A stretch of DNA of 64,000 nt from Cuniculiplasma divulgatum (GTDB taxonomy: Archaea > Thermoplasmatota > Thermoplasmata > Thermoplasmatales > Thermoplasmataceae): positions 1,450,877 to 1,514,876 of the forward strand of contig CP133595.1 of assembly GCA_031200235.1 (NCBI GenBank). Direction: 5' to 3'. The notes under the pieces are model-generated. The model had not been told where the DNA came from. It searched no databases and saw nothing but the letters and a program-made list of their open reading frames with translations. The position numbers and the translations under genes are program-made. The stretch's first letter is position 1, and each line of letters starts with the position of its first letter. Shown piece by piece: positions 1-64,000 of this stretch.

Positions 1-1
1 A

Positions 2-1669
2 GGCAAGGAAATTGTAAGGCAATATCAGCTAAAGGCTGAAAGGGAGAAGAAGGACAGATCCAGAGGAGTACTGTTTGTGGTTTTTGCCATAATATTCTTT
101 GGAATTATAGCTGCCGGAATACTTTATGCAAGCAACAAGGATTTCGGCCTTAGCCTCAATATTCTCTTTTTCACAGTAATAATAGCTTTCTTCATCTATA
201 TGTTCATGGCGCTTAACCCGGCCATGAGGATGGAGAAGGCAATGGTACCAAAGCTACTGGTATCGCACACGCCGAATGATAAACCACCGTTCATTGATTC
301 CACGGGAGCCCATTCCGGTGCGCTACTGGGTGATGTCAGGCACGATCCTTTCCAGTCCGGCGGTCTGGAAACTCCGGCACATGAAAGGGTGGAGGCCGGA
401 AACATTCATAAGGCCAATAAGGGGGTCCTATTCATTGACGAAATGAACCTGCTCAGGATGGAGAGCCAGCAGGCTCTCCTTACCGCCATGCAGGAGAAGA
501 AGTTTTCGATATCCGGACAGAGTGAGAGGAGTGCCGGAGCAATGGTTCAGACTGAACCTGTGCCATGTGACTTTGTTCTGGTTGCAGCGGGAAACCTTGA
601 CGCAGTGCAGGGAATTCACCCAGCATTGAGATCAAGGATCAGAGGTTACGGTTATGAAGTCTATGTGAACGACACTATGGAAGATACTGAAGAGAACAGG
701 CATAAACTTGTTCAATTCATCGCTCAGGAAGTCCTCAAGGATAAGAAGATACCTCACTTTGACATTGGTGCAGTTACAGAAATAATAAAGGAAGCACAGC
801 GGCGGTCCGGCAGGAAGGGCAAGCTCACCCTGAGGCTCAGGGAACTGGGTGGACTCATCAGAGTCGCCGGTGACATTGCCATAAGCGAGAAGGCCGATGT
901 TGTTACGGCTGACCAGGTTGTAAGGGCAAAGGCACTGAGCAAGCCTCTGGAACAGCAGGTCGCAGACAGATCAATCCAGATAAGAAAGTCATACCAGACT
1001 TTCCACAGCGAAGGGTCAGCGGTTGGAATGGTTAACGGACTGGCTGTTGTCGGTGCAAATTCCGGAATGGCTGACTATACAGGAATTGTCATGCCAATCG
1101 TGGCAGAAGTAACGCCTGCCCAGCACAAGGGCAATGGCGTGGTTGTCGCTACTGGCAAACTGGGAGAAATAGCCAAGGAAGCCGTACAGAACGTATCAGC
1201 TGTCTTCAAGAAGCTCAGCGGCAAGGACATTTCAGACATGGATATACACATCCAGTTCATCGGGACGTACGAAGGTGTTGAAGGAGATTCAGCCAGTGTT
1301 TCAATTGCAACTGCAGTAATATCGGCCATAGAGAACATACCCGTTGATCAGACCGTAGCCATGACCGGATCCCTTAGCGTCAGGGGGGCAGTTCTTCCAG
1401 TTGGTGGTGTTACGGCAAAGGTTGAAGCAGCCATTGAAGCTGGGATGAAAAGGGTTGTTGTACCAGCTGCCAACTTCGGCGACATCGTACTGGACAGCCT
1501 TCACAAGGATCGCATTGAGGTAGTTCCCGTGGCTAACATCAGCGAGGTCTGGGAAAATGCCCTGATTGCAAGCCCCGAGAAGCAGAGGTTCCTGTCCAGA
1601 GTTGCGGACTTCCTGAATCCAAAGCTATTCGGCCCGAAGCAGGGAAACACCGGAGCCAATGCAGCCTGA
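2..1669 (+). CDS. lonB: Membrane-bound Lon protease LonB, 5'-truncated by window edge
   Basis: ATP-dependent archaeal Lon protease that degrades unfolded or regulatory proteins at the cytoplasmic membrane. The reading frame is open from base 2, so the N-terminal part with Walker A lies outside the window. Numbering from base 77, two membrane helices (about residues 1-20 and 25-48) interrupt the AAA+ domain, as is usual for LonB. Walker B is FIDEMN near residue 120. The C-terminal Lon protease domain has its catalytic serine in GDSAS (about 405) and lysine in GGVTAK (about 448), the expected 43 residues apart. The stop overlaps the start of the Cgi121 gene. Assignment is secure; only the 5' end is missing. 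Confidence 0.95.
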
Positions 1670-2093
1670 GCTAAAATCATTTAAACTGGCGGGAAGACAA
1701 ATCCCGTCACCTGAAACATTTGTGAAGAGAAATCATACTGGATTTTTTTGTATTCTTGATTCAAATAGAGTGGTCTCCAGGGAGCAAATTCTCATATCAT
1801 TCCACAGGGCAGAAAGACTTCAGTCGCAGTCACGCATCAGACTCAAAGAATCTCTTTTCATGATGCTGGTTGCTGGTGAACCGCAGATATCAAATGCCAT
1901 AGTATCTGCAGGAATCGGACCGGACACCAGTGGGATTACGGTTGTTTATGACAATGAGAGTGATCTGATGGCATTCATGCAAAGCACTGGAGGACTACTG
2001 GAACCTGTGAATGAGCCATTTCCCGACGAAACTCCGGAAAATCTTGTGCCTCATATGTTCAAAAAAATGATACGGGTTCAATTATCACTTTGA
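1659..2093 (+). CDS. cgi121: KEOPS complex subunit Cgi121
   Basis: Small regulatory subunit of the KEOPS complex, which makes the universal t6A modification at position 37 of ANN-decoding tRNAs; Cgi121 contacts Bud32 and helps recruit tRNA. The 144-aa protein has the family pattern: VSREQI followed by an HRAE helix, then [18 protein letters not shown] and a final GIG/VVYD strand. The length fits the family (about 145-170). Its ATG lies 11 bp inside the lonB reading frame, suggesting co-transcription and translational coupling. No other KEOPS subunit is in the window. The call rests on motif recognition of a divergent family. Confidence 0.8.
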
Positions 2094-2163
2094 GCTGCGT
2101 CTATGGAAAGAACCAAGCATTTTTACGCAATCGGGCGTGGTCTTCCAATCTCCTCCTGCGAAT

Positions 2164-2173
2164 CTTATTAATG
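2164..2173 (+). promoter_or_regulatory. TATA-like box of the PfkB kinase gene
   Basis: CTTATTAATG is centred about 24 nt before the ATG at 2192, and no Shine-Dalgarno motif precedes that ATG. This is the spacing expected for a leaderless archaeal transcript. Confidence 0.55.
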
Positions 2174-2191
2174 TAAGGGTAATTCCAGAGC

Positions 2192-3106
2192 ATGGAAGAA
2201 AATTTTCTGGCCTTTTTCGGTCATCTCAACATAGATGTTGTTATGCGCGTTCCATCGCTGCCATGCAGGGGATCGGTTAATATCCAGCGTCATGAGGAAA
2301 ACTACGGTGGTACCGCCGGAAATTTCTCAGTCGTTGCATCTTCTCTGGGAGTACCCTTCCATCTTTATTCTGCCGTATCCCGGAACTCACATGGTAAGTT
2401 CCTGGAGTTCCTGGATTCAAGGGATATAGATACTGAACACATTTACATATCCGGGGATTACGGCCCAATTTGTTATTCTGCCACGGACGGCAAAGATCAG
2501 GTCTATTATATTTACCAGGGTCCCATGGATGAGCCGTTCTCCAAAGCTGTTCTCAAAGAAGATTCAGAGTACAGGTGGATTCACCTTGGTACCGGTCCGC
2601 AGGACGATTATATTAACGTTGCAGAAAATATAAAGGGAAAGAAGGTTTTTGATCCAGGCCAGGAAATATCCTACAGATATTCACGGGATGACATAATCCG
2701 GATGGCTTCAGCCAGCAGTCTTTGGATTTTAAATGAACACGAGCTTTCTGTTGCGTCAAAAATTCTGGGCTTACCTGAGGAGCAGGTAATTGGTATGACG
2801 CCGGAGACCATTGTCACCAGAGGCGCAAGTGGGTCAACGCTGTATGGATCCAACGGCAGGACGGAAATAAAGTCAAGGAAATCCGAAGTTGTGTTTGACA
2901 CAATCGGTGCAGGAGACGCCTACAGGGCTGGCTTCTACCTTGGCATTTACAGGGGATTGGACATGGCCCACAGCTGCGCAGTGGGCTCAATAGTTTCCGG
3001 ACTGGCTGTACAGAAACCACTGCGGGAATTCAATTATACTGCATCTGATATTTTTGATATATTCCAATCAGAGGCTGAGGACCTGATCATTCCACAAAAA
3101 GATTAA
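2192..3106 (+). CDS. PfkB-family carbohydrate/nucleoside kinase
   Basis: Cytosolic kinase of the ribokinase (PfkB) superfamily, transferring phosphate from ATP to a sugar or nucleoside hydroxyl. The N-terminal signature GHLNIDVV (about 11-18) and the GGTAGNFS substrate-site motif (about 39-46) are present. The C-terminal anion-hole and catalytic-base motif is DTIGAGDAYRAGF, with the conserved Asp in GAGDA. At 304 aa it is a typical length. Substrate cannot be read from the sequence: ribokinase, nucleoside kinase and KDG kinase are all possible. It is followed 21 bp later by a gamma-CA-like gene and then enolase, which would fit a sugar-metabolism transcript but does not prove it. Confidence 0.85.
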   Translation: MEENFLAFFGHLNIDVVMRVPSLPCRGSVNIQRHEENYGGTAGNFSVVASSLGVPFHLYSAVSRNSHGKFLEFLDSRDIDTEHIYISGDYGPICYSATDGKDQVYYIYQGPMDEPFSKAVLKEDSEYRWIHLGTGPQDDYINVAENIKGKKVFDPGQEISYRYSRDDIIRMASASSLWILNEHELSVASKILGLPEEQVIGMTPETIVTRGASGSTLYGSNGRTEIKSRKSEVVFDTIGAGDAYRAGFYLGIYRGLDMAHSCAVGSIVSGLAVQKPLREFNYTASDIFDIFQSEAEDLIIPQKD

Positions 3107-3127
3107 TCCGCCAGGAGATCAGGTACA

Positions 3128-3655
3128 ATGGCGTTATATACATTTGAAGGCAGAGAGCCCAGGGTTGACGCAAGCGCTTTTGTTTTCCCGGATGCAACAG
3201 TGATTGGTGATGTGACCATTGGAAAAGAGGTATGGGTAGGTCCTGGTGCGGTCTTGAGGGGAGACTACGGGAAGATAGTTGTTGGAGATTACAGTGCAAT
3301 TGAGGATAATGTTGTTGTACACGCAAGGCCGGGAGAAACAACTGTTATAGGGAATCATGTTACAGTGGGGCACCTGTCCGTTATACATACGCCAAAAATA
3401 TCCGACTGGGTTGTTATAGGCATGGGCGCTGTGGTATCTGACTTTGCCCACATAGGAACATGGGCAGCAATAGGCGAGGGCGCAGTTGTGAAAAATAACT
3501 TTGAGGTTCCGGAGAAGGCCATTGCGGTTGGTGTTCCAGCAAAGGTAATAGGCAGTGTGAGCCAGGATTACATGGACCTTTGGACAAAGTACAAGGCAAA
3601 CTACAACAGCTTTGCCTCAAGATATAAAACCAACCTGCACAGGATTGAGCAATGA
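3128..3655 (+). CDS. Gamma-carbonic anhydrase-like hexapeptide-repeat protein
   Basis: Left-handed beta-helix protein of the gamma-carbonic anhydrase/YrdA/CaiE family, normally a trimer with zinc between subunits. Hexapeptide repeats run from residue 17 to about 145. The three zinc-ligand histidines appear in VVVHARP and GHLSVIH (H-x-x-x-x-H). At 175 aa it matches the short family members, which may or may not have CO2-hydrating activity. An SD-like GGAGATCAGG (about 3115-3124) precedes the ATG. A paralogue lies on the minus strand at 59461-59985. Enzymatic function is inferred from the family only. Confidence 0.85.
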   Translation: MALYTFEGREPRVDASAFVFPDATVIGDVTIGKEVWVGPGAVLRGDYGKIVVGDYSAIEDNVVVHARPGETTVIGNHVTVGHLSVIHTPKISDWVVIGMGAVVSDFAHIGTWAAIGEGAVVKNNFEVPEKAIAVGVPAKVIGSVSQDYMDLWTKYKANYNSFASRYKTNLHRIEQ

Positions 3656-3689
3656 AATAATTTAAGATGCCGGAAGCACTGATCAACTC

Positions 3690-4907
3690 ATGATGAACGA
3701 ACTGCCAATAGATGACATAAGGGTCAGGAAGATAATCGATTCCAGGGGTAACTTCACGGTAGAGGTGGATTTATTCATTGAAGATGTGATGGGAAGATGC
3801 TCTGCTCCTTCCGGTGCCAGCACCGGGGACACTGAGATGAAGGCTTTTCCCAAATCAGGTCCGGATGGCGCCATAAAATTTTTCGAGGAGAAGCTGAGGT
3901 CCAAACTCATCGGATATAACGCAATGGATCAGACGGGCTTTGACAGAACCATAATGGAAACAGATGGATCGGAATACATGGAGAATGTGGGTGGAAACCT
4001 TTCCACAGCGCTTTCCGTGGCTAACGCCCGGGCTGTAGCCTCCTATCTGGGAATACCTCTGTACAGCTATGTTGGAGGAGCTTTCGCACGATCTCTCCCG
4101 AGACCCATGGGAAATGTAATCGGTGGCGGAAAACACTCCAAAGAGGGCACAACAATACAGGAATTCCTAGTTTCGGCTCAGGCAGACACTTTTATTCAGT
4201 CAGCGTACATAAACGCAATGACCCACAGAAGAATTGGGGAGATCCTGTCTGAAAAGCTGAAGGGCACAAGTGTTGGCCTTGGCGATGAGAAGGCATGGAC
4301 TGCGAACATAAGCGATGAGGAAGCTCTGGAAATAATGCATCAGGCTGTTTCGGAGACATCTTCAAGGTACCATGTGCGGATACTCAAAGGAGTGGACTTT
4401 GCGGCCAACTCATTCTATGAGGGTGGTAAATACATATACAAAGACGGGCCAAAAACAAGGGATCAGCAGATAGACTATGCGGTATCATTCTCCAGGGACC
4501 ACGATTTCTACTTCATAGAAGACCCAATGGTGGATACAGATTTTGATGGCTTTGCCGAGATAACCAAAAAGATCTCCCAGAAGAACCTGGTAGTAGGCGA
4601 TGATCTGTATACAACAAATCCAGAGCGGCTCAAGATGGGGATAGAGAAGAAGTCCACCAATGGGATTCTCATAAAGGTAAACCAGATCGGTTCGCTCTCA
4701 CGAACTGCTGAGACTGTACGCCTTGCAACCGCGGCAGGAATTCGGAACACTGTTTCCCACAGAAGCGGTGAAACCACAGACGATTTTGCAGCGCATCTCT
4801 CGGTGGCATTCGGGTCCATATTCATAAAGACAGGTACAATCGGTGGAGAAAGACTGGCTAAATTGAATGAACTCATCAGGATAGAGGAAGAGATAAACAG
4901 CAGCTGA
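3690..4907 (+). CDS. eno: Enolase (phosphopyruvate hydratase)
   Basis: Glycolytic/gluconeogenic enzyme interconverting 2-phosphoglycerate and phosphoenolpyruvate in the cytosol. N-terminal [13 protein letters not shown] and the mobile loop SGASTGDTE are typical. Mg-binding acidic residues fall in FIEDPM and GDDLYTTN, and the catalytic Lys lies in [21 protein letters not shown] is the diagnostic C-terminal motif. At 405 aa it is slightly shorter than bacterial enolases (about 430), as is common in archaea. Two adjacent ATGs (3690, 3693) are possible starts. dphB begins one base after its stop, so the two are probably co-transcribed. Together with apgM at 33768-34985 it covers adjacent steps of lower glycolysis. 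Confidence 0.96.
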
Positions 4908-4908
4908 T

Positions 4909-5673
4909 ATGATACATATTCTCGGGATTGGCCTGCGGGGTGTTGACAGTGTAACCCTTGGGGAAATGAGAATCCTGTCAAAATGTGAGAGGATATATTT
5001 TGAGACATACACGTCAGTCTCTCCGGCGGAAGTAGTCAGCGAGATATCATCAATCACCAGCAAACATATTTTTCCACTGGGCCGGGAAGATATGGAGAAT
5101 CCGGCTGAACTTTTGATGGAAGCCAGAGATCATGATGTCTGTATCATTGTAACTGGTGATCCTCTCTCGGCCACAACACATAACCAGCTGCGCCTCGATG
5201 CCATTTCAGCTGGCGTTGCGGTGAACGTGGTTGAAAATGCCTCAATCCTGACAGCACTGCCAGGAAAGGTGGGTCTTCTCCCCTACAGGATGGGGCCCCC
5301 TGTTTCACTTCCATTTCTGACGGAAAGATTCAGTCCAAGGAGCGTGCTGGATAAGCTGGGGAGAAACAGGCAGATGGGCTTTCACACCATAATTCTTCTT
5401 GATCTCAAGGATAACCGCACAATGTACCCTGAAGAGGCTTTCAGCTACCTGAAACAACTTGAAGAAAGGCACGGTATCGGCGTTGTTAAGAATGATTCCA
5501 CGTTTGTGGTCGCTTCCAGGGTGAGTCAGGCTGGAGAAAACCTTTCATACGGCACCTTTGAAAAGTTATCAAAAATAAGCTGGAAAACAAGCCCTTCCTC
5601 CCTGATTTTCCCGGCAGATCTGACCGAGAAAGAATCGGAATTTATGGGCCTTTTCTGCACTAAGTTAGAGTGA
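4909..5673 (+). CDS. dphB: Diphthine synthase (SAM-dependent methyltransferase DphB)
   Basis: Methylates the 3-amino-3-carboxypropyl-histidine intermediate on elongation factor 2 during diphthamide synthesis. The protein opens with MIHILGIGLRGVDSVTLGE, the tetrapyrrole-methylase-fold start typical of DphB. It carries the TGDPLSATTH motif around residue 82 and the NASI/TALPGKVGL/YRMGPPVS region shared by archaeal and eukaryotic Dph5. At 254 aa it has the normal length. It starts one base after the enolase stop. It ends 6 bp from the end of the convergent regulator gene. Confidence 0.93.
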   Translation: MIHILGIGLRGVDSVTLGEMRILSKCERIYFETYTSVSPAEVVSEISSITSKHIFPLGREDMENPAELLMEARDHDVCIIVTGDPLSATTHNQLRLDAISAGVAVNVVENASILTALPGKVGLLPYRMGPPVSLPFLTERFSPRSVLDKLGRNRQMGFHTIILLDLKDNRTMYPEEAFSYLKQLEERHGIGVVKNDSTFVVASRVSQAGENLSYGTFEKLSKISWKTSPSSLIFPADLTEKESEFMGLFCTKLE

Positions 5674-5679
5674 GTGTGC

Positions 5680-6288
5680 CTATCTGAAATATGTTTCCAC
5701 AATCTGCATAACAAGGTTGAGTGGCAAATTCAGTTTCCGGCTAACATATTCCGGATCCATACTGTCCACATAATATATGAGAACCAGCCTGGAGGTGGGA
5801 TCGGGCACCATTGTTGATATGTATGAGTTTATCTTTCCCATGAGATGGTCCTTTATTGCAATGAGCTTATTTCTGTCTCTCATGAGTTCGTCAATCTGGT
5901 GGTCCACATCACCTATCTTCTTCAGAAGTTCTGATGGTTTTTCTATGTGAATATTCTCCCGTTCTTCCATACTGTTGGGCTCAAGTGGGATTTCATATCT
6001 TTTGACCGTTATAAAATTGCGGGAATAATCCGCCACAAGGGTGGAGAATCCCGTGGGCCTGTAAATTTTTCTCCTGGCGCCGAGATTGCTGGGCGCATAC
6101 CCTGCAGATGAAATCAGGTTTGCCTTCTCCAGCAGATCCAGCTGTTTATTGATGGCCTGCTGTGAAACACCTATGATCCTGCTGATCTGCAGGGCATAAG
6201 ACTGATCGATGATGAGGCTCCTCAGTATTTCTCTGCGGGTTGAGTTCTCTATTGCACTTATGAAAGCCTCAAGGTCATCGTCAATCAT
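5680..6288 (-). CDS. Winged-helix (ArsR-like) transcriptional regulator, hsp20 operon
   Basis: Predicted DNA-binding regulator. The N-terminal 90 residues form a winged helix: NSTRREILRSL, then a helix-turn-helix around IGVSQQAINKQLDLLEKANL, then a wing with GARRKIYR. A coiled-coil-like helical segment follows (about 115-150, KKIGDVDHQIDELMRDRNKL), probably for dimerisation. The C-terminus is another helical domain. The ATG is 6 bp after the hsp20 stop on the same strand, so it is very likely transcribed with hsp20. A perfect inverted repeat at the hsp20 promoter is the obvious candidate operator, which would make this an autoregulated heat-shock repressor analogous to Phr of Pyrococcus. That role is inference; the HTH fold is visible. 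Confidence 0.82.
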   Translation of the reverse strand: MIDDDLEAFISAIENSTRREILRSLIIDQSYALQISRIIGVSQQAINKQLDLLEKANLISSAGYAPSNLGARRKIYRPTGFSTLVADYSRNFITVKRYEIPLEPNSMEERENIHIEKPSELLKKIGDVDHQIDELMRDRNKLIAIKDHLMGKINSYISTMVPDPTSRLVLIYYVDSMDPEYVSRKLNLPLNLVMQIVETYFR

Positions 6289-6294
6289 TTCCCA

Positions 6295-6858
6295 TCACTC
6301 TATCTGGATCTTCTTTCCGCTGGTCTTGTCACCGTCAACTTTGTCAATTGTCAGATCAAGTATTCCGTTGGTGAACTTTGCCTTTGCAGTTTCCGGCTTG
6401 ATATCGTACTCAAAGTCCATGCTCTTGTAGTACTTCCTTGGTCCGTTGCGCACATTTATGGTGACATTCCTTTCAGAGACATTCAGCTCGATGTCCTCCT
6501 TGGATATGCCTGGAAGCTCATAGGTGAGGTATACCTTGTTCTTGTCCTCGTTGAAATCAGTCATTGGTTCCCTGACATCCTTTTCAACAGCCTCTGAAGC
6601 CCCAGGTATCATGTTTCTGGGCACATTGCCGAATTCCTCGAATACCGGCTTACCGTCTGGGCCAATTTTGTAGGAGAAACCATACACGTATGGTCCGTAG
6701 GTTTTAACATCCGGATCCTTGAGGAACCTGTCCCATATCCTCATCAGCCTGTCATTGAATCTGTCAAAGTCGAAGCCAAAGTCCCGGAACATGTCATCAA
6801 ATTCTTCGTCCCAGGGGGTTCTCCAGTCGTCTTCATCCCTCTTTCTTCTTATTGCCAT
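6295..6858 (-). CDS. hsp20: Hsp20/alpha-crystallin small heat shock protein
   Basis: ATP-independent holdase chaperone that prevents aggregation of unfolding proteins. The N-terminal region (1-90) is rich in Asp, Arg and Phe and predicted disordered. The alpha-crystallin domain spans about 95-187: YLTYELPGISKEDIELNVSERNVTINV, then KSMDFEYDIKP and AKFTNGILDLTI, with the GILDL signature. It is terminated by a KKIQIE tail resembling an oligomerisation I-x-I motif. Start ATG at 6858 is preceded by an excellent SD (GGAGGAT). A TATA-like box and perfect inverted repeat sit just upstream. The regulator gene follows at 6 bp. Confidence 0.95.
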   Translation of the reverse strand: MAIRRKRDEDDWRTPWDEEFDDMFRDFGFDFDRFNDRLMRIWDRFLKDPDVKTYGPYVYGFSYKIGPDGKPVFEEFGNVPRNMIPGASEAVEKDVREPMTDFNEDKNKVYLTYELPGISKEDIELNVSERNVTINVRNGPRKYYKSMDFEYDIKPETAKAKFTNGILDLTIDKVDGDKTSGKKIQIE

Positions 6859-6870
6859 ATTTTATCCTCC

Positions 6871-6895
6871 TGTTGTCAACCATTAGTTGACAACA
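6871..6895. promoter_or_regulatory. Perfect 10-bp inverted repeat, candidate hsp20 operator
   Basis: Arms TGTTGTCAAC and GTTGACAACA are separated by the 5-nt spacer CATTA. On the minus strand the repeat lies between the TATA-like box (about 6911-6919) and the SD (about 6863-6869), overlapping the expected transcription start. That is the position from which a repressor would block polymerase loading. The regulator is unproven. Confidence 0.75.
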
Positions 6896-6909
6896 ACAGA
6901 TTACAATTT

Positions 6910-6920
6910 AGTATAAAAAT
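6910..6920 (-). promoter_or_regulatory. TATA-like box of hsp20
   Basis: Minus-strand ATTTTTATAC is about 55 nt before the hsp20 ATG, and a start site about 25 nt downstream falls within the inverted repeat at 6871-6895. Confidence 0.5.
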
Positions 6921-7227
6921 ATTATGTAGACAGTCAATTTTACCTTGCAAGAGCATTAATGCCGGAGAAGATTACTTCCTGCATGCCTAATCCCACGTGC
7001 AGTTCACGAGTGGTGTACCAGATGCGGTTCAGAAAATTCTCAGCTTCTGTTTCTCTTGGGGGCTAATTCTTACGGGCCGGTATGCTGTTTTCCAATCAAT
7101 GATGCTGTCCTGATTCTGACATTTTCAGAGAAAACAAGATTTCAGTACAAATGGAAAAAAGAGAAAGGCGGAATGTGTATACGTTCCAAACGTCTTATAA
7201 TCAAGCAAATGGTACGTATTTGATAAC

Positions 7228-7677
7228 ATGAAGTGGATAACAAGGGAGAAGGCCGCAATAGATAGAATAGCCTGCCCATGGCTGATTTCCAGATTTATAG
7301 ACGACAATCCTGAGTTCATCTTTGTGCCGGCGGGTGAAGTTATGAAAGATTCCAGAGAACTTTCAGCAATTCCATTTGATGTGGAGGGGGCGGAACTCAA
7401 TCACTACCATGAGGATGGCGAGGAGAGAGTGACATTTGACGCTGTTATGAGAAAATACAAACTGTCTGATCCTGCTCTTAAGGAACTTGCAAAGATCGTC
7501 AGGGCAGCTGATGCTCACGAAGCTATGGCAGTACCAGAATCGCCGGGTCTGAAATCCATCGCACAGGGTTTTAGGTTGATATCGAAGAATGATCATGAAA
7601 ACATGGATAAGCAATTTCCCGTCTATGACGCACTCTACGCTTATTGCAAGTATAAGCTAGAATCACGTAGAAAATGA
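7228..7677 (+). CDS. ChrB-domain protein (chromate-resistance associated)
   Basis: Protein matching the C-terminal domain of ChrB, a sensor/accessory protein of chromate resistance systems in bacteria. Visible family motifs are KWITREKAAIDRIACPWLI at the N-terminus, FVPAGEV, IPFDVEGAELNHY, a KYKLSDPAL-x6-IVRAADAHE segment, and the terminal FPVYDALYAYCKYK. At 149 aa it corresponds to the single C-terminal domain without the N-terminal HTH-like half. No chrA transporter is nearby. A TATA-like CTTATAAT (about 7194-7201) precedes the ATG, and an imperfect palindrome (7170-7187) lies just upstream. Role in this organism is unknown; metal or redox stress is a guess. Confidence 0.8.
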   Translation: MKWITREKAAIDRIACPWLISRFIDDNPEFIFVPAGEVMKDSRELSAIPFDVEGAELNHYHEDGEERVTFDAVMRKYKLSDPALKELAKIVRAADAHEAMAVPESPGLKSIAQGFRLISKNDHENMDKQFPVYDALYAYCKYKLESRRK

Positions 7678-8256
7678 AGGGCATGATGTATGGTGTTATC
7701 CATTAACCTGTGAAATAAATTACTCTACCACGGTTAAAGACCAGCTTCATTAGGCCTTGAGTTCTACGAGGTCTAGAACAGTTAACCTTCGTCTAATTTA
7801 CACCCAATCCTTTCTGATTTCTGATTCAAGAAGGTACTTCACAGGTCTTCTCCTGCATTGCGTTTCGTGGCAAATTCTTCCAAGTCTCCTGCGCAAAATA
7901 TTGCAAGCGAATACCGGCTATGGAATTGGATTGAGCAAAATTCGGGTGGATAAATGTTATTCTCGGATGAGACCATGTCCGGGATTTCAAGAGAGATACG
8001 GAGGTTTTGCTAGGTCCAAAAACTACGGCATAAATTATACAAAGGCTGAGGGATGAACACGCAAAAAGTTAACTGACTTTTCACAGGAAAGAATTTCCGG
8101 TGGGAATGACGCTACCTAATGCATCTATCATTGCGTGAAAGTCCCAGCATCATGACATGTGAAAAAAATTTGAAACTGCGCTATTTATGACTGCGGCACA
8201 CCGTAGAATCTATAAAAAAAACTATATTAATAGAAATCATCCTAATACGATTTCAA
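7678..8256. other. Gene-poor interval with possible decayed ORF and sdh promoter
   Basis: No confident gene. An open frame at 7757-8056 (+) contains RVDKCYS and a KNYGI segment faintly reminiscent of DDE transposases, but it lacks a credible start, length or continuation. It may be a remnant or chance. The 3' end carries A+T-rich TATA-like elements (8211-8231) in front of sdhA. Confidence 0.4.
8222..8231 (+). promoter_or_regulatory. TATA-like box of the sdh operon
   Basis: CTATATTAAT is centred about 30 nt before the TTG start of sdhA. A second A+T-rich candidate, TATAAAAAAA, begins at 8211. The spacing suggests a leaderless or very short-leader mRNA. Confidence 0.5.
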
Positions 8257-9957
8257 TTGGAAAAAATAAAGGAAGACGTTTTAATTCTTGGTGGAGGAAT
8301 GGCTGGTCTTCGTGCTGCCATAGCTGCAGCAGAATATAATCCGAAATTATCAGTAGGGCTGGTATCAAAACTTTATCCCTTAAGGTCTCATTCTGTTTCG
8401 GCTGAAGGTGGTACAAGTGCCGTCCTGAATCCAAAGGATTCCTTCGACCTTCATTCCTTTGACACCATAAAGGGCAGTGATTATCTTGGCGATCAGGATG
8501 CCATTGAAGAATTTGTAAGACTCGTGCCTGAGCAGATTTATACCACAGATCACTGGGGATGCCCCTGGAGCCGAAACCCGGATGGGACAATATCACAGAG
8601 AGATTTTGGTGCTCTGAGTTTTCCCCGGGCAACCTTCGCCGCAGACAAAACGGGTTTCCATGTAATGCAGACTCTGTTCAGCAGGGCTATGAAGTATAAT
8701 ATTCATTTCTACAACGAGTATTTTGCGACCAAACTGATTCTCAATGGGGGTCAGCTGAATTCCGTAACCACAATAGATCTCAGGACTGGAAATTTTGTCG
8801 TATTCCAGGGAAAGGCACTTATTTTTGCAATGGGTGGAGCCGGCAGGCTTTACCAGTTTGCCACATATGCCCATTCAGTGACCGGAGATGGGGATGGTAT
8901 AGCCTACAGAGCAGGAATACCTTTGAAAGATATGGAATTCATACAGTTTCATCCAACAGGCCTTGTACCATCCGGAATCCTCATAACAGAGGCAGCAAGA
9001 GCTGAGGGTGGATATCTTCTTAACAGCAAAAAAGAAAGATTCATGGGAACCTACGCCCCACATAAATTTGAGACGGCATCCAGGGATGTGGTATCAAGGG
9101 CGATTATGTGGGAAATCGAGGCAGGCCGTGGCGTTAAGGGCGAATACGGCGACATGGAATACGTTTACCTGGACATGCGGCACATCGCGGATAAGCTGGA
9201 TGAAAGGCTTCCAATGATTACTGAAATAGCAAAGAAGTTCAATGGCATTGACGCCCACACCGAACTTGTCCCGGTGCACCCCGCAACCCATTATACAATG
9301 GGCGGCATAGATTCCAACGTAAAAACCACCACATCAGTACCTGGGGTGTTCGTTGCAGGGGAGAACGCCTGTGTAAGCATTCACGGTGCAAACAGGTTGG
9401 GATCAAACTCCACGAACGAATGCCTTGCACTAGGCAACGTTGCAGGAATAGCTGCAGCTGAGTGGGCCGTTTCACATTCGGTATCGGATCTCGACGTGGC
9501 GCAGGTCAATGACGAGGAAAAGAGGATCTGGGAAGATATGCTCAAGAGAGATGGAGGAGAAAACATAGCTAAGATCAGGGAAGATCTGAGAATCAACATG
9601 GATAAGAATGTTGGAGTATTCAGAACAGCGGACCCGCTGAGAAACAGCTTGAAGAACATAGCGGCCCTGAAGGAAAGATATGAGAAGATCACCATTCAGG
9701 ATAAGGCATCCACATTCAACCTGGAGCTGGAATGGGCATTTGAGGTGGGATTCATGCTTGATCTTGCAGAAATCATAACCGCCGGCGCCCTTCAGAGAAC
9801 CGAGAGCAGGGGAGCACATTACAGGCGGGATTTCCCGGATCGCGATGACGCCAACTTCATGAAGCATACCATAGCCACATACTCCAAGGATGGACCAGCA
9901 TTAACATACAGGCCTGTTGTTGTAACCAAGTGGCAGCCAACTGTGAGGTCATACTGA
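8257..9957 (+). CDS. sdhA: Succinate dehydrogenase/fumarate reductase flavoprotein subunit
   Basis: Catalytic FAD subunit of complex II, oxidising succinate to fumarate on the cytoplasmic face of the membrane. The FAD-binding GGGMAG lies at 12-17. Covalent FAD attachment is expected at His45 in RSHSVSAEGG. Substrate-site and active-site motifs include FHPTGLVPSGILITEAARAEGG, HPATHYTMGGI and GANRLGSNSTNECLALG. At 566 aa it is full length. The start is TTG; no nearby ATG fits and the TATA-like box suits this start. First gene of sdhABCD. Confidence 0.95.
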   Translation: MEKIKEDVLILGGGMAGLRAAIAAAEYNPKLSVGLVSKLYPLRSHSVSAEGGTSAVLNPKDSFDLHSFDTIKGSDYLGDQDAIEEFVRLVPEQIYTTDHWGCPWSRNPDGTISQRDFGALSFPRATFAADKTGFHVMQTLFSRAMKYNIHFYNEYFATKLILNGGQLNSVTTIDLRTGNFVVFQGKALIFAMGGAGRLYQFATYAHSVTGDGDGIAYRAGIPLKDMEFIQFHPTGLVPSGILITEAARAEGGYLLNSKKERFMGTYAPHKFETASRDVVSRAIMWEIEAGRGVKGEYGDMEYVYLDMRHIADKLDERLPMITEIAKKFNGIDAHTELVPVHPATHYTMGGIDSNVKTTTSVPGVFVAGENACVSIHGANRLGSNSTNECLALGNVAGIAAAEWAVSHSVSDLDVAQVNDEEKRIWEDMLKRDGGENIAKIREDLRINMDKNVGVFRTADPLRNSLKNIAALKERYEKITIQDKASTFNLELEWAFEVGFMLDLAEIITAGALQRTESRGAHYRRDFPDRDDANFMKHTIATYSKDGPALTYRPVVVTKWQPTVRSY

Positions 9958-9967
9958 GGTGCATAAT

Positions 9968-10693
9968 ATGGAAGAACTGGTAGTAGAAGTCACAAGAACG
10001 GATGAGAAAGGCAACCAGAAGCTGCAGTCGTTCAATGTCCCAAAGGATAAAGTTTCCACTGTTCTGGAAGCACTCCTCTACATCAAGGAGAACATGGACC
10101 CTAGCCTCTCATTCAGGTATTCGTGCAGGATGGAGATCTGTGGAAGCTGCGGAATGGAAATAGACGGCAAGCCCCATATGGCCTGCTCCACGACCATTGA
10201 AAGCCTGAAATCTGATAAGGTCAAGGTTGCGCCAATGAAGCACTATAAGGTCATCAGAGACCTGGCTGTGGACATGGAAGGCTTTTTCGACAAATACAAG
10301 GAAGTGAAACCTTACATTATACGGGACGACGAGAATGGAAAATACGAATCTGAAATACTGCAGACGCCGGCACAATTTGACGAATTCATTGATTACTCCA
10401 TGTGCATCAAATGCGGTATCTGCATGGCGGCATGTCCAATTGAAGGTTCCGATCCAGATTATCTTGGTCCTGCACCGCTGACTGCAATCTGGAGATACAT
10501 CGCAGACAGCAGGGATCAGGGGGCGAAATACAGGCTCGAAGTAGCCAGTGGGCCTGAGGGGACATCAAGGTGCCATTTTGCTGGTGAATGTACAGAAGCA
10601 TGCCCCAAGGGAGTGGACCCTTCATTTGCAATACAGAAGCTGAGGGGAAGCATGGTCAAGTATGAGTTCCAAAGTTTATTCAGGAGGCATTGA
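9968..10693 (+). CDS. sdhB: Succinate dehydrogenase iron-sulfur subunit
   Basis: Electron-transfer subunit linking SdhA to the membrane anchor. The N-terminal plant-type ferredoxin domain has the [2Fe-2S] ligands C-x4-C-x2-C (CRMEICGSC, from about residue 53) and a fourth Cys near 73. The C-terminal domain has CIKCGICMAACP for [4Fe-4S] and CHFAGECTEACP for the third cluster. The frame is open from a GTG at 9959, but the ATG at 9968 is chosen because GAGGTG (9955-9960) is a good SD for it. It overlaps neither neighbour with this start. Second gene of the sdh operon. Confidence 0.93.
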   Translation: MEELVVEVTRTDEKGNQKLQSFNVPKDKVSTVLEALLYIKENMDPSLSFRYSCRMEICGSCGMEIDGKPHMACSTTIESLKSDKVKVAPMKHYKVIRDLAVDMEGFFDKYKEVKPYIIRDDENGKYESEILQTPAQFDEFIDYSMCIKCGICMAACPIEGSDPDYLGPAPLTAIWRYIADSRDQGAKYRLEVASGPEGTSRCHFAGECTEACPKGVDPSFAIQKLRGSMVKYEFQSLFRRH

Positions 10694-10694
10694 A

Positions 10695-11108
10695 ATGGTT
10701 GAGGAAAACGTGAAAAATCTGCGGGAAGGCCCCATGGGCTGGATGAAATTCTACAGAAAGGGAATAGGATACTTTGCGTTCGCTATGCACAGATTCAGTG
10801 GACTGGTGATTGTATTCTACCTTTATCTTCACCTGTTCGTACTTTCGCATCTTCTCGTGGGAAAGGCGACGTACAACAGTCTGGTAACGTCTGTCACCTA
10901 CGGCCCATTTGATTCGTTCCTTGTGCTGGATGTTCTTCTTGCTCTGGTCATATTCTATCATGGTGCCAACGGGACAAGACTTGCATTGAATGAGCTTGGT
11001 ATAGGACTGGAAAATAACAAGGCAATGTTCTACGTATTCGAGGTTATATCAATGGTGCTTCTGGGCATTTTCCTGTATTATGCCTACATGTTCCTGGGGG
11101 CGAGCTGA
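10695..11108 (+). CDS. sdhC: Succinate dehydrogenase membrane anchor, cytochrome b556-type (SdhC)
   Basis: Integral membrane subunit anchoring complex II and helping to bind heme b and quinone. Three hydrophobic helices are visible: about 28-48, 68-88 and 102-122. Candidate heme/quinone residues include MHRFSG at the start of helix 1 and YHGANGTR after helix 2, both characteristic of SdhC proteins. ATG at 10695 is chosen over an in-frame ATG at 10662 because AGGAGG lies 7 nt before it and the longer form would extend into sdhB. sdhD follows one base after the stop. Confidence 0.88.
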   Translation: MVEENVKNLREGPMGWMKFYRKGIGYFAFAMHRFSGLVIVFYLYLHLFVLSHLLVGKATYNSLVTSVTYGPFDSFLVLDVLLALVIFYHGANGTRLALNELGIGLENNKAMFYVFEVISMVLLGIFLYYAYMFLGAS

Positions 11109-11109
11109 T

Positions 11110-11499
11110 ATGGCAGAAGTTGAGATGAACAGCGGGAGAGAAATAAGGAGTTCCACAGGTTCCATTGGGAGAATGTTTCAGGCTGCGTCAGGTCTCTTCC
11201 TCATATTCTTCCTTGGCGTACACCTCTATGTTGCGCACATAGACTTCGGACATCCCATACAGTTCTTTACCTCAGTTATAGAAAATATGCACAATGTCTG
11301 GTGGCTTACGTTCTTCATAGTATTTGTATGGGTCATAAGTTACCATGCAGTGAATGGCCTGGGCGGGATAATCAAGGATTTGAATATTGGTGAAAGGGGC
11401 AAGGCCTATGTAAATTACGCAATGGTAGCCCTGTACATCGTTACCGTCGTTTATGGAACAATTCTTGCAGTTCTCGTTGCAAGGATACCGCTTCCATAA
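11110..11499 (+). CDS. sdhD: Succinate dehydrogenase membrane anchor SdhD-like
   Basis: Second small membrane subunit of complex II. Three transmembrane segments are evident (FQAASGLFLIFFLGVHLYV; WWLTFFIVFVWVISYHAV; YAMVALYIVTVVYGTILAVLV). His residues in GVHLYVAH and SYHAVNG are candidates for heme or quinone contacts. ATG at 11110 is used, one base after the sdhC stop; an upstream in-frame ATG at 11080 would overlap sdhC without an SD. Assignment follows from position and topology, since SdhD sequences are poorly conserved. Confidence 0.82.
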   Translation: MAEVEMNSGREIRSSTGSIGRMFQAASGLFLIFFLGVHLYVAHIDFGHPIQFFTSVIENMHNVWWLTFFIVFVWVISYHAVNGLGGIIKDLNIGERGKAYVNYAMVALYIVTVVYGTILAVLVARIPLP

Positions 11500-11507
11500 G
11501 CGACATC

Positions 11508-11519
11508 TCTCTTTTTTAC
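11508..11519 (+). terminator. T-rich terminator after sdhD
   Basis: CTCTTTTTTACT begins about 10 nt after the sdhD stop. A plus-strand oligo-T tract directly after the last gene of an operon is the usual archaeal termination signal. Confidence 0.45.
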
Positions 11520-11887
11520 TGTTCAGTACTATTTTAGCTGTTACCAGTTGAAACTTATGGGTTGAATCCGTACATTGCAAAAAATTCAGTTCTTATTGGC
11601 GTTGTAAAAACAATATCGCTTCCATGAAACAGCATATTCATCAGGCTAGTCCGTGACGGAGTGTCAGAAATTTGTCATTGCCTGTGATTTATTCTCACTG
11701 GCACGAAACCATCCCAAAAATTTCCAGGATCTAGTTGAGGATGCCAGAATTCGGATCATACTGATCCGATCATGTGTCATTACAGAGAAAAACAGGTAGG
11801 TGGAACATCGCAAGAACCTGTCAGCGCAAAATCACAGTGAAATTTTGATATAATGATTTGTGAAGTGCAGGTATCATACACCTGGCT
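11520..11887. other. Intergenic stretch with one inverted repeat
   Basis: No supported gene. It contains a perfect 8-bp inverted repeat with a 3-nt spacer at 11751-11769 (arms TCGGATCA and TGATCCGA). This could form a small hairpin downstream of the minus-strand DedA gene or be a protein site. Nothing else stands out. Confidence 0.5.
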
Positions 11888-12559
11888 TCAAGAAACGGTT
11901 CTCTGCTGTCGCTTCTTGCTTAGTTTTGATAAAAACCACCACAGTATTATTCCTATAAGGATTGCAATTGCCACATACTGGTACTCATCGAAGTATGAAA
12001 GAATGCTACCCCAGTGCGGACCCAGAATATATCCAAAATATATCAGGAAGCTGTCCCAGATGAGGGCACCCGCAAGTGTCAACAGCAGGAATGATGCTCT
12101 GTTCATTCTGGCAATTCCGGCAGGTATGGATATGAACGTACGGAATATGGGGACAAGCCGCGTGAAAAAGACAGAGAGTGGGCCATACCTGAGAAACCAT
12201 TCGTGTGTTCTCCTTATGGAAGATTCGTCAAGCATTACATATTTGCCATATCTCAGTATTAAAGGAATTCCACCATAATCCCCAAGCATATAAGCAAGAT
12301 AAGCTCCAGTAAGATTTCCGAGACTACCAACAACGAGCAGGATAATAAATGCTGGCAAGCCCGCGGCTCCAAGAAGGCCACCTGAAAAGGCTAGATAACC
12401 GCCGAATGCCATAACAACTTCAGATGGGATGGGAAGAAGAAGACCCTCAAGGAGCATCAAAACAAAGATGCCGGGGTATCCCAAGGCCTGTATGAGCCCT
12501 ATTACGAAATTAGCAAGCTCAGTTGCAATGGCAATGTGAATCACGAAAGCCCCATACAC
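11888..12559 (-). CDS. DedA-family membrane protein
   Basis: Integral membrane protein of the DedA/SNARE-associated (VTT) family, whose members act as phospholipid scramblases or flippases and affect membrane homeostasis. Diagnostic features are EGLLLPIPSEVVMAFGGYLA near residue 38, the GSLGNLTGAYLAYMLGDYGG segment, and FFTRLVPIFRTFISIPAGIARM, which holds the conserved Arg residues. About five to six hydrophobic segments run through its 223 aa, a standard length. The C-terminus is basic (KLSKKRQQR). Substrate is unknown. Confidence 0.9.
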   Translation of the reverse strand: MYGAFVIHIAIATELANFVIGLIQALGYPGIFVLMLLEGLLLPIPSEVVMAFGGYLAFSGGLLGAAGLPAFIILLVVGSLGNLTGAYLAYMLGDYGGIPLILRYGKYVMLDESSIRRTHEWFLRYGPLSVFFTRLVPIFRTFISIPAGIARMNRASFLLLTLAGALIWDSFLIYFGYILGPHWGSILSYFDEYQYVAIAILIGIILWWFLSKLSKKRQQRTVS

Positions 12560-12686
12560 AACTATAATATAAGAATTATCACAGGGCTGAAAAATTCCTG
12601 AAGCATTTTACTGTGCACAGGCGATGCAAAATGCCATTTCTGGATTCATGAAAAAGAGAAAGAAGCCCTGATGCCTGAATCTTTCT

Positions 12687-13199
12687 TTAATCGCTACCGG
12701 GGGTAGTTGCATAGAACTCGCCGAGCATGGCCTTGACCTCTCCTTCCGGAAGTTCAAAGTGCCTCTTTTTAATATCACTTTCAAGAAGCATGAGTTCCGA
12801 AAGTTCGTCCGGATAACCCTGTGCGTAAATGATTTCCCTGATCTGTGCGTTCATGAGCATCTTGGAGCAAACAACACATGGGTGAGTTGTCACATAGATA
12901 ACTGCATCCTTGATGCTGACTCCATGAACCGCTGCCTGGATTATGGCATTCTGTTCGGCATGAAGACCCCGGCAGAGTTCATGCCTCTCCCCAGAAGGAA
13001 CATCAAGTTCATCTCTAATGCAGCCAACCACGTCACAATGAACAGTCCCCGATGGAGGACCGTTATATCCAGTGGCCAGGACATTTTTGTCCTTTACAAT
13101 AACGGCCCCCACTTTCCTCCTTGTGCAGTTTGATCTGGAAGCAGCAAGGAAAGCCATCCTCATGAAATACTGGTCCCAAGTTGGTCTTTCATTCTGCAT
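12687..13199 (-). CDS. Deoxycytidylate deaminase family protein
   Basis: Zinc-dependent deaminase of the dCMP deaminase type, probably converting dCMP to dUMP for thymidylate synthesis. The N-terminus [21 protein letters not shown] precedes VGAVIVKD and the substrate loop TGYNGPPSG. Zinc ligands and the catalytic Glu appear as HAEQNAI and PCVVCSK. Additional Cys/His residues in [11 protein letters not shown]-x11-HELC match the extra metal site seen in some dCMP deaminases. At 170 aa it is typical. It is a single gene; divergent or convergent neighbours give no pathway clue. Confidence 0.9.
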
Positions 13200-13396
13200 A
13201 AAGTCATAGTTTGAAGCATTTAATAATGTTTTTCAGAGAGCCGCACATATTGCTGACCCTATATAATACACCCGGTTAGCAACGCATCCTTCCAGAATTG
13301 AATGAAACCAGTCTAATACTGTATTTATGGGCAATTTGCAATTAGTAGTCCACAGGAATCGGTAAAGATTTTAGTCAGAATTGCATTTCAAACCTA

Positions 13397-13840
13397 TTGA
13401 ACAACACTAGGACGATAATGGGAATACTTATAGCCATCCTCGGTTTCTATTTCTTCTTCTTCGTGCTGGATTATCTGGGAGGGGTGGTGATAGCCGTCGG
13501 AGCTTACTTCATGGCCACTGGGTTCAGGACGCCCTCTCACAGGCAGATTTCCGGGAAGGTAAATCAGGTAATTTACAGCAGCCTTATGGAAAGAGGTACG
13601 GAGAGAATAAAAACCGGGCAGCTCAGGACTACGCAGGAGCGGTTGGTCGAGGTTCTGGATAAGCTGCAGGACATTCTTGGTTCGCAGAGTGATATGCCCG
13701 AACTGGGATATGACGCCATCTTCTTTCACTGTAGATCAGAAAGCGAAGCAACAACCCGGCTTAGCCAGATTGAAGATAAGGGACTCAATGGGTCGCTTAT
13801 CCAGAACAAAAATGACTGGCAGATAAAGATAGAGTTTTAA
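13397..13840 (+). CDS. Small membrane-anchored protein of unknown function
   Basis: Not recognised. The N-terminus carries one long or two short hydrophobic helices (IMGILIAILGFYFFFFVLDYLGGVVIAVGAYFMA, about residues 7-40). A soluble, mixed-charge domain of about 100 residues follows. The listed start is a TTG; an ATG at 13418 would remove seven residues without affecting the helix and is equally plausible. The end overlaps the convergent thermopsin-like gene by four bases. It looks like a real gene from its amino-acid composition, but no function is proposed. Confidence 0.6.
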   Translation: MNNTRTIMGILIAILGFYFFFFVLDYLGGVVIAVGAYFMATGFRTPSHRQISGKVNQVIYSSLMERGTERIKTGQLRTTQERLVEVLDKLQDILGSQSDMPELGYDAIFFHCRSESEATTRLSQIEDKGLNGSLIQNKNDWQIKIEF

Positions 13841-16671
13841 AGATATCTTCTTCTTGTCAGAGCCACTGCCCCCAACAGCACAGCTACAAGTGCACCCAGT
13901 GCCAGGTATGCTCCTGCATCCTTTGGGGATATTAACTTGGATTTATTGTTTAAATGAGGTAGCGGTGCCTGAAGACTTGAGTTCAGGAGCCAGATAATAA
14001 GCGGATCACCATTATGGATATTAACCGACAGTATTGCAGTATAATTGCCACTGATTGCAATTCTGTAGTTCGAAATCGCGTCTCCATTGACATAAACTCT
14101 GCTTGACAGAGCCTGCGATACACTGCTGCCAGTAAGGTTGTTCAGAGATACATATATGAGCATTGTTCCTTCACTTGTGTCAGAAGAATAGCTGACTGAT
14201 ACAGAGCCAGCTGTATTATTTACCATAATCAGCGATATATTGGCAGATTCTATTGTGACGATGCCGTATGTTGAAAGTGCATAACGTGCAGGAATCAGGT
14301 CAAGAGCAAAATTGCGGGAAATATTCCCGCTTACGGAGAGATTGTAAGATTCCGGCATGTATTCTGATGCAGTAACTGAAGCTTTATACTGCCCTGCGGG
14401 AAGATATATCACATAATAGCCCGATGAGTTCGTTGTGGCAGGTAATCCATTGAATAATATCTCAGCATTTCCTGGCATTATATGCCCTTGTATATCAAAG
14501 GTAACAGACGATTGAGTAGTAATATTCATGTATGTTTCCTTTCCGCCGTAAATAGCAAGTGAATATATCTCCGGAGTCAGATTATCCCCATATATTGAAA
14601 CTACATATCTGCCCGCAGGAAGCGTTTCGTTGAACTTTCCACTTGAAACTGCTACAGGCATTCCGTTGGCTCTGATTATGGCGTTATTTGAATTAACAGT
14701 GCCATTCAGATAACCATAGTCTACCATGGCCTTCAGGGTGATATTCAATGTCAGAGCGCTGCCGTAGCTTATGGAAAAGAAATCAGAATACGCATAGTAT
14801 CCGGGAGCAGAATCCACAAGATAATATGTCCCGGGCTTGAGGTATATGGAAAAGTTACTTTTGTCATCCAGGATCTTTTCTCCATTCAGGAACAGGGTGG
14901 AATTGATTCCTGAGATCACAACAAGCTCCCCATTCTTCATGAAACCGACTGTTATTGTAATATTAGAGCCGTAAACCCTGAACGATCCGGAACCGCCTGA
15001 ATAAATGGAATCTGGCGTGCTGTAGTTGTAATGATAAGTTCCATTTGGAAGTTGAATGATCAATGAATCGCTTTCTGAGAAATTATATTCGGTTGATGAG
15101 ATATTTAAATACCATAGTGTATCGGCAGGCAATCCGCTTTGAAACACATTCAGTTCATACTTTATCTGGGTAAACTTCACCTTTACGCTAACGGGGGCGC
15201 CTGATATGCTCAGTTTACCGGAATTCGATATGGCCGAGTAACCGGGAATGGTCGAAACATTATAGAAATAAGTGCCATTGTGGAGAAGCAGTGAAATTGT
15301 ATTCCCGGTTGAAGATTTGAGAATGCCGGACATATTTATGGCCCAGTAAGAACCAGACGGAAGTCCAGACTCTGTGAAATTAACCCAGTAACTGGAGACC
15401 GTGGTGATCCTTGTTACAGAATCAGGTAATATGGTGACAGTCCCGAAGCTCATTTTCTGTGACCCTGACACAAGGTGAACATCATATGTGCCTGAATAAA
15501 GTGTTACGTTGGCTCCTTGGTTTTCATACGGAACTACTGTTGTATTGATATATAGCTGCCCTGAAGGCAAATTTGGAGATGATAGATTGAGAAAACCAGT
15601 GGTTGAAGTGTTATAGTCCATGTCAAGGGCTCCAGATCCGCTTTCAGCAGATATACCCGGAGTTCCAGATTCACTTGCCGGTGATGAGGCTATGGATACA
15701 TTGGATATTCCTTCAGCTGTATTGCTTCCAAAATTATACGCATTAGACACTGCCTGATAATTGTAACCATTCCAATAGTCCAGCATCATGGAAACACTTG
15801 AAGCCATGTCTTGTGTGTCGCTCCCACCTCCCGGGCCGCCCATTATGAATTCAGCGTCCATGGGGAGATTGTCCGGCTTATAGTAAAATCCACTGACCTG
15901 AAATTCGGGAACATTCCTGACATTATTTGCAAATGTAAAGACGACTTCGTCGTATGTAACCCATCCATAACCATCGTTGTAACTGAAGTTAACCTGAGGA
16001 GACCCACTGGCGTCAAGGCTGGTGTTCATCCTCAGAGTAACTGTAGTTGGGTAGCTGAGTTCGACCAGATTACCAGGATCATTTCCGGGCACATAGTAGT
16101 AGAAGCCTATTCCACTGGAATCACCCACAGTTCCGTTTCCAGTAACTGAGGAGTTCAGCATCCCGGATTGCGGTTGAGAGGAATTCCATATGTTGTCCAG
16201 AAACTGTATCTCACGGGAGGTTGTGTTTAATAACGCAACATCCTGAACCCAGAATACATAACGATTTCCGGAGTTGATGAAAACTAGGTTCAGATTAAGC
16301 TGGAAACCCATGGAATCTCCTGGCCAGCTTGAGTTAAAGGTGGATATGCCGGAAATATTTACAGTTCCAGTGTATGAGGTTCTATTGGTTTCGTAGGGAA
16401 TTCCATTAGGCCCTATACCGTAATCTGCAATACCCATGGGTGCTGGCTCGTCTGTGTAAAGATACGGATTAATTGCTGTGAAATTCTCCAGATGCTTGGA
16501 AGTCTGCTCACTGAAACCATTCTTATCCTGAGTAGTGCTGGGCATGAAGCCTCCACTATTCCGTGGAATAACAGTGCCAGCGGATTCATGAAGAAAAGAA
16601 AAGGATGAAGAAACAACTAACACCATCACAACTACGGATAGGATAATCGGAAGGTGTAAACTCAATCGCAT
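13837..16671 (-). CDS. Large thermopsin-like (peptidase A5) cell-surface protein
   Basis: Predicted exported acid protease or thermopsin-fold surface protein. With the ATG at 16671 it begins with a signal/anchor helix (MRLSLHLPIILSVVVMVLVV). The frame stays open upstream to an ATG at 16797, but a TATA-like ATTTAGTAAT about 24 nt before 16671 and the signal peptide favour the shorter form. The thermopsin hallmark DEPAPMGIADYG lies near residue 75, followed by a Tyr/Trp-rich catalytic-type domain to about 300. Then come two FTESGLPSG-type repeats, about three PEGA-like beta repeats with LPAGRY/LPAGQY, and a C-terminal helix plus TRRRYL. Dozens of Asn-x-Ser/Thr sequons indicate heavy N-glycosylation. 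Protease activity is inferred. Confidence 0.85.
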   Translation of the reverse strand: MRLSLHLPIILSVVVMVLVVSSSFSFLHESAGTVIPRNSGGFMPSTTQDKNGFSEQTSKHLENFTAINPYLYTDEPAPMGIADYGIGPNGIPYETNRTSYTGTVNISGISTFNSSWPGDSMGFQLNLNLVFINSGNRYVFWVQDVALLNTTSREIQFLDNIWNSSQPQSGMLNSSVTGNGTVGDSSGIGFYYYVPGNDPGNLVELSYPTTVTLRMNTSLDASGSPQVNFSYNDGYGWVTYDEVVFTFANNVRNVPEFQVSGFYYKPDNLPMDAEFIMGGPGGGSDTQDMASSVSMMLDYWNGYNYQAVSNAYNFGSNTAEGISNVSIASSPASESGTPGISAESGSGALDMDYNTSTTGFLNLSSPNLPSGQLYINTTVVPYENQGANVTLYSGTYDVHLVSGSQKMSFGTVTILPDSVTRITTVSSYWVNFTESGLPSGSYWAINMSGILKSSTGNTISLLLHNGTYFYNVSTIPGYSAISNSGKLSISGAPVSVKVKFTQIKYELNVFQSGLPADTLWYLNISSTEYNFSESDSLIIQLPNGTYHYNYSTPDSIYSGGSGSFRVYGSNITITVGFMKNGELVVISGINSTLFLNGEKILDDKSNFSIYLKPGTYYLVDSAPGYYAYSDFFSISYGSALTLNITLKAMVDYGYLNGTVNSNNAIIRANGMPVAVSSGKFNETLPAGRYVVSIYGDNLTPEIYSLAIYGGKETYMNITTQSSVTFDIQGHIMPGNAEILFNGLPATTNSSGYYVIYLPAGQYKASVTASEYMPESYNLSVSGNISRNFALDLIPARYALSTYGIVTIESANISLIMVNNTAGSVSVSYSSDTSEGTMLIYVSLNNLTGSSVSQALSSRVYVNGDAISNYRIAISGNYTAILSVNIHNGDPLIIWLLNSSLQAPLPHLNNKSKLISPKDAGAYLALGALVAVLLGAVALTRRRYL

Positions 16672-17256
16672 CTCATTCGCAACGCCATTCATTACTAAAT
16701 GTTTGCCTTCACTGCGGTTCATGAAGCGAAATTTGCATTTGCGCAGTCTATCAGGCCTTGTAAAAAGCTTGAATAGACCCAGAAATTTGAGTGCCATGCC
16801 TGGAAAACATAGTTATGTTACGGCGATCCAGCAATGCTGAAGTTTCTTTACTAAAGACCAAGGATTCAATTCCAGATGTAAGGGGTGAAAGAATTGATGC
16901 GTTAATGAAAGAAGTTATGCAACTCATTCCATGCGAATATGCTTTCAGCCTCTTGCAGGACAATGGGTGGCATTGCAACTATCTGATTTATGAAAATTTG
17001 CATGTGCAGCAAATGTGGCATTTTAGCCATGAAATTATCCCTTCTTATTCTAGCGATGTTGGTTTATAACACTGTACTTCGATGATTATTTAATCCTAAA
17101 CTAGTAAAACAGCACATGGGCATTTAATTTCGCCATTTGTCGATTTAGAGGTAGCATTAAATATGAAATACAGATTTCAGTAAATCACGCTGAAATCAAA
17201 CTGCAAGCATACCGAACATAAGGAGAACAATCAATAATGGTCGAAGGAGGAGTTTC
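16672..17256. other. Intergenic stretch, no supported gene
   Basis: An open frame at 16791-17069 (+) of 92 codons has no promoter, SD or recognisable motif and is not called. The only clear element is the SD of the downstream glycosyltransferase (AAGGAGG, 17244-17250), six nt before its TTG. Confidence 0.5.
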
Positions 17257-18345
17257 TTGATAACTTTGGATCCGGGCTATGGACACTTCAACATCGGCGT
17301 AGTAATACCTACATATAATGAATATCACAATCTTGTAACACTTCTTCCAACATTAAAGAATCTAGATCTTGATAATGTCTATGTAGTAGATGACGATTCC
17401 CAAGATGGGACATGCGATCTCGTTTCCCGATTTCCAGAGGTCAAGTTTGTCATAAGAAAGAACCAGCGAGGTCTGGTTTCAGCGGAAATAGAGGGAATGA
17501 GGCATGCAGAGAATGATTTCCTTGTGGTGATGGACGCCGACTTTTCTCATGATCCATCAACAATAGTCCATATGGTTGAATATGCCATAAGGTCAAGAGC
17601 AGATGTTGTTGTGGGTTCGAGGTATATAGAGAATGGCAATAATGGCGATCGTTTTTCCAGGAAAGTAATTTCTACTGTTGCAAATAAACTTGTGAACCTA
17701 TCGTTTCATCCCGCAGTTAAAGATGCAACATCTGGATTTCGCGTTTACTCAAAAAGAGCGTATAAATTCCTGTCTGAAGAGGAAAAAATAAAGCCTGGAT
17801 ATACGGGGCAGGTTGACATTCTGGAACGCCTTATCACTGCAGGATTCGTATGCAGTGAATATCCCATAGCATTCATCTCTAGAAAAACCGGGAGATCCAA
17901 ACTCAAGTTTCGCGATATCATAGATTTCTTCGCTTTCGTTGCATTGCGTGGAAATCTCTTAAAGTATGCCATTGTTGGAACTACCGGGATACTGGTGAAC
18001 GAACTTGTGCTTTATCTTCTGCATGGTTTCCATCCAATACTTGCAGATCTCGTGGCAATTGAAATTTCAATAACCACGAACTTTTTCCTTAATGACCTGT
18101 GGACCTTCAAGAACAGAAAGAAGAGGTTCGGATTTGTAAAAAGAATTGCACTTCATAATATTTTTTCAATCCTGCCTGGAGCGGTGAACTTCATTTTCTA
18201 TTTTTCACTATACCTGAAAGGCTTCGAATATCTTGACGCGAATCTACTTGGCATAGCGGCGGCATATGTTGTAAGATATATCCTATCGAGTTCCATTGTG
18301 TGGGGAGAGAATAAACATAAGGCCAGATACTCGGAGAACGAATAA
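17257..18345 (+). CDS. Dolichol-phosphate mannose synthase-like GT2 with GtrA membrane domain
   Basis: Polyprenyl-phosphate sugar synthase that probably transfers a hexose from a nucleotide sugar to dolichol phosphate for N-glycosylation or glycolipids. The N-terminal GT2 domain (about 8-230) has VVIPTYNEYHNL, VVDDDSQDGT, the DAD metal motif in VMDADFSHDP, and the KDATSGFRVYSKRA and RKTGRSKLK motifs of DPM synthases. The C-terminal GtrA-like domain (about 238-355) has four membrane helices, as in Pyrococcus DPMS. TTG start at 17257 is fixed by AAGGAGG six nt upstream; the nearby ATG at 17237 runs into a stop. Confidence 0.9.
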   Translation: MITLDPGYGHFNIGVVIPTYNEYHNLVTLLPTLKNLDLDNVYVVDDDSQDGTCDLVSRFPEVKFVIRKNQRGLVSAEIEGMRHAENDFLVVMDADFSHDPSTIVHMVEYAIRSRADVVVGSRYIENGNNGDRFSRKVISTVANKLVNLSFHPAVKDATSGFRVYSKRAYKFLSEEEKIKPGYTGQVDILERLITAGFVCSEYPIAFISRKTGRSKLKFRDIIDFFAFVALRGNLLKYAIVGTTGILVNELVLYLLHGFHPILADLVAIEISITTNFFLNDLWTFKNRKKRFGFVKRIALHNIFSILPGAVNFIFYFSLYLKGFEYLDANLLGIAAAYVVRYILSSSIVWGENKHKARYSENE

Positions 18346-18543
18346 TCGCTTTGAGAGGTCTACTGGACACCTCATAAGGCTCCCCTAATAAACAGATAAG
18401 CTGGAACCCCTTGAGTCTTTCTAAAACTAATTCCACAAAAAACGTGTGATGTTCATGAATTTTACATTTGCTAACTCTTAACCGTTCCTGCACAGCTTCT
18501 GTTTATTCAAGGAGTTGCCCGCCAAAATTAGATGCGACTGGAA

Positions 18544-18616
18544 TGGGCCCGACCGGATTTGAACCGGTGACCACCGCCTTGTAAGGGCGGTATCATAACC
18601 ACTAGACTACGAGCCC
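18544..18616 (-). tRNA. tRNA-Val (anticodon UAC)
   Basis: The minus strand folds as a complete cloverleaf. The 7-bp acceptor GGGCTCG/CGGGCCC is fully paired with one G-T. The anticodon stem CCGCC/GGCGG encloses loop CTTACAA with anticodon TAC. The T arm is ACCGG-TTCAAAT-CCGGT and the discriminator is A. CCA is not encoded and no intron is present in the loop. An adjacent G at 18617 is outside the acceptor. Confidence 0.95.
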
Positions 18617-18634
18617 CAATCCCAAAATCACGTG

Positions 18635-18646
18635 CTTATTTTAAAT
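18635..18646 (-). promoter_or_regulatory. Box A (TATA-like) of tRNA-Val
   Basis: Minus-strand ATTTAAAATAAG is centred about 24 nt upstream of the mature tRNA 5' end, the usual archaeal box A position. Confidence 0.6.
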
Positions 18647-18696
18647 CTTGTGGCCCTCTTGAGCAATTTGCCTTTATAGGGGGCCATTAAAATTGG

Positions 18697-19155
18697 TTAC
18701 TGTGTTACGGTTATATTGTCAACAAAACTGCATTTCACCAGAACCTTGGCCTTGCTCAGGTGCTTATCTATTTTAAGAGTTTTAACATTGGTTATGGAAT
18801 CAACATACCTGTCAAATGTTTCATTATCTACGCCTGCAAGTTCCAATGTATCTATATTGCTGAACGCCACCTTGTGTCCTATTTCTGCAAGATCATTCTT
18901 GTCTACAGACAGATTTTTTATGTTCTCTATATACTTGGGCATGCTCTGTGTGGCACCTTCCACAAAATTTTTGGAGATCTGGCGTGCTCCTGAGGCGGTT
19001 GCTAGAAAAGTCTTATAGGCATCGTTCGTGACCTCACCCAGAGTTTTTCCTGTGTCCCTGGCCAGGTTAAGAACTCTCCTGTAGATATCCTTGCTGACGC
19101 CTTTTATGGAAATATCTTTCTTGTCTTCAGTTTCTTCTCTTTCTTTAGTTGCCAT
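18697..19155 (-). CDS. RHH-like conserved protein of unknown function
   Basis: Not assigned to a named family. A charged N-terminus (MATKEREETEDKKD) is followed by KDISIKGVSKDIYRRVLNLARDTGKTLGEVTNDAYKTFL. That pattern of beta-strand plus two helices resembles a ribbon-helix-helix DNA-binding domain. The remaining 90 residues contain evenly spaced hydrophobic positions without a known motif. A TATA-like CTTATATAC (19175-19183, minus) lies 24 nt before the ATG, so the mRNA is probably leaderless. It is divergent from the Rieske/cytochrome b operon with only 140 bp between starts, so a regulatory link is possible but unproven. Confidence 0.65.
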   Translation of the reverse strand: MATKEREETEDKKDISIKGVSKDIYRRVLNLARDTGKTLGEVTNDAYKTFLATASGARQISKNFVEGATQSMPKYIENIKNLSVDKNDLAEIGHKVAFSNIDTLELAGVDNETFDRYVDSITNVKTLKIDKHLSKAKVLVKCSFVDNITVTQ

Positions 19156-19268
19156 GTATAGACATAGTATTCTTGTATATAAGGTATCTGGATATCTGGA
19201 TTACCCGATATCTATTATTAGGTTTTATCTATTCTTTAACCTTCGTACACACTTATCAATGAAAAAAA

Positions 19269-19276
19269 CTTATATG
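19269..19276 (+). promoter_or_regulatory. TATA-like box of the Rieske/cytochrome b operon
   Basis: CTTATATG is centred about 24 nt before the ATG at 19296 and preceded by an A-rich stretch resembling a BRE. No SD is present, so a leaderless mRNA is likely. Confidence 0.6.
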
Positions 19277-19295
19277 TTGATTGTATCAACCACTA

Positions 19296-20057
19296 ATGGA
19301 CGAGGAAAGAGTAGATAATGGTAAGCGGAACTTCCTCAAGGCAATGATTGTCGTATCTGCAGGGGCTGCAGTCGCTGGTGTCGTGAAGGGGCTTGTTTCA
19401 AACATAATTCCACCAACAACCGGTCTTACCGCATTTCCTACCCTAACGCTAGTTGATTCCGATACCGGGTTGCCCATTCATACCTCAGATATAAAGGTCA
19501 ACAGCACAAAAGCATACGTATATTATTACCCACTTCAAAATGACCCAAATTTTCTCATAAGACTTGGCGATCAGCACAACAACGATGTTAGAGTTGTTTC
19601 AAAGCCCGTCAAGGTACCTGCAACTGGCCGTGTTTTTACGTCAGCTGCGGGAGTTGGACCATATGGATCTGTGATCAGCTCCAGCGCCATATGCCAGCAT
19701 CTGGGCTGCATTCCACCAATTATACATTACTATACCCCTGGAACTCCAATCCCCGGTCATCCTACACTGATTACTGCTCAGCAAAATGCACAGAATGGTA
19801 TGCTAACGGGATATGTTCACTGCAACTGCCATGGGAGCACATACGACCCATATAATGGGTTTGCAGTTGTAACAGGTCCTACCGTGCATCCTCTTCCCAA
19901 CACTATTCTGGAGTATGAATCAGTCTCTGATACTTACAAGGTAAAAAGTATGGTTGGACCCACTATCTATGGAAAGCCTAATGATCTGTCTGGTGGAACT
20001 GCGTTCCCAAGTGGAACTACCACAACGCCCGTAAATAAGATATCTGTTGTATCATAG
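19296..20057 (+). CDS. Rieske iron-sulfur protein of a bc-type complex
   Basis: Membrane-anchored [2Fe-2S] subunit that takes electrons from quinol at the Qo site. The N-terminus has a Tat-like KRNFLK followed by a single hydrophobic helix (about 15-35). Cluster ligands are in CQHLGC (about residue 133) and CNCHGS (about 176), separated by an insertion of proline-rich, acidic-environment type. ATG at 19296 is chosen because a TATA-like box lies 24 nt upstream; an in-frame TTG at 19281 would fall inside the promoter. The cytochrome b gene starts at or just after its stop. Confidence 0.92.
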   Translation: MDEERVDNGKRNFLKAMIVVSAGAAVAGVVKGLVSNIIPPTTGLTAFPTLTLVDSDTGLPIHTSDIKVNSTKAYVYYYPLQNDPNFLIRLGDQHNNDVRVVSKPVKVPATGRVFTSAAGVGPYGSVISSSAICQHLGCIPPIIHYYTPGTPIPGHPTLITAQQNAQNGMLTGYVHCNCHGSTYDPYNGFAVVTGPTVHPLPNTILEYESVSDTYKVKSMVGPTIYGKPNDLSGGTAFPSGTTTTPVNKISVVS

Positions 20058-20079
20058 AAAAAATTGGTGGTGCAAAAAA

Positions 20080-21783
20080 TTGTTTGATGAGAAACCTAAG
20101 CTATTCAAATTGCCGCAGAAAGGCGAAGTGCTTGGCGAAGACCCGATGCACATCAATGACCTGCCGCTGAAGAAAGTGCCGGATTACATGAGAAAGAGAG
20201 GAGGAATATGGTACTGGACAGGTGCATTGATAACCATGGCCTTTGTGTATCAGGTGATTACGGGCCTGCTGCTTCTCTTGTATTATGTACCAAGTGATGC
20301 TTACAACAGCACTGAAGCCATTATTACAACTGTGCCTTATGGTTCATTGATTCTGACAACTCACCTGTATGGGGCTTACGCAATGATATTCCTCATATAT
20401 GTTCACCTTTTCAGGAATTACTTTTTCGGTTCCTATAAGAAGCCAAGACAATTGCAGTGGGTTCTTGGCGTTCTGCTACTTGCCCTAACTATAGGTGTCG
20501 GATTCTTCGGCTATTCAATGACAGGTGATGTTCTTTCATCTGATGCCACAGATGTCGGGAGAGGAATTGCAAAAGCAACACCTTTTCTAGGTAATTACCT
20601 GGAGTCAATATTCTTTGGGAATGGCACAAGTACAAGCCTCTTCAGTCACATGCTTGCCTGGCATATCATACTGGTGGCATTGATAGGCATAGTCTTCGGT
20701 GCTCACTTCTGGCTCGCAGAGGCAAATGGAATAATGCCTTCGCACAGAGAGACAAATCACAAGGCACCCGCAGTTGACAAGAATGAAGAAAAACACAAGG
20801 AATGGTACCCATACAACTTTTCATTCATGACGCAACTTGCCATGTTTGCTTTCGGTTTTATCATACTCATACCATCAATACTTTCGCTTCTGGCTCCAGT
20901 AAGCCCAGGACCAGCTTCTACTTTCCCCGCCTTGTTTTCGCCTTTTCCACAGGTATCTCCAAGTTCTCCGAATGCAGCATACGTACCAGCGTATCCACCA
21001 TGGTTCCTTTTGTTTGTTTACAAAGCAGTAGATTTTGACATATTTGCTGCAGCAGGTAATCTATCAGCGCTGGCCGCAACCGCAGTCATAGGAGTGATAC
21101 CCCTTCTATATTTCCTTCTCCTGCCTTTCATTGATACTACGGATGATCTGCATCCACTTTCGAGGCCTCTGGTAACATCATTTGGCATACTTGGCATAAT
21201 ATACATGGCAATCCTGTCAGCTTGGGGTGCACTGTCCCCGGGTGTGCAAATACCCAATTACGAGGTATTTGCCGTCCTCTTGCCTCCATTTGTTGTGGTT
21301 GTCGGGGGGATGACCTTTCTATCGCGGCAATATAAAAAGGGTAAATTCAAGATCACTGGAACAAAAATACTCACATCTTTCCTGTTGTTCCTTTTCGTAA
21401 TGATGTTTGGGGCATATGTATTTGGACAGAATTTCACTGCAACACTTGCACATACAAGCCTTCTTAACCTAGTTGCGACTTTCTTCACGGGAGGAGTAAT
21501 GGTGTTTGGAGCTGTTGGGACAGCAAAATCTGCCAGATTATCCAATAAATATGATTCTACAAAGCAGAAGCAGGAGAGAAGTGCCTACAGAATGAATAAG
21601 AATACGGCCGTAGTTCTTTCAGCACTACTAGCGATTGCAGCCATAGTGATCACGTATCTAATATTCAGCCTGAATCCAATTGGTGCAATAAACAACGGTG
21701 AATTTGGCATCGGACTGGCATTCATCCTGATAATAGCCGGCACAATAATGAGAATTTACAGGGCAGCGTTCTATTATGAGTAA
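20080..21783 (+). CDS. Cytochrome b of a bc-type quinol-oxidising complex
   Basis: Di-heme integral membrane subunit. Heme ligands are the pairs H-x13-H in TTHLYGAYAMIFLIYVH and in AWHIILVALIGIVFGAH, the second with bc1-type spacing. About eight core helices are followed by extra C-terminal helices; at 567 aa it is longer than a fused cytochrome b core. The usual Qo motif PEWY is replaced by PPWF (in YPPWFLLFVYKAVD), and the GYVLPW segment reads GYSMTGDVLSS. TTG at 20080 is chosen because GGTGGTG lies seven nt upstream; the frame is open from TTG 20047, inside the Rieske gene. The next gene overlaps its end by 8 bp. Confidence 0.93.
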   Translation: MFDEKPKLFKLPQKGEVLGEDPMHINDLPLKKVPDYMRKRGGIWYWTGALITMAFVYQVITGLLLLLYYVPSDAYNSTEAIITTVPYGSLILTTHLYGAYAMIFLIYVHLFRNYFFGSYKKPRQLQWVLGVLLLALTIGVGFFGYSMTGDVLSSDATDVGRGIAKATPFLGNYLESIFFGNGTSTSLFSHMLAWHIILVALIGIVFGAHFWLAEANGIMPSHRETNHKAPAVDKNEEKHKEWYPYNFSFMTQLAMFAFGFIILIPSILSLLAPVSPGPASTFPALFSPFPQVSPSSPNAAYVPAYPPWFLLFVYKAVDFDIFAAAGNLSALAATAVIGVIPLLYFLLLPFIDTTDDLHPLSRPLVTSFGILGIIYMAILSAWGALSPGVQIPNYEVFAVLLPPFVVVVGGMTFLSRQYKKGKFKITGTKILTSFLLFLFVMMFGAYVFGQNFTATLAHTSLLNLVATFFTGGVMVFGAVGTAKSARLSNKYDSTKQKQERSAYRMNKNTAVVLSALLAIAAIVITYLIFSLNPIGAINNGEFGIGLAFILIIAGTIMRIYRAAFYYE

Positions 21784-22462
21784 TATTACAGTAAAAGGAT
21801 TCGATTACGTTTCGTTCTGGCGGGAAGATACAGTTGGAGTAATAGTGCTGAGAACGGATTCGTCCGGGAAGATCTCTTCTTCGGTCATGGGTGAATTGAT
21901 GATGGCCATCGGAAAAGCCGCAATTGATGATGAAGTGAAATCAATTGCCATAACTGGGCAAAATTTCGTATTCTGCAAAGGTCTTCTGGATACTGGGAAT
22001 CAGCGTTCATACCTTGAACAGGCCAGGGCTCTCGCCTCAACTCTTGCATCTGTTGAGAAACCAACATTTGCACTGATTAATGGGGATGCATTCGACTTCG
22101 GATATGAAATTGCATTATTGTGCGATAGGATTATTGCCGCAGAAGGAAGCAGGCTTGGATTTTACAAGGAATACTCATTTGTACTGGGCGGGTCCGTCAC
22201 AAGTTCAAGATTTCAGGAACTGGCACGGGTTGATGCGAAGGAAGGTTCAAATTGTGATTTGATCATAAACAGAGACACCTTCCTTGAGGATTCTAAAGGG
22301 ATCATAAACAAATCAAGAGGCACACTTATGGTGCTAAGAAGGCGGATGGCAATGCGTAATCTGATTGAGGCGTTAGATATGGAACATCTCTCTTACCTTC
22401 GGAATATTCGCACGGGAAACGAAGTAACTGATCTTTCAAGGAAGGAGGGCGTTAACCAATGA
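21776..22462 (+). CDS. Crotonase-fold (enoyl-CoA hydratase-like) protein in the bc operon
   Basis: Protein of the enoyl-CoA hydratase/isomerase superfamily, 228 aa (enzymes are usually about 255-260). Family landmarks are recognisable: GQNFVFCKGLL in place of the first oxyanion-hole motif, and INGDAFDFGYEIALLCDRIIAAEGSRLGF in place of the VNG-GGG-E-CD-AA motif. The first catalytic Glu equivalent (GYE) is kept, but the second position aligns with Lys in FYKEY, and the GGG loop is DFG. Activity is therefore doubtful. Its ATG overlaps the cytochrome b stop by 8 bp and its stop overlaps the next gene by 4 bp, so it is translated as part of the respiratory operon. Its role there is unknown. Confidence 0.78.
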   Translation: MSNITVKGFDYVSFWREDTVGVIVLRTDSSGKISSSVMGELMMAIGKAAIDDEVKSIAITGQNFVFCKGLLDTGNQRSYLEQARALASTLASVEKPTFALINGDAFDFGYEIALLCDRIIAAEGSRLGFYKEYSFVLGGSVTSSRFQELARVDAKEGSNCDLIINRDTFLEDSKGIINKSRGTLMVLRRRMAMRNLIEALDMEHLSYLRNIRTGNEVTDLSRKEGVNQ

Positions 22463-23043
22463 ATGGAAATGTCAAGGGTTGGATAGGTTTTCTTGTTCTG
22501 GTCATAATAGTTATAGGCGGTGCTTTCGGCACTTCGCACATTTTGCCTTCCAAAATATCAGCATTGACTGTGACATCAGTTTCATCAAATGTAAAGGGTG
22601 ACTTCATTGCTTCCAATGCCACATACTATGTAAATCTCTCCAGCCCAGTGACGTCACTCAGCTTCAATATTACAGTGAAGGCTCCAGTTGCAACAGGAGC
22701 GGTTAACGCAACCATTATTCCTCCAGTACTGCTAAACATCACCCAGTTCAATTCGACATATAATTCCACATACGCTGCCCTCATTAAACAGGGTGAAAGT
22801 CCCAGCAACGCAACCGCTAATGCTACAACGGTCGCCTATCAGGACTCGACTTACGTCCTTTTCAACAACACATATGTGAACACTTCACTGAAGGGAGGCA
22901 CTGCCACAGTATCCTTTACAGCCACTTTGAACTCCACTGCTCTATCTCTCATGAAGACAGGCGAACCTGTTATTGCCAGCTTCACAGCTGCATCAGGGCA
23001 GTATGGTGTAGTCGGGTCAATAGTAGTGACTAAGGATTATTAG
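22459..23043 (+). CDS. Membrane-anchored exported protein closing the bc operon
   Basis: Not assigned to a known family. An N-terminal signal/anchor helix (WIGFLVLVIIVIGGAFGTS, about residues 8-27) is followed by an outside-facing beta-rich domain of about 165 residues. That domain carries roughly ten Asn-x-Ser/Thr sequons and no cysteines or obvious cofactor motif. SD-like AAGGAGGGC precedes the ATG, which overlaps the crotonase-like stop. Position as the last gene of the Rieske/cytochrome b operon suggests an accessory or electron-acceptor-side subunit, but without copper or heme ligands it is unlikely to carry electrons itself. Confidence 0.75.
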   Translation: MNGNVKGWIGFLVLVIIVIGGAFGTSHILPSKISALTVTSVSSNVKGDFIASNATYYVNLSSPVTSLSFNITVKAPVATGAVNATIIPPVLLNITQFNSTYNSTYAALIKQGESPSNATANATTVAYQDSTYVLFNNTYVNTSLKGGTATVSFTATLNSTALSLMKTGEPVIASFTAASGQYGVVGSIVVTKDY

Positions 23044-23215
23044 CCATAATTTTAGTCTCTATATGAGCAATTTCCCTTTTTCTTATGGTTACGCACTAAA
23101 TTCTGCAATATTCTTATTCTTCACTTTTTCGTAACATTATGAATTCATTGTAAGGGTGCTACTTATTCGTCGAGTACACAAGGAATCAATGCAAATCCTG
23201 CTCAATAATGTGACT

Positions 23216-23842
23216 TTACAGCAGATAAAGGAATAACGCACCCAGTATTACGCCAGAAAAAGAGGCTATAAAGTTCACTTCTCCCTTTGAGAGCTTACCC
23301 TTGTTCTCGAAGATTGCACCCAGATAGCTGTCAATCTGGCACCCGATAAAGCCAAGGAAAATGACCATAACAACGTGCAATGTATTAAATCCGCCAACGG
23401 AAAGAAGCCCATATGAAATGCCCACTATGGAAGCTCCAAGCAACGCCGCCAGCTGGCCGATAACTGAGACACCCCCATTTATTCCAGGGGCTGTCCTCTT
23501 CAGATTTGTTATCATGTAAACTTTCCTGTCTATTATGCCTATCTCTGATGCAAATGTGTCGGCACTTATAACAGACAGAGAAATTGCAAATAGTTCGAAA
23601 TAATGAAAATATGGGTATCGGCCTATTATGGTGGTAACATTCAGGAAGGCTATTACAAGACCAGTAATTCCAGCATAAAACACATTCGACATCTTCCTTT
23701 CTCCCTTTTCTCCTTCCTGAAGTTTATTCTTCTGTTTCAGATCGAAATATGCTTTGGTTGCAAGATGTGAGAAAACAGCAAAAATAAGGAGTAATATAAG
23801 CCACCTTATGGATCCAAGGAAAGAAACAGCCAATCCAACCAC
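23216..23842 (-). CDS. DUF92-family integral membrane protein
   Basis: Multi-helix membrane protein of the DUF92 family, related to the VTE6 phytyl-phosphate kinase and possibly a prenyl-phosphate/CTP kinase. Family motifs are SADTFASEIG, LKRTAPGINGGVSVIGQLAALLGA and IDSYLGAIFE. The GTG at 23842 is the first conventional start. However, family-like coding (LLFLGILFALSRLLN, DLKGSVAALVV) continues in frame upstream to the pdxS stop at 23954-23956 with no ATG, GTG or TTG in it. The true N-terminus is probably further upstream and uses a rare start such as ATT 23950 or ATA 23929. Probably co-transcribed with pdxS. Confidence 0.85.
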   Translation of the reverse strand: MVGLAVSFLGSIRWLILLLIFAVFSHLATKAYFDLKQKNKLQEGEKGERKMSNVFYAGITGLVIAFLNVTTIIGRYPYFHYFELFAISLSVISADTFASEIGIIDRKVYMITNLKRTAPGINGGVSVIGQLAALLGASIVGISYGLLSVGGFNTLHVVMVIFLGFIGCQIDSYLGAIFENKGKLSKGEVNFIASFSGVILGALFLYLL

Positions 23843-23953
23843 AAGTGCGGCAACACTGCCCTTAAGATCAAATATATTTAATAGTCTTGAAAGGGCGAAT
23901 AAGATCCCTAGAAAGAGAAGTATCTCTATGGTATTTAGAAAGGGGGAAATGGA

Positions 23954-24985
23954 TTACCAGCCTCTTCCCTGAATTTTATTTTCTTCCGGCATCTTCTCTA
24001 TGTCAAGGCCCGACATGCTGCTGAGTCCCGAGGAAACATCACCTATAAGCTTGTAGTCTTCGTAATTTTCCACCGCTTCCACCACTGCTCTGGCCATCTT
24101 TTCCGGGTCCTTGGACTTAAAAATACCGCTTCCCACAAAAACACCGTCTGATCCAAGTTTCATCATAAGCGCGCCGTCCGCAGGTGTTGCAACACCACCT
24201 GCAGCAAAGTTAACCACAGGAAGTCGTTTCATGGTCCGTATCTCCTTCAGGATTTTTAGAATTTCTGCCTCTATCCTTTCGAGGGACATGCCATAGTATG
24301 CGTCGAATCCACCAAGATAATCTTCGTTTCCAAAGAGATCTTCTGAGACGTTGCCTCTCAATTTTACATATGATAGAGAGATGTGGTGGGCAGCCTTAAC
24401 AAGGTCATCCTGGCCCAACTCCCTGAGTGACCTTATGCCATCGGATACCATCCTGATGTGCCTCACTGCTTCAATAATGTTACCTGTACCGGCTTCTCCC
24501 TTGGTTCTTATCATGGCTGCGCCCTCAAATATCCTCCTTACAGCTTCAGGTAGCATCCTTGCGCCGCACACTACGGGCACCTTGTATTCTCTCTTATTGA
24601 GATGGAAAAACGGATCAGCTGGAGTTAAAACCTCACTCTCATCCAGCATATCAACACCCAGTGCCTCCAGGATATACCCCTCCGATAGGTGCCCAATCCT
24701 GACCTTAGCCATTACAGGGATGGAGACTGCGTGAAGTATCTCCTTTACTTTCTCCGGATCAGCCATTCTGGCCACTCCGCCAGCAGCGCGGATATCAGCC
24801 GGAACACGCTCCAGAGCCATTACCGCAACGGCACCAGCTTCTTCAGCGATCTTAGCCTGTTCAGCGGTTGTAACGTCCATAATGACGCCACCCTTAGTCA
24901 TTTTGGCAAAGCCACGCTTGATAAGCTCATCGCCAAATCTTAATTTTGATATTTCAATCGGCATATCAACCGCATAACGCATCAT
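23954..24985 (-). CDS. pdxS: Pyridoxal 5'-phosphate synthase subunit PdxS
   Basis: Synthase subunit of the DXP-independent vitamin B6 pathway, condensing ribose 5-phosphate, glyceraldehyde 3-phosphate and ammonia (from PdxT) to PLP. The TIM-barrel sequence is highly conserved: [26 protein letters not shown], with the Schiff-base Lys in [31 protein letters not shown], and [20 protein letters not shown] followed by [11 protein letters not shown]. At 343 aa it is full length and ends with the typical GRGW. A TATA-like TTAATAAAC is about 22 nt upstream of the ATG. pdxT is not in the window. Confidence 0.97.
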
Positions 24986-25881
24986 GATAAAATATAAATA
25001 TGTTTATTAAGCCCCCGTAGAAAGCCCAGTAACGCTGCCATTTACGGAAATGAGACATTAATAATAGTGCAATGGCTAAATTTTTTTAGCGAAAATTCCG
25101 AAATATTTTGACGGGGTTAGCCACAGTGCAGATCATGTCAACTACTATTCCCTGTTAAATGTAGCTTGGCCATAGAACCGCAATGAATGGCTGGTCGGCA
25201 TTTCGGTGTCACGGCAGCGAGACCATTCCTTATCCATCTCGGGCATCGCTCCACAGCCTGATTTCAGCAGAGGATTTGAGGCCGGGATTTCCACTCACAG
25301 AGAACACTCCAATGGAACCAATGTGCTATTGCAATCAGTCCATCTTAAACGTCTTACTCTTCAGGAGAATGCTTTACTGTTTCAGGGGAGCGCAGTAAGA
25401 ATTCCACTTTATATCACATTATTTCATTTGGCAAAGTTTGTATATATAAATGCTGAAGCATGGGAGTTTTACTGCTTCCCTCATTTTCCTAACGGCATTA
25501 TGAAGTAATTATATGATAGCAAGTTTTTCGCGATAGGTGAGCAAATATGGGCGAAAGGTTATTATTTAGTCCACTATAGCTTCGCAACCAGTGACTAATA
25601 CAAATAGTGAGTTTAACGTTCCACATTGCAACGGGTTCGTACGCTGTCATGTTGACAAAAGAATTCCGGCGAATGGATCACTACTTTCAGCCAATGAAAA
25701 GAACGCGCTAATCAGGGTATGCAGAAAATATCAGCGGAATAAATATTCGGCGGCAGCAAAGAGATTGCGCCGTCAGGCACATTCGTCGTATTCACGAGGT
25801 AAGATGTTGCGTTGCGTCTCAACTCCTCGTATCAGCCTTTACCAAGTAGATATCACCTAACCTCATAAGGAAAATGAAAAT
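24986..25881. other. Long gene-poor interval
   Basis: About 900 bp with no confident gene. Open frames at 25206-25508 and 25591-25860 (+) lack promoters, SDs and recognisable motifs. Their composition (Ser/Arg/His-rich, irregular hydrophobicity) suggests non-coding DNA or heavily decayed genes. The left edge holds the pdxS promoter, and an AGGAAAA tract at 25868-25874 precedes the ATG at 25882. No RNA gene was recognised. Confidence 0.45.
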
Positions 25882-27738
25882 ATGAAGCTTGGAACACAGG
25901 ATACAATAAGAGTTGCGTACCTTGTCATGGCTGGTCTGATGCTGACGGGTGCGTCAACGGCTTGGGATACTGCAGGTTATCTCAATATATTTGCATGGAT
26001 ACTGGAATGGACAGAGATTCTTCTAACATTTTATTTTATAATAGCCGCAACGTTAGATTCCACTCCACTTCGAGTGACAAGAGCATACATACTGATGGCA
26101 GTTTCTGCAGTTATATTATTGATCTCCATAAGCTTTGTTGGGCCGAAATCTATGTCTATTGCATCCCCATACATTCCAAACCCAATATTTTATCTCATTT
26201 TTGGAGTGCCTGTAATTGCTGGCATTACCGTTTTTGTACTATCCGAAAGAAGGAATGATATCAGAAAAACATCAACCTTTTTCTTTATATGCTTTGCTGC
26301 AAGCATTATGCTTCTTACATACATCTTCTATCTGGCAGGTCCAAGGCTACCTACAGATGAAACAGTTCTGGATTTATATGCGGGTCATATTTTTCTGAAA
26401 GGCTTAGACCCATACAATTCATCCTTAACTCTCGCAGCCTTTCCATTCTATCATTTTCCCTACTATTACGATACTCCTCTTACTAATGGAGGATATGTTA
26501 GCACCTATTCCTATCCGGCACTGTCATTTATTACAATGCTTCCTGCCGTAATATTCAATCTCAAGCCTGCCCTGGTTATGCTTCCATTCTTCATAATTCC
26601 TATATTCCTAGTATGGTATAAGGCATGGTCAATGAAGGAGTGGATTCTCTCCATATTCATTCTCATGCCATTCCTATCATTTGTGATGTATGCTCCACAG
26701 GTAGAATTTGGAGATCTTAACATTGTTTGGGCTTCTCTCCTTATGATCTCATATTTTTTCATATCTCACACAAAAATATCTGGAGCATTCTATGGTGCAT
26801 CGCTTTCCGTGAAGCAGTTCCCTGCGCTTATGCTGCCATTTCTCCTGTATTACATATTTCGCACAAACGGGCTTAGAAAAACCATAATTTGGTTAATCAC
26901 TGCCACTGGCGTGTTCCTTGCAATAAATGGATATTTCATGCTAACAAACTTTCATTTCTTTATGCATAATCTGTTGCAGGATGAGTTCTCACCCTTGCTT
27001 GGTGTTGGATTTGGGATTTCTCAAATCTCTTTCCTTGGATTCATCGATATTCCCAGAATTGATTTCACCATTGCTCTGATTGTTACTTTTCTAGCTCTGC
27101 TTGGAACCTATGTCCTGTTCTTTGATAAAATGAGATACGCATTATTTGCCTTTCCTATTCTTATTTTCTTTTTCAACTACAGGTTGTTTATACAGTACCT
27201 GGCCTACTGGCTTCTCATCTCAATCCTGCCAGCGATTGACCTAATTCATTACCGACACGATCACGCCAAGGATCAGGATAATTACAAACCACCAGTTCCC
27301 AGAAATATTGGAAACCACAGAAATCTAAGGCTTCTTATAACATTTCTTGTTGTACTGATGGCCATGGCTGTTGCTGTAGGATATCACGAAGGTGTTTCCC
27401 AGAATCCAGGCCATTTTGAAATAAATTCTGTCAAATTCTTAAACTACAATAGTACTGGTTTTGTGGAAGAAGCCGTTGTTAACATCACATTTTACGGGAC
27501 CAGCATCAGTCAGACACCGGTACTTTTCAGATTTATAATTCCCGGGGAGATAGTAAATGTAAATACCTGCCTCTGGAAACCAGAGTATAATACAACACTC
27601 CAGAGAGGGCATCCAGCAGACGTTGTAATAGTGCCACTGTATTCAGTATATTCATTTCCGCATACCTCTCCTTACAGGTTAGTTGCTTATTACAATACAA
27701 TGCAAGGGGCTTATTCTCATAATCTCAGCTTGGCATAG
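25882..27738 (+). CDS. Multi-spanning GT-C type (GT87-like) glycosyltransferase
   Basis: Polytopic membrane enzyme, probably using a polyprenyl-phosphate sugar donor. About 12-13 hydrophobic helices cover residues 10-475. The first large outer loop holds DETVLDLYAGHIFLKGLDPYN, with acidic residues placed as in GT87/PMT-like glycosyltransferases, and a YSYPALSFITMLP segment. A C-terminal domain after another helix (about 480-500) carries several Asn-x-Ser/Thr sequons and faces outside. At 618 aa it is within the family range. Sugar and acceptor are unknown; surface glycosylation is the likely process given DPMS and AglB homologues in the same window. Confidence 0.75.
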   Translation: MKLGTQDTIRVAYLVMAGLMLTGASTAWDTAGYLNIFAWILEWTEILLTFYFIIAATLDSTPLRVTRAYILMAVSAVILLISISFVGPKSMSIASPYIPNPIFYLIFGVPVIAGITVFVLSERRNDIRKTSTFFFICFAASIMLLTYIFYLAGPRLPTDETVLDLYAGHIFLKGLDPYNSSLTLAAFPFYHFPYYYDTPLTNGGYVSTYSYPALSFITMLPAVIFNLKPALVMLPFFIIPIFLVWYKAWSMKEWILSIFILMPFLSFVMYAPQVEFGDLNIVWASLLMISYFFISHTKISGAFYGASLSVKQFPALMLPFLLYYIFRTNGLRKTIIWLITATGVFLAINGYFMLTNFHFFMHNLLQDEFSPLLGVGFGISQISFLGFIDIPRIDFTIALIVTFLALLGTYVLFFDKMRYALFAFPILIFFFNYRLFIQYLAYWLLISILPAIDLIHYRHDHAKDQDNYKPPVPRNIGNHRNLRLLITFLVVLMAMAVAVGYHEGVSQNPGHFEINSVKFLNYNSTGFVEEAVVNITFYGTSISQTPVLFRFIIPGEIVNVNTCLWKPEYNTTLQRGHPADVVIVPLYSVYSFPHTSPYRLVAYYNTMQGAYSHNLSLA

Positions 27739-27963
27739 CTCATATTTTCAATCATTCTAGATACTGAAAAGTTTTCCCAGAAACTAAATCAATACCAGAT
27801 TTCACCGGGCATTCCTAATTATAATTATTTTGACGCATATCACTAATGACATTCGTCAATTTGCATAAGCGATTCCTTCTCTTGAATGAATCATAGGATA
27901 AAATTGAACATCCCAATGATTTGAGTTCACAACTCTTAAATCGATATTCACATTGATCAGAAC

Positions 27964-28668
27964 ATGCCAATGGGCCAAGAGCAGGGCACTGAATCTTTAT
28001 GCAGTGACTTGGGAGACAGGATAATCTCTTGCGATAAATGCCCAAGGCTGGTGCTATACAGGCAAAATGTGCCAATTTCAGTTAAGCGTTATCCTGGACA
28101 GGAATTCTGGCGGAAACCTGTTCCAGGATATGGAGACATGGCAGGACGCCTGCTGATTGTAGGGCTGGCTCCAGCAGCCTCTGGCGGTAACAGGACGGGC
28201 CGGGTGTTCACAGGGGACAAGAGTGCACAGTTTCTCGTATCTGCGCTGTTCAAATCGGGTTTTTGCAATCAGTCTACCTCCGAGTCAAGAGATGACGGCT
28301 TGAGATACATCGATGCATATGTTACAGCAGCTGTAAAATGTGTGCCACCGGACAACAAACCAACACCGTCGGAATTGGAAAACTGCTTACCATACCTCAA
28401 GGAGGAAATCACTTGCATGCCTAATCTAAAGGCGATTCTTGTCCTTGGCAGATTCGCGTTTGAAAGCATTGCAAGAGTATTTCATTCAGAGGGTTTAAGT
28501 GTGTCTAGTTCCTCCTTCCGAAACGAGGGCTCACTGGATGTCGGGAACATAAGGATATTCATGGCATTTCACCCTTCGCCCAGGAATGTTAATACTGGGA
28601 AGCTTTCCGAAGATTCATTCCTGCGGACTCTCCTAGGAATAAGAGAATATCTGAAGAAAACATCATGA
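27964..28668 (+). CDS. Uracil-DNA glycosylase, family 5 (UDGb)
   Basis: Base-excision repair enzyme removing uracil and other deaminated bases. The family-5 motif A reads GLAPAASGGNRTGRVFTGD (usually GLAPAAHGGNRTGR), with no polar catalytic residue in the usual place. Motif B is HPSPRNVNTGK. Four cysteines for the [4Fe-4S] cluster are visible: CDKC near residue 23, KCVPP near 121 and NCLP near 138. At 234 aa the length is typical for the family. The Ser in place of the common His in motif A is a small deviation. Not in an evident operon. Confidence 0.92.
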   Translation: MPMGQEQGTESLCSDLGDRIISCDKCPRLVLYRQNVPISVKRYPGQEFWRKPVPGYGDMAGRLLIVGLAPAASGGNRTGRVFTGDKSAQFLVSALFKSGFCNQSTSESRDDGLRYIDAYVTAAVKCVPPDNKPTPSELENCLPYLKEEITCMPNLKAILVLGRFAFESIARVFHSEGLSVSSSSFRNEGSLDVGNIRIFMAFHPSPRNVNTGKLSEDSFLRTLLGIREYLKKTS

Positions 28669-28717
28669 TTTATTCTGAAGATAATCCTCCGTAAGCAATA
28701 ATTTATATGATTGCACG

Positions 28718-29707
28718 ATGAACCCCGTAATGTCATCGCTTCTGTTCATTGCCGCCAAATTCCTGTCAATTGTTGTTGGCGGCGTATTTGCAGGTGTACT
28801 CGGCTCCCTGACCGGTCTCGGCGGGGCAACCGTTCTTGTGCCTCTTCTCACGCTTTTCTACGGAGTGCCAATTATTTACGCAACCGGTGCAAGTTTAATC
28901 TCAACCATCGCCACATCGGCAGGATCAGCAAGCGCATACACAAAGCAGAAAATCACCAACATTAAGGTTGGAGTGGGCCTTGAAATCGCTACTACGACAG
29001 GTGCAATTGTTGGTTCTCTCACTGCCGTGGAAGTATATGATCACAAATTGCAGTGGATTATATATGTCATTTTCGGACTCGTCTTGTTGATGTCACTGAT
29101 ACCAACAGTGCAGAGGGGAAAGTATGAGGTTCCACAGGACAGAAAAGCGGACTGGTCATCAAAACTATTCCAGCTGGCCGGTTCCTATCATGATGCCAGG
29201 TTGAAGAAGCAGGTGAATTACGTTGGAGTCAGATGGTGGCTGGCAGAACTGATCATGTTTTTCGCAGGGGTGATTTCAGGGCTTCTGGGAATTGGTTCAG
29301 GGGCACTGAAGGTTCTTGGAATGGACTGGGCAATGAATCTGCCAATGAAAGTTACAACAACAACCAGCAATTTTATGATAGGAATAACCGCCGCAACCGG
29401 GAGTTCCATTTACTGGTACGAGGGATACATACAACTTTTCCTGGCCGCTGCAGCCGCCATAGGCGTTCTGCTTGGTTCCTTCATAGGAGCAAAGATCCTT
29501 GTGAGAATAACGAATAAGGACATAAGGTGGATATTCTTTGGAATTCTCTCATTTCTGGGTGTTGAGATGCTCTTGAAGGGGCTGATCACTGACAGGATTC
29601 TCATAATAAGTTCTGCTCTTGAGGTCGCCATATCACTGATTGCCGCAGTGGCCATGATCGGTGGTCTTTATGTGAAAAACCAGAGGGGTGAGAAGATTGC
29701 CTCGTGA
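28718..29707 (+). CDS. TauE/SafE (TSUP) family membrane transporter
   Basis: Predicted anion exporter, often linked to sulfite, sulfonate or other organosulfur compounds. It has two homologous halves with the characteristic glycine motifs: GVLGSLTGLGGATVLVPLL (about 22-42) and GVISGLLGIGSGALKVLGM (about 184-204). About eight helices span the 329 aa, and a central basic cytoplasmic loop (about 125-165) separates the halves. The DUF1634 gene overlaps its 3' end and is a frequent partner of this transporter type. Substrate cannot be deduced; sulfite export would suit a sulfur-rich acidic habitat. Confidence 0.9.
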   Translation: MNPVMSSLLFIAAKFLSIVVGGVFAGVLGSLTGLGGATVLVPLLTLFYGVPIIYATGASLISTIATSAGSASAYTKQKITNIKVGVGLEIATTTGAIVGSLTAVEVYDHKLQWIIYVIFGLVLLMSLIPTVQRGKYEVPQDRKADWSSKLFQLAGSYHDARLKKQVNYVGVRWWLAELIMFFAGVISGLLGIGSGALKVLGMDWAMNLPMKVTTTTSNFMIGITAATGSSIYWYEGYIQLFLAAAAAIGVLLGSFIGAKILVRITNKDIRWIFFGILSFLGVEMLLKGLITDRILIISSALEVAISLIAAVAMIGGLYVKNQRGEKIAS

Positions 29708-30095
29708 CGTAAACATCGACAAAATAGCGAGCTATACCCTTAGATCCGGCGTGCTGCTCAGTGTAAGTTTCATCATAGTGGGAATCATTCTGATATTTGT
29801 CAAGGGGGAGGCTTCAGGCTACAATATATCTCAGGTCTCTGATTTCCATAACATGACAATAAACTCCAAGATCATCTCACTCTCGTTTTCCGGAATTGGA
29901 GCTGGTCTAGCCCATCTTGACGGCTTCTACTTCATTACGGTAGGCCTATGGGTACTGATCTTCACTCCAATATCAGTGGTTGTGCTATCCATTGTAACGT
30001 TCGTAGCAGAGGAAAACAGGCTCTACCTCATAATGGCAATAATAGTTCTTTTCAACCTGTTCTTTGCCATGTTAGTGATACCCAGACTCATGTGA
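29688..30095 (+). CDS. DUF1634 membrane protein, partner of TauE-like transporter
   Basis: Small integral membrane protein with three helices (about 17-37, 83-108, 113-133). The arrangement SYTLRSGVLLSVSFIIVGIILI, followed by a loop and GFYFITVGLWVLIFTPISVV then FVAEENRLYLIMAIIVLFNL, matches DUF1634 proteins, which are commonly encoded next to TSUP transporters. It overlaps the upstream gene by about 20 bp. The start is either GTG 29688 or TTG 29697; the latter has GAGGGGTGA about six nt upstream and may be the true one. Confidence 0.8.
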   Translation: MRRLPRDVNIDKIASYTLRSGVLLSVSFIIVGIILIFVKGEASGYNISQVSDFHNMTINSKIISLSFSGIGAGLAHLDGFYFITVGLWVLIFTPISVVVLSIVTFVAEENRLYLIMAIIVLFNLFFAMLVIPRLM

Positions 30096-30172
30096 TATAA
30101 TGTCACATGATTAGCTCCTATCCTGAAAAAATGTTTATAATTGATCTGTTGATGCAGGTATAGGGTCAGCAG

Positions 30173-31627
30173 ATGCTTAATTTTGAGCGAGTTAAAATAT
30201 CCCATGAGGACCCCGCTGCAAGGGTCAAGAGTTTCACTCTGGAGCCTGTCAGGGAATACTCGACAGAAGAGGCTACGGCGGAAGCCAGCCGCTGCATAGG
30301 GTGTAACATTTGCACACAAGCCTGTCCAGCAAGCCTGGATATTGGCGGTTATATAAAAAGCACTGCTGTGGGTGATCCTGCCCAGACTGTCAGGATCGTA
30401 TTTGAAAATCTTCCATTTCCCGCAATAATAGGTAGAGTCTGTACCCATTTGTGCGAGGATATCTGCGTACTCTACGATACCGGCGGACCCATAGCAATTC
30501 GGCATCTTAAGCGATACGCAGCAGATCAGTTTCCTGATTATGGGAAGATACTTGATCTCCCGCGCAAGAAATTTGTCGGCAAGAGGGTTGCGGTCATCGG
30601 TGGTGGCCCATCCGGGCTCACTGCAGCCTTTTACCTGACAATTCAGGGTGTCAGGGTTACACTCTTTGAAAAACTTCCCGCTCTGGGTGGTTTCATGAAA
30701 ACCGGCATTCCACGTTACAGACTTCCTCAGGAAACTTTGGACAAGGAAATAGGTTTCATAACTTCACAGGGGGTTGATGTTCATCTGGGTACGGAGATCG
30801 GGAAAGATATCCAGTTTTCACAGATAATGAACGACTACGATGCCGTTTACATGGCAGTTGGAAACCAGACGCCACATATGACCGGTACTCCGGGAAGCGA
30901 TGCAGTGAATGTTATGCATGCTACGGAGTTCCTGAGGAAAGCAAGCTTCGGGGAACACGTAGATGTTGGTAAGAATGTGGCTATCATTGGAGGAGGTTTT
31001 ACAGCAAACGATTCCTCACGAACATCTCTCAGGCTGGGAGCCAAGAATGTTGTCATAATGTACAGAAGGAGAGAGATAGATCGCCCCGGATATCCCACAA
31101 TGAATGCCGATGAGGAACTTGAGGAAGCCGAAGAAGAGAACGTAAAATACGTGTGGGAAGTAACTCCATTCGAATATGTAAAGGAAGGCAACAGGGTTAC
31201 GAAACTCAGATACTGGCAGAATGAAATGGTTGTTGAGAAGGGAGGCCGTGCCAAGCCAGTTCCAATTAAGGATAAGGTGCTGGAAATGGACGTTGATCTG
31301 GTGATTGAAGCCACCGGCCAGGAAACAGACTATTCATTCATGGGGGATGAATTTGTAAAGATGCTCAGACTCACGCCCCACGGACAGCCAATTGTTGATG
31401 AGAACAACATGACCTCGATCCCTGGTCTTTTCTCAGGAGGAGATTCCACAAACTCCAACAGAGATCTTATCAGTGCGGTAAGAGACGCTGATCTGGCTGT
31501 AAACGGGATTCTCCAGTATCTCAATGCAATGGATCAGGTATCAGAGGAGTGGCTCCCGATCCTGGACAGATGGAAAAAATATTCTCCGATTTCGGCTAAA
31601 CTCGCATATGCCGAACGCGGAAGGTAA
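30173..31627 (+). CDS. GltD-like NADPH-dependent FeS/FAD oxidoreductase
   Basis: Homologue of the glutamate synthase small subunit and related FeS flavoproteins that transfer electrons from NAD(P)H. The N-terminal domain carries two [4Fe-4S] motifs, CIGCNICTQACP (about 41-52) and CTHLCEDIC near 96. FAD binding is at VIGGGPSGLTAA (about 143) and NADPH binding at IIGGGFTANDSSR (about 276). VIEATGQETDYSF and the C-terminal GLFSGGDSTNSNRDLISAVRDADLA are typical. At 484 aa it is full length. No glutamate synthase large subunit is in the window, so its partner is unknown; other GltD homologues serve other reductases. Confidence 0.9.
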   Translation: MLNFERVKISHEDPAARVKSFTLEPVREYSTEEATAEASRCIGCNICTQACPASLDIGGYIKSTAVGDPAQTVRIVFENLPFPAIIGRVCTHLCEDICVLYDTGGPIAIRHLKRYAADQFPDYGKILDLPRKKFVGKRVAVIGGGPSGLTAAFYLTIQGVRVTLFEKLPALGGFMKTGIPRYRLPQETLDKEIGFITSQGVDVHLGTEIGKDIQFSQIMNDYDAVYMAVGNQTPHMTGTPGSDAVNVMHATEFLRKASFGEHVDVGKNVAIIGGGFTANDSSRTSLRLGAKNVVIMYRRREIDRPGYPTMNADEELEEAEEENVKYVWEVTPFEYVKEGNRVTKLRYWQNEMVVEKGGRAKPVPIKDKVLEMDVDLVIEATGQETDYSFMGDEFVKMLRLTPHGQPIVDENNMTSIPGLFSGGDSTNSNRDLISAVRDADLAVNGILQYLNAMDQVSEEWLPILDRWKKYSPISAKLAYAERGR

Positions 31628-31633
31628 TAGCAA

Positions 31634-32962
31634 TCAGCTGCTGACGAAATCAAATCCGGTATAGGGAACCAGTACCTCCGGTATCTCGAAACCGCTTCCA
31701 TCGTCCCGCTGGAAATTCTCCATTATGGCAACCATCACCCTTGTGGTTGCAATTGCCGTGCTGTTAAGAGTATGTACAAACTTGTTCCCATCCTTAGTTC
31801 TGAATTTTATTCCCAGGGAGCGTGCCTGATAGTCAGTGTCGTTTGATGCCGATACCACCTCCCTGAACTTTCCCTGCGACGGGAACCAGGCCTCGATATC
31901 GTATTTCTTTGCAGCAAGGTTTCCGAGCTCACCGGAACAGACATTTACCACGCGATATGGGATGCGCAGGTTTTTGAACAGGCTCTCAGCGTTACCAAGA
32001 ATCTCCTCCAAGAACTCCCAGGACTGATCAGGGTGGCAGAACACGAACTGTTCAATTTTTGTGAACTGGTGAACCCTGAATATTCCCTTGGTATCTTTCC
32101 CATGTGCCCCAGCCTCCCTCCTGAAGCATGGCGATATTCCTGCTATCCTTACCGGCAGCTCCCTTTCATCCAAAGTCTCATCCATTAGCATTGAAGCTAT
32201 TGGATGCTCAGATGTTGAGATCAGATAAAGATCTTCACCTTCTATCTTGTAAAGGGTATCCTTGAAGGTCTCCATGTCGGTGGCGCCGTCCATTGAACGG
32301 TAATTCAGCATATATGGTGGTTCCACAACAGTGAATCCACGTTCAGACAGGTAATCCACCGCGTAATTCATCAGAGCAAGTTCAAGCTTGACAAGTCTGT
32401 TCTTCATATAGAAGAACCTTGCTCCTGCGGTTTTTCCGGCTCTTTCAAGGTCAGCAAGGTTGAGCCTCTGCATGAGGTCCACATGGCTCTCCGGCCGTCT
32501 GTCAATTACAGAGTACTGCCCCATATTTGCCGTTGATGATTTGTAATACTCCACATCCTCATCCATAACGCGGGCAAGTCCCCAGTTCCTCACAACAACA
32601 TTGTTTTCATCACCCTTGCAGACAGGTGCGCTTTCGCTGAGTAAATTAGGGATAAGCTTTGCCACCACATCTCTGTCTGTTTCGATTATCTTCTGCCTGC
32701 TTTCAAGCTTCTCAATCTCCAGATTCAGTTGCCTGACCTGGTCCTTCAGTTCATCCGCTCCGTTGCCTGCCTTAATGGCATCCGAAATCTTTGCCGTCAG
32801 GATGTTCTTCTGGTGTTTGAGATCATTCACTGATCGCAGGTTCTCTCTCCATTCTCCGTCAAGTTCAAAGAATCTGTCAATGGTGGCGGTATCCGAACCT
32901 CTGGCCTTTGCAGATTTATAAAAGATGTCAGGGTTATCCCTGAGAAGCTTGATATCTATCAT
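31634..32962 (-). CDS. serS: Seryl-tRNA synthetase
   Basis: Class II aminoacyl-tRNA synthetase charging tRNA-Ser and tRNA-Sec-type substrates. The N-terminal arm (about 25-105) is a long antiparallel coiled coil with heptads such as LKDQVRQLNLEIEKLESRQ. Class II motifs follow: motif 2 with SPCFRREAGAHGKDTKGIFRVHQFTKIEQ and motif 3 with NSTAIATTRVMVAIMENFQ. At 442 aa it is the common bacterial/eukaryotic type rather than the rare methanogen type. It is convergent with the GltD-like gene, with six bp between stops, and a TATA-like TTTATAATC lies about 25 nt upstream of the ATG. Confidence 0.96.
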   Translation of the reverse strand: MIDIKLLRDNPDIFYKSAKARGSDTATIDRFFELDGEWRENLRSVNDLKHQKNILTAKISDAIKAGNGADELKDQVRQLNLEIEKLESRQKIIETDRDVVAKLIPNLLSESAPVCKGDENNVVVRNWGLARVMDEDVEYYKSSTANMGQYSVIDRRPESHVDLMQRLNLADLERAGKTAGARFFYMKNRLVKLELALMNYAVDYLSERGFTVVEPPYMLNYRSMDGATDMETFKDTLYKIEGEDLYLISTSEHPIASMLMDETLDERELPVRIAGISPCFRREAGAHGKDTKGIFRVHQFTKIEQFVFCHPDQSWEFLEEILGNAESLFKNLRIPYRVVNVCSGELGNLAAKKYDIEAWFPSQGKFREVVSASNDTDYQARSLGIKFRTKDGNKFVHTLNSTAIATTRVMVAIMENFQRDDGSGFEIPEVLVPYTGFDFVSS

Positions 32963-33005
32963 CTGTACTGTTATTTTGAGATTATAAATAAATTATGTTA
33001 TGGAA

Positions 33006-33671
33006 CTATAGATAGCTCCATCCTCCGACTCCGTCTTTGTCATCTTCAGAACCGTCAGATACGGCCTTTATGATCTTCCCATATCCGGGGACACGGGGGA
33101 CTGTCTTTACGCTTCGTGCCCTGTCTTCCACATCTTTCCTCACGAAACTCATGGAAAGATTCTCTTCCTGAGTTTTCAACCTGCTAATAAAGCCGCCTGT
33201 ATAGCTGAACACATTCAGGAGAACAAGTGATCCCGGCACAATAAGCGAGAAGGTCTTAACAAGGCCGTAACCAGTGTAGAGGTCAGTGAGTAAACCGGAG
33301 TAGGCAATCAGGTTTGATTGTGAAAGCGTCAGAACCCCTTTGCTGAAATATGAACTTGCTCCTCCCAGAAAACCCGCCTGGAATGGTGCCAGAAGAAGTG
33401 TGATCATCACAAGCAGGGATGTTGAAACAAGTGAGGAAACCAGGGCTTTGGATGTGCTTCCGGATTTCCTGCCGCCTATGTATCCGGCAATTGCTGGTCC
33501 GGCTATGGGTATCCACCAGAGCATTATTGAAAACATGAAGGTGTACAGCATTCCCCGTGACTGTGAATATATGAGTATCTCCTTCTGGTCCTTTTTTGAA
33601 TAAGCTTTCTGCAGACTTCTTACCTTCAGGGATTCCCTGAAGTTGTCCAGACTTAATTTAGAAGGTGTCAT
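33006..33671 (-). CDS. Membrane protein of unknown function
   Basis: Not recognised as a named family. A soluble N-terminus (about 45 residues) precedes four hydrophobic segments. The first pair includes WWIPIAGPAIAGYIGGRKSG, a glycine-rich hairpin like those of DUF5518-type membrane proteins, followed by a Ser/Leu-rich helix and a further one around 140-160. The C-terminus is charged and soluble. An inverted repeat ATGTCA-4nt-TGACAT (33676-33691) lies in the short leader. It starts about 110 bp from the apgM terminator on the same strand. Function unknown. Confidence 0.6.
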   Translation of the reverse strand: MTPSKLSLDNFRESLKVRSLQKAYSKKDQKEILIYSQSRGMLYTFMFSIMLWWIPIAGPAIAGYIGGRKSGSTSKALVSSLVSTSLLVMITLLLAPFQAGFLGGASSYFSKGVLTLSQSNLIAYSGLLTDLYTGYGLVKTFSLIVPGSLVLLNVFSYTGGFISRLKTQEENLSMSFVRKDVEDRARSVKTVPRVPGYGKIIKAVSDGSEDDKDGVGGWSYL

Positions 33672-33718
33672 TCAAATGTCAGACATGACATATTCTAGAT
33701 AATACTTAAAGATTGCGA

Positions 33719-33731
33719 TAAAAAAAGGGGA
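33719..33731 (-). terminator. Oligo-T terminator after apgM
   Basis: The minus strand reads CCCCTTTTTTTATCGC about 40 nt after the apgM stop, with short GCGA/TCGC complementarity around it. It is a plausible end for the arfC-ahcY-apgM transcript. Confidence 0.5.
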
Positions 33732-33767
33732 AGTCGCAGTTTAGCAGGTCTGCAACAAAAAACCTGA

Positions 33768-34985
33768 TCAGGCACCATACTTTTCAGACCGGTCTGCCAG
33801 CTCTTTCAGTATGTTCATGACATCAATACTTCTTATGCGCCACATGCCGGCTGAAGCCGAGAGCTCATCAAAGAACTGTGATCTGTCCGTGAGAGCTCCC
33901 CTGGACCTGAAGAGGACAGGCACAGGGTCTCCGGAATGATCCTTGAGCGAGCACGGCGTGGCGTGGTCCCCAGTTACGGCTATTACCAGATCCTGGTCAA
34001 CATTCTCCATCATTTCTCCAATTGCCCGGTCAATCCGTTCAATGGCATCCCTCTTTGCAATGGCATCGCCGTCGTGACCTGCCACATCGGTTGCCTTTAC
34101 GTTTACCAGGACGTAATCATACTTCTTAGTGAGGTCGGCCGCAGCCAGAAGCTTTAAGGTGAAGTCGCTGTCAAGGGTCCCAGTTGAACCTTGTGGTTTG
34201 AGAGTGTGCATACCCAGGAGACCTCCAATTCCCGTTATCATGGGGATACCTGCTACCACTGCACCCTTCATTCCATGCATTTCCCTGAAATCCCTGAGAT
34301 CAGGGGCCTTTCCAGGGCCTCTCAGAAGGAGTTCATTTGCAACCGGCTTTCCACTTTTTATCCGTTTTTCATTGGCTTCGTGATCCCTGAGGATTTTCCT
34401 TGCTGTGTCCAGATATCTGTTCAGTACGTCTGCTGTAAATTCCCCTTCAGGAAAAACTGGCACAACTCTGTTAACCGGTTTGCCCGTTTCGTGTGGGTCA
34501 GAATCTGTTATTTTGTCAGAAAGCCCCTGGCCTCTCATCACAAGAGCTGCCCTGTGCTCAACTCCCTCCTTCACGAAGAATCTGACACCGTCGATCTCCA
34601 TGTTCAGTGACTTTGCCAGAAGGGATGTCCCTTCAGCTGAACGCCCCGCTCTGCGGTCTGTCACAATGCCTTTGCTGTCAGAAGTTCCAAAATTTGCCCT
34701 GAAGGCAACATCCCCTGGCCTGACTTCCAGGCCAAGACCCATAGCCTCAAAGGGGCCACGTCCGGAATAGAATTTCTCCGGGTCATAACCAAGAAGTGAC
34801 AGGTGTGACGTATCCGATCCAGCCCTGATCCCGGGAGCAATGGGTGTCATCAGTCCGCCCTGCCCTTCCCGCATAAGGCGATTCAGGTTTGGGCGGAAAG
34901 CAGCCTGAAGGGCGGTTTTACCCGAAAGTATCTGGTTTGGTCTGTCTCCCAGGCCATCAAGCACAATAAGCATGATATTCTTCAT
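33768..34985 (-). CDS. apgM: 2,3-bisphosphoglycerate-independent phosphoglycerate mutase, archaeal type
   Basis: Interconverts 3- and 2-phosphoglycerate in glycolysis and gluconeogenesis, the step before enolase. Alkaline-phosphatase superfamily motifs are IMLIVLDGLGDRP with metal-binding Asp at the N-terminus, AGSDTSHLSLLGYDP containing the phosphorylated Ser, GRGPFEAMGLGLE, and the metal sites VKATDVAGHDGD and VTGDHATPCSLKDHSGDPVP. At 405 aa it is typical for ApgM. It begins nine bp after the ahcY stop, so it is very likely in one transcript with ahcY. Confidence 0.95.
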   Translation of the reverse strand: MKNIMLIVLDGLGDRPNQILSGKTALQAAFRPNLNRLMREGQGGLMTPIAPGIRAGSDTSHLSLLGYDPEKFYSGRGPFEAMGLGLEVRPGDVAFRANFGTSDSKGIVTDRRAGRSAEGTSLLAKSLNMEIDGVRFFVKEGVEHRAALVMRGQGLSDKITDSDPHETGKPVNRVVPVFPEGEFTADVLNRYLDTARKILRDHEANEKRIKSGKPVANELLLRGPGKAPDLRDFREMHGMKGAVVAGIPMITGIGGLLGMHTLKPQGSTGTLDSDFTLKLLAAADLTKKYDYVLVNVKATDVAGHDGDAIAKRDAIERIDRAIGEMMENVDQDLVIAVTGDHATPCSLKDHSGDPVPVLFRSRGALTDRSQFFDELSASAGMWRIRSIDVMNILKELADRSEKYGA

Positions 34986-34994
34986 GGTAACACC

Positions 34995-36230
34995 TTAAGT
35001 TCCTTCCATCCACTCATTTGCGTAGTCAAGCTGTTCAGGCGTCAGTTTATCCACCTTGAGACCAAGTGAATCAAGTTTTATCCGGGCAACATCGCTGTCT
35101 ATCTCTTTTGGTACTGGATATACACGGTTCTCAAGCTCTCCATGATGTTTTGCAAGATACTCAGCAGTAAGGGCCTGAAGTGCGAAACTCATATCCATGA
35201 TCTCAACGGGATGCCCCTGCCCCGCGGCCAGATTCACAAGTCTGCCGTCAGCTATGACATTGACTTCATTCCCGTTTTCCAACCTGTACTTCACCACATT
35301 CTCCCTTACGGGTTTTCTGGAAAGTGATTTAGATTCCAGCAGATTAACAGGAAGCTCATTGTTGAAATGCCCTGAATTTGCCAGTATAATGTTCTTCTTC
35401 GCAACGAGGAGATCATCATACGAAACAACATTTTTCATGCCGGTAGCCGTCACAACCATGTCTGCGTCCCTGATTGCGGAATTCATTGTCCTGACATCAA
35501 ATCCATCCATTGCAGCCTCAACGGCCTTAACAGGATCAATTTCAGTAACGGTAACAAGGGCCCCCATGCCTTTCATTCTCATCGCTATGCCTCTTCCGCA
35601 CCACCCATAGCCCGCCACAACAAGGCGTTTACCGGCTATGAGCACATTTGTGGCATTCATTATGCCATCAAGCGTGCTCTGTCCTGTCCCGTACCTGTTA
35701 TCAAAGAGATGTTTCATCTGGGCATCGTTCACGTCAAACATGGGAAATTTAAGCGCACTCTGCTTCTGCATGGCAAATAGCCTTACCACGCCTGTTGTGG
35801 TTTCCTCATTTCCTCCGATTATGTGCTCCTGAAGATCCTTACGTTCGGTATGAACAATCTTTGTGAGATCGCCGCCGTCATCGATTATGATCTGTGGTTT
35901 AATGTCAAGTGCCCTGTTAAGGTATTCATAATATTCCTTCTCGCTTTCCCCCTTTCTGGCATAAACTTCCATTCCAAAGTCATCCTTCAGGGACTCTACA
36001 ACACTGTCATCGGAACTGAGTGGATTGCACGAAGCCATCCTTATGGTGGCCCCACCTTCCTTAAGCAGGAGTGCAAAAACGCCGGTCTTGGCCTCCACGT
36101 GAAGAGCCATTGCAATTTTCACTCCCTTTAGTGGTTTTTCTTCAGTGAATCTCTTCCTGATGGCGGACATTACGTCCATTCTTTCCCTGGCCCAGCTGAG
36201 CCTTAAATAGCCTTTGCTTTCTTTTTCCAT
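34995..36230 (-). CDS. ahcY: S-adenosyl-L-homocysteine hydrolase
   Basis: NAD-dependent enzyme splitting S-adenosylhomocysteine into adenosine and homocysteine, thereby recycling the product of SAM-dependent methyltransferases. Recognisable parts are LSWARERMDVMSAIRKRFTEEKPLKG at the N-terminus, MALHVEAKTGVF, the ASCNPLSSDDSV region, DDGGDLTKIVH, the NAD-binding VVAGYGWCGRGIAMRMKGMGA, TATGMKNVV, and NSGHFNNE. At 411 aa it is the archaeal length, lacking eukaryotic insertions. The start overlaps arfC by 28 bp, which indicates co-transcription. The N-terminal LSW motif supports this start over later Met codons. Confidence 0.96.
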   Translation of the reverse strand: MEKESKGYLRLSWARERMDVMSAIRKRFTEEKPLKGVKIAMALHVEAKTGVFALLLKEGGATIRMASCNPLSSDDSVVESLKDDFGMEVYARKGESEKEYYEYLNRALDIKPQIIIDDGGDLTKIVHTERKDLQEHIIGGNEETTTGVVRLFAMQKQSALKFPMFDVNDAQMKHLFDNRYGTGQSTLDGIMNATNVLIAGKRLVVAGYGWCGRGIAMRMKGMGALVTVTEIDPVKAVEAAMDGFDVRTMNSAIRDADMVVTATGMKNVVSYDDLLVAKKNIILANSGHFNNELPVNLLESKSLSRKPVRENVVKYRLENGNEVNVIADGRLVNLAAGQGHPVEIMDMSFALQALTAEYLAKHHGELENRVYPVPKEIDSDVARIKLDSLGLKVDKLTPEQLDYANEWMEGT

Positions 36231-36856
36231 GCTATCATTAAGGAATGCGGATCAAGGCTTATAAGTAATCCACCCTGCATGATCCGGATATCACTGGCAA
36301 CTCCGGAAATATCCTCTGGGGGGTCAAAAAGAATCATCCCTCCTCCTTCTATGAGGATATTCCCCACAAAGATATGGAATTCGTCAACTGCACCAGCATC
36401 AATAAACTCATGGATCACCTGCTTCCCGCCTTCCACAAGAACATTTCTTATGCCCATCGACCATAACTTACCAAGGATTTCATTGACAGTAAGATGGTCC
36501 CTGCTCATTCTTATGAGGTCTGCTCCCTTCAGTTCTCTATGAGGATTCCAGGTAAACACCACGGTTTTGGACGTCCCATCAAGGATGTGTGAGTTATCAG
36601 GTATCTTGAGCGATCCATCCAGTACCACCCTAATGGGGCCGGAGTTATGATTGGATGCATAACCTTCCAGATTCAGGCGAGGGTTATCATTCACGACAGT
36701 GTTTGCTCCCACAATCACTGCATCCACCCTTGATCTTATTTCGAGTACCCTTTCCCGGTCATGTGCTGATGAGATGGCAACTCTCCTGCCGCCAGGACCG
36801 GCAATCATTCCGTTAAGGCTCTGTGCGACATTGATTATTACTCTGGGCCTATCCAT
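36203..36856 (-). CDS. arfC: Diaminohydroxyphosphoribosylaminopyrimidine-type reductase (RibD C-terminal family)
   Basis: NAD(P)H-dependent reductase acting on 2,5-diamino-6-ribosylamino-4(3H)-pyrimidinone 5'-phosphate in archaeal riboflavin/F420 precursor synthesis. Features of the RibD_C fold are NVAQSLNGMIAG at the N-terminus, DAVIVGANTVVNDNPRLN (about 45-62), the RVVLDGSLKIP strand, and NVLVEGGKQVIHEFIDAGAVDEF near 140-160. At 217 aa it matches archaeal single-domain enzymes. It is the first gene of a minus-strand group with ahcY and apgM. The exact substrate is inferred from the archaeal family. Confidence 0.88.
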   Translation of the reverse strand: MDRPRVIINVAQSLNGMIAGPGGRRVAISSAHDRERVLEIRSRVDAVIVGANTVVNDNPRLNLEGYASNHNSGPIRVVLDGSLKIPDNSHILDGTSKTVVFTWNPHRELKGADLIRMSRDHLTVNEILGKLWSMGIRNVLVEGGKQVIHEFIDAGAVDEFHIFVGNILIEGGGMILFDPPEDISGVASDIRIMQGGLLISLDPHSLMIAWKKKAKAI

Positions 36857-37514
36857 CTAAATCACACATTGTGAAGAAAGATATGAACTTGATTTATTGG
36901 AGTCTTTTATTTTCATAAACAAGGGGTTTGCTGCGGTCCCGTCTTGCTCAATGTGCTGTCAGGGTTCAGGCGGTTAGCAAGTGGCTGATCTCTGTTAAGG
37001 AATTTCGAAGTATTTATAAAGCGCTGGACAGGAAACGAATTCCCAAGGAATGTTATGAAAATCCGGTTACAATATGTCAGGCAGGAAGGTTACGGCGTCA
37101 GCGCTGTGGGTGAATTGTAGAACTTTCATGTAAGGCAGAGGCATTGATATTCAGGCACTGATCCCCGTCTGTAAAAGTAATCAGAAAGTTATGCATGAAA
37201 ATCCCAATGCGCCAAAGGATCCGGGGAGCTTCCACTTTAAGAGGAGAACACCCCTTCTTTGTTCTGATCAGAGAAATTAGCTGAGGATATGGCCCCGCTG
37301 TATGCGGGCAGGCACTCACGTCAGTGAATCAATGATGACAGCAGAGATGCACCCTTTAGGACTGGAAAGACGACAGAAAATGGCAATAGTTTTTGGCAAA
37401 ATCTTCAATACTATGGGACAAAGGCTAACGCGGAGCAAAGGTGAGAATCCCCCTCCTTCAGAATGGAAAGCTTGTCAGAAGTCATACCCGCTATGGAGGA
37501 ATCCTGCAGGCAGA
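36857..37514. other. Gene-poor interval
   Basis: No supported gene. Short open frames such as 36928-37113 (+) have no motif, promoter or SD. An ATGATGACAGC segment near 37332 slightly recalls a C box, but no matching D box was found, so no sRNA is called. The right part lies under a doubtful plus-strand frame (37302-37868), which looks like the shadow of the minus-strand ORF listed next. Confidence 0.4.
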
Positions 37515-37883
37515 TCATTCCTCAGGCGAACCAGGATTCAAAGCTTCAACAGAATGAATGAATCTTACCGGCATACGAAGACACCCGAATCTATCGTAAA
37601 TGATGTACAGGTATTCATCGTCAAAATCTTCGAAGATTGCTCGAAAAGGTTCCTGAAACTCGACCGGCATCATTTCAGACGCAGTGTCACAAATTTCTCC
37701 GTAGGCACTGAATATATCGCCATATCTTTGTCCGAAAGGGAAGACAGCAATTCTCTGGCCTCTGGTGAGTTTTCTAAGTTTAAGGATAAGCGGTGGGTCC
37801 ATTTCTGCACAATTCCGTCTTATGGTTCTCCCGTTGCCAGTCAAAAGGATTTTTCTCTCCTTGAATGAGATCAATTTCATCAT
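37515..37883 (-). CDS. Hypothetical protein, probable small gene
   Basis: Not recognised. Starting at ATG 37883 it encodes about 122 residues with a protein-like pattern: strands such as LILKLRKL and RIAVFPFG, and an acidic helix EPFRAIFEDFDDEYLYIIYD. A strong TATA-like AATATATATTAAA (about 37915-37927, minus) lies about 35 nt upstream, consistent with a short leader. The frame is also open to an ATG at 37913, which would sit in the promoter. A competing plus-strand frame of 188 codons is present but has poorer composition. Existence moderately likely, function unknown. Confidence 0.45.
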   Translation of the reverse strand: MMKLISFKERKILLTGNGRTIRRNCAEMDPPLILKLRKLTRGQRIAVFPFGQRYGDIFSAYGEICDTASEMMPVEFQEPFRAIFEDFDDEYLYIIYDRFGCLRMPVRFIHSVEALNPGSPEE

Positions 37884-38181
37884 GGACAAATGAGGAAGTG
37901 ACGTTTTTGGCATTTAATATATATTTCTGATTTAAAAACATCATAATGCTCACTTATTTTTATGGAATTTGATATAATATCCATTGTATTAAGTTTTATT
38001 GACTAATATCTGACATATTGTTGAAAAGTTTGCTTTGAAAAGTCTCATAATCCAACTGAAACTTCTGCACATAGATATATCCCTGAATCCCGCAACATTC
38101 AGCTCAGCAGCTTTCCCTGCATCCATGCACTGGTGGCGGGATCAGGTAAACATTTTTCCACAGGTCGCCATAGACTAGAAA

Positions 38182-40257
38182 ATGAGACTTTCAGATCTTG
38201 GCATGCCGCAGAAGTTTCTTGATATGTTCGAAGGAAAAGATCTGAAGCTCTATGATCATCAGGAAGAAGCAATTCAGAAATTCCTGGAGGGAAACAGTGT
38301 AATAGTTTCTGTGCCAACTGCTTCGGGAAAGAGCCTGATTGCATACGTGGCAATATACAGGGAATTCCAGAAGAGGCACAGGTCTCTTTATATAGTACCT
38401 CTTAGGGCTCTGGCTTCAGAGAAATTTGACGATCTTAAGAAACTGAGGGATCTTGGCGTCAGGGTGGGGATTTCGGTTGGGGACTATGACGAATCACCTG
38501 ATTTCATAAGGAAATATGATGTGATTGTATGCACATCAGAGAAAGCAGATTCCCTCTTTCACCACGATCCGTCTGCACTTCTTGAAATATCACTGGTTGT
38601 TGCAGATGAGCTGCACCTGGTGGGTGACGAAAGCCGTGGGCCGAGGCTAGAGACATTTCTTTCCGCAATGAGATTTATCAATCCGGATGCAAGAATCCTT
38701 GGATTATCAGCCACAATAACCAACATAGAGCAGGTTGCACAGTGGCTTGACTCCACCAGCGTAGTCAGTGATTTCAGGCCGGTTCCGCTCAGGGGTGGCA
38801 TAATTAAGGGGAGAAGCATAGAATATCTTGACGGTGAAACCGTTGAATTCCATGGGAAAGACGAGATTGTAAAAATATGCGAGTACTTCATTTCGCAGGG
38901 AGGGCAGCTTCTCATATTCGTAAACTCTCGGAAAAGATCTGAGGACCTTGCAAAGAAGATATCGCTTTCCATCGACAGGAAAATTGTGGGAGAGCCAGAA
39001 ATCTCTTACATTCCTGCAGAGAGCGACCGCTATGAGGATCTGCTTACCAGAATGCTGCCGCTGGGTGTATGTTTTCATCATGCAGGCCTTTCCAACAGCC
39101 AGAGAAGTTCAATAGAAGGCTTCTTCAAGGAAGGTAAGGTGAAGGTTCTGGTTGCAACACCAACCCTTGCTGCAGGAGTCAACCTTCCGGCGAGAACAGT
39201 AATTATCCGGGATATCACACGATTTTCCGACGGGATGGTGGGATATATCTCTTCGACCGAGGTGCACCAGATGCTGGGCAGGGCAGGACGGCCAAGGTAT
39301 GACACTGTAGGCTATGGCCTTATTTACGCTTCCACAGAGAATGCATACGATCACGCCATTGATTACCTGAATAGCGAACCTGAGCCTCTGGAATCTTCTC
39401 TGGACAAAGAATCCCTAATACGGTTCAACGTGATGGCGCTCATCAGCACAGGACTGTGTAGCAGCCTAGATGGCATCATTCGCTTCTATAGAACAACTTT
39501 GCTTGGCCTGCAGCAGGAAATTGAAAAGTTCTCCAAGCAATTCAGCAGGACACTGTCATTCCTTGGTAACAACGGATTCATAACGGAGAAGGAGGGGAGA
39601 TATGCGGCAACCAAACTTGGCAAGGCTGCCAGCGACCTGTATATTGATCCGATGTCCGCAGTGATCCTGAAAAAGTATCTTGATTCCGGCGAAATTGACG
39701 ATGTCAGGTCCATGGTGAACATCTGCCTTACTCCGGAGGTGATGCCTCTCATTGCCCGGTCTGATGATCTTGAGGAGATTGAGTACTTTATCAGGAAGAA
39801 TGAAATCGACGTATCACAGTTCCCGGAAGATTACGCGGGAAGGATCAAAACAGCAATGGTACTTCTTGACTGGATCAGTGAATCTTCCATGGAAAGGATT
39901 GAGGAGAAATATAATATCGGCCCAGGCGACGTGCAGGCAAAGGTCAGCAGCGCACAGTGGATTTCATATAGCCTCGCAAGGCTTGCTTCCCTCTATCTGC
40001 CGGAAAAGAGGCGTTATTTTGAGATCCTGAATGTAAGGATTACTGAAGGGATCAGGGAAGAAATCTGGGAGATCATCTCGATTCCCAACATCGGCAGAGT
40101 TCGTGGTCGCAGGTTGTACAATGCAGGGTTCAAATCTCTTGAACAGGTCGCAGGCGCCTCCGTGGAGTCCCTCTCAAAAATTGTCGGCTTCTCAGATAAA
40201 CTTGCCTCGGACACAATTGCCCATGCCCAGTCAATAATCTCAAGGAGAAGGGCATGA
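38182..40257 (+). CDS. hel308: Hel308-type superfamily 2 DNA helicase
   Basis: 3'-5' DNA helicase acting on stalled replication forks and in recombination/repair. The Q motif YDHQEEAI precedes Walker A VPTASGKS (44-51). Motif Ib is IVPLRALASEK; Walker B reads VADELHLVGD in place of DEAH. SATITN is motif III; motif IV region is LLIFVNSRKRSE; HHAGLS, VATPTLAAGVNLPARTVII and QMLGRAGRPRYD form motifs V-VI. The C-terminal winged helix, ratchet and helix-hairpin-helix domain (IPNIGRVRGRRLYNAGF) follow. At 691 aa it is full length. The stop overlaps the Trm5-like gene by four bp. Confidence 0.95.
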   Translation: MRLSDLGMPQKFLDMFEGKDLKLYDHQEEAIQKFLEGNSVIVSVPTASGKSLIAYVAIYREFQKRHRSLYIVPLRALASEKFDDLKKLRDLGVRVGISVGDYDESPDFIRKYDVIVCTSEKADSLFHHDPSALLEISLVVADELHLVGDESRGPRLETFLSAMRFINPDARILGLSATITNIEQVAQWLDSTSVVSDFRPVPLRGGIIKGRSIEYLDGETVEFHGKDEIVKICEYFISQGGQLLIFVNSRKRSEDLAKKISLSIDRKIVGEPEISYIPAESDRYEDLLTRMLPLGVCFHHAGLSNSQRSSIEGFFKEGKVKVLVATPTLAAGVNLPARTVIIRDITRFSDGMVGYISSTEVHQMLGRAGRPRYDTVGYGLIYASTENAYDHAIDYLNSEPEPLESSLDKESLIRFNVMALISTGLCSSLDGIIRFYRTTLLGLQQEIEKFSKQFSRTLSFLGNNGFITEKEGRYAATKLGKAASDLYIDPMSAVILKKYLDSGEIDDVRSMVNICLTPEVMPLIARSDDLEEIEYFIRKNEIDVSQFPEDYAGRIKTAMVLLDWISESSMERIEEKYNIGPGDVQAKVSSAQWISYSLARLASLYLPEKRRYFEILNVRITEGIREEIWEIISIPNIGRVRGRRLYNAGFKSLEQVAGASVESLSKIVGFSDKLASDTIAHAQSIISRRRA

Positions 40258-41201
40258 TTGACCATCTGAAGGTTCCAAGGGAGATGGCGCAGAGCGCAAT
40301 TGAGAGGGTTCGGAAGCTCGGCGTGGTGGATAACAGCTTCTCCATACAGAATGATGCTGAATACGTCCTGATACCCCTGATTTCTGGTGCAGTACCGGAA
40401 ATGGAATACCCTATAGTCAAAGTCCAGGGCAGGCCCTCTAAGAGGAAATACCAGCCCATGGATACCCATGGTGCATTTGACGTCATTGGGCACATTGCCA
40501 TAACAAAAATAAGGAATCGTGAGAAAGCACTATCTCTGGCACAGAGCCTCATAAAAGCAAACAGAAACATAAGCACTGTGTACCTGGACACCGGTATTCA
40601 GGGGGAATACAGGATCAGGGATCTTGAACTTCTGGCCGGAACAGACAATCCGGTTGCGCTTTACCGTGAAAACGGTGTGGCAATGACGATGGACGTCAGG
40701 AAAGTGTATTTTTCACCAAGGTTGGCAACAGAGAGAATGCTGGTTTCAAAGGACGTAAGGGACGACGAGGAAATACTGGACATGTTTGCCGGCATAGGTC
40801 CATTTTCACTGAGCATTGCCAGATGGCATAATTGTACCATCCATGCTATCGACAGCAATCCTGATGCAGTATTTTACATGCAGCAGAGCATACAGCTCAA
40901 CCGGCTAGCAGGAAGAGTGATTCCGCACAACGCAGATGTTGAGGTAGCGCTATCTGAGCTGAACGGATTTCACAGGATAATAATGAATCTTCCCCATGAT
41001 TCATTCAGGTACCTTGATGTTGCTCTTGAACATCTAAAGCAAGGCGGAATTCTTCATTATTATGAGATACTTAATATTGAAAAGCTTGAGGAGCGTATGG
41101 AGGAACTGAGGTCAAGAAACATGGATCTTCTGCAGAAGAGGGTTGTGCATGGCTACTCATCCAGGGAAAGCATGTTTGCCCTCTGGCTTCGTAAAGCATA
41201 G
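40254..41201 (+). CDS. Trm5-family tRNA methyltransferase (m1G37 or wyosine pathway)
   Basis: SAM-dependent enzyme of the Trm5/Taw2 family, modifying or extending the base at tRNA position 37. The Rossmann core has DMFAGIGPFSLSIA (motif I), AIDSNPDAV (motif II) and the active-site motif IIMNLPHDSF. Preceding YFSPRLATER with the E-x-x-R-x region is typical of Trm5, and the C-terminal YYEILN and HGYSSRES blocks also match. At 315 aa it is somewhat short, with a reduced D1 domain. Choice between Trm5 and Taw2 is not possible by eye. It overlaps hel308 by four bp. Confidence 0.87.
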   Translation: MIDHLKVPREMAQSAIERVRKLGVVDNSFSIQNDAEYVLIPLISGAVPEMEYPIVKVQGRPSKRKYQPMDTHGAFDVIGHIAITKIRNREKALSLAQSLIKANRNISTVYLDTGIQGEYRIRDLELLAGTDNPVALYRENGVAMTMDVRKVYFSPRLATERMLVSKDVRDDEEILDMFAGIGPFSLSIARWHNCTIHAIDSNPDAVFYMQQSIQLNRLAGRVIPHNADVEVALSELNGFHRIIMNLPHDSFRYLDVALEHLKQGGILHYYEILNIEKLEERMEELRSRNMDLLQKRVVHGYSSRESMFALWLRKA

Positions 41202-41298
41202 ATGGGGTGCCCAATGGGGTTCAGGAAACAGCAGGGAATTCCGGGATACCGTGTCCATAACTAAAATTATGTAGTGAAATTAACTATACCATTTATCC

Positions 41299-42075
41299 AT
41301 GGGAATTGCTGACCATATTGGGAACCTGACCTCTGAGGTTTACGAGAAAGTTCTCCTAGATGAAGTTAAGGGCGGAACCGTTCCCAACCATATAGGCATA
41401 ATTACCGATGGCAACAGAAGGTACGCAAGGAGCCTCGGGCTTTCCGAGAATGAAGGCCATGTGAAGGGAAAGCAGAAACTGGAGGAAGTCCTTGAGTGGT
41501 GCATGGAGGTTGGCGTGAAGATTGTAACCGTCTACGGTTTTTCAACAGAAAATTTTCAGCGGGATAGGAAGGAGGTGGATTTCCTGTTTCATCTTATAAA
41601 TGACGCTCTTCTTGATCTCCTCGATGATCAGAGGATTTACAAGAACAGGATCAGGGTAAGAATCATAGGTGAGAAATCCCGCCTTCCCGCATTTCTTACG
41701 GACACAATAGCGCTGGTTGAGAGGACAACCAACGGGTTTGACGATTTCAAATTCAATCTGGCAATAGGATACGGTGGAAGGGAGGAAATCATCAGTGCCA
41801 TCAAGAGGATGTATAATGAGATCCAGGCTGGAAAATTCAGCATAGATGACGTTACAGAGGCCAGGTTCCGTGAATATCTGTACGACAGGGAACTGCCGGA
41901 TCCAGACCTGATTTTCAGGACCAGTGGAGAGGAGAGGATTTCCAATTTCCTCCTCTGGCAGTCTGCATACTCTGAGTTATATTTTTCTGACGTGAACTGG
42001 CCGGACCTGAAGAAGGGTGATTTTCTGAAGGCTATAATTTCCTACCAGAAGAGGAAAAGAAGATACGGTGTCTGA
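41299..42075 (+). CDS. uppS: cis-Prenyltransferase (UppS/dehydrodolichyl diphosphate synthase-like)
   Basis: Adds isopentenyl units in cis to make the polyprenol carrier for glycosylation. Conserved regions are HIGIITDGNRRYARSLGL with the catalytic Asp in DGNRR, EGHVKGKQKLEEVLEWC, VTVYGFSTENFQRDRKEVDFL, FNLAIGYGGREEI, and DPDLIFRTSGEERISNFLLWQSAYSELYF. At 258 aa it is standard. tiaS starts immediately after its stop. In an archaeon the product is expected to be a dolichol precursor that feeds the DPMS and AglB homologues encoded elsewhere in the window. Confidence 0.95.
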   Translation: MGIADHIGNLTSEVYEKVLLDEVKGGTVPNHIGIITDGNRRYARSLGLSENEGHVKGKQKLEEVLEWCMEVGVKIVTVYGFSTENFQRDRKEVDFLFHLINDALLDLLDDQRIYKNRIRVRIIGEKSRLPAFLTDTIALVERTTNGFDDFKFNLAIGYGGREEIISAIKRMYNEIQAGKFSIDDVTEARFREYLYDRELPDPDLIFRTSGEERISNFLLWQSAYSELYFSDVNWPDLKKGDFLKAIISYQKRKRRYGV

Positions 42076-43383
42076 ATGTATCTTGCCATAGATGACACGG
42101 ATTCCAGCCAGGGCATGTGCACCACATTTCTTATGACAGAGATCATTGAACGTTCCGGCCTTGACATTATAGGGATGCCTGCACTTGTGAGACTCAACCC
42201 TACAATTCCTTTCAAGACACGGGGCAATGGTGCGTTGAGGGTGAATCTTGGCCACGGTGAAGGACAGACACGTAAGATAGGAGTGTTTGGCAATCGCCCA
42301 GTACGGGCATTCCAGCATGGCAACGAGGCAATAACGGAGCCGGATCTGATTGATATGGTTGAACCCGTGGTCAGGGAATTTGCTGAACTGGGCGATGAAA
42401 ATACCAATCCCGGCATTGTTGTCTCCCGGCAGGAACTGCCGGAGGAATTCTACTGGCAGGCAGTTCAGGATTTTCTCAATGTGGGCGATGCCGAGAAATT
42501 CCTGAGAAAAAATGGAGCTCTTTATGTGAAGATAAAGCAGGGCAGAGGCATCATAGGATCGGCAGCTGCACTTTCCTGGAAGGGTACCAGAAAAACATAT
42601 GAACTGCTGGCTTACCGGTATCCTCATGCGGAATACCTGCCACAGGACATGAAGATATCCATGGCCTCTGAAGCTGACACCATTCCCGGAACATTCAACA
42701 ACGTGGACAGAAATAACAGGCATGCAGCCATATTCCCAAGTGAGAAGACGCCGGTTATTCTTGGAATAAGGGGACGCGATCCGGAGGCCCTTCTTGGTCA
42801 GGGAATAGAAATGGTAACTTCATGGAATGTGGGCCATGACAGGATACTTGTGTATGAAAGCAATCAGGGAACGGATGATCATATAATTGATAATCCAGTG
42901 AAACTTCAGGATTACCATACTTACAGGATCGCCGGCAGGGTCATATCTTCTCCATATTCAATCAGAGGATCGCATTATTTCTGCAATATCCAGTGGAAAG
43001 AATCCACCGTGAAAATTGCAGCTTTTGAGCCTACAAAGGAATTCAGGCAGGTTTTCAGGCAGCTGATCCCTGGAGACATGATCACAGTTTACGGCTCTTA
43101 CAGCTCGGGTACCATCAATGTTGAAAAACTGGACCTGATGAGCAGGGCAAGACTGTACGGTAAGAGCAGTCCCGCTTGCCCTACCTGCCACAAATCAATG
43201 GAAAATCATGGAAATGGAGATTACCGCTGTCCCACGTGCGGGGAACGCCAGAAAATTCCTCATTACACTGTTGTTGATCGCAGACTGTCCGAAGGACATT
43301 ATGATGTTCCAGTGATTGCAAGAAGACACATCTCCCGGCCATTTGATTTTTCTGTGCAGACTGTGGGAGGTCTCAGGAGATGA
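42076..43383 (+). CDS. tiaS: tRNA(Ile2) 2-agmatinylcytidine synthetase TiaS
   Basis: Conjugates agmatine to C34 of tRNA-Ile(CAU), letting it read AUA codons; an essential archaeal function. The N-terminal kinase-like domain begins with LAIDDTDSSQGMCTTFL and has NPTIPFKTRGNGALRV. The middle includes the GSAAALSWKG segment. The C-terminus has an OB-fold region (YRIAGRVISSPYSIRGSHYFCNI) and a zinc ribbon with CPTCHKSM and CPTCGERQ. At 435 aa it is full length. It abuts uppS and overlaps the AK6 gene by four bp. Confidence 0.95.
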   Translation: MYLAIDDTDSSQGMCTTFLMTEIIERSGLDIIGMPALVRLNPTIPFKTRGNGALRVNLGHGEGQTRKIGVFGNRPVRAFQHGNEAITEPDLIDMVEPVVREFAELGDENTNPGIVVSRQELPEEFYWQAVQDFLNVGDAEKFLRKNGALYVKIKQGRGIIGSAAALSWKGTRKTYELLAYRYPHAEYLPQDMKISMASEADTIPGTFNNVDRNNRHAAIFPSEKTPVILGIRGRDPEALLGQGIEMVTSWNVGHDRILVYESNQGTDDHIIDNPVKLQDYHTYRIAGRVISSPYSIRGSHYFCNIQWKESTVKIAAFEPTKEFRQVFRQLIPGDMITVYGSYSSGTINVEKLDLMSRARLYGKSSPACPTCHKSMENHGNGDYRCPTCGERQKIPHYTVVDRRLSEGHYDVPVIARRHISRPFDFSVQTVGGLRR

Positions 43384-43856
43384 TCTGCATCACCGGTTCT
43401 CCAGGCAGCGGGAAATCAACGGTTACAACCATCCTGCGTACAAGAGGATTTACGGTGCACAATGTACTGGATTTCCCTGGGTCCATGGAATGTGTTTCCA
43501 ATGGCGAGGCAGATATAGAATGCCTTCGGGCAGTTACCAGCAGGCTCTGCGGTGCAGGTGACATCATTGAGGGGCATTACTCGCATCTCCTGAACTGTGA
43601 TCTTGTGGTCATTCTGGACAGGGATGAGGAACAGGTGCTTGCCGAACTGACATCAAGGGGTTACCACAGTAACAAAATAATGGAAAACCTGGATGCCCTG
43701 CGATGTGATCTCTATTATTCAGAATCTCTTGAAATGCTGCCCAGAAGCAGAATAAAGCGGATATCAGTAGTAGAAGGCAATCCCGAATTAACGGCAACAA
43801 TGGTTCAGAATTCTGTGGTGGAATTTCAGCAAGAATTAAGACAGCACAGGAGTTAA
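43380..43856 (+). CDS. AK6/Fap7-type adenylate kinase family NTPase
   Basis: Small P-loop kinase/ATPase homologous to human AK6 and yeast Fap7, which participate in the final cleavage of small-subunit rRNA through contact with uS11. Walker A is GSPGSGKST (5-13). The switch-like region VVILDRDEEQVLAELTSRGY is followed by KIMENLDALRCDLYYSE, a family hallmark. At 158 aa it is within family length. The ATG overlaps the tiaS stop by four bp and has AGGAG just upstream. An AMP kinase role versus ribosome assembly role cannot be told apart from sequence. Confidence 0.88.
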   Translation: MICITGSPGSGKSTVTTILRTRGFTVHNVLDFPGSMECVSNGEADIECLRAVTSRLCGAGDIIEGHYSHLLNCDLVVILDRDEEQVLAELTSRGYHSNKIMENLDALRCDLYYSESLEMLPRSRIKRISVVEGNPELTATMVQNSVVEFQQELRQHRS

Positions 43857-43862
43857 CCATGC

Positions 43863-44486
43863 ATGGTACTCGATTCCCAGAGATCCCGAGCAGACAGATT
43901 CCTCATTCCCATCACAAATCTCTTCATTAAATGGAAACCAGACAGGGTTTCCCTGCTCTCCCTCACTCTTGCTGCATTTGCTGGAATCTTCATATATCTT
44001 GGAGCTTCCTACAGGTTACTGCTCCTTGCAGCCTTCCTCTGTGTTGTTTTCTCATCCTTATTTGATGCAATCGATGGAAAGCTTGCAAGGGTAAAAAATA
44101 TATCCTCACCCAGAGGAGATCTCATTGATCACGTTTTCGACAGGTTTGCAGACGTCTTCATGATTCTCGGTTTCATCTTTGGAATGTATGCGCAGTATGC
44201 CATCGGGATTCTGGCACTTGTTAGCGTCATGCTCACCAGCTACATGGGTGTGCAATCGCAGGCTCTTGGCCTCAAAAGGAACTATTCAGGGCTTCTTGGA
44301 AGGGCAGACCGACTTGTTCTCATAATGGTATTCATTCTTGTTGAATTTATCATCCCATTCTCCGTGCATCTGTGGATATTCAGAATCACGCCTGTTGCCA
44401 TCCTGCTCATATGGTTTGCCATTGCCGGGAATGTCACGGCCGTGAAGAGATTCCTTGACAGCTACAGGGCACTTGCCCCTTCCTGA
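43863..44486 (+). CDS. CDP-alcohol phosphatidyltransferase (archaetidylinositol phosphate synthase-like)
   Basis: Integral membrane enzyme that probably joins a CDP-activated archaeol to inositol 1-phosphate or another alcohol to make polar lipids. The CDP-OH-P transferase signature D-G-x2-A-R-x8-G-x3-D-x3-D is visible as DGKLAR followed by GDLIDHVFD (about 71-93). Six hydrophobic helices cover the 207 aa. It lies six bp after the AK6 stop, closing the uppS-tiaS-AK6 group. Its 3' end overlaps the convergent phosphohexomutase gene by 25 bp. The inositol specificity is an inference from archaeal homologues. Confidence 0.87.
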   Translation: MVLDSQRSRADRFLIPITNLFIKWKPDRVSLLSLTLAAFAGIFIYLGASYRLLLLAAFLCVVFSSLFDAIDGKLARVKNISSPRGDLIDHVFDRFADVFMILGFIFGMYAQYAIGILALVSVMLTSYMGVQSQALGLKRNYSGLLGRADRLVLIMVFILVEFIIPFSVHLWIFRITPVAILLIWFAIAGNVTAVKRFLDSYRALAPS

Positions 44487-45835
44487 ATGCCATCAATGAG
44501 GGCCTGGTATTCCTGAGCAATGTCCCGAGCCCTGGCAAATGTTCTGGATTCTCCGTATATCCTGATTATGGGTTCAGTGCCGGATGGCCTCACCAGAACC
44601 CATCCGTCCTTCAGGAAGACTTTGATGCCGTCAGATGTGTCTGTCTTCATGCCTGAGGCGTATCCCAGAATTCCCCTCTTTATAATTTCCCATTCAACCT
44701 TCCTGTCAGCGGAGAGTTTATGGATATGATATTCCGGTATTTCCGATATCAGTTCCTTCAGTCCCGACTTTCTGGCTGCCATGAGGTTCAGCACAAGGGC
44801 TGCAGTCATTGCCCCGTCCCTGCAGTACTGATGCGGGCCGTATATGATGCCTCCGTTCTCTTCTCCCCCTATTTTTGCCTTCTTCTCAATCATTGTCCGG
44901 GAAACCAGAGGTGCACCCACCCTGGTCCTGATAAGTTCCGCTCCTCCAGCAGCGCAAATTTCATCCATTGCATCAGAACTGCTGATTGGCGTAACCACCC
45001 TGTCACCCGGCTTTATGGTGCTCTTCACTATGAGTGAAAGCGTTATGTCGCCATCCACAAAGTGCCCTGTGCTGTCTATGAATACAGCCCTGTCCGCATC
45101 GCCGTCATGGGCTATGCCCAGGTCAAATTTACCGCCGCTTACAACATTGATCAGATCCTTCAGGTTCTCTGGTTTTGGTTCAGAGTTGCGAGAAGTGAAT
45201 TTACCATCCGGATTTGCGTTGAGAGTGACCACAGAGCAGCCCAGTCTCCTGAGGAGTTCCGGAGTGGATGAATAGGCTGCACCATTCCCTGCATCAAATG
45301 CAACTCTGAATTCCTGTGTTCTGATGGCTTCAGCATTAACCTGCTGCATTACCCCTGCCAGGTAACGCTCAACGGCATCCGTAATGATTCGAACTCTTCC
45401 GCAATTATTCCAGGTAGCCTGAATGAATGTTCTGTCGTAATAAATACCCTCGATGATCTCTTCCTGATTTCTGGGGAGTTCCGTTCCATCTGCGGCAATG
45501 CACTTTATTCCATTGAATCTGGGCGGATTGTGGGACGCCGTTATAACTACCCCAGGAATCCTGTTGATCTTGCAGTAGTACTGTATTGCTGGAGTGGGGA
45601 GTATACCAAGATCCAGAATTTCCTTTCCTGCACTCATGATGCCGGATGAAACGGCATTGAAAATCATGGGGCCGGTATCCCTTGTATCTCTTCCCATGGC
45701 GATGGTACCGTCCTTGAAATATGTTCCAATGGATTTTCCTATCTGCATCGCAAAGTCAGGAGTAAGATCAGCATTTGGTTCGCCTCTTATGCCATTTGTT
45801 CCAAAGAGGGGAGGTCTTTCATCAGATCTTTTCAT
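44462..45835 (-). CDS. Phosphohexomutase (phosphoglucosamine/phosphomannomutase family)
   Basis: Alpha-D-phosphohexomutase interconverting sugar 1- and 6-phosphates, supplying nucleotide-sugar precursors. FGTNGIRGEPN is the N-terminal motif. The phosphorylated Ser is in TASHNPPRFNGIK (near 100). The Mg loop is DGDADRAVF, the sugar-binding loop GEENGGIIY, and the phosphate-binding loop RPSGTEPIIRIYGE near the C-terminus. At 457 aa it is typical. The EEN sugar loop leaves GlmM and ManB both open. A GT2 gene lies 88 bp upstream on the same strand. Confidence 0.92.
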   Translation of the reverse strand: MKRSDERPPLFGTNGIRGEPNADLTPDFAMQIGKSIGTYFKDGTIAMGRDTRDTGPMIFNAVSSGIMSAGKEILDLGILPTPAIQYYCKINRIPGVVITASHNPPRFNGIKCIAADGTELPRNQEEIIEGIYYDRTFIQATWNNCGRVRIITDAVERYLAGVMQQVNAEAIRTQEFRVAFDAGNGAAYSSTPELLRRLGCSVVTLNANPDGKFTSRNSEPKPENLKDLINVVSGGKFDLGIAHDGDADRAVFIDSTGHFVDGDITLSLIVKSTIKPGDRVVTPISSSDAMDEICAAGGAELIRTRVGAPLVSRTMIEKKAKIGGEENGGIIYGPHQYCRDGAMTAALVLNLMAARKSGLKELISEIPEYHIHKLSADRKVEWEIIKRGILGYASGMKTDTSDGIKVFLKDGWVLVRPSGTEPIIRIYGESRTFARARDIAQEYQALIDGIQEGASAL

Positions 45836-45923
45836 TTTATCTTCTGTTTATCATGCAAGGATATTTAACATCTGCGAGGCGGCAAATCCGCAAAAACCCG
45901 CCTGAAAGATCAGCTGATCATGG

Positions 45924-47012
45924 TCATGGTTCCTCTTCCAGATGATAACTACTGCCTCTCCACTGTATTGTCTCCGTACTGCGGGCCTTTATGAGATTGT
46001 AGAAGTAGATGAATGGAATTATGAAACTGAGAAGAAACACCTGTGTTTTTCGCTCCCTTGATCTTTTTGCGTTTCTCATGGATGTAATCACGGAAGGTGC
46101 CAGCAGCAGTGCAAAGAAGGGACTGACAGAGAATGCCAGAATCAGGGCGGATATGAATACAAGGATGGTGGCAGCATAAAAGACAATACCATAACGAAAC
46201 ACGCTTGGTGTGGAATAAACGGAAAGAGCAGTCTGGCGGTTTGCCCATTCAATGAATGTGGAAAAATCATCTGGTGAGTTAATTACGGGCGCAGCCTCCG
46301 GCACATATGCTATTTCAAGTCCAGCTTTCTTGCAGAGTTTTGTCAGTGCAACATCATCAGATACATATGACCTGAAAAAATCAAGTCCTTTGACTTTCAG
46401 CAGTTCTGATCTGAAAGCCAGAGAGCCGCCCCATCCGAATCGTGTAATGCGCGATTCCATCATCCCCTGGCCCACAAAACCCCAGACAAGCTTCACGAAT
46501 GACCAGAATCCTCCCGCCGGCCGGAAGTAGGGAAAAGTTGTGGATATTCCCACGCTGTTCTGGGATAATGGGGCAAGAAGCAATTTCAACCAGTCTTCGT
46601 CTGGCAGGATGTCTGAATCAGCGATGACGTAGACGGGAAAATCGGGGAAATGATTTATGGCAGATGCTATTGCCCTGACCTTGCCACTGCACTTTCTGCA
46701 TGAATCATCAGAAATGATCATATCCATGCCTGAACCGCGAATAGACCCCACTGCTGCGTCATCTTCTGAATCAACAACCGCAACTGCCTCCCACTTCGCG
46801 TTCAGATTTGCCATTATGCCCCTGAGGTTTTCATCCAAAGTATAATCCCGTCCCTTGCAGGGAACAATAACCAGGGCTCTATCCTCATAGCTTCCAAATG
46901 TGGTTTTCATGGGTTCCCTGTGGGATGCTATGAAAGTTAATCCTGCAAAAATCAGAATAATCGCAGAGAGAAATATATCAAAAAAAACGTTATGGAAGAT
47001 TCCCGGGATCAT
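45924..47012 (-). CDS. Membrane GT2 glycosyltransferase (ceramide glucosyltransferase-like)
   Basis: GT-A fold processive-type enzyme anchored by an N-terminal helix (about 8-28) and three or more C-terminal helices (about 270-335). Motifs are VIVPCKGRD, VAVVDSEDDAA, the DSD metal motif in VIADSDILPDEDWL, GWGGSLAFRSELL, SDDVALTKLCKKAG and the product-site EWANRQTAL, resembling Q/RxxRW of the ceramide glucosyltransferase and HpnI groups. At 362 aa it is normal. The start is immediately after the EF-1beta stop. Acceptor is likely a lipid, but this is inferred. Confidence 0.85.
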   Translation of the reverse strand: MIPGIFHNVFFDIFLSAIILIFAGLTFIASHREPMKTTFGSYEDRALVIVPCKGRDYTLDENLRGIMANLNAKWEAVAVVDSEDDAAVGSIRGSGMDMIISDDSCRKCSGKVRAIASAINHFPDFPVYVIADSDILPDEDWLKLLLAPLSQNSVGISTTFPYFRPAGGFWSFVKLVWGFVGQGMMESRITRFGWGGSLAFRSELLKVKGLDFFRSYVSDDVALTKLCKKAGLEIAYVPEAAPVINSPDDFSTFIEWANRQTALSVYSTPSVFRYGIVFYAATILVFISALILAFSVSPFFALLLAPSVITSMRNAKRSRERKTQVFLLSFIIPFIYFYNLIKARSTETIQWRGSSYHLEEEP

Positions 47013-47014
47013 CT

Positions 47015-47281
47015 TCAGACCAGTGTGACATCCTCGGAGTCAACCTGGGCTACGCCATTTATGGCAGAAATGGCTTCTTCTACGCGATCAATCTTCCCCT
47101 CTTCATCGGGCACAATGACCTCAAATTTTATAGCCTTGAGGCCGAATCCAATTTCCTCCAGGTAAGATTTGTTAATCTCACAGAGTGGCTTGATCTTTTC
47201 TCTTATTTTACCCAGAAGATCTTCCATGGACACGTCTGCTGATTCGGGAAGGATCTTCAGAACTACAGCAACATCTCCCAT
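47015..47281 (-). CDS. Translation elongation factor 1-beta
   Basis: Guanine-nucleotide exchange factor for aEF1A. The 88-aa protein starting MGDVAVVLKILPESADV contains the ferredoxin-like fold features of aEF1B: the LLGKIREKIK helix, IGFGLKAIKFEVIVPDEEG, and the VEEAISAINGVAQVDSEDVTLV terminus. ATG at 47281 is chosen because it matches the family start; an upstream in-frame ATG at 47320 lies inside the zinc-ribbon gene. It starts four bases after that gene's stop and is followed at once by the GT2 gene. Confidence 0.94.
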   Translation of the reverse strand: MGDVAVVLKILPESADVSMEDLLGKIREKIKPLCEINKSYLEEIGFGLKAIKFEVIVPDEEGKIDRVEEAISAINGVAQVDSEDVTLV

Positions 47282-47285
47282 GATA

Positions 47286-47453
47286 TCACGGCCCTGTGAA
47301 TCCGCAGTGATCGCAAACATAGGCAGTGGAATGCTCTCTGCATTCCTTGCATCTTCCGATCAGCTCTTCTCCGCATGACGGACACTCAAATATTGAATAG
47401 CCGGTCTCTACCAGTCCAACCCCGCAGGAAGTGCAAGTCTCTTTGTATCTCAT
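47286..47453 (-). CDS. Small zinc-ribbon protein (55 aa) upstream of EF-1beta
   Basis: Short gene with four CxxC-type pairs: CTSCG, CPSCG, CKEC and CDHCG, enough for two zinc sites, ending in GFTGP. This pattern and its place directly before EF-1beta are shared by small archaeal zinc-finger proteins such as HVO_2753 of Haloferax, thought to bind RNA. A TATA-like element (TATTAATATTA, about 47487-47498 on the minus strand) precedes it. The stop lies four bases before the EF-1beta ATG, suggesting coupled translation. Function beyond zinc binding is inferred. Confidence 0.88.
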   Translation of the reverse strand: MRYKETCTSCGVGLVETGYSIFECPSCGEELIGRCKECREHSTAYVCDHCGFTGP

Positions 47454-47663
47454 CTTAATCAGTTTCTCTCTTCCAGATTGCCTTGTAATATTAATAATGT
47501 TCTCGGCTGATGGTTATTGCCGGAACTTATCAATTCCAGGCACCCATGATCCCTGACTCAATACGGACGTACCTGGAATTTCAACGCTCATTAATGTCTG
47601 GAACCACTCAGCATCATTTCATGAAGGAACGATAAGATAATTTCGTCTTTGGCATACAGAATC

Positions 47664-47921
47664 ATGGATAATGTCTATGCCATATTTGCCGACAACAATG
47701 GCAAAGTCAGGGAAAAGCTTGAAAATAACTTTATCGCATCCCAGAATCCACTGTATATTGGTATCATCCTGAAACCGTCACATGGTGCCTGGATCAGGAT
47801 GTCAAGAGCAAGAACTGTGGTGCTTGAGATGGAAGGAAAACCAGGAGAGTTCTCAATTCCATACAGGATAGAAGTCGGGGAGAACAGCATCTTCTTCCTG
47901 AAGCCCAGGGAAGATGCTTAA
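47664..47921 (+). CDS. Small protein of unknown function
   Basis: Not recognised. The 85-aa product is beta-rich (NVYAIFAD, PLYIGIILKP, RTVVLEMEG, NSIFFLKP) and looks like a compact soluble domain. ATG at 47664 is favoured over an in-frame TTG at 47649 because a TATA-like ATAAGATAA (about 47631-47639) is about 27 nt upstream, fitting a leaderless mRNA. Its stop overlaps the end of the convergent M50 protease by four bp. Confidence 0.6.
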   Translation: MDNVYAIFADNNGKVREKLENNFIASQNPLYIGIILKPSHGAWIRMSRARTVVLEMEGKPGEFSIPYRIEVGENSIFFLKPREDA

Positions 47922-48532
47922 AGGATTACGAAACCAACCAGGACAGTCATGAAGATAAGCACTGCAAACACTACAGCAAATGTCCTGAAATCCCATCTCA
48001 TTACCTTTGCCCCATCCAGAGGGCCTATTGGAATCATGTTGAATGCCCCCAGATAGAAGTTAAGGTAACTGATCTCCAGTATTATGCCGCCAAGTCCCCT
48101 GATCAGGATGCCCACCAGGGAAAGAAGTAGAAACACAAAGCCTGCCAGCATGTTAAATCCGGGGCCGGCAAGGGCAGTCTTTCCTATTTTCTCATTTCCG
48201 TAAACACCTGCAATGTTGACAGCTCCCGGGGCAGCAAGGATTACACCGAAAAACGATGTTATGAGCGCCATAAGGATTCCGATGGGCCAGAGCCTGAATT
48301 CTGCCCATCCCCCGTAATTCCTAGCCACCTGCCTGTGTGAAAGCTCATGCCCCAGAAAGGCGATTCCCACAGCTATAAAGCTTACAATTATGGTTCTAGC
48401 GGCAACCAGTGCCGGCACATGATAACCGCTGTCAGCGAAGCTGGCAATAGAGAACGCAAATCCTAAAACAAGAAGGGCAAGCAGAATATCCTGGGTTTCT
48501 CTTTTCATGTTTCCAAAGCCGTAGTAGTTCAA
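47918..48532 (-). CDS. Site-2 protease (M50) family membrane metalloprotease
   Basis: Intramembrane zinc protease candidate. The metal site is HELSH at residues 62-66 inside a membrane helix, and the third ligand motif is NMIPIGPLDG (about 164-173). A FNMLAG segment and about five to six helices complete the minimal S2P core of 204 aa; no PDZ or CBS domain is present. The start is TTG at 48532, directly after the stop of the TPR-like gene, with GAGGAA about ten nt upstream; ATG 48508 is an alternative. Substrate unknown. Co-translation with the TPR-like gene suggests a linked function. Confidence 0.88.
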   Translation of the reverse strand: MNYYGFGNMKRETQDILLALLVLGFAFSIASFADSGYHVPALVAARTIIVSFIAVGIAFLGHELSHRQVARNYGGWAEFRLWPIGILMALITSFFGVILAAPGAVNIAGVYGNEKIGKTALAGPGFNMLAGFVFLLLSLVGILIRGLGGIILEISYLNFYLGAFNMIPIGPLDGAKVMRWDFRTFAVVFAVLIFMTVLVGFVIL

Positions 48533-51500
48533 TCAGATTCCTCTTTCCTCATTCATCCTGGAAATGTATTCCATTAGCGTAATGACATCCAGTGCCTCAG
48601 ATATGCCAATCTGAAGATAAAATGCAACGTTAAGCGGTTCCTGCCTCACGTTATCCTTTATTGCCCTCTTGAGGAGCCTGAGAAGAACATCATTCTTTGT
48701 CTGTGCATGCCTTGCGATGTCCATCTGGTCGTGAATGTAGATGTACAGATTCCTGGCTATTATGGGATCTCTTCTGTCGAGATTGTTGAATATCACAGCA
48801 ATTGTCATGTCATTGATGTTATCCAGCGGATAGTTCTTGACCGCCTTCTGAATTACATCACGGGAAAGAACCTCATATTTTTCCTCATTTATGTCAAAAT
48901 AGTACTCTCTGCTGTCAAGGAAGGCGAAAACATCCTCAATCTTCTCAATGGGTATATCTGCTTTGTAAAATGCCTCCTTCTTGTCGAATTTTTTCTTGGC
49001 CTTGTACTCCACCTTCAGTAGCCTGCTGACGTATAGCAGAGTTTCCACAAATTCTTTCCTTGAACGGAGGTCCTCCATAAGTTCTCCGTGGATATCCTTT
49101 TTCAGAAGAGTCCCCTCATAGCGGCTCATGATCTTTTCTGCCATGTCAAAGTCGTCGGTCTCTATATAACTCCTGATAACGTACTGAAGACTCTTATCAT
49201 CAACATATTTTGGGTTTGTCTCATAGAATTTTCTTATTGCCTCATAGTCGCGGTCTTCGTAGTACAGGCGGAGCAGAACATTCACTATGTCAAGGCAATT
49301 TGCGAATTCTTTACAGAAACGCAGGCTCCGGAGAATCAGCTCAATTGCGTCCGTCCTTCTGCCGGTTCTGACCAGAATGTCAGAATACATTCTTACAGTA
49401 TCAAGGTCCCCTGGCTCATTCCTGTTCAGGTTTCTTGCAACCTCCAGTGCAAGTTTCGTATCGCCGCTGTCAAAGGTCTTCCTGGCAATGAGCTTGCCCA
49501 GCCACACAAAACCCTCATTGGAATATATCCTCACAATGAGGTCTCGAACGTCCCTGTTGTACCATAGTGTCTCAACTGCAGCTTTCAGGATTTCCTGGTC
49601 CTCCTGCCTTTTGAACGTAATTCTTTTCAGAAGTGCCAGGGCCTGTGGTATCTGTGAGGTCTTCTGGTAAAGCTTCAACTGAAGCAGATCGTTCTCGTTT
49701 TTAGACAGGATATCCTGTGCTTTTTCATACTGTCCTGCCTCAATGAGTGCATTCAGATAACCGGGGATGGTCAGGGGGTCAACACCCATCTGAATTGCCG
49801 CGTCGCAGTGGTTCAGAGCCTGATCGTATTTTCCCATGCTGTTCAGGACACCTGCCAGAAGTATCTCTATCTCTGGAGTCCTGTTCTCCGTTTCAAGATC
49901 GCCCAGGAACTGTAAAACCTCGTCAGGTTTTCCTGCATCCTTTAGCATGGCCATGTGCAGGTCAATATCCTGGCTATTGAACTGCCTGGTGCGGAACAGC
50001 ATCTGTGATTGCTCAATGGCATTCTGGAGATTTCCGCTGTGCCTCAAAACATCCCGCCTTATCCTGAAAATCCAGGGGTTATGGGAGGTTCCTGACCCTA
50101 TATATGAGAGGAAATCCGAAGCCATTTCCCAGAATTTGTTTCTGTTTATGAACGAATGGAATCCTCCCAGATCCATCATTTCCAGAGAACCCAGTGATAC
50201 AAGCTTCTCTGCATGTTCACGTATTTTTTTTGTTTCACCGTAGACCATGTCAAGTTCCACCGCCAGGATTAGAAAATCACAGTTCAGAAGCTTGTCAAGA
50301 GATGCGTCTGCGTTCTTCCTGGAAGATGTATAATCTCCCCTCTGGAAATCAATCACTGCCATCAGGTAAAGATAGAAAGGATCCTTCTGGTTTGAAGCAG
50401 CCCTGACCAGTTCCCTTTCAGCCCGATCCAGTTTCCCGTTCCTGATGTAAGTTTCTGATATGGGAAAGAGATATTTCGTGGAGTCCATGATCTCTTCACC
50501 TATTTTCCCCTCCATGGCCTGCTGGATCAGGTCAACCGTAGCCTTTGCAGACCTGAAAACCTGTTTGGAAAGAGCATTTAGAAGGTCATCCGGCATTTTA
50601 CGACCCGAAGAGACGTAAAACCAGGATTTTATAAATGCCAGGGCAGTGGAAGGATACCTCTCAAGGAACTGCCCATCTATGCTGCTGTAATCAGAGGGGA
50701 CTCCCCTCAGGCGATCGGTGATAATCTTGAGAGCAGCAGATTCCTCACGATGGAGTATGATGAAGCTTTCAAGTTCCTTGAGAATCTCCTCAACCCTGAC
50801 GTTGAAAAAGACTGAATCCAGGACCAGTGGATTTCCAGCATACTCTGGGATGGATGACAGGGCTTTGATGGCTTCATGCTGCCGATCCATATAAAAAAGA
50901 GAAGAAATGTAAAACTCCATTCTGGACTGCCTGACATGCTGGTACCTTTCCATGAAAGAAAGAACCTGATCGTATTCTCCACGCTTGAAAAGCAAATCCA
51001 CAATGTAGGTTGCATGTTCATCAGAGTTGGGATTAATCTTCAAAATCTCAAGGGCTGTGCCATATGCGTCATTTGTGTTGTTAAGTTTTATCAGAGTCCT
51101 GAATTTCATGTTCAGAAGATCCAGGTTACCCGGGTTCGTGATCAGGCCTTCAGTTATATCCTTAAGAGCCTCACCAAACATTGATTTCTGTATTTCAGCA
51201 TCAATTTTCCTTGAAAGAAAGAATGGATCAGAAAATATTGCGGAATGTGTTTTTGACAGTTCCAGGAATTCATCCATGAGTCCCTGGGAATAAGCAATTT
51301 CAAGTGCAGTTCGCGCCAGTTCCGGGCTGTCATCATTGCGTTTCAGGATATCCTTGATTATTTCATAGGCTTCCACTTTCTCTCCTGATGAAAGAAGAAT
51401 CTTCACCTTCTGTCGAAGAAGCTGATCATTGGATTTCCGGAAATTCAGAGCATTGTTTATAACATCAAGCGCAGTCTTCCAGTTGCCCAAAAGTAACAGG

Positions 51501-52231
51501 GAATCCGTTACCACAATTATGTCATCTATGTCCTTGAGATCGCTGAAATCAAACCCCTCCAGGAAACTTGTTCTATCGCCTTCCCCAGTTCCAATCAACT
51601 TCAATCCCAGTATGCGAAGCCAGGTTTCTTTCCCCAAATGATCAGAGATAATTTTCAGTGCCTCCAGTGCTTTTGGATCATTCGTGGACCCTGCATACTC
51701 AAAAACTATGGATTTTGCCTCAGTGGGGTCAACCAGTTTCCAATCAATTGACTCAAGAAAACCATTACGCAATATGCCAGATCTGCTGTAAGCATGGGCC
51801 AGCAGCACTTGATTCCGAATGTCGGTTTCTGCAATCTTCTCAAGAATTGGCAGTTCACTTTCAGGAATGGACTGTGGTGAAAATGCATTGATTATGCGCT
51901 CGGTGTCGCTGGGCGAGCCGCCATCTAAAATGGATGAGCATTTTTCCAACAGGGGTAGAAGCAACTCTTTATTTTCTGCGATCTTCTGAATGTTAAGGAT
52001 GAGAATTATTGAATCAGCAGTGGCTGACTTGCAGGTTTCTTCCAGATAATGCTGGATTGATTCCAGAAGGCTGCTGGTGATCTCAATGCCTGAGCTTCCT
52101 TCTGCAGTAAGGTAGGGTGTCACAATCTTCAGCAACTCCGCCGGAGAGGTGTTCGCAGTACCGGCATCCAGGAAAGCCTGCTCAAGCAGTTTCACCATCT
52201 TTCTCTGTGAAACTCCATCTGCCATTTTCAC
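48533..52231 (-). CDS. Giant TPR-like repeat protein (1232 aa)
   Basis: Almost entirely alpha-helical protein made of degenerate 34-36-residue helix pairs, as in TPR or SEL1-type solenoids. Examples are KTALDVINNALNFRKSNDQL, GKYDQALNHCDAAIQMGVDP and GRRTDAIELILRSLRF. No signal peptide, membrane segment or catalytic domain was seen, so it is probably a cytoplasmic scaffold. A GTG at 52231 is two codons before an ATG, and an ATAATATAGAATT element upstream could be the TATA box. The M50 protease gene begins at the base after its stop. Specific function is unknown. Confidence 0.8.
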   Translation of the reverse strand: MKMADGVSQRKMVKLLEQAFLDAGTANTSPAELLKIVTPYLTAEGSSGIEITSSLLESIQHYLEETCKSATADSIILILNIQKIAENKELLLPLLEKCSSILDGGSPSDTERIINAFSPQSIPESELPILEKIAETDIRNQVLLAHAYSRSGILRNGFLESIDWKLVDPTEAKSIVFEYAGSTNDPKALEALKIISDHLGKETWLRILGLKLIGTGEGDRTSFLEGFDFSDLKDIDDIIVVTDSLLLLGNWKTALDVINNALNFRKSNDQLLRQKVKILLSSGEKVEAYEIIKDILKRNDDSPELARTALEIAYSQGLMDEFLELSKTHSAIFSDPFFLSRKIDAEIQKSMFGEALKDITEGLITNPGNLDLLNMKFRTLIKLNNTNDAYGTALEILKINPNSDEHATYIVDLLFKRGEYDQVLSFMERYQHVRQSRMEFYISSLFYMDRQHEAIKALSSIPEYAGNPLVLDSVFFNVRVEEILKELESFIILHREESAALKIITDRLRGVPSDYSSIDGQFLERYPSTALAFIKSWFYVSSGRKMPDDLLNALSKQVFRSAKATVDLIQQAMEGKIGEEIMDSTKYLFPISETYIRNGKLDRAERELVRAASNQKDPFYLYLMAVIDFQRGDYTSSRKNADASLDKLLNCDFLILAVELDMVYGETKKIREHAEKLVSLGSLEMMDLGGFHSFINRNKFWEMASDFLSYIGSGTSHNPWIFRIRRDVLRHSGNLQNAIEQSQMLFRTRQFNSQDIDLHMAMLKDAGKPDEVLQFLGDLETENRTPEIEILLAGVLNSMGKYDQALNHCDAAIQMGVDPLTIPGYLNALIEAGQYEKAQDILSKNENDLLQLKLYQKTSQIPQALALLKRITFKRQEDQEILKAAVETLWYNRDVRDLIVRIYSNEGFVWLGKLIARKTFDSGDTKLALEVARNLNRNEPGDLDTVRMYSDILVRTGRRTDAIELILRSLRFCKEFANCLDIVNVLLRLYYEDRDYEAIRKFYETNPKYVDDKSLQYVIRSYIETDDFDMAEKIMSRYEGTLLKKDIHGELMEDLRSRKEFVETLLYVSRLLKVEYKAKKKFDKKEAFYKADIPIEKIEDVFAFLDSREYYFDINEEKYEVLSRDVIQKAVKNYPLDNINDMTIAVIFNNLDRRDPIIARNLYIYIHDQMDIARHAQTKNDVLLRLLKRAIKDNVRQEPLNVAFYLQIGISEALDVITLMEYISRMNEERGI

Positions 52232-52594
52232 ACTACATTCATAATTCTATATTATTATTGTTGTCATTTGCAGTTTTTCACAGCTGAAAACGGTGGATTT
52301 AGCATTTGCCAGTGAGGAGTCTCCATTCTCAAGACAGGGAAAGAAGACGTGCGACAAATTATCGTCTTCTCAGGGATATAGGGAGCCTGCAGGAAGCCAT
52401 GGCTAAAAGGTAGGTTAAATTATTGCTTTATGCGTGACTGCATCCACAAGGTCAGATGGCCCAGCATGAATGACATGGTACCTTCTGGCCCGTGAAAATT
52501 CAGGCTGATGGAGATTCCACAATAAACATCTGAAGCTGGCAGTTGCTGCGAAAGCCTGGAGGTGAGGCCACAACTGCATGCCTTTAAAACCAGC
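52232..52594. other. Intergenic stretch after the archaellum operon
   Basis: About 360 bp between arlJ and the TPR-like gene. A 63-codon frame at 52420-52611 (-) starts inside arlJ and has no motif; it is not called. The left edge holds the A+T-rich promoter of the TPR-like gene (about 52240-52262). No terminator or repeat is clear. Confidence 0.45.
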
Positions 52595-54259
52595 TCAAAT
52601 GGCTCCCCCAAGCATGATGGAAGTCAGGTAAAGGGTCCCATACATCACAAGTGAGATTATCCAGGTCATTATGACAAAGTGGTGGAGACCGTGAATCACC
52701 CGGCCACCATCTGCAAATTTAAGTGCTGTTCCAGCTATGAATGAATGCAGCATGAGTATAACAACAAGGAAAACCTCGATCATTAAAATTGATGAGGCAG
52801 GCTGTGAAACAAAGATTCCAAATGAATTAAGCGAAGAGACATTGAACGTGGCGAACACCTTGTTGATTATTTCCAGTACACCGAAAGATATTGCAAGAGA
52901 GAAAGCCAGGCCGCCCGTGATGCCATATAATACACCTATGTAACTGCTCACTGAGGCATGCCTCCTCTTTCTCAGCCTTATGACCCTGTCGAAATTGTCG
53001 GCAACCACTGCACCAGCTTTGGCAGCATCTGCACCAAGATCAATTGACTCAACAAAGCTTTCTGAAAAAACCTCTATGAGATGCGACCCTGTATCCGCAC
53101 TGAAATATTTCCATGCCCTGAGGCTGTCAATCCTGTATGCGAGCCTCCTGTAGAGGTTTCGTATATCCTGCGTCAGCGTCCCGAAGTCGTGAAGCACAAT
53201 GGACTTCAAGGCATCTATAACCATGTTTCCGCGAGCAGATGCTGATCCTGAAAGTGATCTGATGAAACTCCCGAACATTTCATCCTTCTTCAGGACTATT
53301 TTCTCAGCCTTTGAACCTATGTATCCCGGGAAGAAGAACGGCGTTATTATTATTGCAACAGCAATGTAGAAGGGCATGGCGAAAAATAACCTTGTTCCCA
53401 GAAGTACTGCTGCTAATGCCACAGAAGATACTGAAGCGTAGATGAAGACTCTCCTGATCTTCAACTGAAGGGGAGTTTTTATCCCGGTGTCATGCCAGAT
53501 TGGGTCGTTTGGCAGAACCATCTTTATTCCATAAACCAGCATGGATTCACCAAGTATTATTGTAATGAGGCTCAGGGAAAGCACAGAGAGTATGTTGATT
53601 TTGATGAGCACAGGCATAATCATGATAAAAGTGATCATGAATGCAAATGCCAGAAGGAGTGAGATGTACATATCCTTGTAAAGGTCGAAGGTGTAAAGTG
53701 ACGATATGTATGTGGTTTCAAAGTTATTCATCACTGTCTCCGATTCATTCTTGACGAAATCTTCAAAGTCCTGACCGCTGTTTATGGCATGGCCAAATCT
53801 TGCCAGGAAATCTTCAAATACCTCACTGGGTACCTTGGTGGAAACAAGCATGGCAGCTTCGGACAGCCCTCTTTTCCAGTTCTTGACAAGATTCACAAGC
53901 CTTGCGATTTCAAACCGTATCCTTCCAAGCTTTTCCTTCCTGGAAATAATCTCAAGCAGGTCTATACGGTTGGCCGAACTCACTGCAAGAGTGGCGAACG
54001 CCGTCATGAAGTACGGTATGTTTGAATTTATATCTGCCTTGGCGGAATCCCTTTGAATTATTGGGCGCAGTATGGTGAAGAACATAAGGCTGGCTCCAAC
54101 AGCTGCAAATATCATGAAGTATATGCTGACAAATATGTTGTAAAGCATGAATCCTGCAGCAGTAACCAGCGTTCCAGCAACGATAACTGCAGTATCGCTC
54201 TTCTTGAACTCGATCCCTGCAAGAAGCTTAGAATTTTTAAACGTAACCATTTCCATCAC
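52595..54259 (-). CDS. arlJ: Archaellum assembly membrane protein ArlJ (FlaJ)
   Basis: Polytopic platform protein of the archaellum motor, interacting with the ATPase ArlI. It has the T2SF-type duplicated layout: an N-terminal helix pair, a cytoplasmic helical domain (about 85-180), three central helices, a second cytoplasmic domain with GSFIRSLSGSASARGNMVIDAL (about 325-345) and ESFVESIDLGADAAKAG (about 400), and C-terminal helices. At 554 aa it is normal for FlaJ. It is the last gene of the minus-strand archaellum cluster and overlaps arlI by four bp. Confidence 0.92.
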   Translation of the reverse strand: MMEMVTFKNSKLLAGIEFKKSDTAVIVAGTLVTAAGFMLYNIFVSIYFMIFAAVGASLMFFTILRPIIQRDSAKADINSNIPYFMTAFATLAVSSANRIDLLEIISRKEKLGRIRFEIARLVNLVKNWKRGLSEAAMLVSTKVPSEVFEDFLARFGHAINSGQDFEDFVKNESETVMNNFETTYISSLYTFDLYKDMYISLLLAFAFMITFIMIMPVLIKINILSVLSLSLITIILGESMLVYGIKMVLPNDPIWHDTGIKTPLQLKIRRVFIYASVSSVALAAVLLGTRLFFAMPFYIAVAIIITPFFFPGYIGSKAEKIVLKKDEMFGSFIRSLSGSASARGNMVIDALKSIVLHDFGTLTQDIRNLYRRLAYRIDSLRAWKYFSADTGSHLIEVFSESFVESIDLGADAAKAGAVVADNFDRVIRLRKRRHASVSSYIGVLYGITGGLAFSLAISFGVLEIINKVFATFNVSSLNSFGIFVSQPASSILMIEVFLVVILMLHSFIAGTALKFADGGRVIHGLHHFVIMTWIISLVMYGTLYLTSIMLGGAI

Positions 54260-55875
54260 CCGTACATTGGAATCGCATTGGGTCCCTTGAGGTAGAATGT
54301 CTTGATGAGATCAAACACCTTGTAGTACGATGTTATGTTGTTCCTAAGCATGTATTCTATAATTTTTGCCCTTTTGAAAAGCTCGTCATAGATCACTTTG
54401 GGGTCAGCCATTCCGGCGGTTGCAGCAATTCTCTTCTCAAGTATGTAGCTGTTGTTGAGCCCTCTGAATACGTGCTGGTCCGTTGTTGCGTCCCACTGGA
54501 ACACCTGCTTGGTGGATACGCCACCCAGCTCCTCATAATAACCTTCGATTTCGTTTATGCTGGTTGTTCTTCTCAGGAATTTTCCATTTACGTAGACTGC
54601 CTGCTGTATCAGGGCAATATTCAGGTTATCCATGAAGGTTACCGGTATGTTGATTGGAGTTCCCGTGAACCTCTGTATCATCTTTCTCACTGACGCAGCA
54701 TGGAACGTGGATATGACTGGATGTCCCGTCTGCATGGCCTGGAAGGCCATGGATCCTTCAGCACCTCTTATTTCACCTACAATTATGTAATTTGGCCTGG
54801 ACCTGAGTGCGGTTTTCAGAAGATCGAAGAGGGTAACACGGCTGTCCTCAGCGCCCCTCTCCCTGGTGACAAGCTGCTGCCAGGCATCCTGTGGTGCCCT
54901 TATTTCAGGAGTATCCTCTGCACTGAATATCTTGGAATCAGGCCTTATGAAAGGTATCATGGCATTCACGACTGTGGTTTTGCCGCTGGCAGTCTCCCCG
55001 CATACGAAGACGCTTTGCCCATATTCCAGTGCCAACCACAGGTAAGCTGCTTCCTCTGCAGACATGGTGTTGTATTTCACAAGCTGTACAATACTGATTG
55101 GGATATCTGCAAACTTTCTTATTGTGAAGCTCGGCCCTCTGGCAGATACATCACTGCTGTAAACTATGGAGAGCCTGGAACCGTCCGGGAGAGTTGCATC
55201 AACTATGGGCACCTTGTCGGAAACGGGTCTTCCTACCCTTTCGCTGAGCCTCTTGCTGTATATGGCCAGGCGGTCATTGTCGCCGAATGTTATCCTTGCC
55301 TTGATGGATCCGAATATTTTGTGCACTATGAATATGTCATTGGCCCCGATTCCACTGATATCTTCAATGTGTGTATCTCTGATGAGAGGCTCCAGGGGAC
55401 CAAGGCCAACCACATCCTTCTTTATGTTATAAAGGAGCTTTTCCTTAAGCTCAGGCCTGACTGTGGCACTCATCCCCTTAACTTTGTTGGCACTTCCCAC
55501 GCTGGTAATCCTGTTGTATATGTCCTCAAGGTTTTTTTCCAGAATCTCCTCGGATTCAGGTGGAGGATAATTTGCAGCGAAGTTCAGTATGATCATCAGG
55601 ACATCGTCCATGAACTGCTGCTCTTCAATGGTTAAATCCGGCTCTATTGGCTTGTATATCCTTGCCCCGTTATCCATGTAAACATGAATGAAAATAGGGT
55701 CTCCCACAGGGTATATTATGTCCAGCGCCGTCACATCTCTCAGGGAATTGTCCGGTACAGGAACAAATGTTGGAGTCCTCTGGGCACTTATCCTGTAATT
55801 GTTCAGGTATTCAGCAAGATGCGGATTCCTTTCCACGGCAGTCTGAAGATTGTCTGATGTCACATATTCTACCAT
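54256..55875 (-). CDS. arlI: Archaellum motor ATPase ArlI (FlaI)
   Basis: Hexameric secretion-type ATPase that powers both assembly and rotation of the archaellum. Key motifs are Walker A GETASGKTTV, the Asp-box SAEDTPEIRAP, Walker B IIVGEIRGAEG and His-box MQTGHPVISTFHAAS. The N-terminal domain (about 1-200) includes DISGIGANDIFIVH, typical of type II/IV secretion ATPases. At 539 aa it is full length. It starts ten bp after the arlH stop. Confidence 0.95.
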   Translation of the reverse strand: MVEYVTSDNLQTAVERNPHLAEYLNNYRISAQRTPTFVPVPDNSLRDVTALDIIYPVGDPIFIHVYMDNGARIYKPIEPDLTIEEQQFMDDVLMIILNFAANYPPPESEEILEKNLEDIYNRITSVGSANKVKGMSATVRPELKEKLLYNIKKDVVGLGPLEPLIRDTHIEDISGIGANDIFIVHKIFGSIKARITFGDNDRLAIYSKRLSERVGRPVSDKVPIVDATLPDGSRLSIVYSSDVSARGPSFTIRKFADIPISIVQLVKYNTMSAEEAAYLWLALEYGQSVFVCGETASGKTTVVNAMIPFIRPDSKIFSAEDTPEIRAPQDAWQQLVTRERGAEDSRVTLFDLLKTALRSRPNYIIVGEIRGAEGSMAFQAMQTGHPVISTFHAASVRKMIQRFTGTPINIPVTFMDNLNIALIQQAVYVNGKFLRRTTSINEIEGYYEELGGVSTKQVFQWDATTDQHVFRGLNNSYILEKRIAATAGMADPKVIYDELFKRAKIIEYMLRNNITSYYKVFDLIKTFYLKGPNAIPMYG

Positions 55876-55884
55876 TTATTCACC

Positions 55885-56562
55885 TCACGATACACTGGAT
55901 ATTTCAACTATCAATCCCCTCCCTGGTTCTATCCTGAATGGTATAGCCTGTTGAAAGGATTTAAGGGCCATGGGGAATTTCATAAGGTCAATCACATGTT
56001 TCCTCTCGCCGGCCAGGTCTCTTGAGTGCAGGCTGATCACGGTTGTGGACAGTTCCCTTATCTTTACCAGGCTTGCCGGATCAATATCGGACGGATTTAT
56101 TGTCACTATGACTATGCGGCCCTCGGAAAACTTCCTGAGGTGTGTGAAGTACTCAATTATATTGAAATCCTTGAACATCCCTGATTGCAGAGAATCGATT
56201 ATGAGAACCTGCTTTGCCTTGAGTTCATCGAGGCTGAGTAGTTCTTCCAGCTTAGCCCTCCGTCCCCTGCGTAAGAGGAAGACCGATGTTATGAAGGATA
56301 TCTGGTCAGCCAGTATCTCATTGAACATGGGGTATCCAAGAGATTCAGCTTCCGAGATGAACTCCCTTATGGGGAACTGGGAGGATATGTAAGCTATGGA
56401 GGCGTTGTGCTTCAGCATGCCGTAGGCCAGTCTGAGACACAGAAGTGTCTTGCCTTCCCCGCTGCCACCCTCTATGGTAATTATCTGGCCCACGTAAAGG
56501 CCTCCACCCATCCTCCTGTCCAGTTCATCCCCCGGAAGCGTAAAGTTGAGATACATGATCAA
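55885..56562 (-). CDS. arlH: Archaellum motor protein ArlH (FlaH), KaiC-like
   Basis: RecA/KaiC-fold ATP-binding protein that docks on ArlI and regulates motor assembly. Walker A is GGSGEGKTLL near residue 32, and Walker B is QVLIIDSLQSG near 120. The preceding LPGDELDRRMGGGL is the usual KaiC-family entry motif. At 225 aa the size matches FlaH. The start overlaps arlG by four bp. Confidence 0.93.
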   Translation of the reverse strand: MIMYLNFTLPGDELDRRMGGGLYVGQIITIEGGSGEGKTLLCLRLAYGMLKHNASIAYISSQFPIREFISEAESLGYPMFNEILADQISFITSVFLLRRGRRAKLEELLSLDELKAKQVLIIDSLQSGMFKDFNIIEYFTHLRKFSEGRIVIVTINPSDIDPASLVKIRELSTTVISLHSRDLAGERKHVIDLMKFPMALKSFQQAIPFRIEPGRGLIVEISSVS

Positions 56563-57011
56563 ACCTGAATCTGAAATTCGAAATTCTTTGTAACACCGTT
56601 GTTCAATATTACGGTAAGCTGGTTGTAGCCGGCTGATATTGTGGTATTCACCACTATTTCGCCCACCTGGGCAGGCATTAACTCTCCATTACCACCAGGT
56701 GTTGTGAAGGTCACTGTATTACCTGTAAGCATGGTGCCATTTATCAGCACCGACACAGATCCGTTGGTAAAGAAGAAACCCGCCTCACCCGTATTCTTGA
56801 CGTAGAAAACATATCCGTCATGGTAAGGGATCTGGCTCGGATTGTTGATTATTTCAAAGTCCGTCTGTATGGTGCTGGAAGTGCCCTTGGCCGAATCCTG
56901 CATGCTGAGGGCAAGATGTGAGGTCTGGCCGCCAAGTACCCCCACCACAGCCACGCTGAGTATCAGCGTTGCTATGAAGAATATCATCTCCGATGTTCCC
57001 ATTGATGCCAT
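56559..57011 (-). CDS. arlG: Archaellum stator-like protein ArlG (FlaG)
   Basis: Extracytoplasmic protein with an N-terminal membrane helix (SEMIFFIATLILSVAVVGVLGG, about 7-28) and a beta-sandwich archaellin-like domain. The DFEIINNPSQIP and VFYVKNTG motifs are typical of FlaG, which with ArlF contacts the S-layer or cell surface and acts as a stator. At 150 aa it is the usual size. It overlaps arlF by one base and arlH by four bases. Confidence 0.85.
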   Translation of the reverse strand: MASMGTSEMIFFIATLILSVAVVGVLGGQTSHLALSMQDSAKGTSSTIQTDFEIINNPSQIPYHDGYVFYVKNTGEAGFFFTNGSVSVLINGTMLTGNTVTFTTPGGNGELMPAQVGEIVVNTTISAGYNQLTVILNNGVTKNFEFQIQV

Positions 57012-57430
57012 TAAACTTTTACCTCCAGATATTTTTCATAACCTGTGTTGAACACGATCTCCACACTGTATTCCCCGGCACTCTGGCGGAAGGTTATGTT
57101 TCCGCTGGCCAGTGGAAACAGGTACTGCCCTGAATATGTGAAATTGGCCACAGTTCCGTTTATAAGTAGATTTGATAATCCCATATTCAACCCTACTGAG
57201 CCAGTATTTGTCAGATTCACCGTTACATTATACGAAGTACCGGATGGCCTGACATAGTAACCAGTCACATTGACTCTTGAATTTTCAAGGTCGTAACTGT
57301 GTGTATTGAAACCTTGCTGAGCACTGTTAAGCTCAGTGTCGGCATGAACGTAATCAGAATAAATTACACCAAAAAAAATGAGGGAAGAGCTTAGCAGAAC
57401 TGCCACAGCTACAACGTAACTAAATCCCAT
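57011..57430 (-). CDS. arlF: Archaellum stator-like protein ArlF (FlaF)
   Basis: Membrane-anchored protein with an N-terminal helix (YVVAVAVLLSSSLIFFGVIYSD, about 5-26) and an outside-facing beta domain containing VTVNLTNTGSVGL, the region characteristic of FlaF. Several Asn-x-Ser/Thr sequons are present. FlaF binds the cell envelope and forms the stator with ArlG. At 139 aa it fits the family. It overlaps arlD/E by 11 bp and arlG by one base. Confidence 0.82.
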   Translation of the reverse strand: MGFSYVVAVAVLLSSSLIFFGVIYSDYVHADTELNSAQQGFNTHSYDLENSRVNVTGYYVRPSGTSYNVTVNLTNTGSVGLNMGLSNLLINGTVANFTYSGQYLFPLASGNITFRQSAGEYSVEIVFNTGYEKYLEVKV

Positions 57431-58127
57431 ATAGTTCGTCCACTCCCTTCTTCAACATCCTGAAGTCTCTTTCCAGAGCTTCGATCAGGTCTCTTGTTAT
57501 CTCTCCTCCATTGAGTTTCTCGATGAAGAGCATGGTGACAATGTGGTCCTGTATTGTTGGCTTCACCTTGTATTCCTGGACTGGTGTTATTATTCCAGTC
57601 ATCTTGGTGAACTTTATCATCTGTTCCTTGACAGATGCTGAAATCCACCCGATGCTCTCGTAATAGTCCAGGACGTCCATGGTATTCTCAGGACCGTAGT
57701 TGTCAAGCAGGAATTCCAGCCATCTCAGCGCTACCATGAGAGAAATCACATCGTCGCCCACTGTTTCCAGCTTGGCTTTACGATGTGCCTTCCACGGGTA
57801 TCTCGCTGAGGTGGCACTCACATCCTGTTCAGGGTTCTGTGGCTCTGTCACCTTCTTCTTGTTGTTATCACCGGAGAGAAGTTTCTCCACGTTCGATATC
57901 TCCTTGAAAAGGCTGTCCACCTTTCCCAGGAGAGAGTTCTCCTTGCTTTCACTGTACCTTTGTTCCAAATTGTTAAAGAGGGCTTCTATGTCCGATTTTG
58001 AGAATTTTGTTGGCGAGTTCAGCACTTTTTGCTTAAGCTCCTCAAGGACGAATTTTGGTATGGCTTTGTCTGCAGAATCGATCTTGCTCTGCAGGAAACT
58101 CTTCAGCGCATCATTGATCATTGTCAT
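57420..58127 (-). CDS. Archaellum ArlD/E-type protein
   Basis: Cytoplasmic component of the archaellum switch/adapter that connects the motor with taxis signalling in euryarchaea. The C-terminal FlaD/E domain is recognisable: LMVALRWLEFLLDNYGPENTMDVLDYYESIGWIS (given here as about residues 128-162) followed by the helical end TIQDHIVTMLFIEKLNGG. The N-terminal 100 residues are helical and charged. Only one such gene is present, so it may do the work of both ArlD and ArlE. It overlaps arlC by 17 bp. Confidence 0.87.
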   Translation of the reverse strand: MTMINDALKSFLQSKIDSADKAIPKFVLEELKQKVLNSPTKFSKSDIEALFNNLEQRYSESKENSLLGKVDSLFKEISNVEKLLSGDNNKKKVTEPQNPEQDVSATSARYPWKAHRKAKLETVGDDVISLMVALRWLEFLLDNYGPENTMDVLDYYESIGWISASVKEQMIKFTKMTGIITPVQEYKVKPTIQDHIVTMLFIEKLNGGEITRDLIEALERDFRMLKKGVDELYGI

Positions 58128-58608
58128 CCTCCTTTCTGTCTATATCCGAAATGACGCTGTCCAGATCGGGCACTCCGTAAAGTTCTCTTAGATCACTGAT
58201 TGCACTGGTAACCAGGCCCTCTAGATCCTTGATCCTTTCTCTCAAAGTGTCCGTGATCTCCTTGATTTCTTCCGGGGTTGTATCCATGAAGGGGTTGAAT
58301 TTCTTGGACACCATTTCATACAATGATACTACCATTTTAACATTCTCCTTCAGTGTTTCCAGCTCCGTGTTCATCTCGGATATGTTCCTCTTTACGCCAT
58401 CCATGGAGACTCCCAGTTTGCTGAGTTCATTCTCCACGTTGCCGATTCTGAGGTTTACGCCGTCAATGAATTTCGCATCGATGGACTGTCCCTGTGTCGG
58501 TTGTGCTGTGTTCTGAACGGTTTGGGGTTGGCTTGCTACGTTGACTGTGGTCCCTTTCTTCTTCTTTCCCAAGCCCTTAAAGTTGTCAAAGAGACCCATT
58601 GTGATCAC
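58111..58608 (-). CDS. arlC: Archaellum ArlC-type protein
   Basis: Cytoplasmic archaellum accessory protein. A basic, low-complexity N-terminus (about 1-45) is followed by a predicted coiled coil (RIGNVENELSKLGVSMDGV onwards) and the FlaC signature KMVVSLYEMVSKKFNPFMD (about 91-109). At 165 aa it is a normal length. It starts 22 bp after the archaellin stop, and its stop overlaps arlD/E. Confidence 0.85.
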   Translation of the reverse strand: MITMGLFDNFKGLGKKKKGTTVNVASQPQTVQNTAQPTQGQSIDAKFIDGVNLRIGNVENELSKLGVSMDGVKRNISEMNTELETLKENVKMVVSLYEMVSKKFNPFMDTTPEEIKEITDTLRERIKDLEGLVTSAISDLRELYGVPDLDSVISDIDRKEDDNDQ

Positions 58609-58629
58609 TGAAATAAGAATGGAGCAGCC

Positions 58630-59346
58630 TTACTGAAGCTGCACCACCGCACTTGTGAAAGCCACAGGTGTTGTAAAGTCAATGACTGCTGGGGATCCTA
58701 CCTGCGGGGTCACCTGCCCAGTAACTGTCTCTCCCTGTGCTATTCCATTGCTACCGAAGACTGCTGTGTTGTTTATTACCAGTACGACTTCAGAACCGTA
58801 TGTCAGAACGGGATGTGCCTGCGTTAGTGATCCACTCGGGTTGTGTATGACTGCAACTCCAAACTCATTTCCGTTCAGCACTCCTCCCCAGGTTGCCTTT
58901 GATGCTAGGCTTACCAGGTTTGAGCTTCCAGTCTGTGTGGCCGACGTGAAGTTATCGTGGTATGTCAGTGATGCTGCATGTCCCTCGTAATACAGGCTTA
59001 CGGTTGAATTCCCGAGGTCAACTGCTGAGCCACCAGTGTTAACTGACAGGTATATCAGTGTGTAGTTCAGAGTTCCAGATTCTGGATTTGCCGTATTGCT
59101 GTCAAACCCTATTATCTGTTGAATTGCCAGACCGCTGGATACCTGCGCGGTTGTCTGCTGCCCAGTGCTCTGAGCAGTCTGCTGCAAGTTTCCGGCAGTA
59201 TGTATCAACACAGTAGCTGCCACTGCTGCAACCAGTACCATCGCAATAAATACGATGAGGGTACCGATTCCCGTCTCAGCCCTATTGGCCTTAAGGCTGA
59301 ATACTTTCTGGAGCTTTTTAGCTCCCCTATATAGTGCTCTATTCAT
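58630..59346 (-). CDS. arlA: Archaellin (archaellum filament protein)
   Basis: Structural filament subunit, made as a class III prepilin and cleaved by an ArlK/FlaK-type peptidase. The short basic leader ends at ...RAETG, with cleavage predicted before IGTLIVFIAMVLVAAVAATVLI, the highly conserved archaellin helix. The exposed C-terminal domain contains several Asn-x-Ser/Thr sequons. ATG at 59346 is selected because GAGGTG (59351-59356) lies four nt before it; the frame is open to 59400 but that would make an unusually long leader. Only one archaellin gene is seen and the peptidase gene is not in the window. Confidence 0.93.
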   Translation of the reverse strand: MNRALYRGAKKLQKVFSLKANRAETGIGTLIVFIAMVLVAAVAATVLIHTAGNLQQTAQSTGQQTTAQVSSGLAIQQIIGFDSNTANPESGTLNYTLIYLSVNTGGSAVDLGNSTVSLYYEGHAASLTYHDNFTSATQTGSSNLVSLASKATWGGVLNGNEFGVAVIHNPSGSLTQAHPVLTYGSEVVLVINNTAVFGSNGIAQGETVTGQVTPQVGSPAVIDFTTPVAFTSAVVQLQ

Positions 59347-59460
59347 TAGACACCTCAACAGTGCTGAGGCTCTGAGTTCTAATAGGCGTTTTTTGCACAA
59401 AATACGATATCTTATGGAATCAGTATCTATGTAGGTGAAAGTGTTGGTTATATGGTCAAT

Positions 59461-59985
59461 CTAATGTTTCTCAATTTCTGATCCGCGTATTATTTCATAC
59501 TTTCCCTGGAGATACCCCTCCCTCAGATTGAAATAGGCAAGAGCATTGAGCTTCGCGTATTCCAGGAGCGAGGAATCATTGCTCCTCTTGACAGCACCAG
59601 GTATGCCTGCCACCAGAGACTTTTCAGGAACAGAGAAATTCTGAGTCACAACCGAACCGGCAGCTATCACGCTCCCACTTCCTATGCGTGAACCATTGAG
59701 TGTGATGGCACCCATTCCCACTATTACGTAGTCCTCCACTATGGATCCATGAACAATTGCGTTATGTCCAACGGACACATGTCTGCCGATTGTTGTGGGA
59801 TAATCATCATCAGTATGCACTGTCACGTTATCCTGTATATTTGAGTTGTCGCCAATAATGATTCTGTTCTGGTCACCTCTGAGAACAGCATTGTCCATTA
59901 TGGCCACGTTGTCCCCTATCATAACGTCACCAATCAGTGTCGCTGAGGATGCTATGAAACATTTCTTTCCAATGGAAATTGCCAT
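59461..59985 (-). CDS. Second gamma-carbonic anhydrase-like hexapeptide protein
   Basis: Trimeric left-handed beta-helix protein, paralogous in type to the gene at 3128-3655. Candidate zinc histidines are in NVTVHTDDD and GHNAIVHG (H-x4-H). Repeats run from about residue 10 to 130, followed by a C-terminal helix. At 174 aa it is the same size as the first copy, but the sequences differ enough to suggest separate functions. It stands alone upstream of the archaellin. Carbonic anhydrase activity is not certain. Confidence 0.85.
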   Translation of the reverse strand: MAISIGKKCFIASSATLIGDVMIGDNVAIMDNAVLRGDQNRIIIGDNSNIQDNVTVHTDDDYPTTIGRHVSVGHNAIVHGSIVEDYVIVGMGAITLNGSRIGSGSVIAAGSVVTQNFSVPEKSLVAGIPGAVKRSNDSSLLEYAKLNALAYFNLREGYLQGKYEIIRGSEIEKH

Positions 59986-60203
59986 AAACAGTTATCTTCA
60001 GAATTCTATATAACATATGCGGCCACAAATCCCTCATCCAGATGAAGTGGGGGCCGTCGTTACCTGCAAAAATTCTGGAACTGGACGGATCTTCGCCCTC
60101 ATAAAAAACACAAAATGGTGCGGATCTGAGAATTGAGCAAAGAATCCATGCAATATCCTGTCATAGATAACTTTATATGATATATTTAAATTGTCAGACG
60201 ATT

Positions 60204-60243
60204 GTATGATCAATATTGCATGCAATGCTTGATTGAATCATAC
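60204..60243. promoter_or_regulatory. Nested palindromes before the tandem-RHH gene, candidate operator
   Basis: A perfect 12-bp palindrome ATTGCATGCAAT (60215-60226) is flanked by outer arms GTATGAT (60204-60210) and ATCATAC (60237-60243), which are reverse complements. The array sits between a TATA-like region (about 60172-60188) and the ATG at 60248, where an autoregulating RHH repressor would be expected to bind. Confidence 0.65.
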
Positions 60244-60247
60244 ATCT

Positions 60248-60589
60248 ATGGTGAGATCATTGTCGGTACCGTACAGAATTACAGTAAGGGTGTCTAAGGA
60301 TACCATGAACCAGCTTGAAGAATTGGTTGAAAATTTCCAGTATGAAACGGTATCTGATATAGTGAGAAGGGCAATCGATGAATTTATAGAGAGAAATTAC
60401 AGAAAGGGACCAACGGCAAAGATAGACCTAGTGCTGCCAAAGAAGGTAATGCAGGATCTTGAATCAGACTTAAACCAGGGGTCGGCAATTTCTCTGGACG
60501 ATCTTATACGGGTGATTCTCAGGGACTATACTCTCAGCAGAATAAGCAAGGAGATCAAGGAAATTTCCAAGGAAGAGAACATTAAATAA
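60248..60589 (+). CDS. Tandem ribbon-helix-helix (CopG-like) transcriptional regulator
   Basis: Predicted DNA-binding regulator of about 113 aa with two RHH-like units in one chain. The first is YRITVRVSKDTMNQLEELVENFQ followed by TVSDIVRRAIDEFIERN (listed here in two parts); the second is AKIDLVLPKKVMQDLESDL followed by SLDDLIRVILRDYTLS. Each has a beta strand and two helices. ATG at 60248 is preferred to the in-frame TTG at 60233 because the latter lies within the palindromic region. pheT follows after 24 bp on the same strand. Regulation of itself and perhaps pheT is inferred. Confidence 0.8.
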   Translation: MVRSLSVPYRITVRVSKDTMNQLEELVENFQYETVSDIVRRAIDEFIERNYRKGPTAKIDLVLPKKVMQDLESDLNQGSAISLDDLIRVILRDYTLSRISKEIKEISKEENIK

Positions 60590-60613
60590 CTTTCCAGAGC
60601 ATCATGAAAGCCA

Positions 60614-62239
60614 ATGGTAGTAATACGGGCTGAAGAGAAGTTCATAACCGAAACTTTTGGAAACGACTTCATCGGGAGAATATGGGATTTCTCTGGAATA
60701 ATTGGATATACTCCGGAAAGAGATGGTAACGAAATTAAAGTTGAATTCAATCCAGACAGGCCGGACCTTTTTTCCTTCACAACGCTTGAGTCTGCTATAT
60801 CCTGCTATTATGACGGAAAGAAGACAGGACCAATAAAATACAGAAATGGCAAAATCGTCTTTTCAGTATCCGACGAAGCCGTTCAAATGAGGCCATTTGT
60901 AACATCCTTTGAGGCTGTAGGAACGGCCATTAGAAATCGCTTCAGGGACCTTATAGACTTTCAGGAGCGGGTTCACCAGAGTATTGGCAAGAACCGAACC
61001 AAGGTGTCAATAGGAATCCATGATATGAGGAAGGTAGTTGCTCCTCTTCGGTACGTATCCATGGATTCAGAGAAGCTCAGGTTCACTCCTTATGACGGTT
61101 CCGCAGAAATGTCGGCAATGGAGATACTCAGCCAGCATCCAAAGGGAATTGAATATTCAAAGCTCCTCCCGGACACCAGGCATGTTCCAGTTATCATGGA
61201 CTCAAGGGACAGGGTACTTTCAATGCCACCAGTTATCAACGGAAATGTTTCAAGAGTCAGTGAGGACACGGGGCATTTCTTTGTGGACATCACGGGCACT
61301 GATACAAGGTCAGTTGCTCAGGCGTCACTGCTTCTTCAGTATTTCTTTCAGAACTCTGGGTTTTCAATAGTGATTACGAAACAGTATGGAGGGATGGATT
61401 TTCGCTCCATTGCCGGAATGGATGGGCGATCAATTGAGATAAATGTGCCAAAGGCAGCAAAGATACTTGGTGTGGAAAGCATTCGAGAGGAAGAAATATC
61501 TGATGCCCTTCTGAAAATGGGTTACATTAAATGCGACCCCTCTGGCCATAATTCAGGCTTGGATGTAACTGTTCCAGGAAACAGGATTGATGTGATGGGG
61601 GAAATGGACATCATTGAAGACATTGCAAAGGCCGTAGGCTATGACAGCATAGTTCCGGTTGTTCCTGTTCTGGACGTGATTGGAAGCAGCCGCCCCGATA
61701 CGGTGTTGCGAGATAGGATACGCGAAATTTCAATTGGATTAGGTTACCAGGAGGTGATGACGTTCGTGGTGACATCATCAGCCTTCTATGAGGGGGTGCA
61801 CAGGGAAGATGGCATTGCTGTGCAAAACCCCAAAAGTCTGGACTTCAGCGTAGTCAGGGACAGGCTGCGCCTGAATATTCTGGAATTTTTCAGAATAAAC
61901 AAGAGACGGTCATTGCCCCAGAAAGTGTTTGAGATTGGTGATGTGATCGTTAATGGAGTACAGAAAACTTCACTCTGCTTTGCAATGATTTCTTCGCGAT
62001 CAGGATTCTCAGACATAAAGCAGCCCCTCGAGGCTCTTCTACAAAGGTTTGGCCAGACTATTGAAACCATACTTCCAGTAAATACAGAAGAATTCATTAA
62101 GGGAAGATCCGGAACAATAGTAATTAATGGAAAAAAAGCAGGGGTAATTGGCGAAATAGATCCGGCAAGCCTGCTGAAATTTGACCTGGCAAATCCAGTA
62201 TCCGTCTTTGAAATAGATACCACTGCCTTCACTGGGTAG
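60614..62239 (+). CDS. pheT: Phenylalanyl-tRNA synthetase beta subunit
   Basis: Beta chain of the alpha2-beta2 enzyme that charges tRNA-Phe; it carries the tRNA-binding and editing modules but not the catalytic site. At 541 aa it is the short archaeal/eukaryotic type without the bacterial N-terminal EMAP-like domain. Recognisable parts are EFNPDRPDLFSFTTLE, the B3/B4 editing region (VSIGIHDMRKV; PVIMDSRDRVLSMPPVING), the B5 domain (VTVPGNRIDVMGEMDIIEDIAKAVGYD) and the pseudo-catalytic core GYQEVMTFV. pheS is not in the window, so the two subunits are unlinked here. Confidence 0.95.
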   Translation: MVVIRAEEKFITETFGNDFIGRIWDFSGIIGYTPERDGNEIKVEFNPDRPDLFSFTTLESAISCYYDGKKTGPIKYRNGKIVFSVSDEAVQMRPFVTSFEAVGTAIRNRFRDLIDFQERVHQSIGKNRTKVSIGIHDMRKVVAPLRYVSMDSEKLRFTPYDGSAEMSAMEILSQHPKGIEYSKLLPDTRHVPVIMDSRDRVLSMPPVINGNVSRVSEDTGHFFVDITGTDTRSVAQASLLLQYFFQNSGFSIVITKQYGGMDFRSIAGMDGRSIEINVPKAAKILGVESIREEEISDALLKMGYIKCDPSGHNSGLDVTVPGNRIDVMGEMDIIEDIAKAVGYDSIVPVVPVLDVIGSSRPDTVLRDRIREISIGLGYQEVMTFVVTSSAFYEGVHREDGIAVQNPKSLDFSVVRDRLRLNILEFFRINKRRSLPQKVFEIGDVIVNGVQKTSLCFAMISSRSGFSDIKQPLEALLQRFGQTIETILPVNTEEFIKGRSGTIVINGKKAGVIGEIDPASLLKFDLANPVSVFEIDTTAFTG

Positions 62240-63299
62240 TTTCAGAGTATCCAGAAAATTTGTAAAATACCTTATCCGCTTGGGAAGAAGATATCCTTAT
62301 CCCAAGCTTTCGGACTTCATCGGGATCGATGGTTGTACTCCTGAAGTTATAGCTTGCAAGGGATTCTTCAATGAGTCCACTACTGCACCCGGTGGCTCTG
62401 GCAATGTATCCAACTGACCTTAACCAGTCATCAGTGTTCCTCAGGGATAATGGAGCTGACATGTATTCTGTGAGGATATGACGAAGCATTGCGCCTTCCC
62501 TTTTAGCGAACTCCATATTTGACGAAAGGGCACAGCACGGGAAACCATCCAGAACCTCATGGTAGGTATGGGTCAACTTGTACTCTCCAGCAGAAACAAG
62601 CTCACTCAGGAAAGGCTCCCAGATGGCAATACTACAGCATTTTCCATTGACAAAATCTTCAATTCCCATTCGTGGATCTAAAAAACCCTGTGTTTGTGGG
62701 TAATCTTTCATGAATTCCATCACAAGAGATATCATTGTAGAAGATTCTGAGGTGAGGATGCAATCTTTGCAGTTATGATCCGATTTGATTATGCCTGATC
62801 CCCCCGAGGAAACGCCCATGAGGATGAGCGTATTCCCGTTGATAAGAGAAAAATCCACAGAGGGAAGAGTTGGAACAAGTGATAGCTCTAGCGTACCGTA
62901 ATTAAGGTCCTCGAGCGCTCTTATTGCTGAATCGTACTCAATTGGAATGATTTCCATTTCCCTTACTCTGGCCTCTCTTATTATGTGGGAGAGAACTGGG
63001 ACATATTCAGATGATCTTAAGAAACCGACTCTGACAAGACCTGGTACTGGACCCGGGTAAAATTTCCTGTCATATATCCTCCACGTGTTTGCATTTTTAA
63101 TCCTTATTATGGTTAACTGGGTTTCCAGAGATTTTATAAGTTCGGAGCAGTAACTTCTGGAGATGGAAAGTTTCCTTTCAAGTTCGGACTGCGTTACTCC
63201 GGACGACCCACCCCTGACAATTGCCCTGGATATTCTTGCAATGGTTTTCGCCCGGGCAGTTTTACGACCCTCATTTTTCAAATGTATCTGAATACCCAT
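62229..63299 (-). CDS. Winged-helix regulator fused to a periplasmic-binding-protein-like domain
   Basis: Predicted one-component regulator. The N-terminal winged helix (about 15-75: KTIARISRAIVRGGSSGVTQ, then ERKLSISRSYCSELIKSLE) is followed by a domain resembling NMT1/SsuA-type substrate-binding proteins: VRVGFLRSSEYVPVLSHII, EIIPIEYDSAIRALEDLNYGTLELSLVP, and CCSIAIWEPFLSEL. Several Cys pairs (NCKDC, KCC, CC) stand out. There is no signal peptide, so the binding domain is cytoplasmic. ATG 63299 is used; ATG 63383 is in frame but would lie across the promoter of the divergent aglB. Ligand and targets are unknown. Its end overlaps pheT by 11 bp. Confidence 0.72.
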   Translation of the reverse strand: MGIQIHLKNEGRKTARAKTIARISRAIVRGGSSGVTQSELERKLSISRSYCSELIKSLETQLTIIRIKNANTWRIYDRKFYPGPVPGLVRVGFLRSSEYVPVLSHIIREARVREMEIIPIEYDSAIRALEDLNYGTLELSLVPTLPSVDFSLINGNTLILMGVSSGGSGIIKSDHNCKDCILTSESSTMISLVMEFMKDYPQTQGFLDPRMGIEDFVNGKCCSIAIWEPFLSELVSAGEYKLTHTYHEVLDGFPCCALSSNMEFAKREGAMLRHILTEYMSAPLSLRNTDDWLRSVGYIARATGCSSGLIEESLASYNFRSTTIDPDEVRKLGIRISSSQADKVFYKFSGYSETTQ

Positions 63300-63362
63300 G
63301 TAAGGGATATAGAAAATTGTTATTCTGTCCTTAAGAAAATCAGGGAACGATCTTCCGATCAG

Positions 63363-63376
63363 TTTTTTATATATTG
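63363..63376 (+). promoter_or_regulatory. TATA-like box of aglB, possibly shared by the divergent regulator
   Basis: TTTTTTATATATTG is centred about 38 nt before the aglB ATG, allowing a short leader of about 11 nt. The same A+T-rich block could drive the minus-strand regulator with a longer leader. Confidence 0.4.
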
Positions 63377-63407
63377 TTTCCATTAGTGCTCTTCAGGTAC
63401 GACTCCA

Positions 63408-64000
63408 ATGGAAACTCAGCTGGATCAGAATATCACTTTAAGGGCAAGGGTGGCAAAGCACACCGACTTTTTGGTTGTTGGAATACTGTTTGTATTCTAT
63501 CTCTTCTTTGCCAACTACTTTGCCTGGGGACTAACATTTGTCAATGGCGGCGGGATCAGTACCCTTCCAACATCAGGAGGAAGCGATCCCTACTATAACT
63601 TCTACTTAATACTCCATTTTCTTTCCACCGGACACTGGCTGGTTCATGACCCTGCGCTGAACTTTCCATTCGGTTCAACCAACCCAAGGAATCCATTCTT
63701 CCACGTGATGTTGGTCTTCGTAGCTGAGGTGCTCTCCCCCATATTTGGGGCGAAAATGGCTGCTTTCTACGCTTTTGAGGAATTCGATGCCGTATTCGGT
63801 GCACTTCTCATAATCCCCGTGTACCTTGTTACCAAAGAACTTTTCGGTAAGAGGGCGGGTTACATATCCGCGTTCCTGTACACACTCATGCCAAGCAACC
63901 TTTCAGCTGGAATACTCTCTGGCGGCAGGATGCATACTCCGGAGCTCATCTTTGCGTTCTTCACCATATACTTCTTTGCCATGGCCATAAAATATTCTGG
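63408..64000 (+). CDS. aglB: Oligosaccharyltransferase AglB (STT3 family), 3'-truncated by window end
   Basis: Catalytic enzyme that transfers the lipid-linked glycan to Asn in Asn-x-Ser/Thr sequons of exported proteins. From ATG 63408 the frame stays open to the window end (197 codons). A first membrane helix (about 21-44) is followed by the STT3 external-loop motif SGGSDPYYNFYLI with the conserved catalytic Asp, then further helices beginning near VFGALLIIPVYLVTKELF. The glycosylation substrates would include the thermopsin-like protein, archaellin and the exported protein of the bc operon. No SD is evident; a TATA-like block lies upstream. Confidence 0.93.
   Translation, partial: METQLDQNITLRARVAKHTDFLVVGILFVFYLFFANYFAWGLTFVNGGGISTLPTSGGSDPYYNFYLILHFLSTGHWLVHDPALNFPFGSTNPRNPFFHVMLVFVAEVLSPIFGAKMAAFYAFEEFDAVFGALLIIPVYLVTKELFGKRAGYISAFLYTLMPSNLSAGILSGGRMHTPELIFAFFTIYFFAMAIKYS

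Follow-up and report, generated by a model that had tools for sequence, protein, structure and literature searches.

In the window (the whole 64-kb stretch of DNA analysed here), an hsp20 gene lies on the minus strand at 6295..6858, with its ATG at 6858-6856. The gene encodes a small heat-shock protein of 187 aa, which scores 168 bits against the NCBIfam archaeal Hsp20 equivalog (cut-off 140). A second gene on the same strand (5680..6288) begins 6 nt after the hsp20 stop, and encodes a 202-aa winged-helix regulator of the ArsR/HTH_20 type (with HTH_20 and HTH_5 domains), the proposed repressor of this report. As the next gene, a member of the tetrapyrrole-methylase family (4909-5673), is convergent, hsp20 and the regulator gene form a two-gene operon. 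An earlier, sequence-only reading of this DNA had claimed a co-encoded regulator in a Thermoplasmatales-type archaeon. Both claims were correct, since an ArsR-type regulator does follow hsp20 at this short distance and the window organism does belong to that group.

The inverted repeat and promoter layout upstream of hsp20

We observed two 10-bp arms of perfect complementarity, at 6871-6880 (TGTTGTCAAC) and 6886-6895 (GTTGACAACA), separated by a spacer of 5 nt (6881-6885). Read along the minus strand from 6895 to 6871, the order is TGTTGTCAAC-TAATG-GTTGACAACA, followed by AGGAGG and then by the hsp20 ATG. This stretch (6871..6895, minus strand) is the predicted operator, and its conserved core is the 23-mer GTTGTCAAC-TAATG-GTTGACAAC (6872-6894, minus strand), as defined by sequence and conservation. 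The TATA box TTTTTATA (6912..6919, minus strand) is found 25 nt upstream of the core, with an A-rich BRE immediately upstream of it, and the hsp20 Shine-Dalgarno AGGAGG (6866..6871, minus strand) abuts the operator on the other side. The perfect repeat with its 5-nt spacer (6871-6895), as well as its placement between a TATA-like box (6919-6912) and the Shine-Dalgarno (6871-6866), had already been described in the sequence-only reading, and both descriptions were confirmed.

Archaeal transcription starts lie at a usual distance from the TATA box, and from this spacing and the TATA position the hsp20 start is predicted at 6887..6892 (minus strand), within the first half-site. The repeat would therefore be an operator that overlaps initiation. 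Taken alone, the bare repeat is not significant and is no rarer than chance: when perfect repeats with arms of >=10 and spacers of 0-10 were counted in the 64-kb window, one was observed against 0.53 expected from Markov simulations. Since about 0.5 such repeats are expected per 64 kb, the weight of this one comes from its position and its conservation.

Another inverted repeat was seen at 7179-7219 (ATACGTTCCA / TGGTACGTAT, 9/10 paired, 21 nt apart). It is located directly upstream of a ChrB_C-domain gene (7228-7677), and could be that gene's own operator.

Conservation of the gene pair and the site, and extent of the regulon

The regulator was present in 57/61 related genomes, with hsp20 directly before its gene. 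A scan of 84,980 species genomes yielded 65 Thermoplasmata loci, including those of Ferroplasma acidarmanus Fer1, Acidiplasma aeolicum, Thermoplasma sp., Cuniculiplasma, E-plasma and DHVE2 archaea. We observed hsp20 immediately before the regulator gene in all of the Thermoplasmata loci whose contig extends far enough (63/63), and the pairing was also seen in families f2-f5 of the order (f5 being the family whose regulators resemble the regulators of the DHVE2 loci). The operator itself was counted in 62 loci, i.e. 61 with readable upstream DNA and the window. If the repeat is an operator, it should be conserved upstream of orthologous hsp20 genes, and this was indeed the case, as the dyad GTTGWCAAC-N5-GTTGWCAAC (0-4 mismatches) was found just before the hsp20 Shine-Dalgarno in 62/62 readable loci. 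In promoter stretches without the site, the best match had 6-9 mismatches. In 44 of the 62 loci, the distance from the operator up to the start of the TATA 8-mer is exactly 25 nt.

We also evaluated the genome of the window organism (a single contig of 2,006,340 bases) for further sites. With <=3 mismatches allowed, the 23-mer occurred in it only once (the reversed control gave 0), and relaxed operator patterns gave 19 matches in the genome against 25 in the reversed control, which is no excess. The thermosome and the proteasome had been named in the sequence-only reading as genes at which to look for the arms; with no second convincing site in the genome, their control by this operator is left unsupported. 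Judged from these searches, the regulon of the window organism is probably this one operon only. The same genome also has a second Hsp20-family gene (~621000-621293; L073 / L161), which is under the archaeal Hsp20 cut-off, and the genome-wide scan found no operator at this gene.

When related families were examined, four f5 genomes proved to have this site directly before the gene of a VAT/Cdc48-type AAA ATPase, and in two f4 genomes (L179, L180) VAT/Cdc48 was preceded by near-consensus copies. The VAT leader regions of 10/10 Thermoplasmataceae genomes, including that of the window, had no site (best matches 7-9 mismatches), and the Thermoplasmataceae regulon thus seems to have been reduced to one operon. 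Several f5 genomes carry two full-length VAT/Cdc48 paralogues (L172-L178, L186, L187); the operator is carried by the first-type paralogue in four f5 genomes and is absent from the two second-type promoters examined (L186, L187). Two sites with two mismatches, L155 (G010) and L156 (G020), were rejected as chance-like, having no obvious heat-shock gene adjoining, and the locus L042 (G049) was judged by sequence alone. At a Nezhaarchaeota locus (L147, ~2916-3001), the hsp20 promoter contains an exact CTAAC-N5-GTTAG, identical to the published HSR1 site; the hsp20 and ArsR-type regulator genes are divergent at this locus. Looser variants such as GTTACTAAC-N5-GTGACTAAC were seen in archaea outside Thermoplasmatota (L143, L151, L152). 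Together with the L147 site, these variants suggest a wider archaeal motif family.

The regulator and the reading of the palindrome

The closest solved protein to the regulator in a single-sequence search was 2p4w, the heat shock regulator of P. furiosus (E=1.8e-4). The same structure was the best PDB match of the regulator family profile (E=1.9e-17), followed by SurR. A winged helix, a long helix (118-160) and a C-terminal helical bundle make up the AlphaFold model (mean pLDDT 89.8), whose top fold match was again 2p4w (E=1.4e-8). The profile and fold matches thus identify the protein as a ~200-aa ArsR-type winged-helix homologue of Phr, as expected of the Phr/HSR1-type archaeal heat-shock regulators (arCOG01684). 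Against the Phr equivalog (NCBIfam NF053602) the regulator scored 24.4 bits, below the cut-off of 320, and against the SurR family it scored 29.9 bits, below the cut-off of 250; as the SurR score is even slightly above the Phr score (~30 vs ~24 bits), the signal specificity is unreadable from the family. The 202-aa translation contains no cysteine, and therefore has neither a SurR-like CxxC redox switch nor a typical thiol metal site. By these sequence comparisons, the regulator is a distant member of the Phr/HSR1 group, and not a Phr equivalog. Most f5 homologues lack the C-terminal helical bundle (~residues 160-202), matching the regulator no further than residue ~150-158.

Within the dyad, AAC-N5-GTT is invariant (62/62 loci), while the central base pair of the halves is T..A in 32 loci, A..T in 29 and A..A in 1. 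This pair has changed at least 4 times on the regulator tree, and its covariation score was 0.192, compared with 0.086 for shuffled data (0/500 shuffles reached it, and every slid register was lower). Symmetric covariation of the central bases is not what tandem 9-mers would give, and it marks the site as a true dyad with two-fold symmetry, the form that a homodimer would need. Each half-site by itself is almost a palindrome, and the halves follow each other at a distance of 14 bp, features that would also fit a direct repeat of the 9-mer GTTGWCAAC, with each copy a palindrome in its own right and occupied by its own dimer. However, the central W would then be expected to vary independently or alike in the two halves, whereas it is mirror-symmetric in 61/62 loci, and we rejected this arrangement on that symmetry as extremely improbable. 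The symmetric T..A to A..T swaps are compatible with RNA pairing too, and the palindrome may be thought to work in the mRNA, as a hairpin upstream of the Shine-Dalgarno (e.g. an RNA thermometer or a stability element). If the whole repeat is transcribed, it folds to a stable hairpin (-13.6 kcal/mol, z -4.9), and pair 4, with wobble pairs in 8 rows vs non-standard pairs in 6 rows, mildly favours RNA. However, the stem is lost from RNAs that begin at the predicted start, within the first half-site (-3.8 or -1.9 kcal/mol, not more stable than shuffled sequences), and since such transcripts cannot form the full hairpin, a role in RNA is disfavoured by the predicted start site. The inner half-site letters are moreover invariant, a constraint beyond what pairing by itself would impose, the outer pairs are frequently broken (GG in 22/62 loci), the register relative to the TATA box is fixed, and the Shine-Dalgarno would stay exposed beside the hairpin. 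We consider an RNA element to be very improbable.

The palindrome is, in our view, very probably the operator through which a heat-shock repressor of the Phr/HSR1 type, the product of the operon's second gene, controls its own operon. The sequence-only reading had claimed an operator of a heat-shock circuit, and this finds support in the 62/62 conservation of the site and in the co-encoded ArsR-type regulator; binding by the regulator, repression, the dimer geometry and heat as the signal are inferred. A homodimer of the winged-helix regulator would bind both half-sites across the start, downstream of the TATA box and BRE, and at normal temperature the bound regulator would block RNA polymerase recruitment. 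Phr, from a site that spans the start, keeps the polymerase from being recruited. In the unstressed cell both hsp20 and the regulator's own gene would be repressed, while heat stress would lift the repression and lead to Hsp20 and, later, to more repressor, which would turn the operon off again. HSR1 has been proposed to leave the DNA at high temperature (PMC9133787). By analogy with Phr and HSR1, it is most likely that the regulator represses hsp20 and itself in unstressed cells and is inactivated by heat. The same autoregulatory operator might serve a signal other than heat (redox, acid, metal or general protein damage), as the likeness of the regulator to SurR, a redox regulator, is about as strong as that to Phr, and the Thermoplasmataceae regulon is seemingly limited to hsp20 and the regulator. 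We find this unlikely, however, given that the window regulator is without any cysteine, that the targets (Hsp20, joined by VAT/Cdc48 in related families) are the classic Phr/HSR1 pair, and that Phr is the best fold match.

Histone-free context and comparison with known systems

Only two transcription factors of the archaeal heat-shock response, Phr and HSR1, are listed in a review of 2022 (PMC9133787). According to PMC5852551, most euryarchaea have a member of the regulator family. Histone-lacking thermophilic archaea have been proposed to use chromatin changes for heat shock, unlike Euryarchaeota with Phr-type factors (PMC10653856). In Thermoplasma acidophilum, HTa serves as a histone analogue (PMC6877293). 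Among the 37 genomes that we tested, histones were found in none (0/37) and an HU-type protein in 36. A conserved hsp20 operator circuit in this histone-free lineage is therefore likely to be an exception to the proposal. We lean somewhat towards the view that histone-free Thermoplasmata keep a sequence-specific heat-shock repressor circuit, and that an ancestral regulon (hsp20-regulator and VAT/Cdc48) has shrunk to a single self-regulated operon in the Thermoplasmataceae. If true, this would contradict the proposal that chromatin changes take the place of a Phr-type factor in histone-lacking thermophilic archaea in general (PMC10653856). Our literature search turned up no earlier description of this operator for the Thermoplasmatales. 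Were binding confirmed, such a circuit would exist in a histone-free lineage and could be tested there with Ferroplasma or Thermoplasma cultures, and a binding motif would be defined for the whole order.

The published HSR1 site of Archaeoglobus fulgidus (Rohlin et al. 2005) is CTAAC-N5-GTTAG, as quoted in PMC9133787, and Hsp20 and the AAA ATPase CDC48 are published HSR1/Phr targets (PMC10653856; PMC5852551). The system described here resembles HSR1 in having a regulator that shares an operon with hsp20 and is autoregulatory (proposed, in our case), in the 5-nt spacer and the inner AAC-N5-GTT (CTAAC-N5-GTTAG for HSR1, TCAAC-N5-GTTGA here), and in the further target CDC48, which is matched in families f4 and f5. 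It differs in the half-site letters, as the window does not have the exact CTAAC / GTTAG and the dyad is longer (9 bp per half), and in the gene order, as hsp20 comes first here but is downstream of HSR1 in Archaeoglobus (PMC9133787). The AAA ATPase, moreover, is without the operator in the window's family.

With Phr of Pyrococcus furiosus (2p4w), the regulator shares the fold, the length of 202 aa and an ArsR-type winged helix with a long C-terminal helix, and the two systems are alike in an operator overlapping the transcription start (a predicted start, here) and in the hsp20 target. However, the identity is ~20%, the regulator fails the Phr equivalog cut-off, and the sequence described for the Phr site is a different one, with the blocks TTTA / TGGTAA / AAAA spread over 29 bp. 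The sequence-only reading had drawn a parallel with Phr; the site is nearer to that of HSR1 than to the three-block Phr site. SurR of Pyrococcus furiosus (PF0095; PDB 2qlz/2quf) has a related fold and a similar sequence score, but it is a redox regulator of sulfur metabolism, whereas the window protein has no cysteine and is encoded beside hsp20. If the operator reading is true, the Thermoplasmata would carry the same kind of self-regulated heat-shock switch as Archaeoglobus and Pyrococcus.
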